Assembly: GCA_902775355.1 (NCBI GenBank)
Contig: CACYLY010000030.1
Location: 1-47,204, forward strand
Length of the DNA stretch: 47,204 nucleotides
Origin: Oscillospiraceae bacterium
GTDB taxonomy: Bacteria; Bacillota; Clostridia; Oscillospirales; Oscillospiraceae
Direction of reading: 5' to 3'
Below are positions 1-47,204 of this stretch, piece after piece. The notes under the pieces were generated by a model. That model was not told the origin of the DNA, searched no databases, and was given only the letters and a program-made list of their open reading frames with translations. The translations under genes and the position numbers were made by a program. The stretch's first letter is position 1. Each line of letters begins with the position of its first letter.

Positions 1-226
1 GCGCAGGAATACTGGCTATGTATTCCGAGCATTTTCAACGAAGTTCGGCGCGAAAAGATCCTTTTTGCGGCTATCGCATCCCTTAGCTGCACGCCCTTTC
101 GGGCGCGGCGTTTTTTCGCGCGGAGGGGGAGGCAGGTCGGGCCGCCGTCCTGTCTCCCTCGGCGGAAACCGGAAATCGGTTCTACCCGGCCGCTTGTCCG
201 CATATCCTGTCCCTGGGGGTGAAAAC
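1..226. other. Left-edge leader, no gene called
   Basis: I see no convincing gene here. Positions 6-26 form a small hairpin (GGAATAC and GTATTCC around a 7-base loop). Around 90-118 a GC-rich inverted repeat (CGCCC-TTTC-GGGCG) is followed by TTTTTT, which looks like a weak intrinsic terminator for a gene off the left edge. The yabP ribosome-binding site (GGGGGTG) lies at the right end. Several frames stay open across this stretch only because it is GC-rich. Confidence 0.4.
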
Positions 227-508
227 ATGCCTGACAAGGAATCGAATCAGACCCCGGCGCGGCTCCACGCCCTGCGCCTGGAGGGACGGGAGCGGCTGAG
301 CCTGGTGGGCGTGGAGGACGTGTCCGGCTTCGACGAGGGGACCGTCCTGCTGGAGACCAGCCTGGGGGAGCTGTGCATCCGGGGGGAGGAGCTGCACATC
401 GAGCGCATCGACCTGGAGACCGGGGCCCTGGAGCTGCGGGGCAGGGTCCGGGAGCTGAGCTATGACGAGCCCGCCCGGGGCGGCCTGCTGGCCCGGCTGT
501 TCTCCTGA
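227..508 (+). CDS. yabP: Sporulation protein YabP
   Basis: A 93-residue protein of the YabP family, made in the mother cell during sporulation and needed for spore cortex/coat assembly in Bacillus and Clostridia. The sequence has the family pattern of a short acidic beta-rich domain: LRLEGRERLSLVGVEDV, then FDEGTVLLETSLGELCIRG, then a GALELRGRVRELSY segment and a short hydrophobic end. The open frame extends back to 65, but ATG 227 is chosen because it follows a GGGGGTG site and gives the normal family length. yabQ follows 3 bases after the stop, and divIC and an S1 protein come next, the conserved Bacillus/Clostridia order, which supports the call strongly. Confidence 0.9.
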   Translation: MPDKESNQTPARLHALRLEGRERLSLVGVEDVSGFDEGTVLLETSLGELCIRGEELHIERIDLETGALELRGRVRELSYDEPARGGLLARLFS

Positions 509-511
509 GAA

Positions 512-919
512 ATGGAGACAAGCCTGCGCGCCCAGGCCCTGTCCCTGCTGCCGGCGCTGCTGCTGGGCATGGGGCTGGGCCTGCTCTACGATCTGCTGCG
601 GCCGCCCCGCCGCCGGATGGGGAGACTGCCGGCGGCGCTGCTGGACCTGCTCTTCGCGCTCTTCGCCGGGGCGGCGGCCTTTCTCAACGCCCTGGCCAGC
701 TCCGGCGGCCGCCTGGGTCTCTGGGAATTGAGCTGCAGCCTGGCGGGTTTTCTGTTCTATCTCCATGCCCTGAGTCCGCTGCTGCTGCCGGCGCTGGAGC
801 TGCCGTATCGACTGATTTCCAGCACCATTCAATTATTCAAAAATCTTGAAAAAAAGATGGGGAAAACCGCAAAAAAAATCTTTTCAATTTGGAAAGATTG
901 GATTATTATGAAACGGTGA
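512..919 (+). CDS. yabQ: Spore cortex biosynthesis protein YabQ
   Basis: A 135-residue membrane protein of the YabQ family, required for cortex formation and located in the forespore outer membrane in Bacillus subtilis. Hydrophobic stretches occur near residues 8-27, 42-62 and 70-90, with the typical YDLLR motif after the first helix (LLYDLLRPPRRR). The C-terminal 45 residues are basic, lysine-rich and encoded by AT-rich DNA unlike the rest of the operon (836-919). The start lies 3 bases after the yabP stop, so translation is probably coupled. The AT-rich tail may also hold a promoter for the division gene downstream, but I cannot pick a clear one. Confidence 0.88.
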   Translation: METSLRAQALSLLPALLLGMGLGLLYDLLRPPRRRMGRLPAALLDLLFALFAGAAAFLNALASSGGRLGLWELSCSLAGFLFYLHALSPLLLPALELPYRLISSTIQLFKNLEKKMGKTAKKIFSIWKDWIIMKR

Positions 920-956
920 ATTCGGTTTTTCCCGCTGATTGCAAGGGGGAGAGGCC

Positions 957-1280
957 ATGTTCACTCGCAGGGGGATCGTTCGGATCGTCATTACACTGCT
1001 GCTGGTCTATGCGCTGCTGTGCTTTGCCTCTTCGGGGCGGAGCCTGGCGGAGATGGAGCGGACTGCTGCCGAGCTGAAGGGACAACGGGAGAGCCTGGAG
1101 AGGGAGCGCGCGGCCTTGGAGCTGCGGCTGCTGCAGCAGGAGGATCCCGCCCGGAGCGCGGCGCTGGCCCGGCGAGAGCTGGGCATGGTGATGCCGGGTG
1201 AAATCGTATTTCTTTTTGCGGAAGACGCACAAGCCGATTCGGAACAGACAGAGAGGAACCCACTATGGCTTTGGAAGTAG
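957..1280 (+). CDS. divIC: Septum formation initiator, DivIC/FtsL family
   Basis: A 107-residue bitopic membrane protein of the DivIC/FtsB family, a part of the divisome trimer with FtsL and DivIB/FtsQ. One transmembrane helix (about residues 7-26) is followed by an alpha-helical coiled coil rich in E, L and R (about 30-75), then LARRELGMVMPGEIVFLF, the conserved end of the family. ATG 957 is preferred over an upstream TTG at 939 because GGGGGAGAG stands just before it. The 3-prime end overlaps the next gene by 16 bases. Position between yabQ and an S1 protein is the conserved order. Confidence 0.85.
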   Translation: MFTRRGIVRIVITLLLVYALLCFASSGRSLAEMERTAAELKGQRESLERERAALELRLLQQEDPARSAALARRELGMVMPGEIVFLFAEDAQADSEQTERNPLWLWK

Positions 1281-1732
1281 GAAGCATCCTGGAAGGAAAA
1301 GTTACCGGTATCACAAAATTCGGGGCCTTTGTCGCCCTTCCCGAGGGGAAGAGCGGCTTGGTCCACATCTCCGAAATCGCCAACAGCTTCGTCAGCGACG
1401 TGCATGAGCATGTGCAGATGGGACAGGCGGTGAAGGTTCGGGTGCTGAGCGTGAGCGAGGAGGGGAAGATCAACCTCTCCATCAAGCGCGCGCTGGAGGA
1501 GAGCCCCATGGCTCCCTCCCGGGACGGGGGACGCAGCCCCGCCTCGCCCCGCCCTGCCACGCCTCGCCCTGCGCCTGCGCCGAGACCCGCGCCGGAGCGC
1601 ACGGCGGCCGACGGCCCCAGCAATAACGCCGATTTTGAGGATCGGCTGAAAAAATTTATGCAGGAGTCGGACAGCCGCATTGCGGACAACCGGATCTATT
1701 CCGAGCACCGCAGCCGGAGCCGGCGCCGGTAA
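1265..1732 (+). CDS. yabR: S1 RNA-binding domain protein (YabR-like)
   Basis: A 155-residue protein with one N-terminal S1 domain (residues about 1-72): VGSILEGKVTGITKFGAFVA, then GLVHISEIA and VKVRVLSV...GKINLSIK, all S1 hallmarks. S1 domains bind single-stranded RNA; YabR/GSP13 proteins associate with ribosomes. The middle (about 78-115) is a low-complexity Pro-Ala-Arg linker, and the end (FEDRLKKFMQESDSRI) matches the conserved C-terminal helix of this family. It overlaps divIC, and the CoA-transferase starts 10 bases after it. Confidence 0.88.
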   Translation: MALEVGSILEGKVTGITKFGAFVALPEGKSGLVHISEIANSFVSDVHEHVQMGQAVKVRVLSVSEEGKINLSIKRALEESPMAPSRDGGRSPASPRPATPRPAPAPRPAPERTAADGPSNNADFEDRLKKFMQESDSRIADNRIYSEHRSRSRRR

Positions 1733-1742
1733 GGAGAGAGAA

Positions 1743-3050
1743 ATGACAGACTTCAGGACTCTGTACGAGGCAAAACGCACCACGGCGGAGAATCTGGCGG
1801 CCCAGGTGGAAAACGGATGGCTCCTGGGGATGGACGCGGGCGCGGCCCAGACCCCCACCCTCATCAGCGCCATCGCCCAACGGGCCCGGCAGGGGGAACT
1901 GGAAGGCGTGAAGGTCCAGACCCTGTTGGACGTGTACCCCCTGGAATTCTTGGCGGACAACAGTCTTTTCGGCAAGCTCACCAGCGAGGCCTGGTTTTCC
2001 GGCGGCGGCTCCCGCCGGGCGGTGAACGGCGGCTTCGGGGACATCATCCCCAACTACTATCGGGACATTCCCGGCCACATCCGCCGGATGTACGACTATG
2101 ACGCCTTTCTGGTCTCCGTGTCCCCCATGGACAAGCACGGCTGGTTCTCCCTGTCCACGGTGAGTTCCTACAGCCCGGCCATGATCGAGAAGGCCAGACA
2201 CGTTTTCCTGGAGGTCAACGACCATCAGCCCCGCGCCGTCTGCGGCGCGCAGATCCATATCAGCCAGGTGGACGGGCTCATTGAGGTGAGCCACGCCCTG
2301 CCCGTGCTGCCCCCCACGAAGATCGACGCGATCAGCGAACAGATCGGCGGCCTCATTGCCGAGCGCATCGAGGACGGCTCCTGCATCCAGCTGGGCATCG
2401 GCGCCATTCCCGACGCGGTGGGCGCGGCCCTGAAGGAAAAGCACGACCTGGGCATCCACACCGAGATGTTCACCGACTCCATGGTGGAGCTGATCCAGTG
2501 CGGCGCGGTGAACAACAGCAAAAAGCAGATCCACCGGGGCCAGAGCGTCACCACCTTTGCCTTCGGCTCCCAGCGGATCTACGATTACATCGACGACAAT
2601 CCGGGCATCGCCCTGCTGCCGGTGGACTATGTGAACGACCCCGCCGTCATCTGCAAAAACGACAACATGATCTCCATCAACGCCGCCCTGGAGGTGGACC
2701 TCTGGGGCCAGGTCTGCGCGGAGAGCGTGGGCACCAGGCACATGTCCGGCACCGGCGGCCAGGTGGACTATGTCCGCGGCGCCTGCCAGTCCAAAGGCGG
2801 CAAGAGCTTCATCGCCTTCACTTCCACCACGAAGAACGACACGATCAGCAAGATCAAGTCCATCCTGACCCCCGGCGCGGTGGTGACCACCAGCAAGAAC
2901 GACGTGGACTACATCGTCACCGAGTACGGCGTGGCCCATCTCCGGGGCGAGCCCCTTTCCAGCCGGGCCCGGCAGCTCATCGCCATCGCCCACCCCAATT
3001 TCCGGGACGAGCTGAGCTTCGAGGCCAAAAAGCGCGGCATTCTGATCTGA
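1743..3050 (+). CDS. Acetyl-CoA hydrolase/4-hydroxybutyrate-type CoA-transferase
   Basis: A 435-residue family I CoA-transferase of the acetyl-CoA hydrolase / 4-hydroxybutyrate CoA-transferase / butyryl-CoA:acetate CoA-transferase group. These enzymes move CoA between short acids through a glutamyl-CoA intermediate. Visible motifs: LGIGAIPDAV, then HTEMFTDSMVELI with the predicted catalytic Glu241, a GGQVDYVRGA motif and the C-terminal TEYGVAHLRG and IAHPNFRDEL boxes. ATG 1743 follows GGAGAGAGAA; the open frame runs back to 1680 inside the S1 gene. Length is normal. Substrate cannot be fixed from sequence; butyrate, 4-hydroxybutyrate or propionate are all possible. It lies 10 bases after a spore/division operon and ends at a strong terminator. 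Confidence 0.88.
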   Translation: MTDFRTLYEAKRTTAENLAAQVENGWLLGMDAGAAQTPTLISAIAQRARQGELEGVKVQTLLDVYPLEFLADNSLFGKLTSEAWFSGGGSRRAVNGGFGDIIPNYYRDIPGHIRRMYDYDAFLVSVSPMDKHGWFSLSTVSSYSPAMIEKARHVFLEVNDHQPRAVCGAQIHISQVDGLIEVSHALPVLPPTKIDAISEQIGGLIAERIEDGSCIQLGIGAIPDAVGAALKEKHDLGIHTEMFTDSMVELIQCGAVNNSKKQIHRGQSVTTFAFGSQRIYDYIDDNPGIALLPVDYVNDPAVICKNDNMISINAALEVDLWGQVCAESVGTRHMSGTGGQVDYVRGACQSKGGKSFIAFTSTTKNDTISKIKSILTPGAVVTTSKNDVDYIVTEYGVAHLRGEPLSSRARQLIAIAHPNFRDELSFEAKKRGILI

Positions 3051-3071
3051 TCAACATATAAAATCGCATAC

Positions 3072-3107
3072 AAAAACGCAGCCCCGGGATCCCGGGGCTG
3101 CGTTTTT
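3072..3107. terminator. Bidirectional intrinsic terminator
   Basis: A perfect palindromic stem (CGCAGCCCCGGGAT and its complement, 3077-3102) flanked by AAAAA on the left and TTTTT on the right. It sits between converging genes, so it can end transcription of the CoA-transferase on the + strand and of the zinc-ribbon gene on the - strand. Confidence 0.9.
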
Positions 3108-3121
3108 CTTGTCCGATGTTT

Positions 3122-4207
3122 TCAGTCCACGTACTCCTGCACGTCCTCATAGTAGAAGGAATAGCTCAGACTGTAATCCTCGTCGGTCATGGGCACCATG
3201 CTCAGCGCGTCGATGGTATAGATCCCGTCCAGCTGCATGGGGAAGCCCACATAGTTGTTGTAGGCGCTGCTGTCCACAGTGAAGGTGCTCAGCAGGTTCC
3301 ACTTGCCCTGCAGATCCCGGCCGTAGAGGCCCCAGGTGCCGTAGGGCTTGCCCTCGACGGCGGTGAGCTTCAGGTAAAGCGTCAGGCGATAGACCTTGTT
3401 GATCGGCTGGCTCAGCAGATAGGGGTGAGACTCGCCGTTGCCGTAGAGGACCAGGGTCTCGGTGCCCATGCTGCCGTAAAGGTCGCCGACCCAGCCCTTG
3501 ATCTCGCCCCGGGTCTCCCCGCAGCGGGAGCAGGTCTCCGGCCGGTCATAGGTGGCCTCCTGCCAGTCGTGGCCCAGGGCGGCCTCCACCGTCTCCCTGC
3601 AGCGGGAGCAGACCGAGGGCTCCGTGCAGGTGGCCGGCGGCGCCTCATGTCCCAGCGGCGGCGCCAGTACCTTGCCGCAGCGGGAGCAGACCGAGGGCTT
3701 CACACAGGTGGCCTCGCTGCCGTCGTGGCCCAGCGCGGCGCCCTGGGTCTTGCCGCAGATGCGGCAGGTTTCCGGCGAGGTGCAGGTGGCGGGAGCCCAG
3801 ACGTGCACGGTGAAATAGCAGACCACGGCGGCCGCGGCCAGCACAGCCAGCGCGGCCAGCAGCCAGATCCACCAGCGGCTCTTTTTCTTCTTCTTGGGCG
3901 CGGCGGGAGCCTTTCCGGGCTGAGGCGGGTACGGCGTGCCGGGCTGAGGCGGGTACGGGGTGCCGGGCCGGGGCTGATAGCTTCCTGGAACCTGGCCCGG
4001 CTGACCGGAATAGGCGTTGACCGGCGGCGTCGGCCGGGGCTGATACGAGGCGGCGGCGGGCGGCGTCTGCTGCGGAGGATAGGGGACGGCGGGCGGCGTC
4101 TGCTGGGGGCGGGGCTGGGCCGTGGGATCGGGCCGGCGCTGGCCGCATTCCGTGCAGAAGCTGGCGTTGCCGCTGTTTTCATTTCCACAGGAGGGGCAAT
4201 TCCACAT
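3122..4207 (-). CDS. Membrane zinc-ribbon protein with extracellular CxxC repeats
   Basis: A 361-residue protein of unknown function. The start is a zinc ribbon (CPSCGNENSGNASFCTECG, residues 4-22), followed by a Pro/Gln/Tyr-rich linker with PYPPQ-type repeats (about 25-105), a KKKKKSRW stop and one transmembrane helix (about 110-132). After it come four repeats of about 25 residues with the pattern ATCT-P-x-x-C-x-x-C-G ending in LGH; the fourth has Tyr in place of the first Cys. The last 140 residues look like a beta-rich ligand-binding or adhesion domain. By topology the ribbon is cytoplasmic and the repeats are outside. It has its own promoter and terminator. Confidence 0.8.
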   Translation of the reverse strand: MWNCPSCGNENSGNASFCTECGQRRPDPTAQPRPQQTPPAVPYPPQQTPPAAASYQPRPTPPVNAYSGQPGQVPGSYQPRPGTPYPPQPGTPYPPQPGKAPAAPKKKKKSRWWIWLLAALAVLAAAAVVCYFTVHVWAPATCTSPETCRICGKTQGAALGHDGSEATCVKPSVCSRCGKVLAPPLGHEAPPATCTEPSVCSRCRETVEAALGHDWQEATYDRPETCSRCGETRGEIKGWVGDLYGSMGTETLVLYGNGESHPYLLSQPINKVYRLTLYLKLTAVEGKPYGTWGLYGRDLQGKWNLLSTFTVDSSAYNNYVGFPMQLDGIYTIDALSMVPMTDEDYSLSYSFYYEDVQEYVD

Positions 4208-4236
4208 AGTGAGGCCTTCTTTCCGCGTTTTTTTCT

Positions 4237-4266
4237 ATTATACAAAAGCGGAAAGCGGCTTGTCAA
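4237..4266 (-). promoter_or_regulatory. SigA-type promoter for the zinc-ribbon gene
   Basis: On the minus strand TTGACA (4261-4266) and TATAAT (4237-4242) are separated by 18 bases. The start codon at 4207 is 30 bases downstream, after a GAAGG site. Both boxes are perfect consensus. Confidence 0.85.
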
Positions 4267-4271
4267 TCCGA

Positions 4272-4973
4272 TCAGATAAAGAATTTCTTGTGCAGGGAGC
4301 GGCGCAGGGGCGGGCAGAGGCCGATGATGCTCAGCAGCAGGCCCAGGAGGAACAGGACCGTCAGCGGGTAGAGGCTCCACCAGAGCATGGGCAAGCCGAA
4401 GGCGACGTGCAGCAGAAACTCGATCAGCACGCACAGACCGCCCAGGGCGATGAAGCCGCCGCCCAGAATGTACAGCGCCCGGTGGCGCTGCTCGCCCACG
4501 GTGTAGCGCAGCAGCACGATCATGGCCTCGGTGAGCAGCAGCAGGGCTCCGCCCACGGGAAAGGCAAAGGGCAGAAACCAGCGTCCCCCGGTTTTCAGCG
4601 ACACGTAGAGGGCCAGACCCAGCAGCGCCGTCATGGCCACGGGGAAAAAGATCACCGGGTTCCGGCGGCGGAACCACAGCGGCAGACACAGGCAGACGTA
4701 GGCTGCCAGCAGTCCGAAGCAGACGTAGCCGCTCCAGGTCACGACGCCGTTCAGCCGCAGATCCACCAGCAGGCAGATCAGCAGCGGCAGGGCGAAGAGA
4801 AAGCTCACCAGGAACAGAAGCCCCTCCTGGCTTACAGTCTCCGGCTCAGTATAGCGGGGATAGGGGGCGGGTTCCTTCTCCTCCGTCAGGTCCGGGTGCC
4901 AGACCCGCAGAGAACAGAGAGGGCATTTTTCAACGCCCTTTTGCAGCTCTACGCCGCATCGCATACAGTACAT
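4272..4973 (-). CDS. DUF6320 zinc-ribbon membrane protein
   Basis: A 233-residue membrane protein. It opens with a short zinc ribbon, MYCMRCGVELQKGVEKCPLC, then an acidic/proline linker and six or seven hydrophobic helices from about residue 50 to 225, ending in basic residues. This resembles the family annotated DUF6320 in Clostridia (recognised by pattern, not searched). It starts 4 bases after the stop of the acyltransferase gene, so the two are one transcription unit and probably act together at the membrane. Function is unknown; a role as membrane partner of the acyltransferase is inferred from adjacency only. Confidence 0.75.
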   Translation of the reverse strand: MYCMRCGVELQKGVEKCPLCSLRVWHPDLTEEKEPAPYPRYTEPETVSQEGLLFLVSFLFALPLLICLLVDLRLNGVVTWSGYVCFGLLAAYVCLCLPLWFRRRNPVIFFPVAMTALLGLALYVSLKTGGRWFLPFAFPVGGALLLLTEAMIVLLRYTVGEQRHRALYILGGGFIALGGLCVLIEFLLHVAFGLPMLWWSLYPLTVLFLLGLLLSIIGLCPPLRRSLHKKFFI

Positions 4974-4977
4974 GGCC

Positions 4978-6267
4978 TTAGTCCTTTCCGTTGGATTCGA
5001 TCTTGACGTGGAAGCCCTGTTTCACCAGGGCGGTAAAGAAGCGCCGCTCCAGCCGGGGCTCCACGGTATTGCGCACCAGATTCACAAAGGTCTCGCCCTG
5101 CCAGCTGGATACGCTGCAGTTGTAGGGGGAGCTGGCCTGGGAGCCCAGCACGAACTCCACCCGGCGCACATAGGGGGCCATGGCCTCCGGCAGACGCACC
5201 TGCCCCAGATTGGACAGGGTCAGGCAGGCCACCCGCTCGCCGACGCTGTCGAACACCATGCGCATGATCAGGTTTTTGAGCCCCAGGGGCACGACCTTCA
5301 GCAGGGGATTGGCCTCGTCGTTCACATTGGGGGTGAAGATGGCCCGCATGTTCTTCTCGGTGATGGTCAGCTTCATCTGGTAGTGGACGATCTTCACCAG
5401 CTCCTCGAAGCTGTAGTCCCCCAGCCGGGGGTCCACGCCGATGTTGGCCACGGCCACGAAGTTGCGCATGGTCTCCCCGCCGTAGAGCTGGCGGAGATTC
5501 ACGGGGATCTGCACCTTTACCGGGCGCTGCCGGCGCCGCCGGGGCTGCTCCTCGGCCTGCATGTCCAGCAGGGCGCGCAGCAGCGCCGCGGTGAGATACG
5601 CCGTCACCGTGACGCCCCGCTCCCGCGCCCGGGCCAGCAGCTGCTCGCTGTCCAGAATACCCAGAGTCACGTGCAGGAAGCGGTCCGGCTCCAGCTCGCC
5701 CCGGGGGCGGTAGACGTCCAGACTGTCCCGGGGGGCGGCCACGGGGCCGGCGTTATCCTGAAAGCTGTCCTGAAACTCCTCGGGCCGGGGGGCCTCGTCC
5801 AGGTCCTTCACGCCCTCCTCCGCCGGCACCGTCACGCCGTAGCGCAGGCGCACATACTCCGCCGCCAGGTTCTTGGCGAAGACCAGGCCGCCGGTGCCGT
5901 CGGTAACGGCGTGAAAGTATTCCACCGCCATCCGGTCCCGGTAATAGAGCACCCGGATGGCGCATTTCTTCACCTCCGCCGCGGTCATGCCCACCAGGGG
6001 CTGGGCGCTGTCCTCCCGGACCCGGGGCGGCCGCTCCAGCTCCTCCAGATAGTACCAGAAGGCGCTGCGCCGCAGCCGCACGCAAACCGTGGGGAAGCGG
6101 GGCGCCGCCCGGTCCAGGGCCCGCTGCAGCAGCGCCGGGTCCACCGGATCGGCGAAGCTGAAGGAGATGCGGAAGGCGTTGCTCCAATGCCGCCGCTGGG
6201 CGGCGGGGAAGATGAGGGCGGCGTTGTCCAGCCGCATCCAGCGCAGCTCGCGCTTCGATTCCGCCAC
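4978..6267 (-). CDS. Condensation-fold acyltransferase (alcohol acetyltransferase-like)
   Basis: A 429-residue protein with the chloramphenicol acetyltransferase/NRPS condensation fold. The active-site motif appears as YFHAVTDGTGG near residue 125 (family pattern HxxxDG), and the C-terminal half has the second domain signature LSNLGQV plus FVLGSQ. Such enzymes transfer acyl groups from CoA to hydroxyls or amines. I chose GTG 6267 because AAAGGAGG stands 7 bases before it; the frame is open to 6522 but that region holds the promoters. The gene is followed after 4 bases by the DUF6320 membrane protein. It is a free-standing enzyme with no carrier protein nearby. Substrate unknown; modification of a lipid or cell-surface alcohol is possible. 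Confidence 0.75.
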   Translation of the reverse strand: MAESKRELRWMRLDNAALIFPAAQRRHWSNAFRISFSFADPVDPALLQRALDRAAPRFPTVCVRLRRSAFWYYLEELERPPRVREDSAQPLVGMTAAEVKKCAIRVLYYRDRMAVEYFHAVTDGTGGLVFAKNLAAEYVRLRYGVTVPAEEGVKDLDEAPRPEEFQDSFQDNAGPVAAPRDSLDVYRPRGELEPDRFLHVTLGILDSEQLLARARERGVTVTAYLTAALLRALLDMQAEEQPRRRRQRPVKVQIPVNLRQLYGGETMRNFVAVANIGVDPRLGDYSFEELVKIVHYQMKLTITEKNMRAIFTPNVNDEANPLLKVVPLGLKNLIMRMVFDSVGERVACLTLSNLGQVRLPEAMAPYVRRVEFVLGSQASSPYNCSVSSWQGETFVNLVRNTVEPRLERRFFTALVKQGFHVKIESNGKD

Positions 6268-6306
6268 GGGGCCGCCTCCTTTCAACATGAGATCACATCG
6301 GGAAGC

Positions 6307-6335
6307 ATTATACGCCGGAGCCGCCCTTCCGTCCA
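6307..6335 (-). promoter_or_regulatory. Promoter for the acyltransferase-DUF6320 pair
   Basis: On the minus strand TGGACG (6330-6335) and TATAAT (6307-6312) are spaced by 17 bases, 40 bases before the GTG start. The -10 box is consensus and the -35 box matches four of six. It lies back to back with the + strand promoter at 6343. Confidence 0.65.
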
Positions 6336-6342
6336 GTCTCCG

Positions 6343-6371
6343 TTGACAGAAAGAGAGCCCTGGGGTAGACT
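6343..6371 (+). promoter_or_regulatory. Promoter for the DUF1653 gene
   Basis: TTGACA (6343-6348) and TAGACT (6366-6371) with a 17-base spacer, about 54 bases before the GTG start. Confidence 0.65.
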
Positions 6372-6424
6372 GATAGAGAGCGCCCGGAATCGTAGAGCGG
6401 GCGGAGAAAGGAGTAGAGAGCGCC

Positions 6425-6649
6425 GTGACGGAGGAGATCAAGCCCGGGAAATACCGGCATTTCAAGGGAAAAGAATACGAGGTGCTGGGCCTCGCCACCC
6501 ATTCCGAGACCCTGGAGCCCATGGTGGTGTACCGCCCTCTCTACGGGGAGCGGGGACTCTGGGTGCGCCCGGCCTCCATGTGGAACGAGACCGTGGAGCG
6601 GGACGGGAAGCGCTTCCGCCGCTTTGTCCGGATCGACGGAGAGGAATAA
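6425..6649 (+). CDS. DUF1653 domain protein
   Basis: A 74-residue protein that is almost entirely a DUF1653 domain. The family pattern is clear: PGKYRHFKGKEYEVLGLATHSETLEPMVVY is the usual first half (seen at residues 7-36) and RPLYGERGLWVRP the second. The domain is a small beta-barrel of unknown function, widespread in bacteria and often a stand-alone protein. The start is GTG with AAAGGAG about 11 bases upstream. It has its own promoter. No terminator is visible before the next gene, whose promoter lies just downstream. Confidence 0.85.
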   Translation: MTEEIKPGKYRHFKGKEYEVLGLATHSETLEPMVVYRPLYGERGLWVRPASMWNETVERDGKRFRRFVRIDGEE

Positions 6650-6674
6650 AAAACGCAAAAAACACTTCTTTTCC

Positions 6675-6702
6675 TTGCATTTCGACAGAAGCGTGTTAAA
6701 AT
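6675..6702 (+). promoter_or_regulatory. Possible promoter for the serine hydrolase gene
   Basis: TTGCAT (6675-6680) and TAAAAT (6697-6702) with a 16-base spacer, in an AT-rich patch 30 bases before the ATG. An alternative -35 (TTCGAC) overlaps. Confidence 0.5.
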
Positions 6703-6732
6703 AAAGATTACTTTTGCTTCTTGGAGTTCACT

Positions 6733-8598
6733 ATGAGACAGATCCGAAAACTGCTTTGCATCCTGCTGGTGCTGTGCGCGCTGCTGCCGGCCCTTCCCGC
6801 CGCCCGGGCGGAGGAGCCGGATCTAGAGGACGAGCGCTTTGCCGGCAAGACCTGGGACGAGGTCGTGGAGGAGTTCCTGCAGAGCTGGGGCACAGACCCG
6901 AAGGACGTGGGCCTGGGCTATTACAACACCGTCACCGGGGAGGAGCACTATCTGAACCCGGATGAATACAGGATCACCGCCAGCATGTACAAGGTCCCGC
7001 TGAACATGGTGTTCCTGGACCGCCTCAGCAAGGGGGAGATGGATTGGGACACCAATGTCTCCGGCTACCGCTATGAGGACGTGCTGGAGCAGACCATCGT
7101 CCACTCGAACAACGATATCGCCCGCAACATGGTCAAATGGGAGCTGGGCAACGGGAACTGGCAGGCCGGCCGGCGGATCATCGCCCCCTACTGCGGCCTG
7201 GACCCGGAAAACGTGGACTGGAAATTCCAGGAGAACAACTATTCCACGCCCCGGCAGATGATCTACTGCCTGCGGTTGCTGTACGAGAATCCGGACCGCT
7301 TCCCCCGCCTGGTGGAGACCATGCAGCGGGCCGAGCCCACGGAGTATTTCAAGCGCCGGGAGCACCGCTTCAACATCGCCCACAAGTACGGCTTTCTGTC
7401 CACGGACTATCATCTGTACATGAACGACTGCGGCATCGCCTTTACGGACGATCCCATCCTGCTGGTGCTGTTCACGGACAACGTGACCAAGGCCTATGAC
7501 GTGATGACGGAGTTCTGCACCCTGATGTGCGACTACGCCCAGTACCGCCATGCCCTGCGCCTCAAAGCCGAGGCGGAGGAGGCGGAGAGGCAGGAGCGGG
7601 AGCGCCAGGAGGCGGAACGCCAGGCCGCGGAGGCGGAGCAGAGCCCGACGCCGAGCCCGGAGAGCGCGCCCACGGAAGAGCCCCCGACGGAGTCCGCCGT
7701 GGCGGTACCGGATCCCTCCCCGGAGGGGACGGAAGCCCCCGCGCCGACCCAGGAGCCGCCTGCCTCCGGGATCAGTCCCGCGCCCCCGGCCGACTCCCCG
7801 AGTCCGCCCACGCCCACCCCGCCCACGCCTCAGAAGCTGGCCGAGCGGGTGCAGAAGCAGGGACTTACCACCACGGCGCTGATCGCCGCAGGCTGTACGC
7901 TGTTGGCGCTGCTGACCGCGCTGATCCTCCTGGCCGCCCTGGGCCGGAAATACCGGGTGCGCCGGGCCGGCTTCCTGCTGGTCGCCCTGCTGCTCAGCCT
8001 GGCCGCCCTGGGCCGGATCTTCTGGCCCGCCGTACAGGAGCTGCGCAGCAAGCCCTCCGGGGACCCGCGGGAGACGGTGCAGCGTTTCTTTGACGCGCTG
8101 GCCGCCGAGGACTATGAGCAGGCCTATGTCTATCTGGACGGGGTGGAGACCCTGGGCCTGGAGTATATCCCCCGGCGGGACAGCGGCCGGGAGATCCGCG
8201 CCGCCATGCACAGCCAGTTTGCCGCCGAGCTCTACGGCGAGTGCACGGTGGACGGGGAACGGGCCTACCAGCAGGTGAACTGCCGCTATTTCGACGTGGG
8301 CAAGCTGAATCGGGAGGCCAAGACCCAGGCCATGCTGATCATCAGCCGCTACGTCAGCACGCACCCGCTGGGAGATCTGTACAATGAAAACGGCAATTAC
8401 CGGCCCGAGCTGCTGCTGGACGCCTGGGACGAGGCGGTGGAGACGCTGCTGCTGACCCCGGAGAACTATCGCAGCTCCGGCGGCGTGCAGCTGGAACTGC
8501 GCTGGCATGACGGCGCCTGGCGCATCGTGCCCAACGAGAAGCTGCTGCAGCTGCTCACCGGCGGCGTGAAGCTCACCGAGAAGGGGGGAGAGGCATGA
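6733..8598 (+). CDS. Exported beta-lactamase-fold serine hydrolase with membrane anchor
   Basis: A 621-residue protein. Residues 1-26 are a signal peptide ending PAARA. A class-A beta-lactamase/transpeptidase-like domain follows (about 40-270): nucleophile motif Ser84-Met-Tyr-Lys87, then Ser125-Asn-Asn127 as the SxN motif, and HKYGF in the place of KTG. Next is a charged coiled coil (about 275-300), a Pro/Thr/Ser/Glu linker (about 300-370) and two transmembrane helices (about 380-405 and 415-435), then a 180-residue C-terminal domain beginning ETVQRFFDALAAEDYEQAYVYL, which looks like an NTF2/DUF4878-type fold. ATG 6733 is preferred to TTG 6721. The role is probably in cell-wall metabolism; beta-lactam hydrolysis is not implied. 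It overlaps its downstream partner by 4 bases. Confidence 0.8.
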   Translation: MRQIRKLLCILLVLCALLPALPAARAEEPDLEDERFAGKTWDEVVEEFLQSWGTDPKDVGLGYYNTVTGEEHYLNPDEYRITASMYKVPLNMVFLDRLSKGEMDWDTNVSGYRYEDVLEQTIVHSNNDIARNMVKWELGNGNWQAGRRIIAPYCGLDPENVDWKFQENNYSTPRQMIYCLRLLYENPDRFPRLVETMQRAEPTEYFKRREHRFNIAHKYGFLSTDYHLYMNDCGIAFTDDPILLVLFTDNVTKAYDVMTEFCTLMCDYAQYRHALRLKAEAEEAERQERERQEAERQAAEAEQSPTPSPESAPTEEPPTESAVAVPDPSPEGTEAPAPTQEPPASGISPAPPADSPSPPTPTPPTPQKLAERVQKQGLTTTALIAAGCTLLALLTALILLAALGRKYRVRRAGFLLVALLLSLAALGRIFWPAVQELRSKPSGDPRETVQRFFDALAAEDYEQAYVYLDGVETLGLEYIPRRDSGREIRAAMHSQFAAELYGECTVDGERAYQQVNCRYFDVGKLNREAKTQAMLIISRYVSTHPLGDLYNENGNYRPELLLDAWDEAVETLLLTPENYRSSGGVQLELRWHDGAWRIVPNEKLLQLLTGGVKLTEKGGEA

Positions 8599-9149
8599 GC
8601 GGACAGCCTGATCTGAACCTGGACGACATCCTGGCCGAGTTTTACCGGGAGGAAAACCAGGCGGCCCAGAGCCCCGAGCCCCCAGCCGCCAGGCCCCGGC
8701 CCGCCCCCCCGCAGACGGCCCCGATCCTGAGCTCCGGAGAGAAGCCGGCGGAGGGGACCATCCTCTATGAAGGCCGCCCGGGACGACACGCGGCCCCCGC
8801 CCCGGAGCCCGAAGCGGCGCCTGAGCCGGAGGAAGAGGAGCAGCCCGCGCCCCGGCAGGCGGAGAGGCCGGCTCCGAAGCAGACGGACGGACAGTCCGCC
8901 CAGAAGCAGGCCAGAAAGCCCGCGCCCAAACAGCAGACCGAGAAGCCTGCGCCCAAGAGGAGCCCGGCCAAGGGCTTTGCGCTGATGATCCTGGTGCTGC
9001 TGCTTCTGGGCGCCGTTCTGGCGGGCCTGCTGCGCTGGACCCTGCAGGCCGAAGAGGCCGCGGCCCCCAAGGAGCCGGAGCCCCTGCGCCTGGAGCTGGG
9101 CCTGAACCTGGAGCGCAGCCTGGACGAGAGCGCCGGCACCACGCGGTAG
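8595..9149 (+). CDS. Single-pass membrane protein, disordered cytoplasmic region
   Basis: An unrecognised 184-residue protein translated by ATGA overlap from the serine hydrolase gene. The N-terminus, PDLNLDDILAEFYREE, is a short helical motif often seen at the start of proteins with long disordered tails. Residues 20-130 are Pro/Glu/Lys/Gln-rich with repeated RPAPKQ/KPAPKQ units. One transmembrane helix lies at about residues 132-153, followed by a short external segment rich in Glu and Leu. By charge the long N-terminal part should be cytoplasmic. Coupling suggests it works with the hydrolase, but no function can be named. Confidence 0.7.
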   Translation: MSGQPDLNLDDILAEFYREENQAAQSPEPPAARPRPAPPQTAPILSSGEKPAEGTILYEGRPGRHAAPAPEPEAAPEPEEEEQPAPRQAERPAPKQTDGQSAQKQARKPAPKQQTEKPAPKRSPAKGFALMILVLLLLGAVLAGLLRWTLQAEEAAAPKEPEPLRLELGLNLERSLDESAGTTR

Positions 9150-9180
9150 CTTTGCGTTTCAAGTTAAGAGATTAAGCAAA

Positions 9181-9217
9181 ACCCGGGGACGTGAGAGAGA
9201 ATCTCGCGTCCCCGGGT
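9181..9217. terminator. Hairpin between converging genes
   Basis: ACCCGGGGACG and CGTCCCCGGGT form an 11-bp stem around a 15-base loop. The T-tract is weak on the + strand (CTTT) and better on the - strand (TTTTGCTT). It probably serves as a shared terminator for the genes ending at 9149 and 9221. Confidence 0.65.
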
Positions 9218-9220
9218 CTT

Positions 9221-10144
9221 TCAGTTGTTGGCGTCCGGATCGTCGCTTATGAGCCCGTGCTCCCGGCAGACCCGGATCAGATAGTCCCGCATCTGGCGGA
9301 TCTCCCGGCGCTGGAGCAGGTTTTTCAGGCACACGAAGCGGAGACTGGCCTCGGTCTCCGGCTCCAGGGGCAGGGCCGCCACGTTGTAATAGCGGGAAAA
9401 GGACTCGGGCCCCAGCACCACCCCCACGCCGCTGCGCACCAGGCTCATGTTGGTCTCGATGCTGTCGGAGCGGTAGATCCGCTGGGGCGTGAAGCCGTGG
9501 CGGCTGCAGAGCTCCTTGAGCTGCCGGTCCTCGGCGGAGTTTTCCAGGCCGGAGATCACCGTGGCCCCCTCCAGCTCCCGGAGAGGCAGCCGCTCCCGGG
9601 CGGCCAGAGGGTCCCGGCGGGACAGGAGCACGCACTGCCGCTCCCGCACCAAGGGGAAGCTGTAATACTCGCTCTGCCGGTCCAGATAGTCCTCCGTGGG
9701 CAGCCGGTCCAGCACCAGGTCCACCTGCTGCTGCCGCAGGGCCATGAGGAAGTCCATGCCCGCCTCGGTGAAGAAGGAGACCTCGATCTCCGGCTGGCGG
9801 TCGAAATAGCGCACGATGTCCTCAAACAGGCTGTTGGAGTAGACCCGGGAGCCCAGACCGATGCGCAGCTGCTTTTTCGCGGTGGGGTTGCTGGCCTGCA
9901 CGTCCCGGCAGAGCTTCTGCCAGGCGTCCATCACCGGCCGGGCCCGGCGGCAGAAGTCCTCCCCGGCGGCGGTGAGGCGGGGCCCGTTCACCGTGCGGGT
10001 GAAGAGGGCGCAGCCCAGCTCCTGCTCCAGCTTCTGGATCTGCTGGGAGATGGCGGACTGGGACACGTAGAGCCGCTGGGCCGCCTGGGACATGCTGCGG
10101 CAGGCGGCCACCTCCAGCACGTAGAGGGCCTGAGTGGTGGTCAT
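9221..10144 (-). CDS. LysR family transcriptional regulator
   Basis: A 307-residue LysR-type regulator. The first 60 residues are the winged helix-turn-helix (ACRSMSQAAQRLYVSQSAIS then QQIQKLEQELGCALF), followed by the periplasmic-binding-protein-like effector domain from about residue 90. Length and layout are typical. It is divergently transcribed from iorAB with overlapping promoters, so it very likely controls that operon and itself; the effector is probably an aromatic keto acid or amino acid (inference). ATG 10144 is preceded by GAGGAG on the minus strand. Confidence 0.9.
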   Translation of the reverse strand: MTTTQALYVLEVAACRSMSQAAQRLYVSQSAISQQIQKLEQELGCALFTRTVNGPRLTAAGEDFCRRARPVMDAWQKLCRDVQASNPTAKKQLRIGLGSRVYSNSLFEDIVRYFDRQPEIEVSFFTEAGMDFLMALRQQQVDLVLDRLPTEDYLDRQSEYYSFPLVRERQCVLLSRRDPLAARERLPLRELEGATVISGLENSAEDRQLKELCSRHGFTPQRIYRSDSIETNMSLVRSGVGVVLGPESFSRYYNVAALPLEPETEASLRFVCLKNLLQRREIRQMRDYLIRVCREHGLISDDPDANN

Positions 10145-10166
10145 GGGATCATCTCCTCTTATCGCA

Positions 10167-10231
10167 ATAAGCTTTGCTTATATCCCTATTATAAGGAAAT
10201 GGTTTACACATTTCAAGAGCCTTAGTAAAAT
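10167..10231. promoter_or_regulatory. Divergent overlapping promoters and LysR-type dyad
   Basis: For iorA: TTTACA (10203-10208), 17 bases, TAAAAT (10226-10231). For lysR on the minus strand: TTGAAA (10211-10216), 17 bases, TATAAT (10188-10193). The two promoters overlap. A dyad ATAAGC-TTT-GCTTAT lies at 10167-10181 and contains a T-N11-A box typical of LysR sites; it falls in the lysR leader just past the -10, as expected for autoregulation. A related half-site, AATAAGCC, recurs at 10230-10237. Confidence 0.75.
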
Positions 10232-10280
10232 AAGCCTTAGATGACCCTGAGAAACAATCGTGAGAAAGGAAGTCAAGCGT

Positions 10281-12029
10281 ATGGACAAGGTTCTGTATTC
10301 CGGGAACGAGGCCATCGCCCGCGGCGCCTACGAAGCCGGCGTCAAGGTCTGTTCCGCCTATCCCGGCACCCCCAGCACCGAGATCTTCGAGAATCTTCCC
10401 CAGTACAAGGACGCGCTCTACTGCGAATGGGCCCCCAACGAGAAGGTGGCCACCGAGGTGGCCTACGGCGCCAGCATCGCCGGCGTCCGCAGCCTCTGCG
10501 CCATGAAGCACGTGGGCCTGAACGTGGCGGCCGACCCCATGTTCACCGCCGCCTACAACGGCGTCAACGGGGGCTTCGTCATCGTCACGGCGGACGATCC
10601 CAGCATGCACTCCTCCCAGAACGAGCAGGACAACCGGCATTACGCCCGTTCCGCCAAGATCCCCCTGGTGGAGCCCTCCGACTCCCAGGAGTGCAAGGAC
10701 TTCATGAAGGAGGCCTACAAGATCTCCGAGATGTTTGACGCGCCGGTACTGTTCCGCACCACCACCCGCGTCTCCCACTCCAAGAGCCTGGTGAGCCTGG
10801 GCCAGCGGGAGGAGCAGGAAGTGAAGCCCTACGTCCGCAATCCCATGAAATTCTCCTGCACCCCGGCCCTGGCCTACCGCAACCACCCCAAGGTGGAGAA
10901 GAACCTGGCCGCCCTGGAGGAGTACGGCAACACCTGCTGCCTCAACAAAATGGAGATCAAGGGCCACAAGGTCGGCGTCATCACCGCCTCCATCGCCTAT
11001 CTCTACGCCAAGGACGTGTTCCCCGAGGACACCTCCTTCCTGAAGCTGGGCCTGACCAACCCCCTGCCCATGAAGCTCATCCGGGAGTTCGCCTCCCAGG
11101 TGGAAAAGCTCTACGTCATCGAGGAGCTGGACCCCTTCATGGAGGAGCAGATCAAGGCCGCCGGCATCGACTGCGTGGGCAAGGAGCTCACCGGCAAGCT
11201 CTATGAGTTCAATCCCCAGCTGCTGAAGGAGCGGCTCTTCGATGAAAAGCCCCAGGCGCCGGATCTGGGCGTGGCCGCCGTGTCCCGTCCCCCCGCTCTC
11301 TGCCCCGGCTGCCCCCACCGCGGCTTCTTCTACACCATGTCCAGGCACAAGAACTTCATCGTCACCGGCGACATCGGCTGCTACACCCTGGGCGGCGCCG
11401 CGCCTCTGAACGCGGCGGACACCTGCGTGTGCATGGGCGGCGGCTTCAGCGTGGGCATGGGCCTGGCCAAGACCCTGGCCCTCACCGGCGACACGCGCAA
11501 GGTCTTCGGCGTGGTGGGCGACTCCACCTTCTTCCACAGCGGCATGACCGGCGCCGCCGAGATCATCTACAACAAAGGGCCCATGATCCCCGTGGTGCTG
11601 GACAACTCCATCACCGGCATGACCGGCCACCAGGACAACCCCGGCTCCGGCAAGACCCTCCAGGGCGAGATCGCCGAGAAGATCCGCATCGAGAAGGTGC
11701 TGGAATCCATGGGCTACCAGTTCATCCAGATCGTGGATCCCCAGGACCTGAAGGCCATGGACGAGGCCGTGGTGAAGGCCGCCGCCTCCGAAGTCCCCGC
11801 CGCCATCGTGGTGCGCCGCCCCTGCCTGCTCATCAAGGGCATCAAGCATGACATCGGCAAGTGCGTGGTGGACACCGACAAGTGCATCGGCTGCAAGAGC
11901 TGCCTGCGGGTGGGCTGCCCCGCCATCCTGGTGGAGAACAAGAAGGCCAAGATCGACCAGAACCAGTGCGTGGGCTGCACCGTCTGCGCCCAGGTCTGCC
12001 CCAAGGGCGCCATTACGAGGAAGGAGTGA
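10281..12029 (+). CDS. iorA: Indolepyruvate:ferredoxin oxidoreductase, alpha subunit
   Basis: A 582-residue subunit of the thiamine-diphosphate enzyme that oxidatively decarboxylates aryl pyruvates (from Trp, Phe, Tyr) to aryl-acetyl-CoA, reducing ferredoxin. Visible order: N-terminal pyrimidine-binding domain (SAYPGTPSTEIFE, MKHVGLNVAADPM), central domain, a TPP-binding domain with LCPGCPHRGFFY and TGDIGCYTLG, then two 4Fe-4S clusters at the C-terminus (CIGCKSCLRVGCP and CVGCTVCAQVCP). The spacing in the first cluster, CxxCxxCxxxxC, is the modified form known from IorA. ATG 10281 follows GAAAGGAAG. iorB begins 5 bases after the stop. Confidence 0.95.
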   Translation: MDKVLYSGNEAIARGAYEAGVKVCSAYPGTPSTEIFENLPQYKDALYCEWAPNEKVATEVAYGASIAGVRSLCAMKHVGLNVAADPMFTAAYNGVNGGFVIVTADDPSMHSSQNEQDNRHYARSAKIPLVEPSDSQECKDFMKEAYKISEMFDAPVLFRTTTRVSHSKSLVSLGQREEQEVKPYVRNPMKFSCTPALAYRNHPKVEKNLAALEEYGNTCCLNKMEIKGHKVGVITASIAYLYAKDVFPEDTSFLKLGLTNPLPMKLIREFASQVEKLYVIEELDPFMEEQIKAAGIDCVGKELTGKLYEFNPQLLKERLFDEKPQAPDLGVAAVSRPPALCPGCPHRGFFYTMSRHKNFIVTGDIGCYTLGGAAPLNAADTCVCMGGGFSVGMGLAKTLALTGDTRKVFGVVGDSTFFHSGMTGAAEIIYNKGPMIPVVLDNSITGMTGHQDNPGSGKTLQGEIAEKIRIEKVLESMGYQFIQIVDPQDLKAMDEAVVKAAASEVPAAIVVRRPCLLIKGIKHDIGKCVVDTDKCIGCKSCLRVGCPAILVENKKAKIDQNQCVGCTVCAQVCPKGAITRKE

Positions 12030-12034
12030 GCGGC

Positions 12035-12610
12035 ATGAAAGAGAGCAAGAGCGCGCTGCTGGTGGGCGTTGGCGGCCAGGGCGCCATCCTCACCGCCAAG
12101 GTGCTGGTGAACGGCCTCATGAAGGCCGGCTACGACGTGAAGATGTCCGAGGTCCACGGCATGAGCCAGCGGGGCGGCAGCGTCTCCACCCAGGTCCACT
12201 GGGGCGAGAAGGTCTGGTCCCCGGTCATCGGCAAGGGCGCGGCGGATATCATTGTGGCCTTTGAGAAGATGGAGGCCGTCCGCTACGCCGACTTCCTGAA
12301 GCCCGACGGGGTGGCCGTCATCAACGATTACGAGATGGCCTCCTCCAGCATCGCCGCGGGCCTCTGCGAGTACCCCCAGGGCTGCCTGGAGGCCATGCAG
12401 AAGCACTACCGCTGCCTGGTCCTGAACGCCGAGAAGATCGCCGAGGAGCTTGGCAACGCCAAGTGCATGAACATCGTCCTCTTCGGCGGCATGGTGAAGG
12501 CCCTGCACATGGACGATATCGACTGGGAGACCGTCATCGCCGAGACCGTTCCTCCCAAGTTCCGGGAGCTGAACCTGAAGGCCTACCGCGCCGGCTACGA
12601 CGCCGTCTGA
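12035..12610 (+). CDS. iorB: Indolepyruvate:ferredoxin oxidoreductase, beta subunit
   Basis: A 191-residue gamma-type domain protein (pyruvate ferredoxin oxidoreductase catalytic domain), the CoA-side partner of IorA. Motifs: LLVGVGGQGAILTAKVL, SEVHGMSQRGGSV (typical of IorB) and FEKMEAVRY. ATG 12035 is chosen because AGGAGTGAG overlaps the iorA stop; the frame is open upstream only within iorA. The pair ends at a long terminator. Together they support fermentation of aromatic amino acids or, in reverse, their synthesis from aryl acids. Confidence 0.93.
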   Translation: MKESKSALLVGVGGQGAILTAKVLVNGLMKAGYDVKMSEVHGMSQRGGSVSTQVHWGEKVWSPVIGKGAADIIVAFEKMEAVRYADFLKPDGVAVINDYEMASSSIAAGLCEYPQGCLEAMQKHYRCLVLNAEKIAEELGNAKCMNIVLFGGMVKALHMDDIDWETVIAETVPPKFRELNLKAYRAGYDAV

Positions 12611-12620
12611 GCCGGAACAT

Positions 12621-12670
12621 CAACAACGAAAAACCGGGAAGTCGTTTGACTTCCCGGTTTTTCGTTGTTG
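12621..12670. terminator. 23-bp perfect-stem terminator after iorB
   Basis: Two perfectly complementary 23-base arms around a GTTT loop. The core is ACCGGGAAGTC and the outer arm is CAACAACGAAAA, giving AAAAA/TTTTT tracts on both sides, so it can act in both directions. The outer arm is nearly the same as in the terminator at 41538-41591. Confidence 0.9.
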
Positions 12671-12880
12671 AGTTCGTAGTAGCGCCGAGCATTGCTCGGC
12701 GTTTCCTTCGTTCTGCCGATTCGTTCCTTCTGCGCCGAGCAAGCAGAGCTTGGAACCTCGCACGCTCCCCGCGCGTCGGGATGCTCGGCGCTGCGGGGAC
12801 GCGAAGCCATGACGGGCGCGGCGCGATCTTTTCGTCCTTCGTCCTTTCCTCTCCACTTTTCCCTGTTCGCCGTTCACCGT
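12671..12880. repeat. Intergenic mosaic: palindromes plus heptad repeats
   Basis: 12683-12701 is a CGCCGAGC-ATT-GCTCGGCG palindrome. 12732-12791 is a composite with inverted ends GCGCCGAGCA and TGCTCGGCGC and an inner CCCCGCGCGTCGGG block. From about 12833 to 12895, read on the minus strand, runs a 7-base periodic array (GGCGAAC, AGTGAAC, GGTGAAC, GGCGAAC, AGGGAAA, AGTGGAG and decaying copies), which overlaps the last codons of cca. No gene or CRISPR is present. Confidence 0.85.
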
Positions 12881-14260
12881 TCACTGTTCGCCGTTTCCCT
12901 TTTCTCTGAGATACGCCGCCGCCTGTTTGCGCTGCGTCTCCAGATCCAGACCGGCCAGGCGGAGCTTGTGGACGTAGTCCAGGACCTCCTTGAACGCCGG
13001 GCCCGGCTTCAGGCCCAGGGCCAGCAGATCCTCTCCCTGCAGGGCGGACAGGGCCATTCGCTGCCGGTACAGGGCCAGCATTTCCCGCTGCCGCGCCTCG
13101 ACGGCCCGGAAACCTGCCTCCAGGGCGGCCCCGTTGTCCCCCGGGGCCCTGCGCCCCAGATGGTCCGCCTTGGCCAGCAGCAGCAGGTCCTCCGGGCAGC
13201 AGGAGCGGTCGTAGAGCCGGAGAAAAGCCTTGGGGCCGGCGTTCTGCGCTGCCTGCATGTTGGGCAGCATGTGCAGCCGGGTCATGTCCCGGACATAGCT
13301 CCGCAGCTTTTTCTCCCTGGTCAGGCGGCCCAGAAAGGCGCTGACCAGAGGCAGACCCGCCTCCTCATGACCAAAGGCGCGGATATGCCCGTCGATCTCC
13401 GCGGTGCAGAGGGCCTTGCCGAAGTCGTGGCACAGGGCGGAGAGCATCAGCCCCAGGGGATTTGCCGCTTGGTCCCGCAGCAGGGCGGCCTGATCCAGCA
13501 CCTGCAGCGTGTGGGTCCAGACATCCCCCTCCGGGTGATGGGCCGGAGGTTGGGGCACGCCGATCAGATCCCGCAGCTCCGGCAGCCAGCAGTCCAGCTG
13601 ACCCATGCGCCGCAGCTCCTCGAAGAAGACCGAGGGGCGCTCCGCTTTCAGCAGGGCCTTCTCCAGTTCGCCCATGACCCGCTCGCCCGCCAGGCCCGCC
13701 GTGGAGACCGCGCCGGCCGCCGCCCGGGTCTCCTCGCTTACCGCAAAGCCGAAGCGGGCGGCAAACTGAGCCGCCCGGAACACCCGCAGGGGGTCGGCGG
13801 TGAAGCAGTCCGCGTCCACCATGCGGATCAGCCCCTCCCGCAGGTCCCGCTGCCCGTCAAAGAAATCCAGGATCTCCCCGCTGAGCACATCCTGCATCAG
13901 GGCGTTGACGGTGAAGTCCCGCCGCCGGGCGGCCTTCTCCGGCCCGATGAAGGGATCGGCCCCGGCCGCGAAGTCCCGGCCGCCCCGGCGCTCCGCGTCC
14001 GTGGCCCGGGGCAGGGCAATGTCCAGATCCACATGGCGCAGCCGCAGGATGCCGAAGCTCTCGCCCATGCTCTGCCAGGGGCCCAGCTCGTCCAGGATCT
14101 CCGTCAGCTGGTCCGGACGCAGACCGTGGACCTCCAGATCGATATCCTTGTTTTTCCGGCCCAGAAGCCTGTCCCGGACCCAGCCGCCCACGTAGTAGGC
14201 CCGGCCCCCGCGCTCCGCCGCCGCTCGGGCGATGGCCAGGGCTGTCGCTGTCTCTCGCAT
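12881..14260 (-). CDS. cca: CCA-adding tRNA nucleotidyltransferase with HD domain
   Basis: A 459-residue class II nucleotidyltransferase that builds or repairs the 3-prime CCA of tRNA. Seen: YYVGGWVRDRLLGRKNKDID (the GGxVRD loop and DxD metal motif, about residues 21-40), RRDFTVNALMQD, the RNA-binding head with DPLRVFRAAQFAARFGF, and a metal-dependent HD domain (THTLQVLD ... LSALCHDFGK) near residue 260-295. ATG 14260 follows GGAGGATT. The last residues, NGEQ, and the TGA stop are encoded inside a heptad repeat array (GAACAGTGAAC), so the natural C-terminus has probably been replaced. Function should be intact because the catalytic part is far upstream. Confidence 0.92.
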   Translation of the reverse strand: MRETATALAIARAAAERGGRAYYVGGWVRDRLLGRKNKDIDLEVHGLRPDQLTEILDELGPWQSMGESFGILRLRHVDLDIALPRATDAERRGGRDFAAGADPFIGPEKAARRRDFTVNALMQDVLSGEILDFFDGQRDLREGLIRMVDADCFTADPLRVFRAAQFAARFGFAVSEETRAAAGAVSTAGLAGERVMGELEKALLKAERPSVFFEELRRMGQLDCWLPELRDLIGVPQPPAHHPEGDVWTHTLQVLDQAALLRDQAANPLGLMLSALCHDFGKALCTAEIDGHIRAFGHEEAGLPLVSAFLGRLTREKKLRSYVRDMTRLHMLPNMQAAQNAGPKAFLRLYDRSCCPEDLLLLAKADHLGRRAPGDNGAALEAGFRAVEARQREMLALYRQRMALSALQGEDLLALGLKPGPAFKEVLDYVHKLRLAGLDLETQRKQAAAYLREKGNGEQ

Positions 14261-14460
14261 GATGGAATCCTCCTGCGCCGCGGTCTGCTGGGGCCGCGGC
14301 TTTTTCACGGCCCCCATGATAGCACAGGAAGCGGCCCCTGTCAAAATGCGCAGCGGACAGGGCCGCGGCGTGGAAAAAGAAACGGCCCGGTCACAGACCG
14401 GGCCGTCAATGTGTAGATAAAGTCGCTTCTTGGGCTCTTGAGCAGGGAACGTCGAGGACT
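14261..14460. other. Intergenic stretch upstream of cca
   Basis: Holds the cca ribosome-binding site, a possible -10-like TATCAT on the minus strand (around 14316-14321), and the minus-strand terminator at 14382-14406. No gene is supported; open frames here are GC artefacts. Confidence 0.5.
14382..14406 (-). terminator. Terminator of the nucleotide cluster
   Basis: ACGGCCCGGT and ACCGGGCCGT form a 10-bp stem with a 5-base loop. On the minus strand it is followed by TTTCTTTTTCC. It lies 350 bases beyond the CofE-like gene, so the repeat mosaic at 14461-14757 would be transcribed as a 3-prime untranslated region. Confidence 0.75.
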
Positions 14461-14760
14461 CGCCGAGCAATGCTCGGCGCTACGAGGGTTTCGAGGCTTC
14501 ACCGAGCAATGCTCGGCGCTACGGGGGCTTCGAGGCTTCGCCGAGCAAGCAGAGCTTGGAACGTCGCAGACAAGCTTGGTTCGTCGCGCGTTTCTCGCGC
14601 GTCGCTATGCTCCCCGCGCGTCGGGATGCTCGGCGCTGCGGAGTATCCGCTTCACCGTCCGTTTCCCCTGTAGGGGCCGACGCCCTCGGCGGCCCGCCGA
14701 TCCGCGCCGGCGCTGCGGGGTGCGAAGGCTTCGCCGAGCGATGCTCGGCGCTACTGTTCA
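14461..14760. repeat. Repeat mosaic after the CofE-like gene
   Basis: Three simple palindromes with the core CGAGC-RA-TGCTCG lie at 14461-14479, 14502-14519 and 14732-14750. A 99-base composite (14539-14637) has ends CGCCGAGCA and TGCTCGGCGC and inner hairpins GCGCG-TTTCT-CGCGC and CCCCGCGCGTCGGGA. At 14669-14699 is a TGTAGGGGC module with a second copy at 39377-39407. Heptads (TGTTCAC-type) at 14754-14770 merge into the stop codon of the next gene. A direct repeat GCTACG(A/G)GGG(T/C)TTCGAGGCTTC links the first two palindromes. Confidence 0.85.
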
Positions 14761-15921
14761 CTGTTCACTGTTCGGAGTGCCCTTGTCGCCGGAGCCGGAG
14801 GTCAGGTCGCAGAGGGAGCCGATCAGGTCCGTGAGACGCCGGGGGGTGGTGCCCTCGGAGGCCATCTGGCCCACCAGGTCGCCGTCCTTCTTGCGGATCT
14901 CCTCCTCGATGGCAGAGCGCAGCTCCTCGCCGGAGAGGGCGGCAAAGTCATTGTCCGCCAAGTACTTGAGCTTCAGCTCGTTGGGGGTGCCCTCCAGCCC
15001 CTTGGTGTAGGCCGGGGAGACCACCGGGTCCGCCAGCTCCCAGATCTTGCCGATGGGGTCCTTGAAGGCCCCGTCGCCGTAGACCATGACCTCCAGGCGC
15101 TTGCCGGTCTTCTCCAGCAGCTGGGCCTGGATGGCGTCCACCAGAGCCTGGCAGTCCCGGGGGAAGAGCTTGATCTTGTCCTCGGTGGCCTTGTTGGAGC
15201 CCAGCAGGCCGTAGCGCTCGTTGTAGCCGCTGCCGTTTACGGGGGCGGTCATGATCTCGTCCAGACCGAAGATCCGCTCCCCGCCGGCGGCCTTCAGCAG
15301 GCGGGAGGTCCGGGCGCGGGTGTGAATGTCGCAGTGGATCACGTTTTTGGTATAGTCCAGGATGCGGCGGGGATCGTTGGCGAAGATCACCTCCGCCTCG
15401 GCCCCGGATTCCCGGATCAGTTGGGCATAGTAGTCCACATAGTCCACGCCGGTGAAGCGGTGGAAGCGGTAGCCGAAGAGGGCCCGCCAGCGCTCCAGAT
15501 CCAGCACGTCCCGATAGGGGTCGATCCCGTTCTCGTCCAGGGAGTCCCAGTCCACCAGGTGGTTGCCCACCTCGTCGGAGGGATAGGAGAGCATGAGGAC
15601 CACCTTTTTGGCGCCCTTGGCGATGCCCCGCAGGCAGATGGCGAAGCGGTTGCGGCTGAGGATGGGGAAGATGACCCCAATGGTGCCGCCGCCCAGCTTC
15701 TGCCGCACGTCCTCGGCGATGTCCTCCACCGTGGCGTAGTTGCCCTGGGCCCGGGCCACGATGGCCTCGGTCATGGCCAGCACGTCCCGGTCGTGGAAGG
15801 CGAAGCCCTCCTGCTCGGCGGCCCGCAGCAGACAGTCGGGCACGATCGTACGCAGATCATCCCCCTCGCGAATGATGGGGGCGCGGATGCCCCGGGAGAC
15901 GGTTCCTACCATTCGACTCAT
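14758..15921 (-). CDS. CofE-like (F420 gamma-glutamyl ligase family) protein
   Basis: A 387-residue protein resembling the coenzyme F420-0:L-glutamate ligase (CofE) family, with its early motif DVLAMTEAIVARAQGNY and a GVIFPILSRNRFAICLRGIA segment; GDGAFKDPIGKIWELADPV follows in the C-terminal half. Standard F420 biosynthesis genes are not seen here and F420 is not expected in this kind of organism, so the true substrate is unknown. It follows purL by 20 bases as the last gene of the purine run, which suggests a nucleotide- or glutamate-linked role. ATG 15921 was chosen over GTG 15930, whose ribosome site would be too close. The final residues NSEQ and the stop lie in heptad repeats. Confidence 0.7.
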   Translation of the reverse strand: MSRMVGTVSRGIRAPIIREGDDLRTIVPDCLLRAAEQEGFAFHDRDVLAMTEAIVARAQGNYATVEDIAEDVRQKLGGGTIGVIFPILSRNRFAICLRGIAKGAKKVVLMLSYPSDEVGNHLVDWDSLDENGIDPYRDVLDLERWRALFGYRFHRFTGVDYVDYYAQLIRESGAEAEVIFANDPRRILDYTKNVIHCDIHTRARTSRLLKAAGGERIFGLDEIMTAPVNGSGYNERYGLLGSNKATEDKIKLFPRDCQALVDAIQAQLLEKTGKRLEVMVYGDGAFKDPIGKIWELADPVVSPAYTKGLEGTPNELKLKYLADNDFAALSGEELRSAIEEEIRKKDGDLVGQMASEGTTPRRLTDLIGSLCDLTSGSGDKGTPNSEQ

Positions 15922-15941
15922 GGAATACACCTTGCCTTTCT

Positions 15942-18900
15942 TTATCGGAAATACCGGACCGCCGCCTCGAACATGCGCAGGTCGTAGCGGCCGGGGACGT
16001 TTTTGTACAGGTTGGGGCCGATGCGCTCGGCGTGGCCCATCTTGCCGAAGACACGGCCGTCGGGGGAGGTGATGCCCTCGATGGCGCAGAGGGAGCCGTT
16101 GGGGTTGAAAGCCACGTCGTCAGTGACCTGCCCCTCCAGGTCCACATACTGGGTGGCGATCTGGCCGTTGGCGGCCAGAGCCCGGACGGTCTCCTCGTCC
16201 GCCAGGAAGCGGCCCTCGCCGTGGGAGATGGGCACGCTGTATACTTCGCCCACCTCCGTCAGGGCCAGCCAGGGGGACTTGTTGGAGGCGATGCGGGTGC
16301 GGACGATGCGGCTCTGGTGCCGGGCAATGGTGTTGAAGGTCAGCGTGGGGCTGTTCTCATCGGGCTCCGTGATGCGGCCGTACGGTACCAGGCCCAGCTT
16401 GATCAGCGCCTGGAAGCCGTTGCAGATGCCGCAGATCAGCCCGTCCCGCTTCTCCAGCAGCTCCTGCACCCCCTCCTTCACGGGGCCGGAGCGGAAGAAG
16501 GCGGTGATGAACTTGCCGGAGCCGTCCGGCTCGTCGCCGCCGGAGAAGCCGCCGGGGATGAAGATCATCTGGCTGTCCTTCAGACGCTCCGCGAAGCGCT
16601 CTACGCTGCGGGAAATGTCCTCTGCGCTCAGGTTCCGGATCACAAAGATCTCCGGCTCGGCCCCGGCGTCCCGGACGGCCCGGGCGGAATCCACCTCGCA
16701 GTTGGTGCCGGGGAAGGCGGGGATCAGCACCCGGGGCCGGGCGACCTTGACGGCGGGGGCGGGGCGCTCTTGGGCCGTATAGGAGAAGGTCTCCAGCCGG
16801 CAGTCCGGCGCGGGGATATTGCAGGGATAGACGCTCTCCAGCTTGCCCTCGTAGAGATTCAGCAATTCGGCGCAGGAAAGGCTCTCCCCGCCCAGGGTGA
16901 AAGCTCCGTCGTCGGTGAAGACGCCCAGCTCTTCGCCGGGTACGTCGCCGTCGACCTCCAGCAGGAAGGCGCCGTAGTCATAGCCGAAGAGCTGATCGAC
17001 CGTCAGCCCCTCCCGGAAGCGGAAGCCCAGGTCGTTGCCGATGGCCATTTTCCAGATCGCCGCGGCGTCGCCACCCTGACCGGGGGTATAGCAGGCGTAA
17101 ACCTTGCCCGCGCGCATCAGAGCGGTGACTGTTTCGAAGAGGGCCAGCAGGGATCCCGCCGTGGGCAGGCTGTTTTCATCCTTTTCCGGGGCCAGGCGGA
17201 TCAGCCTGTGGCCCGCGACCTTGGCCTCGGGGGAGACGATATCGCCGGTTTTCGCCGTGGTCACCGCGAAGGAGACCAGGGTGGGGGGCACGTCCAGCTT
17301 CTCAAAGCTGCCGGACATGGAGTCCTTGCCGCCGATGGCGGCCACGCCCAGGCCCATCTGGGCCTCGAAGGCGCCCAGCAGCGCGGCCAGAGGCTTGCCC
17401 CAGCGCTTGGGATCCCGGCCCAGGCGCTCGAAATACTCCTGAAAGCTCAGATACACGTCCCGGAAAGCGGCGCCGCTGGCAACCAGCTTGCACACGGACT
17501 CCACCACCGCCAGATAGGCCCCGTGATAGGGGCTTTTTTCGGAGAGGAAGGGGTTGAAGCCCCAGGACATGAGGGAGCAGTCCTCGGTGTGGCCCTGCTC
17601 CAGGGAGATCTTCTGCACCATGGCCTGCACCGGCGTGAGCTGCCGCCTGCCGCCGAAGGGCATGAGCACGCTCCCCGCGCCGATGGTGGAGTCAAAGCGC
17701 TCGCTGAGGCCCCGGTGGGAGCAGCCGTTCAGCTCCGAGACCACGGCGCGCAGGTTTTCGGCAAAGCCGCCGGTCACCGGATCCTGCAGGGCTTCGGGGG
17801 CGGCGGTCTCCACGGTGATATGCTTGGCGGCGCCGTTGGTGTCCAGAAAGGCCCGGCTCAGGTCCACGATGGTCCGGCCGTTCCAGCGCATCTGGAGCCT
17901 GGGCGCGGCCTGGACCGCCGCCACGGGGACGGCCTGCAGGTTCTCCGCCGCGGCCAGGGCCAGGAAGGCCTTTTTGTCCTCGGGGGCGATGACCACGGCC
18001 ATGCGCTCCTGGCTCTCGCTGATGGCCAGCTCCGTGCCGTCCAGGCCCTCGTATTTCCGGGGGACGGCGTTCAGGTCGATGTCCAGGCCCTCCGCCAGCT
18101 CGCCGATAGCCACGGACACGCCGCCGGCGCCGAAGTCGTTGCAGCGCTTGATCATGCGGGCGGCGGCGGGATTGCGGAACAGGCGCTGGAGCTTGCGCTC
18201 CTCGGGGGCGTTGCCCTTCTGCACCTCGGCCCCGCAGGTCTCCACGGAGTGGGCGTCATGGGCCTTGGAGGAGCCGGTGGCGCCGCCGATGCCGTCCCGC
18301 CCGGTGCTGCCGCCCAGCAGGATCACCAGATCCCCCGGGACAGGCCGCTCCCGACGCACATTGGCCTGAGGAGCGGCGGCGATGACCGCGCCGATCTCCA
18401 TGCGCTTGGCGGCGTAGCCCGGGTGATACCACTCGTCCACGATGCCGGTGGCCAGACCGATCTGGTTGCCGTAGGAGGAATAGCCGGCGGCGGCGGTGGT
18501 GACCAGCTTCCGCTGGGGGAGCTTGCCGGGGATGGTCTCGCTGACGGGCTTCAGGGGGTCCGCCGCGCCGGTGAGGCGCATGGCCCCGTAGACATAGGCC
18601 CGGCCGGAGAGGGGATCCCGGATGGCCCCGCCGATGCAGGTGGCGGCGCCGCCGAAGGGCTCGATCTCCGTGGGGTGGTTGTGGGTCTCGTTCTTGAAGA
18701 GCAGCAGCCAGGGCTCGGTCGCGCCGTCCACCGTCACGTCGATCTTCACGGTGCAGGCGTTGATCTCCTCGCTCTCGTCCAGCTTCCGGAGCCTGCCGGC
18801 CTGCTTCAGGGCCTTGGCGGCGATGGTGCCCAGGTCCATGAGGCAGACGGGCTTGGTCCTGCCCAGGTCCCGGCGGAGGGCCAGATAGTCCTCCCAGGCG

Positions 18901-19628
18901 CTTTGGAGCAGGGGATCGGCAAAGCTCGCCTCGTCGATCACGGTGTTGAAGGTGGTGTGGCGGCAGTGGTCGGACCAATAGGTGTCCAGCACCCGGATCT
19001 CGGTGATGCTGGGGTCCCGGCCCTCAGAGCGGAAATAGTCCTGGCAGAAGGCGAAGTCGTCCCCGTCCATGGCGAGACCCAGCTTTTTGCCCAAGGCCTC
19101 CAGCTCCTCCCGCCGGAGCTCCCGGAAGCCCTCCAGGATCTCCACCGCTGTGGGGATCTCATAGCTGAGAGCCAGGGTCTCGGGCTTCGACAGGGCGGCC
19201 TCCCGGGCCTCCACCGGGTTGATGACGTACTTTTTGATCTCTCCCAGCTCCTGTTCGGTGAGGGCGCCGTAGAGGGCGTAGACCTTGGCGGAGCGGATCA
19301 GGGGCCGCTCCCCCTGAGAGAGGATCTGGATGCACTGGGCGGCGGAGTCCGCCCGCTGGTCGAACTGGCCGGGCAGATACTCCACGGCGAAGACCAGGGC
19401 GTCCCCCACGTCCACCAGCTCCGAGGCCAGGTCCAGCTGGGGCTCGGAGAAGACGGTGCGGATGGCGGAGTCGAAGAGCTCCCGGCTCAGGCCCTCCGCG
19501 TCGTAGCGGTTGAAGAGCCGTACCTTGGTGAGGCTTTCGATCCCCAGCAGGGTCCGGGCGTCGTTCAGCAGGGCCCGGGCCTCCTGGTCCAGACCGGGCT
19601 TTTTTTCCACATAAACTCGATAAACCAT
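15942..19628 (-). CDS. purL: Phosphoribosylformylglycinamidine synthase, single chain
   Basis: A 1228-residue FGAM synthase, the ATP- and glutamine-dependent fourth step of IMP synthesis. It is the long clostridial one-chain form: an N-terminal PurS-like segment (MVYRVYVEKKPGLDQEA), a linker with DTYWSDHCRHTTF, two AIRS-type halves (ETHNHPTEIEPFGGAATCIGG; GGKDSMSG), and a class I glutaminase at the C-terminus from about residue 965 (IPAFPGTNCEVDSARA, IPGGFSGGDE, the nucleophile Cys in CGICNGFQAL). All key residues are present. The start is 2 bases after the purD stop, and a CofE-like gene follows. Confidence 0.96.
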   Translation of the reverse strand: MVYRVYVEKKPGLDQEARALLNDARTLLGIESLTKVRLFNRYDAEGLSRELFDSAIRTVFSEPQLDLASELVDVGDALVFAVEYLPGQFDQRADSAAQCIQILSQGERPLIRSAKVYALYGALTEQELGEIKKYVINPVEAREAALSKPETLALSYEIPTAVEILEGFRELRREELEALGKKLGLAMDGDDFAFCQDYFRSEGRDPSITEIRVLDTYWSDHCRHTTFNTVIDEASFADPLLQSAWEDYLALRRDLGRTKPVCLMDLGTIAAKALKQAGRLRKLDESEEINACTVKIDVTVDGATEPWLLLFKNETHNHPTEIEPFGGAATCIGGAIRDPLSGRAYVYGAMRLTGAADPLKPVSETIPGKLPQRKLVTTAAAGYSSYGNQIGLATGIVDEWYHPGYAAKRMEIGAVIAAAPQANVRRERPVPGDLVILLGGSTGRDGIGGATGSSKAHDAHSVETCGAEVQKGNAPEERKLQRLFRNPAAARMIKRCNDFGAGGVSVAIGELAEGLDIDLNAVPRKYEGLDGTELAISESQERMAVVIAPEDKKAFLALAAAENLQAVPVAAVQAAPRLQMRWNGRTIVDLSRAFLDTNGAAKHITVETAAPEALQDPVTGGFAENLRAVVSELNGCSHRGLSERFDSTIGAGSVLMPFGGRRQLTPVQAMVQKISLEQGHTEDCSLMSWGFNPFLSEKSPYHGAYLAVVESVCKLVASGAAFRDVYLSFQEYFERLGRDPKRWGKPLAALLGAFEAQMGLGVAAIGGKDSMSGSFEKLDVPPTLVSFAVTTAKTGDIVSPEAKVAGHRLIRLAPEKDENSLPTAGSLLALFETVTALMRAGKVYACYTPGQGGDAAAIWKMAIGNDLGFRFREGLTVDQLFGYDYGAFLLEVDGDVPGEELGVFTDDGAFTLGGESLSCAELLNLYEGKLESVYPCNIPAPDCRLETFSYTAQERPAPAVKVARPRVLIPAFPGTNCEVDSARAVRDAGAEPEIFVIRNLSAEDISRSVERFAERLKDSQMIFIPGGFSGGDEPDGSGKFITAFFRSGPVKEGVQELLEKRDGLICGICNGFQALIKLGLVPYGRITEPDENSPTLTFNTIARHQSRIVRTRIASNKSPWLALTEVGEVYSVPISHGEGRFLADEETVRALAANGQIATQYVDLEGQVTDDVAFNPNGSLCAIEGITSPDGRVFGKMGHAERIGPNLYKNVPGRYDLRMFEAAVRYFR

Positions 19629-19630
19629 GT

Positions 19631-20902
19631 TTATTCCTCTTTCTGCGCCCGCAGGGCCCGCTGGCCGATGTCGCTGCGGCAGAAGGCGTTTTCAAATTTC
19701 ACCGAGCGGGCCAGGGCGTAGGCCTGCTCGATGGCCGCAGGCAGGGTGTCCGCCACGGCGGTGCAGCCCAGGACCCGGCCGCCGCTGGTGAGCAGCTGCC
19801 CGTCCTTCCGGGCGGCGCCGGCCACGAAGATCTGCCCCTCGTACTTCTCGGGAAGCTCAATGGGATAGCCCTTTTCATAGCTGCCGGGGTAGCCTTTGGA
19901 GGCCAGGATCACGCAGCAGGCGGCGGCGTCCTTGAACTTGACCTGGATCTGGTCCAGCCGCTCCTCGGTGACGGCCCGCATGATCGTGAACAGGTCCGTC
20001 TCCAGCAGGGGCAGCACCACCTGGGTCTCCGGGTCGCCGAAGCGGCAGTTGTACTCGATGACCTTGGGGCCGTCCTTGGTGATCATCAGGCCGAAGTATA
20101 GGCAGCCCTTGAAGGGCCGGCCTTCGGCCTCCATGGCCCGGATGGTGGGCAGGAAGATCTCTTTCATGCAGCGCTCCGCCACGGCGGGGGTGTAATAGGG
20201 GTTCGGCGCCACGGTGCCCATGCCGCCGGTGTTGGGGCCGGCGTCCCCGTCGAAGGCGGCCTTGTGGTCCATGGAGGACACCATGGGCACCAGGGTCTTT
20301 CCGTCGGTAAAGGCCAGGACGGAGACCTCCGGGCCCTCCAGGAACTCCTCGATGACCAGGCGCTCGCCGCTCTTGCCGAACTTGTGATCCTCCATGCTGG
20401 CGCGGACGGCGTCCTCCGCCTCCTCGCGGCTGCGGGCCACCACCACGCCCTTGCCCAGGGCCAGGCCGTCCGCCTTCACCACGATGGGCAGGGGAGAGCT
20501 GCGCACGTAATCCAGGGCCGCCTCCAGTTCGGTGAAGACCTCGTAGCGGGCGGTGGGGATGCCGTACTTTTTCATCAGGTTCTTGGCGAAGACCTTGCTG
20601 CCCTCGATGAGGGCGGCCTCCGAGCGGGGGCCGAAGCAGGGCACGCCGATCTCCTCCAGCGCGTCCACGCAGCCCAGCACCAGGGGATCGTCCGGCGTGA
20701 CCACCGCGTAGTCGATGGCGTTGTCCTCCGCAAAGGAGACGATGGAGGCGATGTCCTTGGCGCCGATGGGGACGCAGGCGGCGTCCGCGGCGATGCCGCC
20801 GTTGCCGGGTAGAGCGAAGAGCTCGGTGATTTCAGGATTCTCTTTCAGCTTGCGGAGCACGGCGTGCTCCCGGCCGCCGCCGCCGATGACCATGACTTTC
20901 AT
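19631..20902 (-). CDS. purD: Phosphoribosylamine-glycine ligase
   Basis: A 423-residue ATP-grasp enzyme that joins glycine to phosphoribosylamine, the second step of purine synthesis. Motifs: MKVMVIGGGGREHAVLRKL at the start, PDDPLVLG, KADGLALGKGVVVA (ATP grasp), GPNTGGMGTVAP and YNCRFGDPETQ (metal and ATP site). ATG 20902 follows GAGGAG; the open frame upstream runs through repeat DNA and is not used. Length is normal. A 149-base repeat-bearing gap separates it from the AICAR transformylase gene. Confidence 0.96.
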   Translation of the reverse strand: MKVMVIGGGGREHAVLRKLKENPEITELFALPGNGGIAADAACVPIGAKDIASIVSFAEDNAIDYAVVTPDDPLVLGCVDALEEIGVPCFGPRSEAALIEGSKVFAKNLMKKYGIPTARYEVFTELEAALDYVRSSPLPIVVKADGLALGKGVVVARSREEAEDAVRASMEDHKFGKSGERLVIEEFLEGPEVSVLAFTDGKTLVPMVSSMDHKAAFDGDAGPNTGGMGTVAPNPYYTPAVAERCMKEIFLPTIRAMEAEGRPFKGCLYFGLMITKDGPKVIEYNCRFGDPETQVVLPLLETDLFTIMRAVTEERLDQIQVKFKDAAACCVILASKGYPGSYEKGYPIELPEKYEGQIFVAGAARKDGQLLTSGGRVLGCTAVADTLPAAIEQAYALARSVKFENAFCRSDIGQRALRAQKEE

Positions 20903-21051
20903 GTTGAACTCCTCATGTGTGTTGTTTCGCATCGGGAGGGGAAAGCGATTGTATCCCCCCGACCCAGTGTGCCGCCGAGCGATGCTCGGCGCTACGGCCC
21001 CCCCTTTTAGGCAAGGGGGGCGTTGTTGCCGCAGGAAAAGGCAGGACGCGA
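20903..21051. repeat. Short repeat mosaic between purH-type gene and purD
   Basis: Contains TGTATCCCCCCGACCCAGTG, then a CGCCGAGC-GA-TGCTCGGCG-type palindrome (20973-20991), then CTACGG and a CCCCCCTT-TTAGGC-AAGGGGGG hairpin (20997-21021). The first and last parts match the module at 39587-39640, where a CCCCAGTT-TGCG-AACTGGGG hairpin stands instead of the palindrome. It lies inside the transcribed pur run. Confidence 0.8.
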
Positions 21052-22230
21052 TCAGTGGTGGAACAGGCGCATGCCCGTGAAGGCCAGCACCATGTTGTAG
21101 CGGTCGGCGGTGGCGATCACATGGTCGTCCCGGATGGAGCCGCCGGGCTCGGCAATGTACTGCACGCCGGACTTCCGGGCCCGCTCCACATTGTCCCCAA
21201 AGGGGAAGAAGGCGTCGGACCCGCAGGTGACGCCGGACTGGGTGGCGATCCAGGCCTTTTTCTCCTCGGCGCTCAGGGGCTCGGGCTTCACGGTGAAGAC
21301 CCGCTGCCATTCGCCCTCGCGGAGAAGATCCTCATACTCGTCGGAGGTGTAGACGTCGATGGCGTTGTCCCGGTCCGGCCGGCGGATGCCGGGGACGAAC
21401 TGCAGGGCCAGCACCTTGGGATGCTGGCGGAGATACCAGTTGTCCGCCTTGGAGCCGGCGAGACGGGTGCAGTGGATGCGGCTCTGCTGGCCGGCGCCCA
21501 CGCCGATGGCTTGGCCGTCCTTCACGTAGCAGACGGAGTTGGACTGGGTGTACTTCAAAGTGATAAGGGACACGATCATGTCGATCTTCGCCTGCTCCGG
21601 CAGCTCCTTGTTGGCGCTGACGATGTTCTGCAGCAGGCTCTCGTCAATCTTGAAATTGTTGTGGCCCTGCTCGAAGCGGATGCCGAACACGTCCTTGTAC
21701 TCCTGGGGAGCGGGGAGGTAGTCGGGGTCGATCTGCACCACGTTGTAATTGCCCTTTTTCTTGGTCTTCAGGATCTCCAGGGCCTCCTCGGTGTAGCCGG
21801 GGGCGATGATGCCGTCGGAGACTTCCTCCTTCAGATAGGCGGCGGTGGCGGCGTCGCAGACCTCGCTGAGGGCGGCCCAGTCCCCGTAGGAGCAGAGCCG
21901 GTCCGCGCCCCGGGCCCGGATGTAGGCGCAGGCGATGGGGCTCAGCTCCGCGCCCTCGGCCACGAAGTAGATGCGCCGGTCAATGTCGCTGAGAGGCAGG
22001 CCCACGGCGGCGCCGGCGGGGGAGACGTGCTTGAAGCTGGCGGCGGCGGGCAGGCCGGTGGCCTCCTTCAGCTCCTTCACCAGCTGCCAGGAGTTCAGGG
22101 CGTCCAGAAAATTGATGAAGCCGGGGCGGCCGTTCAGGACGGTGACGGGCAGCTGGGATCCGTCGGGCATGAAGATGCGGGCGGGCTTCTGGTTGGGGTT
22201 GCAGCCGTATTTGAGTTGCAGTTCTTTCAT
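21052..22230 (-). CDS. purH: AICAR transformylase, stand-alone
   Basis: A 392-residue enzyme equal to the formyltransferase half of bifunctional PurH, converting AICAR to FAICAR with 10-formyl-tetrahydrofolate. It lacks the MGS-like IMP cyclohydrolase domain. Seen: KYGCNPNQKPARIF at the start, AASFKHVSPAGAAVG (the conserved KHxNPCG-like active-site loop), VGAGQQSRIHCTRLAG and SDAFFPFGDNVERA (catalytic region), all in the usual order. ATG 22230 is preceded by GGAGAT on the minus strand. The missing cyclohydrolase activity is supplied by the separate gene at 22476-23108. Confidence 0.93.
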   Translation of the reverse strand: MKELQLKYGCNPNQKPARIFMPDGSQLPVTVLNGRPGFINFLDALNSWQLVKELKEATGLPAAASFKHVSPAGAAVGLPLSDIDRRIYFVAEGAELSPIACAYIRARGADRLCSYGDWAALSEVCDAATAAYLKEEVSDGIIAPGYTEEALEILKTKKKGNYNVVQIDPDYLPAPQEYKDVFGIRFEQGHNNFKIDESLLQNIVSANKELPEQAKIDMIVSLITLKYTQSNSVCYVKDGQAIGVGAGQQSRIHCTRLAGSKADNWYLRQHPKVLALQFVPGIRRPDRDNAIDVYTSDEYEDLLREGEWQRVFTVKPEPLSAEEKKAWIATQSGVTCGSDAFFPFGDNVERARKSGVQYIAEPGGSIRDDHVIATADRYNMVLAFTGMRLFHH

Positions 22231-22475
22231 GTCATAATCTCCATATCATAAGAAATAAAACCGTATCAAAAAACAGAAGAAAGGGGAAAACGGATTGCCG
22301 CGCCGTAGCGCCGACCAGTGGTCGGCGAACATTTGTCGGCCGAGCAATGCTCGGCCCTACGGGGGCAGCCGCAGGGCGGCGAGCCCGGAACAGGCCCTCT
22401 GTCAGCCGCCTCGCGGGGGATCGGCGACTGACACACCCAAGACCCCTTGCACAGGGGAGCTTATCCGCTGTGCCG
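22231..22475. repeat. Repeat-bearing gap inside the pur run
   Basis: 22309-22327 is CGCCGACCA-G-TGGTCGGCG and 22338-22356 is GGCCGAGCAATGCTCGGCC: two palindromes of the same family whose stems differ by paired changes (GACC/GGTC against GAGC/GCTC, and outer CG against GG/CC). The rest (22360-22475) contains imperfect GGGGGATCGGCGACTGAC-type sequence and no recognisable gene or riboswitch. Confidence 0.75.
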
Positions 22476-23108
22476 TCAGTCTCCCAGGTGTTTATTGAAA
22501 AGCTTCACCTCGCCGTGCACATTGGCGTAGAGCGAAACCTTGTTGTCATGGTTCAGGGCTTCCCAGACCTCCTCGGGCTCCGGCATGGTGATGGCCAGAG
22601 GCTCGCCGGTGAAGCTGGGCAGGGGGCTGCCGTCCCCCTGATAGGTGCTGAGGAAATAGCCCTTGCCCTCGTCGCAGCCCTCGTAGTCGTAGGTGCAGCG
22701 GAGGCAGCGGCCGTCCACCCGCTTGAGGATGGACAGGGAAAAGCTACCGTCGGCATGGCAGATCGCGGAGATGCGGGGGGTCCAGTTGGGCTCGTCGGGC
22801 TCATACTCCCGGGTGGCCAGAGCGGCCCGGAACTCGCCCATGTCCCGGATGGTGTCGGTCTGGTTGCCGTTGGTGACGATCAGATCCGTGCCCATGGAGC
22901 GGACGGGGTGGTAGATGATGAGGCTGGGATCCACCAGCTTGGAGGCGTCGAAGGCCTCGGTGCGGATGCCGTCCTCGGTCAGCGAGAAGATGCGGTTGCG
23001 GCTGTTGACGCTGCGGCCCATGATGAAGTAATAGACCCGGTCCCTGCCCACGGCGATGCCGCGGCCGGGATAGCTGTTGTTTCTCAGAAAGTCCAGAAAG
23101 TCGATCAT
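22476..23108 (-). CDS. IMP cyclohydrolase, archaeal PurO-like
   Basis: A 210-residue protein of the IMP cyclohydrolase family first known from archaea (PurO fold, an Ntn-type layout without hydrolase use). It closes FAICAR to IMP, the last step. Family features: GRGIAVGRDRVYYFIMGRS near residue 15-33, RNRIF, DPSLIIYHPVR and VTNGNQTDTI, with a RISAICHADG motif at about residue 128. It stands next to a stand-alone AICAR transformylase, so the two together replace bifunctional PurH. It overlaps purN by 4 bases (ATGA). Confidence 0.85.
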   Translation of the reverse strand: MIDFLDFLRNNSYPGRGIAVGRDRVYYFIMGRSVNSRNRIFSLTEDGIRTEAFDASKLVDPSLIIYHPVRSMGTDLIVTNGNQTDTIRDMGEFRAALATREYEPDEPNWTPRISAICHADGSFSLSILKRVDGRCLRCTYDYEGCDEGKGYFLSTYQGDGSPLPSFTGEPLAITMPEPEEVWEALNHDNKVSLYANVHGEVKLFNKHLGD

Positions 23109-23725
23109 GCTTCATTCTCCTTTTCGAGCTGTATTTGCGCGGAGACCAGCTCCGCCGCCCGGGGCAGCAGGATCCACTCCGCCTGCTCCATCACCCGCCG
23201 CTGCAGGATTTCCGGCGTGTCGCCGGGCAGCACGGGCACGGGCTGCTGGAGGAGGATCTCTCCGCCGTCGGGGATTTGGTTTACATAATGTACGGTGGCG
23301 CCGGTGAACTTGACGCCCCGGGCCAGGGCGGCCTCGTGGACCTTCAGTCCATAGAAGCCCTTGCCGCAGAAGGAGGGGATCAGGGAGGGATGCACGTTCA
23401 GGATGCGCTTGTCCCAGCGGGCGGTGAAGTCCGCGCTGAGGATGCTGAGAAAGCCCGCCAGGATGATGAGCTCCACGCCCCGGGCTTCCAGGGCTTCCTG
23501 CAGGGCTTGCTCGAAGCTCTCCTGCCCGCCGCAGTCTTTCCGGGTGAGAGTCAGGGCCTCCACGCCGGCCTTTTCTGCCCGGGTGAGGGCGTAGGCCCCG
23601 GCCTTGTTGGAGACCGCCAGGACGATCTCCCCGCTGCGGAGGACGCCGCTCTTCTGGGCGTCCAGCAGGGCCTGGAGATTGGTGCCGCCGCCGGAGACCA
23701 GCACGGCGATCCGGGTTTTATTCAT
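23105..23725 (-). CDS. purN: Phosphoribosylglycinamide formyltransferase
   Basis: A 206-residue GAR transformylase using 10-formyl-tetrahydrofolate, third step of purine synthesis. Motifs: IAVLVSGGGTNLQALLDA (phosphate loop, residues 6-23), ILAGFLSILS, NVHPSLIPSF with the catalytic Asn and His, and VNQIPDGGEILLQ with the catalytic Asp. All active-site residues are present and length is normal. It overlaps the FNT channel gene upstream by 4 bases and the cyclohydrolase gene downstream by 4 bases, so translation is coupled across the three. Confidence 0.95.
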   Translation of the reverse strand: MNKTRIAVLVSGGGTNLQALLDAQKSGVLRSGEIVLAVSNKAGAYALTRAEKAGVEALTLTRKDCGGQESFEQALQEALEARGVELIILAGFLSILSADFTARWDKRILNVHPSLIPSFCGKGFYGLKVHEAALARGVKFTGATVHYVNQIPDGGEILLQQPVPVLPGDTPEILQRRVMEQAEWILLPRAAELVSAQIQLEKENEA

Positions 23726-24336
23726 GGGGCCTCCTTTCCTCTGAGCAGCTGCAGGAGAGGGATGAACATCCCGCCCACGCTGTTGCCCAGGACCACCAGC
23801 AGCAGGAAGAGCAGACTTGCGGGCCGGAAGATCGTCCCGGACAGGGAGAAATAGAACATGTCCGCGATGGAGTGCTCAAAGCCCGCCAGGATAAAGACCG
23901 GGATACAGAAGAGGATGCCCAGCACGGTCTTTCTCTCCCGGAAGACCCAGACGGCGACATACATCATCACGCCGCAGAAGCAACCCCGCAGAAAGCTCTG
24001 CAGCGGCAGCTGGGTCAGGCGCTTGCCGCAGGCGGCCTGGGCGGCCTCCTTCAGAGCAGGGAGGGCCAGGGAAACCAGGAAGCCCAGCAGCAGAGTGCCC
24101 AGAAGATTGCCCAACAGGCCCAGATAGGCCGCGCTCAGGGCGTTTTTGCTGTGGTCGGCTACCAGGAAGCCCACCTTGCCGGTGTAGAGATTAAAGCCGA
24201 ACCAGCAGATCGAGAGCAGGGCGATACAGAAGAGCAGGGCGCCCGCATAGCGATTGTCACAGGAGAGGAGCACGGTCCCACCGAAGGAGATGAGGCAGCC
24301 GGCCAGGACCCCGTCGATCAAAGCCTGCCTCAGCAT
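23722..24336 (-). CDS. Formate/nitrite transporter family channel
   Basis: A 204-residue membrane protein with six hydrophobic helices, shorter than the usual 250-280 of the FNT family but with its two signatures: FNLYTGKVGFL (pattern FxLxTGKVG) and LAGFEHSIADMFYF (pattern GFEHxxANM). FNT channels pass formate, nitrite, hydrosulfide or acetate. It starts inside the end of purM (7-base overlap) and overlaps purN by 4 bases, so it is tightly coupled to purine synthesis. Formate is the natural guess because purN and AICAR transformylase consume formyl-tetrahydrofolate. The short length comes from trimmed termini; all six helices seem present. Confidence 0.82.
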   Translation of the reverse strand: MLRQALIDGVLAGCLISFGGTVLLSCDNRYAGALLFCIALLSICWFGFNLYTGKVGFLVADHSKNALSAAYLGLLGNLLGTLLLGFLVSLALPALKEAAQAACGKRLTQLPLQSFLRGCFCGVMMYVAVWVFRERKTVLGILFCIPVFILAGFEHSIADMFYFSLSGTIFRPASLLFLLLVVLGNSVGGMFIPLLQLLRGKEAP

Positions 24337-25367
24337 AGGACGATCCTCTCCTCCGCTTCGACGATCTCGCCGATGGGATAGGCCTCCACGCCCGCGGCGC
24401 GGAGGGCGGCCAGGGCCCTGTCGGCGCTGTCGGCGGAGACGGTGAGGCTCATGCCCACGCCCATGTTGAAGGTGTTGAACATGTCCCGCTCGGGGATCTT
24501 GCCCAGCTTTTGGATCAGGTCGAAGATGGGGGGCACCCGCACCGCGGCCTTCTCGAGCTTCGCGCAGAGGCCCCTGGGAATGGAGCGGGGGATGTTCTCG
24601 TAGAAGCCGCCGCCGGTGATGTGGCTGATCCCGTGGACCTCGGCAGCCTCCAGGGCGGCCAGGACGGGCTTGACGTAGATGCAGGTGGGTGTCAGCAGAG
24701 CCTGGCCCAGGGGCAGCCCCAGCTCGGGGACGAAGCGGCCCAGGTCCGCGTGCTCCACGTCGAAGACCTTGCGCACCAGGGAGTAGCCGTTGGAGTGGAC
24801 GCCGCTGGAGGGCAGGGCCAGGATCAGGTCCCCGGGGCGGACGGCGGCGGGATCCAGGATCTTCGCCTTGTCCACCACGCCCACGGAGAAGCCCGCCAGG
24901 TCGTAGTCCTCCGGGGCCATGGTGCCCGGGTGCTCGGCGGTCTCGCCGCCGATGAGGGCGCAGCCGGCCCGGACGCAGCCCTCGGTCACGCCGGCCACCA
25001 GGCTGGCCACCTTTTCGGGGATGTTTCTGCCGATGGCGATATAGTCCAGGAAGAAGAGGGGTTTGGCGCCGCAGCAGACGATGTCGTTGACGCACATGGC
25101 CACGCAGTCGATGCCCACGGTGTCGTGCTTGTCCATCAGTTGGGCGATGCGCTGCTTGGTGCCCACGCCGTCGGTGCCGGAGACCAGCACGGGCTGGCGC
25201 ATCCCGGCCAGATCCGGGGCGAAGAGGCCGCCGAAGCCGCCGATGCCGGAGACCACGCCGGGGATAAAGGTGCGCTCCACGTGGCTTTTCATCAGGCGCA
25301 CGCCCTCATAGCCGGCCTCGATGTTCACGCCGGCCGCGGCGTAAGAGGCGGAATGGGAGTTTTCCAT
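24330..25367 (-). CDS. purM: Phosphoribosylformylglycinamidine cyclo-ligase
   Basis: A 345-residue AIR synthase, fifth step of purine synthesis. Motifs: YAAAGVNIEAGYEGVRLMK at the start, GGFGGLFA, VSGTDGVGTKQRIA, DCVAMCVNDI, LIGGETAEHPG and HITGGGFYENIPR near residue 260. These are the family markers in the usual order, with normal length. It follows purF by 6 bases and its 3-prime end overlaps the FNT gene. Confidence 0.96.
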   Translation of the reverse strand: MENSHSASYAAAGVNIEAGYEGVRLMKSHVERTFIPGVVSGIGGFGGLFAPDLAGMRQPVLVSGTDGVGTKQRIAQLMDKHDTVGIDCVAMCVNDIVCCGAKPLFFLDYIAIGRNIPEKVASLVAGVTEGCVRAGCALIGGETAEHPGTMAPEDYDLAGFSVGVVDKAKILDPAAVRPGDLILALPSSGVHSNGYSLVRKVFDVEHADLGRFVPELGLPLGQALLTPTCIYVKPVLAALEAAEVHGISHITGGGFYENIPRSIPRGLCAKLEKAAVRVPPIFDLIQKLGKIPERDMFNTFNMGVGMSLTVSADSADRALAALRAAGVEAYPIGEIVEAEERIVLC

Positions 25368-25373
25368 TTCGTG

Positions 25374-26798
25374 TTATTCCTTTCCGGTCCAGCAGTAGGT
25401 GCAGACCTTTTCCCGGTCGATGCCGATGGCCTCCAGCAGGCCGTCCAGAGACTGGTAGCCCAGGGAGTCAAAGCCCAGCTTCTTGCAGATGGCCTTGAGC
25501 AGGCACTGGCCCCGCTCGGTGGCGGCGTCGGCGTATTCCTCCAGGTGTTCCAGGCCCGCCTCGCCCTCCAGCTCGTCCACCACCCGGCGGGCCAGCAGGT
25601 CCATGTCCGAGTTGCTGCGGCTGAAGTTCAGGTACTTGCAGGCGTACATGATGGGCGGGCAGGCCGAGCGCATGTGCACCTGGTTGGCGCCGGACTCGAA
25701 GAGAAAGTCCACGGTGCTCTGCAGCTGGGTGCCCCGGACGATGGAGTCGTCCACAAAGAGGAGCTTCCGGCCCTCGATGAGCTCGGGCACCGGGATCTGC
25801 TTCATCTTGGCGACCTGATCCCGCATGGCCTGGTTGGAGGGCATGAAGGAGCGGGGCCAGGTGGGGGTGTATTTCACGAAGGGGCGGGCGAAGCGCTTGC
25901 CGCTGCGGTTGGCGTAGCCGATGGCGTGGGGCACGCCGGAGTCCGGCACGCCGGCCACGCAGTCCACGTCGGGGATGCCGCCCCGGGCCATCTCGTCCCG
26001 GGCCATGATCTCCCCGTTGCGGCAGCGCATGACCTCCACGTTGACGCCCTCGTAATTGGAGTTGGGGTAGCCGTAGTAGGTCCAGAGGAAGGCGCAGATC
26101 TTCATGTCCTTCTTCCGGGGGAGAAGGGTCTCAAAGCCGTCGGCGGTGATGCGCAGGACCTCCGCCGGGCCTAGCTCGTAGGCGTTTTTGTAGCCCAGCT
26201 TCTGATAGGCGAAGGACTCGAAGGACACGCAGAAGCCGTGGTCGTCCTGCCCCACGTGGACGGGCAGCCGGCCGTTGAGATCACGGGCGGCGAGGATGGC
26301 CCCGTCCTCGGTCATGAGCAGGATGGTCATGGAGCCGTCGATGCGCTCCTGGGCGTGGCGGATGCCGGCGGCCAGGTCCTCCTTCTCGTTGATGAGGGCC
26401 GCCACCAGCTCGGTGCAGTTGACCTTGCCGGAACCCATGGCCATGAACTGATGGCCGTGGTCGGAGAAATAGTCCGCCACCAGCTGCTCGGCGTTGTTGA
26501 TCTGGCCCACGGTGGTGATGGCGTAGAGCCCCAGGTGGGAGCGCACCAGCAGGGGCTGGGGGTCGGAGTCGCTGATACAGCCGATGCCCACGCAGCCGGC
26601 AAAGTCCGGCAGATCCGCCTCAAAGCGGGTGCGGAAGGGGGTGTTGGTGATGGAGTGGATCTCCCGCACGCAGCCCCGGTCCTTGCTCCACACCGCCATG
26701 CCGGCGCTGCGGGTGCCCAGGTGGCTGTGATAGTCCGTGCCGAAGAACACGTCCATCACGATATCGCGGTGGGAAACCGCGCCGAAGAAACCGCCCAT
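25374..26798 (-). CDS. purF: PurF-like amidophosphoribosyltransferase lacking the glutaminase cysteine
   Basis: A 474-residue protein with the PurF layout: N-terminal class II amidotransferase fold and C-terminal phosphoribosyltransferase. The PRPP loop is intact (LLFVDDSIVRGTQL) and AGVPDSGVPHAIGYA is normal. The N-terminus, however, reads [11 protein letters not shown]: the nucleophile that should be Cys right after Met is Gly. The glutamine-site motif RYxT is replaced by GCISDSDPQP and NGNLTN by VGQINN. No in-frame start gives a Cys-bearing alternative, because purC ends across the ATG (TAATG). The protein is therefore unlikely to use glutamine in the normal way; ammonia, or a separate glutaminase, may supply nitrogen. 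I recall similar MGGFFG proteins in other Clostridia, so it is probably a subfamily rather than a mutation. Confidence 0.88.
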   Translation of the reverse strand: MGGFFGAVSHRDIVMDVFFGTDYHSHLGTRSAGMAVWSKDRGCVREIHSITNTPFRTRFEADLPDFAGCVGIGCISDSDPQPLLVRSHLGLYAITTVGQINNAEQLVADYFSDHGHQFMAMGSGKVNCTELVAALINEKEDLAAGIRHAQERIDGSMTILLMTEDGAILAARDLNGRLPVHVGQDDHGFCVSFESFAYQKLGYKNAYELGPAEVLRITADGFETLLPRKKDMKICAFLWTYYGYPNSNYEGVNVEVMRCRNGEIMARDEMARGGIPDVDCVAGVPDSGVPHAIGYANRSGKRFARPFVKYTPTWPRSFMPSNQAMRDQVAKMKQIPVPELIEGRKLLFVDDSIVRGTQLQSTVDFLFESGANQVHMRSACPPIMYACKYLNFSRSNSDMDLLARRVVDELEGEAGLEHLEEYADAATERGQCLLKAICKKLGFDSLGYQSLDGLLEAIGIDREKVCTYCWTGKE

Positions 26799-27484
26799 TA
26801 CGCGAAGAACAGCTTGGACAGGGTCATCGGGTCGATGTACTGCCCGTCCTTGTACACGCGCATGTTGCCGGAGGCGATCTCGTCGATGAGCATGACCTTG
26901 CCCTCAGCGTCATAGCCGTACTCGAACTTGATGTCGTAGAGCTCCAGGCCCCGGGCGGCCATCTCGTCGGCCACGATCTTCGTGATCTTCTGGGTCATGT
27001 CCTTGATCTCATCGTACTGCTCGCCTGTCATGACGCCCAGGACGATCAGGCCGTCCTTGGTCACCAGGGGATCGCCCTTCGCGTCGTCCTTGAAGGTCAT
27101 CTCCACGTAGGCGGGCAGATCCGCGCCGGACTCCACATAGTCGCCGTAGCGGCGGAGGAAGGAGCCCACGGCCTTGTAGCGGCAGATGACCTCCAGGCCC
27201 TTGCCGAAGACCTTGGCGGGCAGGACTTCCATGGTGGTGTTGGCCAGGTCCGCAGAGACGAAGTGGGTGCGGATGCCGGCGGCGTTGATCTTTTCAAAGA
27301 AGTAGATGGACATGCGCAGGTTCACGTCGCCCACGCCCTCGATGGTCAGGCCGATGGAGTTCTCGCCGGGATCGAAGACGCCGTCCTTGCCGGTGCAGTC
27401 GTCCTTGAATTTCAGCAGGTAGTTGCCGTTGGGAAGGGCGTAAACATTCTTGGTCTTGCCGGTGTAGATGAGTTTGTTTTCCAT
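26798..27484 (-). CDS. purC: SAICAR synthetase
   Basis: A 228-residue enzyme joining aspartate to CAIR, seventh step of purine synthesis. Motifs: [37 protein letters not shown] and [15 protein letters not shown] 27484 follows AAGGAG; the frame upstream runs through repeat DNA and encodes no conserved sequence. Its stop overlaps the purF start by one base. The 505-base gap before it is full of repeats. Confidence 0.94.
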
Positions 27485-27989
27485 TTTATACAGCTCCTTA
27501 TAAGATTTTTTGAATGAAAGAATGAAGGAATGAAGGAATGAAGACCCCTTCAGTCTCGCTCGCTGCGCTCGTTCGACAGCTGTCCGCCTTGCGGTGCCCG
27601 AAAAATGCTGCGGGCGTACGCTTTTCCTTGCATTTTTCGACCGCTGCGGTAATTCCGGCTTCGCTTTTTCTGCCACCGGCAGCGCGAAGCCGCAATTCCA
27701 CCTTGCGGTGCCCGAAAAATGCTGCGGGCTTACGCTCTTCCTTGCATTTTTCGACCGCTGCGGAAATTCCGGACTCGCTTCATCTGCCACCGGCAGCGCG
27801 AGTCCGCAATTCCCCATAGGGGGAGCCAAGACGCGGCCTTGCTTCCCACGAGGGGAGCCAAGAGGCGGCCTTGCTTCCCCCCTTGGGGGAAGTCCCCAGT
27901 GCGCACACTGGGGAATAGGGGAAATTTCAATCCGTCGCGCAGCGACACCACAATTTCTTCATTAGCGCAGCGTCTTCATTTTTCCTGCG
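27485..27989. repeat. 505-base repeat region between purE and purC
   Basis: 27512-27543: an 8-base tandem repeat, GAATGAA(A/G) four times. 27587-27700 and 27701-27814: two copies of a 114-base unit, each folding into two hairpins. 27820-27847 and 27852-27879: a 28-base direct repeat beginning GGGGAGCCAAGA. 27894-27913: hairpin CCCCAGTG-CGCA-CACTGGGG. 27933-27946: CGTCGCGCAGCGAC palindrome. Lies inside the nucleotide cluster and is presumably transcribed on the minus strand as the purC leader. No gene is supported. Confidence 0.88.
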
Positions 27990-28478
27990 TCACAGCCTTG
28001 CTGCGATCCCCGCGTCCTTTTCCAGCACCTTGGCGGCGTCGGCGGCGCGTTTGGCGGCCAGACGCTCCGCCAGGGCGGCGTCCTCCACCGCCAGGATCTG
28101 GGCGGCCAGGAGGGCGGCGTTGGCGCCGTTACCCACGCCCACGCAGGCCACCGGGACGCCGGAGGGCATCTGCACGGTGCTGAGAAGCGCGTCCAGCCCG
28201 TCCAGCACCGGACCCTTGCAGGGGATGCCGATGACGGGGAGGCTGGTGTTGGCGGCAATGGCCCCCGCCAGGTGGGCGGCCATGCCCGCCGCGGCGATGA
28301 GCACGCCGAAGCCCCGCTCCCGGGCGGAGAGGGCGAAGTCCCGGGCCTCTACGGGGGTGCGATGGGCGGAATAGACGTGGACCTCGAAGGGGATCTCCAG
28401 CTCCCGCAGGATCGCGACCGCCTTCTGGATCACGGGCAGGTCGCTGTCACTGCCCATGACGATGCCGACTTTTTTCAT
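27990..28478 (-). CDS. purE: N5-carboxyaminoimidazole ribonucleotide mutase
   Basis: A 162-residue PurE that shifts or adds the carboxyl group to give CAIR. Motifs: [17 protein letters not shown] and [11 protein letters not shown] with the catalytic Ser/His region, then [17 protein letters not shown] and a PVIGIPCKG segment. No purK lies in the window; whether this is the class I (needs PurK) or class II type cannot be settled from sight. It follows guaB by 10 bases. A large repeat region separates it from purC. Confidence 0.95.
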
Positions 28479-28488
28479 AGCCTTACCC

Positions 28489-29997
28489 TCACTTGATGGT
28501 GGGGGAGGTGTCCTTCTGGATCACGTCGTGGGCGCCGCCCTCCACGATGGTGGTGGCGGAGACCAGGGTGAGCACCGCCTTCTCCTGGAACTCGGGGATG
28601 GTCTGGCAGCCGCAGTTGCACATGGCGTGGCGGACCTTCGAGAGGGTCATGGCCACGTTGTCCTTCAGGGAGCCGGCGTAGGGCACATAGGAGTCCACGC
28701 CCTCCTCGAAGGAGAGCTTCTTGTCCCCGCCCATGTCGTAGCGCTGCCAGTTGCGGGCCCGGGCGGAGCCCTCGCCCCAGTATTCCTTGTAGTAGGTGCC
28801 GCCGATGTTGACCTTGTTGGTGGGGCTCTCGTCGAAGCGGGCGAAGTAGCGGCCCAGCATCACGAAATCCGCGCCCATGGCCAGGGCCAGGGCAATGTGG
28901 TGGTCGTAGACGATGCCGCCGTCGGAGCAGACGGGCACGTACACGCCGGTCTCCTGATAGTAGCGGTCCCGCTCGGCGCACACGTCGATCAAAGCGGTGG
29001 CCTGGCCCCGGCCGATGCCCTTGGTCTCCCGGGTGATGCAGATGGAGCCGCCGCCGATGCCGACCTTCACGAAGTCGGCCCCACACTCGGCCAGGAAGCG
29101 GAAGCCCGCGGCGTCCACCACGTTGCCGGCGCCGATCTTCACGCTGTCGCCGTAATGCTCCCGGACCCAGGCCAGCGTGAAGCGCTGCCAGTCGGTAAAG
29201 CCCTCGGAGGAGTCGATACACAGCACGTCCGCGCCTGCCTCCAGCAGGGCGGGGATGCGCTTTTCATAGTCCCGGGTGTTGATGCCCGCGCCGACCACGT
29301 AGCGCTTGTGGGCGTCCAGCAGCTCGTTGGGGTTCTCCTTGTGGCTCTCGTAGTCCTTGCGGAAGACGAAGCAGCTGAGCCGGCCGTCCTCGGTAAGGAT
29401 GGGCAGAGAGTTCAGCTTGTGGTCCCAGATGATGTCGTTGGCCTCCTTGAGGGTGGTGCCCTCCGGGGCCCAGACCAGCTTTTCAAAAGGGGTCATGAAG
29501 CTGGAGACCGGGGTGCTCGGATCCATGCGGCTGGGCCTGTAGTCCCGGCTGGTGACCACGCCCACCAGCTTTCCTTCGGCGGAGCCGTCCTCGGTGACGG
29601 CGATGGTGGCGTGGCCGGTGCGCCCTTTCAGCTCCAGCACGTCCCGCAGGGTGGCCTCGGGACTCAGGTTGGAGTCGCTGCGGACAAAGCCGGCCTTGTA
29701 GCTCTTGGCCCGGCGGACCATGGCGGCCTCGTCCTCAATGCTCTGGGAGCCGTAGATGAAGCTGACGCCGCCCTCCTTGGCCAGGGCCACCGCCAGCCGG
29801 TCTCCGGAGACGGACTGCATGATGGCGGAGACCATGGGGATGTTCATTTGGATGGGGCAGTCCTCCTCCCCCTTGCGGAACTTCACCAGGGGGGTGCGGA
29901 GATTCACCTTCTCGGAGCGGCAGGTGATGGGGGTGTAGCCGGGGATCAGCAGATATTCGTTAAAAGTATGGGAAGGCTCGTTGATGATTCTTGCCAT
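28489..29997 (-). CDS. guaB: IMP dehydrogenase
   Basis: A 502-residue enzyme making XMP from IMP with NAD, the branch to guanine nucleotides. The TIM barrel carries the catalytic loop [19 protein letters not shown], with the nucleophilic Cys in GSICIT, and [20 protein letters not shown]. Two CBS domains are inserted between about residues 95 and 215 ([10 protein letters not shown] ... [27 protein letters not shown]). The C-terminal flap with YVPYAGSL is present. It starts 19 bases after pyrI, joining pyrimidine and purine genes in one run. Confidence 0.95.
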
Positions 29998-30016
29998 GAT
30001 CTCTCTCCTTTTCGTC

Positions 30017-30433
30017 TTAATTCGCCTTGGTCTCGCAGTAGAGGCAGCGGTAGACCTTGTTCTTCCGGTCGGTGAGCTTGAAGATGTGCTTGAGCTCCTG
30101 CTCGCAGGAGGTGATGCAGCGGGGGTTTTTGCAGAAGATCACATTGGTCAGGGTCTCGGGCATGTCGATGCGCTTTTTCTCCACCAGCTCGCCGCCCCGG
30201 ATCACGTTGACGGTGACGCCCGGGTCCACGTAGCCGATCACGTCCAGGTTCACGGGGATGTCCGCGTCGATCTTGATGATGTCCTTCTTGCCCTGCTTCA
30301 GGCTGTGCACGTTTTTGATGATGGCCACGGAGCAGTCCAGCTTTTCCAGGCCCAGCAGCTCATAGAGCTTCATGCCCCGGCCCGCGGTGATGTGGTCGAT
30401 GACGATGCCGTTCTGAATGGAGTCGATATTCAC
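30017..30433 (-). CDS. pyrI: Aspartate carbamoyltransferase regulatory chain
   Basis: A 138-residue regulatory subunit that binds nucleotide effectors and links ATCase catalytic trimers. The N-terminal part has [20 protein letters not shown] (allosteric nucleotide site) and the C-terminal part a four-Cys zinc site ([13 protein letters not shown] is the first pair region; YRCLYCE the second). All four zinc cysteines are present. It overlaps pyrB by 4 bases, matching a class B ATCase. Confidence 0.95.
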
Positions 30434-31353
30434 AGTCTTCCAGCCTCCTTCAAGAGTTTCATGATGAGCGCCATGCGCATGTATTTGCCGTAGAGCACCT
30501 GCTTGAAGTAGCAGGCCCGGGGATCGTCGTCAATGGCGACGCTGATCTCGTTGACCCGGGGCAGGGGGTGGAGAATGGACAGGTCCGGCCGGGCGTTTTT
30601 CAGCTTGTCCGGGGTGAGGATGTAGCTGTCCTTCAGGCGGAGGTAGTCCTCCTCGTTGAAGAAGCGTTCCCGCTGCACGCGGGTCATATACAGAATGTCC
30701 AGCTCCGGCATGGCCCCCTCCAGATCGGTGGTCTGCTCATAGGGGATGCCCTTCTGCTTCAGGGCGTCCTTCTTCACGTAGCTGGGCAGCTTCAGCTCCT
30801 CGGGGGAGATGAGCACGAATTTCAGGCCCTCGTAGCGGCTGAGGGCGTTGATGAGGGAGTGGACGGTGCGGCCGAATTTCAGGTCGCCGCAGAGGCCCAC
30901 GGTGAGGTGGTCGAAGCGGCCCTTCTCCCGGTAGATGGTCAGCAGGTCCGCCAGGGTCTGGGTGGGGTGGTTGTGCCCGCCGTCGCCGGCGTTAATGACC
31001 GGGATGGAGGCGGCGTTGGCGGCCACCAGGGGCGCGCCCTCCTTGGGGTGACGCATGGCGATGATGTCCGCGTAGCAGCTGATGGTCTTGGCGGTGTCGG
31101 CCACGCTCTCGCCCTTGGCGGCGGAGGAGTTTTGGGCCGCGGAGAAGCCGATGACGTTGCCGCCCAGCTCGTACATGGCGGCCTCAAAGCTCAGCCGGGT
31201 GCGGGTGGAGGGCTCGAAGAACAGGGTGGCCAGCTTCTTGCCATGGCAGACCTCGCTGTATTTGCCGGGGTTTGCGATGATGTCGTTGGCCACGTCCACC
31301 AGCTCCTGCAGCTCCTCGGTGGAAAAGTCCAGAATGTTGATCAGGTGTCTCAT
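30430..31353 (-). CDS. pyrB: Aspartate carbamoyltransferase catalytic chain
   Basis: A 307-residue catalytic subunit that joins carbamoyl phosphate and aspartate, the first committed pyrimidine step. Motifs: [21 protein letters not shown] has the carbamoyl-phosphate site STRTR; later [16 protein letters not shown] and [11 protein letters not shown] are present. Normal length. It overlaps pyrI (4 bases) and pyrE (4 bases). Confidence 0.96.
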
Positions 31354-31991
31354 GCTTGCGCTCCTTTCCAGCTCTCATCATTGGGGTTATTGCGAAACGC
31401 GATCAGGCGTTTGATATCCTCGGGGCGGATGTAGCCCTCCCGGGCGGCCACCCGGGCCACCACGTCAAAATTCGTCAGGCTGTGGTTCTGCACCTTCGCG
31501 GCGGCCAGACGCTCCAGGCCCTTTTGCATGCCGTAGGTGAAGATGCTCACCACGCCCAGGACTTCGGCTCCCGCCTGACGCAGGATGTCCACCACCTCCA
31601 GGACGCTGCCGCCGGTGGAGATCAGGTCCTCCACCACCACGACCTTCGCTCCCGGGTCCAGCCGGCCCTCGATCTGATTCCTGCGGCCGTGGTCCTTGGC
31701 CCCGGAGCGGACGTAGCCCATGGGCAGGTCCAGCAGCCAGCCCACGATGGCCGCGTGGGCGATGCCGGCGGTGGAGGTGCCCATCAGGACCTCCGCCTCC
31801 GGGAAATGCTCGCGCACCAGCTCCGCCAGACCCTCCTCGATGTGCCTGCGGACGGCGGGGGCGCTGAGGGTCAGGCGATTGTCGCAGTAGACGGGGCTCT
31901 GGATGCCGCTTGCCCAGGTGAAGGGCTCGTCCGGCCGGAAAAACACGGCCCGGATCGACAGCAGGTCCCGCGCGATCTGTTCTTCTCTCAT
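31350..31991 (-). CDS. pyrE: Orotate phosphoribosyltransferase
   Basis: A 213-residue enzyme adding PRPP ribose phosphate to orotate to make OMP. Motifs: [17 protein letters not shown] (orotate-site loop), [21 protein letters not shown] and the PRPP loop [14 protein letters not shown]. It overlaps pyrF and pyrB by 4 bases each, so translation is coupled. Confidence 0.95.
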
Positions 31992-32686
31992 GCCAAAAAC
32001 TCCTTTACACAGCGGCAGTAAGCCTCCAGCGGGTCCGCCGCCCGGGTGATGGGGCGGCCTACTACGATGTAGTCCGAGCCCAGCTCCCGGGCCCGGGCGG
32101 GGGTGGCGACGCGCTTCTGGTCGCCGCTGTCCCCCTCGGCGAAGCGGACGCCGGGGGTCACGGTGAGAAAGCCCGCGCCGCAGCTCTCGTGGACCCGGCC
32201 CGCCTCCAGGGGAGAGCAGACCACCCCGTCCAGCCCGGCGGCCGCGGCGTTCTTCGCGTAGGCGAGAACCACCTCCTCCATGGGGCGGGGGATCAGCAGC
32301 TCGCTCTCCAGGGCTTCCTGGTCCGTGCTGGTGAGCTGGGTGACGGCGATGAGCAGGGGCCGGGTCCCGTCGGGCCGGGTGAGACCCTCCAGAGCGGCTT
32401 CCATCATGGCCCGGGTGCCGGCGGCGTGGAGGTTCACCAGATCCACGTCCAGGCCGGAGAGCACCCGCATGGCCTTTTTCACGGTATTGGGGATGTCGTG
32501 CAGCTTCAGATCCAGAAAGATCCGGTGGCCCCGGGCCTTGAGGCTCCGCACGATCTGCGGTCCCTCGGCATAGAAGAGCTCCATGCCGATCTTCACAAAG
32601 GGCTTTTCTCCCGCAAAGCGGTCCAGAAAAGCCAGGGTCTCGTCTCCGCTTGCGAAGTCGCAGGCGATGATGACGTCCTTAGCCAT
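31988..32686 (-). CDS. pyrF: Orotidine 5-phosphate decarboxylase
   Basis: A 232-residue decarboxylase making UMP from OMP. The catalytic Asp-Lys-Asp set is in FLDLKLHDIPNTVKKA (residues about 58-73); substrate-binding ends are VIIACDF at the start, TPGVR and DYIVVGRPIT near the end. It is the shorter group I form. It overlaps pyrD by 8 bases. Confidence 0.95.
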   Translation of the reverse strand: MAKDVIIACDFASGDETLAFLDRFAGEKPFVKIGMELFYAEGPQIVRSLKARGHRIFLDLKLHDIPNTVKKAMRVLSGLDVDLVNLHAAGTRAMMEAALEGLTRPDGTRPLLIAVTQLTSTDQEALESELLIPRPMEEVVLAYAKNAAAAGLDGVVCSPLEAGRVHESCGAGFLTVTPGVRFAEGDSGDQKRVATPARARELGSDYIVVGRPITRAADPLEAYCRCVKEFLA

Positions 32687-33593
32687 GGGCGCCTCCTGTG
32701 ATGTCTCGTATTTTTTCCACGCCCAGCCGGTCCAGCACGCCGGGCAGGGCCCGGAGGATGCTGGGGCAGGCGAAGGGGTCTTTCAGGTTGGCGGCGCCGA
32801 TCTGCACCGCCGTGGCCCCGGCCAGCATCATCTCCGCCGCGTCCTCCGCGGAGCTGACGCCGCCCAGACCGATCACCGGGATCTTGACGGCCTGAGATAC
32901 CTGCCAGACCATCCGCAGGGCCAGGGGGAAGATCGCCGGGCCGGAGAGGCCGCCGGTGATGTTGGCCAGCACCGGGCGGCGGGTCTTCAGGTCGATGCGC
33001 AGGGCCAGTACCGTGTTGATGAGACTCAGCGCGTCGGCCCCCGCGTCTTCGCAGGCCTTGGCGATGGACACGATGTCGGTGACGTTGGGGGAGAGCTTCA
33101 GGATGAGGGGCTTGTCCGTCACGTTCCGGACGGCCCGGGTGACCTCCGCCGCGGCGGCGGGCTCGGTGCCGAAGCTCATGCCGCCCCCGTGGACGTTGGG
33201 GCAGCTGATGTTGACCTCCAGCCAGCCCACCTGGGGCTGGGCGGCCAGCTTCGCGCTGACCTCGGCGTACTCCTCAAGGGAGAAGCCGCTGACGTTGGCG
33301 ATGACCGGCTTGTGAAATACCTTTGCCAGTTTGGGCAGCTCCTGGTTGATCACCGCGTCCACGCCGGGGTTCTGCAGGCCCACGGCGTTGAGCATGCCGG
33401 CGGGGGCCTCCGCGATGCGGGGCGTGGGGTTGCCGAAGCGGGGCTCTCGAGTGGTGCCCTTCATGGAGAAGGTGCCCAGGCAGTTGATGTCGTAGAGCGC
33501 GGCGAACTCGTGGCCGTAGCCGAAGGTGCCGGAGGCGGGGATGATGGGATTGTCCAGTTCGATCCCGCAGAGATTTACGCTCAGTCGTCCCAC
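32679..33593 (-). CDS. pyrD: Dihydroorotate dehydrogenase class 1B, catalytic subunit
   Basis: A 304-residue FMN enzyme oxidising dihydroorotate to orotate. ASGTFGYG, NAVGLQNPGVD, LEVNISCPNVHGGG with the catalytic Cys, and IGLGGVSSAEDA with the FMN phosphate site are all present. The paired pyrK gene shows it is the NAD-linked 1B form. It overlaps pyrK by 13 bases and pyrF by 8. Confidence 0.95.
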   Translation of the reverse strand: MGRLSVNLCGIELDNPIIPASGTFGYGHEFAALYDINCLGTFSMKGTTREPRFGNPTPRIAEAPAGMLNAVGLQNPGVDAVINQELPKLAKVFHKPVIANVSGFSLEEYAEVSAKLAAQPQVGWLEVNISCPNVHGGGMSFGTEPAAAAEVTRAVRNVTDKPLILKLSPNVTDIVSIAKACEDAGADALSLINTVLALRIDLKTRRPVLANITGGLSGPAIFPLALRMVWQVSQAVKIPVIGLGGVSSAEDAAEMMLAGATAVQIGAANLKDPFACPSILRALPGVLDRLGVEKIRDITGGAHG

Positions 33594-34315
33594 AGCAGCT
33601 CCTCCTTGTCAAACACCGGCCCGTCCTTGCAGACCCGTTTGGGACCGTTCACGGTCCGGATGCTGCAGCCCATGCAGGCGCCGAAGCCGCAGCCCATCCG
33701 GGCGTCCAGGCTCAGCTGGCCGGGGGCGGGGCTTTTTTCGCTGACGGCCCGGAGCATCCCCAGGGGCCCGCAGGCATAGAGAAAGCTGTGTGGCACGTCC
33801 ATGGCGGCGGTGACCAGGCCCCGGATGCCGAAGCTGCCGTCCTCGGTGGTGACGGTGGGGGTCAGGCCCAGGCAGTAGAAGTCCTCTGTCAGAAAAATAT
33901 CCTCCGCCCGGCCGAAGCCCAGGATCACATGGGGCCGGAGGCCCTGCTTCCGCAGCCGCCGGGCCAGGCCCAGCAGGGGAGAGACGCCGCTGCCGCCGCC
34001 GACGAGCAGGGGCGCATCCCCGGCCCGGCTCAGATCGAAACCGTTGCCAAGGCCGGTCAGCAGGTCCAGCTTTTCCCCGGCGGGCAGATCCCGCAGACTG
34101 GCCGTGCCCCGGCCCGCCTGCTCATAGACCAGGCGCAGCTCGTCCCCCGTCCAGTCGCAGACGGAGAAGGGCCGGCGGAGAAAGAAGCCGGGCAGGGCCA
34201 GATCCACGAACTGGCCGGGGCGCTGGATCTCGGAGCAGTCCCCCCGCAGGCGCAGGAGAGAGACCCGCTCGGTCAGCGGGGCGTTTTCCGTGATGGTAAA
34301 TACACGCTGTTTCAT
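33581..34315 (-). CDS. pyrK: Dihydroorotate dehydrogenase electron-transfer subunit
   Basis: A 244-residue ferredoxin-reductase-type subunit that passes electrons from PyrD to NAD. FAD-binding motif RRPFSVCDW, NAD motif LLVGGGSGVSPLLGL, and a C-terminal 2Fe-2S site (CGFGACMGCSI plus a later Cys in KRVCKDGP). ATG 34315 is chosen because it gives the normal family start KQRVFTITEN; its ribosome site is weak (GATAAGAGTGACGAT upstream). A 151-base gap separates it from pyrC. Confidence 0.93.
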   Translation of the reverse strand: MKQRVFTITENAPLTERVSLLRLRGDCSEIQRPGQFVDLALPGFFLRRPFSVCDWTGDELRLVYEQAGRGTASLRDLPAGEKLDLLTGLGNGFDLSRAGDAPLLVGGGSGVSPLLGLARRLRKQGLRPHVILGFGRAEDIFLTEDFYCLGLTPTVTTEDGSFGIRGLVTAAMDVPHSFLYACGPLGMLRAVSEKSPAPGQLSLDARMGCGFGACMGCSIRTVNGPKRVCKDGPVFDKEELLWDD

Positions 34316-34466
34316 ATCGTCACTCTTATCTTCCTGGTTGATGCTCCTAAGGAGAGTTCGTGGGGAAATGAATACTGAAAATTTAAGACTGAAAAACGAA
34401 TCATAAAGGCATCGCTTCGCGATGATTCCAATCATCCCCGAAGGGGATTCCATAATTATTCATTAT
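34316..34466. repeat. Gap between pyrC and pyrK with AT-rich heptads and a hairpin unit
   Basis: Read on the minus strand, the pyrC stop lies inside AATGAAC, AATGAAT, AATGAAT, followed by ATTATGG and the hairpin ATCCCC-TTC-GGGGAT (34433-34447), then a second small hairpin ATCGC-TTC... as GAAGC-type (34411-34423). The combination heptads-ATGG-ATCCCCTTCGGGGAT occurs again at 41449-41480. No promoter or gene is obvious. Confidence 0.75.
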
Positions 34467-35675
34467 TCATTGTTCATTATTTTGATATACGAGCTTTCCG
34501 CCATGGACGGTCTCCACGCAGCGGCCGAAGACCCGCTGCCCGGCGAAGGGGGTGGCCCGGCCCAGGGACAGGAAGTCCCCGGGGTCGATGACGGTTTCCG
34601 CGTTCAGATCCCAGAGGGAGAAGTCGTCTTCTCTGAGGGGGATGCCGAAGCGTTTCCGGGGCTTGTGGCAGAGCAGCTCCACCAGCGCCTCCAGAGAGAG
34701 CATACCCGTCTTCACCAGGCCGGTATACAGGAGCGGGAAGGCTGTCTCGATGCCGACGATGCCGAAGGCGCTGCCGGCCAGGCCCCGGGCCTTCTCCGCG
34801 GCGCTGTGGGGGGCGTGGTCGGTGGCGATGCAGTCGATGCTGCCGTCGCAGATCCCCTCCAGCAGGGCCTCCCGGTCCGCCCGGGAGCGGAGGGGCGGGT
34901 TCATTTTGAAACGCCCGTCCTCCCGCAGGTCGTTCTCGTCCAGCAGCAGGTAGTGGGGCGCGGTCTCGCAGCTCACGTCCAGCCCGTCCTTTTTTGCCTG
35001 ACGGATCAGATTCAGGGATTCCTTCGTGGAGATGTGGCAGACGTGGTAGCCGCAGCCGGTTTGGGCCGCCAGCTCCAGGTCCCGGGCGATGGGCCGCCAC
35101 TCGCTCTCGGAGCAGATGCCCCTGTGCCCGTGGGCGGCGGCGTAAGCGCCGTCGTGGATGTAGCCGCCCCGGAGCAGGCTGTTGTCCTCACAATGGGCGG
35201 CGATGAGCTTGCCCAGGGCCCTGGCCCGCTCCATGGCCTCCCGCATGAGGCCCGGATCCTGCAGGCCCCGCCCATCGTCGGAAAAGGCGGCGACGTAGGG
35301 AGCCATGCCCTCCAGATCTGCCAGCTCCCGGCCCTGCTCGCCCAGGGTGATGGCGCCGTAGGGCAGCACGTCGATGCAGGCGTCCCGGGCGATGATCTCC
35401 CGCTCGACGGCCAGGTGCTCCGGGCTGTCCGGCACCGGGTCCAGGTTGGGCATGGCGCAGACCGCCGTATACCCGCCCCGGGCCGCGGCCAGGGAACCCG
35501 TGCGGATGGTCTCTTTATAGGAAAAGCCCGGTTCGCGCAGATGTACGTGTACATCGCAGAAACCGGGCAGTCTGGTATATTCGGTTTTCTCCGGGCAGGG
35601 AAAGGCGCTGTCATGGCCGACGAGGGGCAGAATCCCCGCGCCGTGAAGCAGCATGTTCCGGCTGTAAACAGGCAT
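34467..35675 (-). CDS. pyrC: Dihydroorotase
   Basis: A 402-residue class I dihydroorotase, the zinc amidohydrolase that closes carbamoyl aspartate to dihydroorotate. Motifs: PGFCDVHVHLREPGFSYKET with the first two metal histidines, MPNLDPVPDS, further metal ligands in IAAHCEDNS and HVCHISTKES, and CIATDHAPHS. ATG 35675 follows GGAGGGC; the frame upstream to 35717 lies in the attenuator. The end, QNNEQ and stop, is encoded in AT-rich heptads. It is the first gene of the nucleotide cluster. Confidence 0.95.
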   Translation of the reverse strand: MPVYSRNMLLHGAGILPLVGHDSAFPCPEKTEYTRLPGFCDVHVHLREPGFSYKETIRTGSLAAARGGYTAVCAMPNLDPVPDSPEHLAVEREIIARDACIDVLPYGAITLGEQGRELADLEGMAPYVAAFSDDGRGLQDPGLMREAMERARALGKLIAAHCEDNSLLRGGYIHDGAYAAAHGHRGICSESEWRPIARDLELAAQTGCGYHVCHISTKESLNLIRQAKKDGLDVSCETAPHYLLLDENDLREDGRFKMNPPLRSRADREALLEGICDGSIDCIATDHAPHSAAEKARGLAGSAFGIVGIETAFPLLYTGLVKTGMLSLEALVELLCHKPRKRFGIPLREDDFSLWDLNAETVIDPGDFLSLGRATPFAGQRVFGRCVETVHGGKLVYQNNEQ

Positions 35676-35724
35676 GGCCTTGCCCTCCGAAAAAAGAAAT
35701 TCCCCTGCCGGAAGCACGGCAGGG
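35676..35724 (-). terminator. Attenuator before pyrC
   Basis: On the minus strand CCCTGCCG (35717-35724 region) and CGGCAGGG (35703-35710) form an 8-bp stem with a 6-base loop, followed by GGAATTTCTTTTTT and directly by the pyrC ribosome site GGAGGGC. It is an intrinsic terminator in the leader, as expected for transcription attenuation. Confidence 0.8.
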
Positions 35725-35761
35725 AACGACGGGAAAAGCTCCGAAAACGGGGCCTCTTTTT

Positions 35762-35796
35762 CGCTCTTGCCGATCTCTCCGGATCGCCTTAAAGAT
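35762..35796 (-). promoter_or_regulatory. PyrR-binding leader hairpin
   Basis: On the minus strand the leader reads TTTAAGG, then the stem CGATC, loop CGGAGA, stem GATCG (35771-35786), then GCAAGAG. The hexaloop fits the PyrR pattern CNGNGA and the flanks fit the usual TTTAA and GCAAGAG context. By analogy with Bacillus pyr leaders, PyrR with UMP stabilises this hairpin and favours the terminator at 35703-35724. PyrR itself is not in the window. Confidence 0.8.
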
Positions 35797-35802
35797 GCCC
35801 TG

Positions 35803-35832
35803 ATTATAATGGTTTCGGGGCTTTTTTGTCAA
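35803..35832 (-). promoter_or_regulatory. Promoter of the pyr/pur cluster
   Basis: On the minus strand TTGACA (35827-35832) and TATAAT (35803-35808), both perfect, with an 18-base spacer. The predicted RNA begins near 35796, giving a leader of about 120 bases that contains the PyrR hairpin and attenuator. Confidence 0.88.
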
Positions 35833-35938
35833 TCGGCAGAATGCACAGAAAACAGCTGCCCCGCCGCGCCCATTTCCGACGCGCTTTGACATGGCGCAGA
35901 ATGAGAAAAAACGGGCCTGCGGAAGCGATCATCGGTCC

Positions 35939-35967
35939 TTGACAAGGGGGAGGCTGGGCGCTATACT
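35939..35967 (+). promoter_or_regulatory. Promoter of the flavoprotein/DUF1295 cluster
   Basis: TTGACA (35939-35944) and TATACT (35962-35967) with a 17-base spacer, about 50 bases before the GTG start. It is divergent from the pyr promoter, with about 105 bases between the two -35 boxes. Confidence 0.85.
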
Positions 35968-36016
35968 TTTCTTGTGGATATTATACGAGAAAACCCTTTT
36001 GGAAAGGAGCGTTTTT

Positions 36017-36691
36017 GTGAGAGAATTCCTGCTGCAGAACGGCCCGGTCCTGGCCTGGGCCATCACCGCCTTCCACGCCCTGATCCTGGTGCTCTCGCTG
36101 CTGGGTTACCGGAAAACCAGGGAGCCCCTCTTTTTGCTGCTGTGCCTGCTGTGCTTCGGCCTGTGCTATGACGCGCTGATCCAGGCCCTGGGCGCGAGCC
36201 TGGGCGAGGGGGCGGCGCTCACCGGGCTCAGCCGCTTCCGCTATGTGTTCCACGGGGCCCTGATTCCCCTGCTTTTCCCCATCTGCGCCTACGCCCTGGA
36301 CTTCAAAAGGCCCTGGAAGATCGCCGTCTGGGTCCTCACCGGCGTCGTCGTCGCCCTGGGCATCGCCGAGGGCTTTGCCACCGTGATGGTCCCGGAGCGG
36401 GCCGCGGGCATCCTGCGCATGGCCTCGGATAAAAACGCCACCCCAGGCTGGGCCACCGGCGTCAGCATGCTGCTGGCCTTCGGCACCATCATCCCCGTGA
36501 TCCTGGCGGGCATCGCTGCCTGGATCAAGCAGAAGACGCCCCTGCTGTTTCTGGCGGGTCTGCTGATGTTCGCCTTCGCGGCCCTGGGTCCCGCCACCGG
36601 CAACATGGACCTGAACTTCCTCATCACCATGTTCGGGGAAGTGTTCCTGGTGCTCTTCTTCCTGCTCTACGCCCGGCGGAAAGCCAAATGA
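36017..36691 (+). CDS. Multi-pass membrane protein, first gene of cluster
   Basis: An unrecognised 224-residue membrane protein with about seven hydrophobic helices (roughly residues 8-28, 35-55, 78-97, 103-125, 145-170, 178-195, 200-220) and short basic loops. The external N-terminal segment is only about 7 residues. GTG 36017 is chosen because AAAGGAG stands 7 bases before it; the frame is open to 35891, but the promoter lies in that part. It starts the four-gene operon and is followed after 40 bases by the flavoprotein. Helix count and size recall small membrane sensors or quinone/heme-binding proteins, but no conserved His pair or other signature supports that. Confidence 0.72.
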   Translation: MREFLLQNGPVLAWAITAFHALILVLSLLGYRKTREPLFLLLCLLCFGLCYDALIQALGASLGEGAALTGLSRFRYVFHGALIPLLFPICAYALDFKRPWKIAVWVLTGVVVALGIAEGFATVMVPERAAGILRMASDKNATPGWATGVSMLLAFGTIIPVILAGIAAWIKQKTPLLFLAGLLMFAFAALGPATGNMDLNFLITMFGEVFLVLFFLLYARRKAK

Positions 36692-36730
36692 GCAAAACTT
36701 TTTTGGAATATACGAAAGTGAGGTAGTTTC

Positions 36731-37669
36731 ATGAGCAGCTTCAAAGACCTTCGCATCGTAGACAACTTCTACCAGACCAGCTCCTATTTCCCCATGCCCA
36801 CGGTGATGATCTCCACCCTGGCGGAGGACGGCAGCACCTCGGTGGGCTCCTACTCCCTGTGCTTCCCCTACTACATCGCCGGCAAGGGCTACTACGCCAT
36901 GGTGCTGGAGGCCCGCAACTCCTCCAACACCGCCCAGCACCTGCTGGCCGGGCGCAAGACCGTGGCCCTGAACTTCATGCCGGACGGCTTCGGCTACCAC
37001 AAGAAGATCGTGGCCCAGGGCTGGCCCGGGGACACCCCGGCGGAGAAGATGAAGAACTTCGGCTTCACCCTGGAGGACGGCCTGTGCATCGAGGAAGACC
37101 CCAAGACGGCGCGGCCCAAGGTGGTCGCCGAGGCCTACCAGGTCATGGAGTGCACCTGGATGAGCGACCTGGAGAACGCGGAAGAGGACATTGGCAGAAA
37201 GCTGGAGGACGGCTGCTATCCGCCCCCCTACCGGAACTTCAACGGCATCACCAGCCAGTACGGCGCCCACTTCATCCTGCGCATCGACAAGATGCTGATG
37301 AAGCCCAAGTATCACCAGAACATCATTGACGGCGTGAAGGGCCGGCTCTGGCCCAACGTGCTGATCTGCCACGGCTATCGGGACAGCAAGAACTTCTGGT
37401 TCGCCCGGACCCCGCGGCTGGTGCCCGAGATGCTGCCCCTGCGGGAGGCCACCCTCTCCTCCGTGCGCTACGCCGCCGACCGCACCGATCCCGACGTGCA
37501 CTTCACCGACGACGCGCTGCAGATGATCCTGAACGTGCCCCGCATCTTCCTGCCCACGGTGCTCAAGGGCTGCGTCAAGTGGGCCAAGGACCACAACGTC
37601 ACCGAGATCACCGCCAAGGAAATGCAGATCATCAACGACAAGCGCGCCAAGGAGAAGGGCAAGGGCTAA
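36731..37669 (+). CDS. Flavin reductase-like protein with PCP_red-like C-terminal domain
   Basis: A 312-residue protein. Residues about 15-200 resemble the flavin reductase/FMN-binding split barrel (PTVMISTLAEDGSTSVGSYS, then RNSSNTAQHLLAGRKTVALN). The last 55 residues (FTDDALQMILNVPRIFLPTV then CVKWAKDHNVTEITAKEM) look like the small PCP_red domain found at the end of light-independent protochlorophyllide reductase subunits, a helical domain at the enzyme surface. That assignment is by pattern and needs a profile search. RBS GAGGTAG. Genes on both sides encode membrane proteins, and the last gene a steroid-reductase-like enzyme, so a role as a soluble electron donor or reductase is reasonable. 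Family membership of the first domain is likely; function is not known. Confidence 0.72.
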   Translation: MSSFKDLRIVDNFYQTSSYFPMPTVMISTLAEDGSTSVGSYSLCFPYYIAGKGYYAMVLEARNSSNTAQHLLAGRKTVALNFMPDGFGYHKKIVAQGWPGDTPAEKMKNFGFTLEDGLCIEEDPKTARPKVVAEAYQVMECTWMSDLENAEEDIGRKLEDGCYPPPYRNFNGITSQYGAHFILRIDKMLMKPKYHQNIIDGVKGRLWPNVLICHGYRDSKNFWFARTPRLVPEMLPLREATLSSVRYAADRTDPDVHFTDDALQMILNVPRIFLPTVLKGCVKWAKDHNVTEITAKEMQIINDKRAKEKGKG

Positions 37670-37682
37670 AGGAGAGACGGCC

Positions 37683-38312
37683 ATGGAAGGCGAAGTGTAT
37701 GATTTCTCCCTTGTAATGGGCCTGACAGACTTTATCCCGGTGTTCCTGTTCTTCGTCAGCCTGGTGCTGCTGCAGCGGGATCTCTACAACAAGATGCCCA
37801 AGTACGCCTTTGCCTGCTTTGCCGCCGGCACCATCAACATTTTCATTGCGGGCTTTATGAAGGCTCTGTGGAAGACCCTGTACGCCGTCGGCGTCTGCGA
37901 CTTTCAGGTGCTCAACACCATGTTTCTGCCCACCCAGTCACTGGGCTTCCTGCTGGCGGGCCTGGGCATCATCCTGATGTTCAACGGAAAGAAGAAGGCC
38001 GCCCTGGCTGTGGCAGCTCCCACGGTCTTCAAGGGCACCATGGTGTTCATCCCCATGATGGTGCTGGGCCTGGGCGCCATCTGCGCCTGCCTGGGCGTGC
38101 TGGCCGCGAAGATGAAGAAAAAGGGCCTGATCCCCGTGTTCGTGCTCTGCTTCATCGCCTACATGGCCATGGGCTACCTCTCCTCCAGGGGGGACAACAG
38201 CGCCGCCGCCAACTGGATCGAGCAGGGCGTCAACACCCTGGGCATGGTCCTGCTGCTCTGGGGCACCCTGGGCCTGCACAGGGCGGGCCTGCGGGAATTC
38301 GAACTTGAATAA
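37683..38312 (+). CDS. Multi-pass membrane protein, third gene of cluster
   Basis: An unrecognised 209-residue protein with about six helices (around 15-30, 42-62, 80-98, 105-135 as two, 148-165, 180-198) and basic loops with KKK clusters. It starts 13 bases after the flavoprotein stop with AGGAGAG before the ATG, and ends 25 bases before the DUF1295 gene. It has no resemblance to a known transporter that I can name. Its Gly/Ala/Leu-rich composition is like that of the first gene, and both may form a membrane complex with the enzyme genes. Confidence 0.7.
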   Translation: MEGEVYDFSLVMGLTDFIPVFLFFVSLVLLQRDLYNKMPKYAFACFAAGTINIFIAGFMKALWKTLYAVGVCDFQVLNTMFLPTQSLGFLLAGLGIILMFNGKKKAALAVAAPTVFKGTMVFIPMMVLGLGAICACLGVLAAKMKKKGLIPVFVLCFIAYMAMGYLSSRGDNSAAANWIEQGVNTLGMVLLLWGTLGLHRAGLREFELE

Positions 38313-38337
38313 AAATTTTTGAAAGAAGGTATTTGTC

Positions 38338-39180
38338 ATGACTGCTGAACCCGTTGTCGACGTAATTGCAAGCTATCCCGGCTGGTATTTCTGGCTCCTC
38401 TTCGGACTGGCCATGCTGGTCAGCTCCATCGGCTTCAAAAACTATGTCTGGTTCATCTCCCTGGGCTACGGCTTCTCCATCGCCGCCGCCGGCATCCTGA
38501 TGCTGATCCTCTTCCACGCCACCCTGACCCCCGGCACCACCATCTGCTGCGTGATCTTCTTCCTCTACGGCTGCCGCCTGGGCGGGTATCTTGCCTACCG
38601 CGAGCTCAAGAGCACCTCGTACAAGAAGAACATGGTGGGCGAGATCAAGGACGGCAAGACCGTTCCCATGGGCGTGAAGCTGGCCATCTGGGTCACCTGC
38701 GCCCTGCTCTACGCCACCCAGGTCTCCCCGGTGTTCTACCGCATGTTCAACGCCCCCGCCGGCGTCACGGACAACGCCTGGGTCTTCATCGGCGCCGTCA
38801 TCATGGTCTGCGGCATCACCCTGGAGTCCGCCGCCGACATCCAGAAGAACAAGGCCAAGAAGGTCAATCCCAAGCGCTGGGTGGACACCGGCCTCTTCCG
38901 CATCGTCCGCTGCCCCAACTACCTGGGCGAGATGATCTTCTGGACCGGCGTGCTGCTCAGCGGCATCGGCGCGGTGAAGGGCTGGCAGTGGCTGGTCTGC
39001 GCCATCGGCTACTGCGGCATCATCTTCGTCATGTTCTCCGGCGCCCGCCGTTTGGAGGTCCGCCAGAACAAGCGCTACGGCAGCGACCCCGACTACCAGA
39101 AGTTCGTCACGACCGTGCCCATCCTGCTGCCCTTCGTCCCGCTCTACAGCGTGGAAAAGTACAAGTGGCTGGTGGCCTGA
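38338..39180 (+). CDS. DUF1295/steroid 5-alpha-reductase-like membrane enzyme
   Basis: A 280-residue integral membrane protein with the DUF1295 / 3-oxo-5-alpha-steroid 4-dehydrogenase C-terminal signature: WVDTGLFRIVRCPNYLGEMI, FMFSGARRLEVRQNKRYGSD and DYQKFVTTVPILLPFVPLY. The pattern (RxPNYxGE, then ExR, then RYG and Y) is the cofactor-binding part of the isoprenylcysteine methyltransferase/steroid reductase superfamily. About six or seven helices precede and include it. Such enzymes reduce enone double bonds of steroids or isoprenoids with NADPH. The substrate here is unknown; a host steroid, bile acid, or a membrane isoprenoid are all possible. It ends at a strong terminator. Confidence 0.82.
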   Translation: MTAEPVVDVIASYPGWYFWLLFGLAMLVSSIGFKNYVWFISLGYGFSIAAAGILMLILFHATLTPGTTICCVIFFLYGCRLGGYLAYRELKSTSYKKNMVGEIKDGKTVPMGVKLAIWVTCALLYATQVSPVFYRMFNAPAGVTDNAWVFIGAVIMVCGITLESAADIQKNKAKKVNPKRWVDTGLFRIVRCPNYLGEMIFWTGVLLSGIGAVKGWQWLVCAIGYCGIIFVMFSGARRLEVRQNKRYGSDPDYQKFVTTVPILLPFVPLYSVEKYKWLVA

Positions 39181-39198
39181 TCGAAACAGCGACAAAAA

Positions 39199-39233
39199 AC
39201 TCCTCCGGAATTGCTTCCGGAGGAGTTTTTTTT
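39199..39233 (+). terminator. Terminator of the flavoprotein/DUF1295 cluster
   Basis: ACTCCTCCGGAA and TTCCGGAGGAGT (12-bp perfect stem, TTGC loop) followed by TTTTTTTT. Preceding AAAAA allows function on both strands. Confidence 0.93.
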
Positions 39234-39735
39234 GAGTGAACGGTGAACAGTGAACAGCGAACGGTGAACCGTGGAGAGAGAACGAAGAACGGAGAACGGG
39301 AGAGAGCGAATGGGGGAATGGCGCCCATAGACTTTTGCAGGCGTCCGCCTGTCAACGCCAGGGCGCCGTCCTCCTCTGTAGGGGCTGGCGCCCTCGACAG
39401 CCCGCCGTCCCGCGCCCAGGCACCACAGCGCCGAGCATCCCGACGCGCGGGGAGCATAGCGACACGCGAGAAACATGGCGACGCGCGAGAAACGCGCGAC
39501 GAACCAAGCTTGTCTGTGACGAACCAAGCTTGTCTGCGACGTTCCAAGCTCTGCTTGCTCGGCTGGTCGGCGCTACGGGGATCTGTATCCCCCCGCCCCA
39601 GTTTGCGAACTGGGGCACCCCCCTTTAGGCAAGGGGGGCTTTGCGTGATCCGCGCCCACGTCCGTCCCGTGCCCGCAGGGGAGGGGCTTGCCCCTCCCGC
39701 GATCCGTACCGGGGTTTCGTCCCGGCGTGAAAAAA
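39234..39735. repeat. 500-base intergenic repeat mosaic
   Basis: 39236-39312: about eleven 7-base units (GTGAACG, GTGAACA, GTGAACA, GCGAACG, GTGAACC and weaker copies). 39377-39407: TGTAGGGGC module. 39429-39563: large composite with ends CGCCGAGCA and TGCTCGGC, with inner parts such as ACGAACCAAGCTTGTCTG and ACGCGAGAAAC each present twice; it is the reverse complement, extended, of the composites at 12732 and 14539. 39596-39615: CCCCAGTT-TGCG-AACTGGGG. 39616-39640: CCCCCCTTTAGGCAAGGGGGG. No gene is supported. Confidence 0.88.
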
Positions 39736-39767
39736 CCGGTCCTTCGGAGCACGCTCCGAAGGACCGG
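39736..39767. terminator. Terminator downstream of pckA
   Basis: CCGGTCCTTCGGAGC and GCTCCGAAGGACCGG form a 15-bp perfect stem flanked by A and T runs. On the minus strand it is followed by TTTTTTCACG, fitting the end of pckA transcription. Confidence 0.9.
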
Positions 39768-39772
39768 AAAAA

Positions 39773-39814
39773 CTACAAACTACGAACTACGAACTACGAA
39801 CTACGAACTACGAA
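39773..39814. repeat. CTACGAA heptamer array after pckA
   Basis: Six head-to-tail 7-base units: CTACAAA then CTACGAA five times. It begins 8 bases past the pckA stop and lies before its terminator, so it is transcribed as part of the pckA 3-prime end. Confidence 0.9.
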
Positions 39815-39821
39815 CGATCCC

Positions 39822-41335
<1,514 letters not shown>

Positions 41336-41372
41336 GTTGCATCAAGCCCCTTTCGGTTAGTAGTATAAAAAG

Positions 41373-41401
41373 AGTATAGCACAAGCGCCGGGCCCCGTCA
41401 A
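41373..41401 (-). promoter_or_regulatory. Promoter of pckA
   Basis: On the minus strand TTGACG (41396-41401) and TATACT (41373-41378) with a 17-base spacer, 38 bases before the ATG; AAAGGGG lies 11 bases before the ATG. Confidence 0.82.
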
Positions 41402-41420
41402 TCGGAAGGAACGGCGGAAA

Positions 41421-41534
41421 AGTGAAAAGTGAACAGTGAAGAGTGAAGAGTGAACAGATATGGTATCCCCTTCGGGGATGGATTGAAAATACGCCGCTCC
41501 CTGCTCTGTTCACTGTTATCTGTTATCTGTTCAC
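41421..41534. repeat. Inverted pair of heptad arrays around a hairpin unit
   Basis: 41421-41455 has five units (AGTGAAA, AGTGAAC, AGTGAAG, AGTGAAG, AGTGAAC). 41507-41534 has four in opposite orientation (TGTTCAC, TGTTATC, TGTTATC, TGTTCAC). Between them lies ATGGT and the hairpin ATCCCC-TTC-GGGGAT (41465-41479), as at 34433. Confidence 0.88.
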
Positions 41535-41537
41535 TCC

Positions 41538-41591
41538 AACAACGAAAAGGACCCCGAAAAGCCTTGGCTTTTCGGGGTCCTTTTCGTTGTT
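41538..41591. terminator. 26-bp perfect-stem terminator after the CorC pair
   Basis: Two 26-base complementary arms with a 2-base centre; core AGGACCCCGAAAAGCC and outer AACAACGAAA. The stem begins inside the TAA stop codon of the gene at 41590. Outer arms match those of 12621-12670. Confidence 0.9.
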
Positions 41592-42852
41592 ATTCTTCTT
41601 TGGGGAGCGTCTGTACCAGCACCTTCTCCACCCGGCGGCCGTCCATGGCCAGCACGGTGAAGCGCCAGTTTTCGTATACGAAGCTGTCTCCCTCCCTGGG
41701 GAAGGCGCCGAAGCTCTCTACGGTCCAGCCGCCGACGGTGTCGCTCTCGGCCTCGAAGCTGCCTTCTTTGATGCCCAGCAGCTCCAGCATGTCGGCGATC
41801 ACCATGTCGCCGTCCAGCTCATACTCGCCCTCGGAGCGCTCCACGACCTCCGGCTCCACCGTGTCGGTATCGTCCCAGATCTCGCCCACGATCTGCTCCA
41901 GCACGTCCTCCATGGACAGGACCCCCAGGGTGCCGCCGTACTCGTCGGACACGATGGCCAGATGCTGTCGGGCCTTTTTCAGGGTGCTCAGCACCTGGGG
42001 CAGCTTCATGGTCTTATACACGTAGCAGGCGGGCATCAGCAGCTTGCGGATATCGGCCTTGCCCTCGTCGGTGACGGCCTTGAGAAAATGGTTCAGGTAC
42101 AGCACGCCGATGATGTTGTCGATGCTGCCCTCGTAGACCGGGAGCCGGGAATAGGGGGATTCCTCCACCAGACGCAGGTTTTCCTCCCAGCTGTCCTTGA
42201 TGTCGATGGCATAGACGTCCACCCGGGCGACCATCACCTCGGAGGCGGAGATCTGGTCGAATTCGATGGCGGCCTGGACCAGCTCGGACTGGTCCTCGTC
42301 CAGCACCTCCTCGTCCTCGGCGGTCTCGATCAGGTTCTGCAGCTCCTCCACGGCCTCCTCGGCGTCCTCGTCGTTCTCGCCCTTCATGGGCCGGGTGATG
42401 AGGTCGATGGTCTTGACCACCACCCAGACCAGGGGCTTGAGCAGCAGCATCAGGAAGCGCACGGGATAGGCGTTGTTCACAGCCACCCGGTTGGCGTTCT
42501 TCTTGCAGGTGATCTTGGGGATGGTCTCACCGAAAATGATGATGACGACGGTGATGATCAAAGTCCCCAGCCAGACCTTGTCGCTGTTTCCGGTGAGGCG
42601 GAAGATCAGCACGGTGATCAGGGAGGAGGCGGCGATGTTCACCAGGTTGTTGCCGATGAGGATGGCGCCCAGCGCGTCCTCAAAGCGCTCCACGATCCGC
42701 ACGGCGGTGCCGGCGCGCTTGGAACCGTCGTCCCGCAGGTGCTCCAGACGCAGACTGGAGCAGGAGGAATAGGCCATCTCCGAACCGGAGAAGAAGCCGG
42801 AGAGGATCACGCACACCAGGATCCCGGCCAGGATCAGAAGGGTCGTGGTCAT
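41590..42852 (-). CDS. CNNM/CorC family transporter-like protein
   Basis: A 420-residue protein of the HlyC/CorC (CNNM) family. The N-terminal DUF21 membrane domain (about residues 1-150) has FFSGSEMAYSSCS and IIIFGETIPKI; two CBS domains follow (VDVYAIDI ... YSRLPVYEGSIDNIIGVLYLN; QHLAIVSDEYGGTLGVLSMEDVLEQIVGEI, split here by pattern) and a C-terminal CorC_HlyC domain near 340-415. The family exports magnesium or cobalt. It overlaps the second copy by 4 bases. Paired copies suggest a heterodimer. Confidence 0.9.
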   Translation of the reverse strand: MTTTLLILAGILVCVILSGFFSGSEMAYSSCSSLRLEHLRDDGSKRAGTAVRIVERFEDALGAILIGNNLVNIAASSLITVLIFRLTGNSDKVWLGTLIITVVIIIFGETIPKITCKKNANRVAVNNAYPVRFLMLLLKPLVWVVVKTIDLITRPMKGENDEDAEEAVEELQNLIETAEDEEVLDEDQSELVQAAIEFDQISASEVMVARVDVYAIDIKDSWEENLRLVEESPYSRLPVYEGSIDNIIGVLYLNHFLKAVTDEGKADIRKLLMPACYVYKTMKLPQVLSTLKKARQHLAIVSDEYGGTLGVLSMEDVLEQIVGEIWDDTDTVEPEVVERSEGEYELDGDMVIADMLELLGIKEGSFEAESDTVGGWTVESFGAFPREGDSFVYENWRFTVLAMDGRRVEKVLVQTLPKEE

Positions 42853-44147
42853 GCCTGCTCACCCCCTTCCTCTTCCTTGGGGAGAAGGGCGACCTTCAGC
42901 TTGCGGATGCGGTTGTGCTCCATGGCGGATACGGTGATCTCCAGCTCGTGGTAGCGGAAGGAGTCGCCCACCCGGGGGATGGCGCTGAACTGCACATAGG
43001 CCCATTCGCCCATGCGGGTGTTCACCAGCTCCTCGTCCCCGTCCGGGTCCTCGTAGTCCAGCTGCTCCATCACGTCGCTGACGCTCTCGTCCGCGTCCAC
43101 CAGCAGCATGCCTTCGCCCAGCTCCACGATGGGCTCCTCCACCACGTCGTCCTCGTCCCAGATCTCGCCCACCAGTTCCTCCAGGATATCCTCCACGGTG
43201 ACGATGCCCAGGGTGCCGCCGTAGTTGTCGGTGACTACGGCCATGTTGGCCCGGTTCTTGGACATGAGGGGCAGCAGCTCGTCGATCTTGGTGCTCTGGT
43301 GAATGAAAAAGGGCTCGTCCAGCAGGCTCCGCAGGTCCAGCGCCTCCTTCTGGCGCAGATAGGCCTTGATGAAGCGGCGGATCTGCAGGATGCCGATGAC
43401 ATTGTCCACGCTGCCCTCGTACACGGGCAGACGGCTGTGGTTCTGGGACTTGATCTGGGATAGGATCTCCGCCAGACTGTCTTCGATATCAATGGCCTCC
43501 AGGTCCACCCGGGGGGTCAGGATGCTCTCCACCGTGACCTCGCCGAACTGCAGGGCGGAGGAGATCAGATCCCCCTGCTCCTCGTCCAGGCTGCCCTCCT
43601 CGGTCATGTCCTCGATGATGTCGTAGAGCTCGTCCTCGGTGACGGAGATCTCCGGCTCGCCCGGCGTCAGCGCCGAGGCGGCCCGGCCGATCAGGGCCAG
43701 CAAGGAGGAGACGGGCCAGAACAGGAACATGAAGAAACGCAGGGAGGGAGCGGTGGCCTTGGCCAGACGCTCCGGGTATTTCTTGGCAATGCTCTTGGGC
43801 AGCATCTCGCCGGCGAAGAAAATCACCACGGCGGTCACAACGGTGCTGACGGTCACCGCGTCGGCGCTGCCGGAAAAGGCGTTCATCACCGCCACCGTCA
43901 CCAGAGAAGCCGCCGCCAGATGGACGATGTTGGTGCCGATGAGCAGGGTGCCGATGGCCCGTTCGAAATGATCCAGAATATACAGCGCCTTCTCGGCCCG
44001 CGGGTCTCCCCGGTCGGAGGCGGTTTTTATTTTGTTCCGCGAGGCAGAGGCAAAAGCGGTCTCCGCCACGGCAAAATAGGCTGCGCAAAACAGTAGCAGG
44101 ATCGCCAGTATCAACGGCAATCGACTGTCGCCATCCATGTAGGACAT
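42849..44147 (-). CDS. CNNM/CorC family transporter-like protein, second copy
   Basis: A 432-residue paralogue of the next gene with the same plan: DUF21 domain with YFAVAETAFASASR and FFAGEMLPKSIAKK, two CBS domains (SRLPVYEGSVDNVIGILQI; DNYGGTLGIVTVEDILEELV) and the C-terminal CorC domain with VGDSFRYHELEI. The start is 44147, after AAGGAAG; a start at 44180 is excluded because the -10 box overlaps it. A second ATG at 44138 is possible. It is the first gene of the pair. Confidence 0.9.
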   Translation of the reverse strand: MSYMDGDSRLPLILAILLLFCAAYFAVAETAFASASRNKIKTASDRGDPRAEKALYILDHFERAIGTLLIGTNIVHLAAASLVTVAVMNAFSGSADAVTVSTVVTAVVIFFAGEMLPKSIAKKYPERLAKATAPSLRFFMFLFWPVSSLLALIGRAASALTPGEPEISVTEDELYDIIEDMTEEGSLDEEQGDLISSALQFGEVTVESILTPRVDLEAIDIEDSLAEILSQIKSQNHSRLPVYEGSVDNVIGILQIRRFIKAYLRQKEALDLRSLLDEPFFIHQSTKIDELLPLMSKNRANMAVVTDNYGGTLGIVTVEDILEELVGEIWDEDDVVEEPIVELGEGMLLVDADESVSDVMEQLDYEDPDGDEELVNTRMGEWAYVQFSAIPRVGDSFRYHELEITVSAMEHNRIRKLKVALLPKEEEGGEQA

Positions 44148-44178
44148 CCACTTCCTTTTTTCTATAAAATCACCGGAC

Positions 44179-44207
44179 AATATAACACATTATCCCATGG
44201 CCGTCAA
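44179..44207 (-). promoter_or_regulatory. Promoter of the CorC pair
   Basis: On the minus strand TTGACG (44202-44207) and TATATT (44179-44184), spacer 17, with the likely start of RNA near 44172. Confidence 0.75.
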
Positions 44208-44235
44208 TACAGTGATTTTCCGCTCAGCACGGGGC

Positions 44236-44264
44236 TTGCGGGCGCCGCGGAACTGTGGTATGCT
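44236..44264 (+). promoter_or_regulatory. Promoter of luxS
   Basis: TTGCGG (44236-44241) and TATGCT (44259-44264), spacer 17, about 49 bases before the ATG. Confidence 0.7.
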
Positions 44265-44312
44265 GAAATGTACCGTAACGAAATAAAAAAATACAACAAC
44301 AGGAGCGAAAGC

Positions 44313-44774
44313 ATGAAGACCATTGCCAGCTTTACCGTGGACCACGACCGCCTGGAGCGGGGCATGTATGTCTCCCGGATCGACGGGGACGTGGTCAGCT
44401 ATGATATCCGCATGAAAAAGCCCAATGCCGGGGACTATCTGCCGGTACCGGCCATGCATACCCTGGAGCATCTCTTTGCCACCTATGCCCGCAACAGCGA
44501 GCTGGCCGGGCAGGTGGTCTATGTGGGGCCCATGGGCTGCAGGACCGGCTTTTATCTCCTGCTGCGGGACAGCGTGAGCCGGCAGCAGGCCCTGGAGCTG
44601 ACCTGCCGGAGCCTGGCCTTCGCCGCGGCCTTCGAGGGGGAGATCCCCGGGGCCAGACGGCGGGAGTGCGGCAATTACCGGGAGCACGATCTGCCGGGCG
44701 CCCGGAAGGAGGCGGCGGAGATGCTGCGGGTCCTGGCCGACTGGAGCCCGGAAAAGATGGACTACGCCCGCTGA
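44313..44774 (+). CDS. luxS: S-ribosylhomocysteine lyase
   Basis: A 153-residue LuxS that splits S-ribosylhomocysteine to homocysteine and DPD, the AI-2 precursor, in the activated methyl cycle. The metal site is visible: His49 and His53 in PAMHTLEHLFATYARN and the Cys/His in ECGNYREHDL; GPMGCRTGFYLLL is also conserved. ATG 44313 follows AGGAG; the frame is open to 44268 only across the promoter. No pfs or metE neighbour is present, so it is a lone gene. Confidence 0.95.
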   Translation: MKTIASFTVDHDRLERGMYVSRIDGDVVSYDIRMKKPNAGDYLPVPAMHTLEHLFATYARNSELAGQVVYVGPMGCRTGFYLLLRDSVSRQQALELTCRSLAFAAAFEGEIPGARRRECGNYREHDLPGARKEAAEMLRVLADWSPEKMDYAR

Positions 44775-44819
44775 GGCGGCCGGGGGGCACGGAATTCTCC
44801 GGCGGGGCACGTTTTCCTC

Positions 44820-44848
44820 TTGCGGCAAGGAAAAGGATATGTTATAAT
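44820..44848 (+). promoter_or_regulatory. Promoter of the polysaccharide locus
   Basis: TTGCGG (44820-44825) and TATAAT (44843-44848), spacer 17, about 86 bases before the first ATG. Confidence 0.8.
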
Positions 44849-44933
44849 ATCATGCCGCTGTACGGGCGGTGGGAGAATCATGACCGTATCCGGATAAAAA
44901 ACCGGAGCATCGGCACAGGAGAGGGCCAATAAC

Positions 44934-45689
44934 ATGGATCAGAGAGTGAATTCAAATGGGAACAACGGCTTCCCTGTCCAGGCGGAAACCCGCCTGCAGC
45001 AGAGAATGCGGCAGGAGGAGGAGCTGGACCTGCGGGAGATCATCAGTCTGCTGCTGCACCACGCCTGGGTCATCGCCCTGGCGGCTCTGGCGGGCGCGCT
45101 GCTGATCGGCCTGGGCGTCAAGCTTTTCGTCCCGGCCAAGTATACGGCGAAGGCCACCATTTACGTGTTCAGCATCGAGGCGGAGAACTCTTCCCAGGAC
45201 ATCAACAAGGCCGTCAAGATGACCACGGACTTTCAGATCATCGCCACCACCCGCAGCACCATTCAGAAGGTGATCGACGATTTGGGCGAGGATACCACCG
45301 TCAATCAGCTGATGAAGGAGAACAGCATCAAGGTCACCAATCCCGACGGCTCCCACATGCTGCGCATCTCCGTCACCAACAGGGATCCGGCGGAGGCGGC
45401 CAAGATCAGCAACGCCCTGGCCAGCGTCATGTGCGACCAGATTGCCTACATCATGAAGTCCGAGCGGCCCCAGTTCGTGGAGCCGGCGGTGATGGGCTCC
45501 AAGACCAGCCCCTATGTGCGCAGAGACGCGCTGATCGGCGGCCTGGCCTGCGGCCTGCTCGCGGTGATCTTCGTGCTGGTGCGCTATTTCGTGAACGACA
45601 CCATCACCACTGAGGAGGATGTGAACCGCTATCTGGGGCTCACCATCCTCAGCTCCGTTCCCCTTGAAAGGAATATGAGCAGACAATGA
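44934..45689 (+). CDS. Wzz-like chain-length/BY-kinase modulator
   Basis: A 251-residue membrane protein of the YveK/CapA/Wzz family that couples capsule or exopolysaccharide export to a tyrosine kinase. Two transmembrane helices (about residues 45-67 and 200-222) flank an external domain with the Wzz pattern (PAKYTAKATIYVFSIEA after the first helix and TSPYVRRDALIGGLACG before the second). The N-terminal 40 residues are polar. The stop overlaps the next gene by 4 bases. Confidence 0.88.
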   Translation: MDQRVNSNGNNGFPVQAETRLQQRMRQEEELDLREIISLLLHHAWVIALAALAGALLIGLGVKLFVPAKYTAKATIYVFSIEAENSSQDINKAVKMTTDFQIIATTRSTIQKVIDDLGEDTTVNQLMKENSIKVTNPDGSHMLRISVTNRDPAEAAKISNALASVMCDQIAYIMKSERPQFVEPAVMGSKTSPYVRRDALIGGLACGLLAVIFVLVRYFVNDTITTEEDVNRYLGLTILSSVPLERNMSRQ

Positions 45690-46429
45690 GTTCCCTGCAG
45701 AACCTGGTGGATCTCCACTGCCACCTGATACCCTATGTGGACGACGGCGCCTATGACGAGGAAGAAAGCCTGGAGCTTCTCAAGCGCGAGGCCGATCAGG
45801 GCGTGCGCACGATCTGCCTGACCCCCCACCTGCGGGCGGATATGTTCGAGACCACGGAAGAGCAGGTGCAGGAGCGCTTTTCCCTGGTGCAGAGCCTGGC
45901 CCGGGAGGCGGAGCTTCCCCTCACGCTGTACTGCAGCCGGGAGTACCACTATGACCGGATCCTGCGCGGCCTCCTGCAGACCCGGGATCTGCGCCCTCTG
46001 GGCCTGGGGAACACCCTGCTGGTGGAGTTCGGCGGGCGCGAGGATGAGGCGGAAATGCTGGAGGCGCTGGACAAGGTCCGGCGGTCCGGCTACACGCCGC
46101 TGATCGCCCATGTGGAGCGCTGCCTTGCGATCCACGAGGATTGGGCCTTCGCCCACGAGCTGCGCGCCGCCGGGGCGCTGCTGCAGGTGAACGCCGGCAG
46201 CATTCTGGGCCGGGAGGGCCTGCGGCAGAAGCTGCTGACCCGAAAGCTGCTGCAGAAGGACCTGGTGACGGTGATCGCCAGCGACGCCCACGATTCCGAG
46301 ATCCGCGTGCCGGAGCTGGGCCTCTGCGCGGAGCATCTGGAGAATAAATTCGGCCGGAGTCTGGCACGGCGGCTGTTGAGTGAAGCCCCCACGGCGATCC
46401 TGAACGGACAGACGATAAGAGGAGAGTAA
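45686..46429 (+). CDS. PHP-fold tyrosine phosphatase, CpsB/YwqE type
   Basis: A 247-residue metal-dependent phosphatase that dephosphorylates the BY-kinase. Metal ligands are seen in VDLHCHLIPYVDDGAYDEEE, LTPHLR, IAHVER and VIASDAHD. Normal length. It sits between the Wzz-like adaptor and the kinase, the usual capsule regulatory trio. Confidence 0.9.
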   Translation: MSSLQNLVDLHCHLIPYVDDGAYDEEESLELLKREADQGVRTICLTPHLRADMFETTEEQVQERFSLVQSLAREAELPLTLYCSREYHYDRILRGLLQTRDLRPLGLGNTLLVEFGGREDEAEMLEALDKVRRSGYTPLIAHVERCLAIHEDWAFAHELRAAGALLQVNAGSILGREGLRQKLLTRKLLQKDLVTVIASDAHDSEIRVPELGLCAEHLENKFGRSLARRLLSEAPTAILNGQTIRGE

Positions 46430-46434
46430 AAGGC

Positions 46435-47204
46435 ATGCAGCAAATTGCTATCAACAAGCGGGAAATGCCCTATGATGTGAACGAGGCGATGAAGCTTCTT
46501 CGCACCAATCTGCAGTTCTGCGGGAAAGATAAAAAGGTCATCATGATCACCAGCACCCTGGCGGACGAGGGAAAGAGCACCGTGGCCCTGAACCTGTGCC
46601 GCTCCCTGGCCCAGCTGGGCTCCCGGGTCATCCTTCTGGACGCGGACATGCGCAAGTCCGTGCTGGCCGACCGCTTCAACAAGGGAGACCACAACCAGCC
46701 CGGCCTGAGCCATCTGCTCTCCGCCCGCAGCGGCCTGGAGGAAGTGCTGCTGGAGACGGATATGGAGAATCTGCATCTCATCATGGCCGGCCGCGTGCCC
46801 CCCAACCCGGCGGAGCTGCTGTCTAACAACAGGATGCAGAAGCTCATCGAGATCTGCCGGGAGGAGTACGACTATGTGATCGTGGACTGCCCGCCCATCA
46901 ACCTGGTGGTGGACGCCGCCATCGTCGCTCCCCTGTGCGACGGCATCGTGATGGTGGTCTCCTCCGGCAACGTGCCCTACCGCATGGCCCAGAGCGCGCT
47001 GGACCAGCTGCAGGCCACGGGCTGCCCGGTGCTCGGCGCGGTGCTGAACATGGTGGACCAGAAGAACGACAAGTATTACTACCGCAAGGGCTACTATCGG
47101 AAGGGCTACTATCAGAAGTACTACGGCAGCTACTACGGCGATTACAGAAAGCGCCTGGAGAAGAGCAGAGGCAGCAAGACGGGGAAAACCCGGCGGAGCG
47201 CCGA
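46435..47204 (+). CDS. BY-family tyrosine kinase, CpsD/YwqD type (runs off right edge)
   Basis: An open reading frame from ATG 46435 through the window edge (256 codons seen). It has Walker A TSTLADEGKSTVALNL (the common Pro before the GK is Ala), Walker A-prime VILLDADMRKS, and Walker B YDYVIVDCPPI. The visible C-terminus is a tyrosine cluster, KYYYRKGYYRKGYYQK continuing to YYGSYYGDY, the autophosphorylation site. It then turns basic. The end is not in the window. It works with the two genes upstream in regulating polysaccharide synthesis. Confidence 0.9.
   Translation, partial: MQQIAINKREMPYDVNEAMKLLRTNLQFCGKDKKVIMITSTLADEGKSTVALNLCRSLAQLGSRVILLDADMRKSVLADRFNKGDHNQPGLSHLLSARSGLEEVLLETDMENLHLIMAGRVPPNPAELLSNNRMQKLIEICREEYDYVIVDCPPINLVVDAAIVAPLCDGIVMVVSSGNVPYRMAQSALDQLQATGCPVLGAVLNMVDQKNDKYYYRKGYYRKGYYQKYYGSYYGDYRKRLEKSRGSKTGKTRRSA

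Follow-up and report, generated by a model that had tools for sequence, protein, structure and literature searches.

A four-gene membrane operon of gut Bacillota, with a flavin-reductase-fold protein and possible links to tetrapyrrole reduction

Four adjacent genes, P1 to P4, lie on the plus strand of the window (the whole stretch of 47,204 nucleotides analyzed), and raise the question of which compound their products may act on: a tetrapyrrole pigment, an isoprenoid or a steroid. P1 (36017-36691) is an ORF of 224 aa starting with GTG and encoding a membrane protein, P2 (36731-37669, 312 aa) encodes a flavin-reductase-like split-barrel protein, P3 (37683-38312, 209 aa) a second membrane protein, and P4 (38338-39180, 280 aa) a membrane enzyme of the DUF1295/steroid 5-alpha-reductase family. 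The gaps P1/P2, P2/P3 and P3/P4 measure 39, 13 and 25 nt. A sigma-70-like promoter site, TTGACA-17-TATACT, defined by consensus match only (11/12), is found at 35939-35967 on the plus strand; a scan of both strands of 4.2 kb returned two sites, against a mean of 0.8 in shuffled sequences, so the site by itself is just modestly over chance. The purine-rich, RBS-like stretch GGAAAGGAG (36001-36009, plus strand) was read from the sequence 5' of the P1 start. The intrinsic terminator hairpin at 39194-39231 (plus strand), overlooked by a simple scan, has a fold energy of -27.1 kcal/mol (z -6.1), equalled by none of 200 shuffles. Promoter-like site, tight gene spacing and strong terminator make P1-P4 a real operon. 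The first-pass annotation had described a four-gene operon with promoter and terminator; the ORFs lie as it had placed them, and both signals were located.

No significant family was assigned to P1, P2 or P3 in Pfam and NCBIfam scans. A 19-residue scan gave seven hydrophobic segments in P1, five in P3 and six in P4. P1 and P3 feature no recurrent Pfam family, and the profiles of P1, P3 and P4 are mutually unrelated. Both P1 and P3, initially taken for unrecognised multi-pass membrane proteins, keep that description, and represent two membrane protein families without earlier description. P4 had been called DUF1295/5-alpha-reductase-like, and indeed matches DUF1295 (PF06966) with E 6.4e-29 (101.5 bits; cut-off 20.4). 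Its score against Steroid_dh is barely above the threshold (24.4 bits; cut-off 22.6), and denotes kinship, saying nothing on the substrate. The best solved structure for the P4 profile is a bacterial 3-oxo-5-alpha-steroid 4-dehydrogenase (E 6e-5), the match to human SRD5A2 (7bw1) being insignificant (E 0.49). That the P4 family is known for steroids and lipids was counted against a pigment substrate.

The sequence of P2 itself matches no Pfam family at E<=1. Flavin_Reduct (PF01613) is matched at E<=10 by 46 of the 55 P2-family members scanned (best 2.8e-7), so membership of P2 in PF01613 runs through its family. An AlphaFold model of P2 (pLDDT 84.6, pTM 0.77) has a split-barrel fold, and retrieved flavin reductases and flavoredoxin in Foldseek (best E 7.7e-9). 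By predicted fold, P2 is a divergent flavin-reductase-fold protein, and its early naming as flavin-reductase-like is upheld by family matches and model alike. A flavodoxin match (E 0.0024, residues 101-138) was local, and was discarded in view of the split barrel predicted for P2. No P2 relative was found in plasmids, nor, searching for close relatives only, in viral contigs.

The C-terminal domain of P2 (about residues 240-312; 37448-37666, plus strand) is helical in the model, and weakly resembles PCP_red (PF08369), as first suggested from the letters. A profile of this domain aligned in register with the BchB C-terminus. In a profile comparison (hhalign) with 139 C-termini of one plasmid, BchB itself included, BchB came first (18.8; mean 9.8, sd 2.4; runner-up 17.8). 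PCP_red is matched by 2 of 55 P2-family members, with a best E of 0.13, level with chance-like rows of the same list, and an HMM search of 498 ORFs left BchB outside the top eight. The curated PF08369 model gave no match in 20 relatives, and one of 14 control genomes was positive (Synechococcus elongatus). A remote relationship to PCP_red is possible, and weakly suggested by the sequence.

P2 was monitored in 99 related genomes, the window's own included, and is present in 28; a scan of species genomes confirmed at least 355 relatives. The best 80 of these at least 355 make up the named loci, 34 close and 46 distant, P2 being 59-66% identical in the latter. Besides P1-P4, two genes recur at these loci: X, encoding an atypical SDR, and Y, discussed below. 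Cluster genes were counted above 40 bits with purpose-made profiles, the TetR profile deriving from a single sequence, and a few X assignments may be other SDRs. Genomes with G handles and named contigs overlap (e.g. G006:C60 and L051), hence the genome set and the named-locus set are not independent.

In the 34 close loci (among the best 80 of at least 355), several on contigs which stop inside the cluster, P3 was detected 27 times, P1 18, P4 14, Y 6 and X once, and P2 stands alone in 7. The order P1-P2-P3-P4 is found in 9 close loci, and Y-P1-P2-P3-P4 in 4 more; that the four genes form a set, as supposed from the window alone, is borne out by their joint presence outside the strain in 13 of 34. 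In the 46 distant loci (same best 80 of at least 355) a TetR-like gene was found in 22, X and P3 in 18 each, P4 in 17, Y in 7 and P1 in one. X adjoins P4 in many of these, and the most frequent long order is TetR-P2-X-P4-P3. At 18 of the 46 distant loci P2 is the sole cluster gene of its strand; among the 26 whose sequence extends 3.5 kb or more downstream and 1 kb or more upstream, 11 have none of X, P3, P4 and Y near P2. The system is modular, as P2 occurs also without the other cluster genes. The frequency of P2 alone, in close and distant loci, was counted against a pigment substrate. A herbivore host or the rumen is named by 33 of the 80 record titles (best 80 of at least 355; one gives "Lapin", taken as rabbit); no host is named in the other titles shown, and collections are biased to ruminants. 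Herbivore and rumen titles agree with host steroids no better than with plant pigments or phytol.

X is an NAD(P)-binding atypical SDR (NAD_binding_10/NmrA). Matched to solved structures (E<=1e-5), its profile retrieved complex I NDUFA9 on top, triphenylmethane reductase and other general SDRs, and no tetrapyrrole enzyme is in this list. Divinyl-reductase-, isoflavone-reductase- and biliverdin-reductase-type enzymes were considered as candidates; none is claimed, since the profile list consists of general SDRs. The X protein of G017 is a fusion whose N-terminal part contains Fer4 clusters and weakly matches Flavodoxin_5 (E 0.003). The X frames of G025, G026, G032 and G034 are about as long as that of G017, the one covered by the domain scan. 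No X was found in the genome of the window; both this absence and the composition of the profile list were counted against a pigment substrate.

Y is an unannotated fifth gene, which in relatives adjoins P1/P2, P3 or X and in several genomes heads the operon. The assembly of the window has it on another contig (C35), outside the operon, a location also counted against a pigment substrate. Of the 18 genomes of the genus with Y, 8 have it next to a cluster gene (G019, G023, G026, G033, G035, G039, G040, G046), and such adjacency was not seen in the other 10, as far as observed. Its predicted fold places Y in the superfamily of ferredoxin-dependent bilin reductases and red chlorophyll catabolite reductase (RCCR), and hence points to tetrapyrroles. 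In sequence, Y is below the Pfam cut-off of Fe_bilin_red (PF05996; 31 bits), the best member scoring 27.3 bits and the modelled one 17.6. That most members do not reach the cut-off was likewise counted against a pigment. The curated PF05996 model was negative in all 149 genomes of the phylum, and positive in one of 14 controls (Synechococcus elongatus). The same fold is seen in coproporphyrinogen oxidase and in two FtsHi-complex subunits, and because of the latter it is by itself no proof of catalysis. The Y gene of G036, featuring one internal TGA, was excluded from alignment A8.

In 61 genomes of the same genus, P2 was found in 25, Y in 18, strong P4 in 15 and X in 8. The P2 figure includes G025, where 61 residues remain at the end of a contig, G005 and G019, both with fragments on two contigs, and G026, where the gene is split over two frames; the P4 figure retains 15 of 19 genomes, the weak hits of G056, G063, G078 and G079 (E 2e-4 to 2e-18) having been dropped. 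No genome of the genus has Y, strong P4 or X without P2, and P4 is nested in Y. The association of P2 with Y, P4 and X has Fisher p values of 3.7e-10, 4.6e-8 and 3.7e-4, figures which ignore relatedness and include many incomplete genomes. Ten extra genomes were left outside the test, as P2 was not searched in them. The 25 P2-positive genomes show no positive association of X with P4, the latter occurring in 2 of the 8 genomes with X, and 4 of the 25 have none of X, P4 and Y.

The reading preferred, which we rate just short of an even chance, is that P1-P4 belong to an accessory and modular redox system by which anaerobic gut Bacillota reduce a tetrapyrrole; the likeliest would be a linear bilin or a chlorophyll-derived pigment. 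Low-potential electrons would pass to a carrier, probably ferredoxin, or one of flavodoxin type, and, perhaps through the flavin of P2, to Y. Y would be the central enzyme reducing the pigment, P2 a flavin-bound electron carrier or co-reductase. X may be a second reductase performing NAD(P)H-dependent steps, or the electron entry point; the bond reduced by P4 may be a conjugated C=C in a hydrophobic intermediate or in a side chain, and P1 and P3 may hold, anchor or pass substrate or partners at the membrane. Diet-derived chlorophyll products would be substrates in keeping with herbivore and rumen hosts.

Among the alternatives, it seems unlikely, though less so than the others, that P4 reduces a polyprenal, or phytenal from the diet, X taking care of alcohol and aldehyde steps and Y being a secondary partner. 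SRD5A3, which carries out polyprenal reduction, is the model for P4 in this case, and the family of P4, the plant-eating hosts, and the NAD(P)-binding SDR next to P4 in many distant loci are all consistent with it. Yet Y, P2 and the ferredoxin fusion are left without a role, X is missing from the P4-bearing genome of the window, and the two genes fail to associate positively in the genus. Quite unlikely, in turn, is a module that does not act on an outside compound but produces or recycles one of the bacterium's own tetrapyrrole-type pigments or cofactors. The presence of coproporphyrinogen oxidase in the fold group of Y, and of two undescribed membrane protein families, would suit it; its patchy distribution across the genus, where 25 of 61 genomes have P2, argues against it, as does the TetR-like gene lying upstream at 22 of the 46 distant loci, and because of both an inducible accessory function fits better.

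Very unlikely is a membrane reaction in which P4, with P2 as electron source, reduces the enone of a steroid or bile acid. Such a substrate had been proposed by the first-pass annotation; it found support in the family of P4 (the DUF1295 and marginal Steroid_dh matches, the bacterial dehydrogenase at the top of the structure list) and nowhere else. The match, however, falls on CPNYLGE, a stretch on the cofactor side, no partner specific to steroids was found, Y is by predicted fold a protein of a tetrapyrrole superfamily, and many source records come from the rumen or forestomach, compartments which precede bile entry. Just as improbable is that P2 and the membrane genes form a general electron-transfer or redox-stress unit of no fixed substrate, Y being a frequent neighbour with a separate function: P2 alone at many loci and Y unlinked in the window's genome speak for it, the nested occurrence of P4 within Y within P2, and Y heading the operon in several genomes, against it.

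Tetrapyrrole reduction by P1-P4 and their partners would carry a larger claim, which we advance tentatively, the balance leaning against it: an undescribed anaerobic pathway of herbivore-gut bacteria reducing chlorophyll- or haem-derived tetrapyrroles, and comprising a new bilin-reductase/RCCR branch, P2 and its possibly PCP_red-like domain, an SDR able to bring its own ferredoxin, the 5-alpha-reductase-like P4 and two new membrane families. Among the open-access papers that the literature searches listed, none described the P1-P4/X/Y gene set. If true, the pathway could contribute to chlorophyll degradation in the rumen, with phytoporphyrin or phyllobilin-like compounds as products. According to the accessible part of one source, phytoporphyrin is a bacterial product of chlorophyll in the gut of grazing livestock, causing photosensitization upon liver failure, and that part names no enzyme forming it (PMC3907879).

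Individual components compare with known proteins as follows. P2 shares the split-barrel fold of flavin reductases and flavoredoxins (NbaA 4z85, 1eje, SgcE6, flavoredoxin 3bnk), but identity is about 10-16%, and the additional C-terminal helical domain is found on the P2 side only. P4 and the 3-oxo-5-alpha-steroid 4-dehydrogenase 7c83 belong to the same DUF1295 family and have a C-P-N-Y-x-G-E stretch in common, whereas the gene setting of P4 differs from those of 7c83 and 7bw1. Y shares its predicted fold, over the full length, with the ferredoxin-dependent bilin reductases (PcyA, PebA/PebB, PebS, HY2) and pre-PcyA; it has a weak but family-specific sequence match to them, and the invariant Asp in common. 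In contrast, identity in structure alignments is about 8-17%, and most Y members are below the Pfam cut-off. With plant RCCR identity is about 8%, and Y is set in a bacterial operon with flavin and membrane proteins.

According to PMC10151467, most known bilin reductases come from phototrophs, plants and cyanophages, and from some heterotrophic bacteria, and the pre-PcyA genes of non-photosynthetic bacteria adjoin haem oxygenase, Fe-S, V4R and globin genes, or genes for a B12-binding protein and globin. Compared with the clusters described there, Y keeps company with P1, P2, P3, P4 or X, and neighbour clustering of 52 loci revealed by eye no haem oxygenase/V4R/globin cluster. BilR/BilV are bilirubin reductases of gut bacteria (PMC10769871), BilV being described as a reductase of the Old Yellow Enzyme family (PMC13252198), a family absent from the Pfam scans of P1-P4, X and Y. 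The reaction proposed here is of the kind ascribed to BilR/BilV, in which a linear tetrapyrrole is reduced anaerobically in the gut, and a bilin-reductase-fold protein recurring in operons of gut Bacillota would make the microbial breakdown of haem or chlorophyll pigments in the gut testable gene by gene.

Y, the partner gene predicted to encode a bilin-reductase-superfamily fold, resides in varied gene settings. At one locus from goat omasum (L096:9279-11361), Y lies downstream of P4, the steroid 5-alpha-reductase-family gene, together with genes for a pyridoxamine-5'-phosphate-oxidase-like protein and for a classical SDR, and this set is perhaps the module in an enlarged version. Two Y-like genes are found in a single locus (L107:6930-11042), the first between P2, the flavin-reductase-like gene, and the atypical SDR gene X, the second after the membrane protein gene P3. 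In the genome of the window Y is adjoined by a minus-strand ORF carrying a long PTPEP repeat (L131:223-1482, contig C35). The operon itself is flanked by dihydroorotase-like (34467-35717) and phosphoenolpyruvate carboxykinase-like (40040-41335) ORFs, both on the minus strand, the resemblances being judged by reading alone.

X is also found as part of a 549-aa fusion (L163:700-2349, contig C50 of genome G017), in which the SDR follows a part with 4Fe-4S clusters; a flavodoxin match in this preceding part is weak. X frames of comparable length, as judged by frame length, occur in four further genomes of the same genus.

The other cluster genes are absent around P2 in the stretches examined at L046, L047, L048 and at distant loci such as L085-L088, and P2 therefore probably serves some purpose independent of the cluster.

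A relative of the membrane protein P1 (48% identical) lies behind Y at the operon end in L125 (4887-6223), the sole such case among the 46 distant loci (within the best 80 of 355 P2 relatives). This arrangement connects both operon types.
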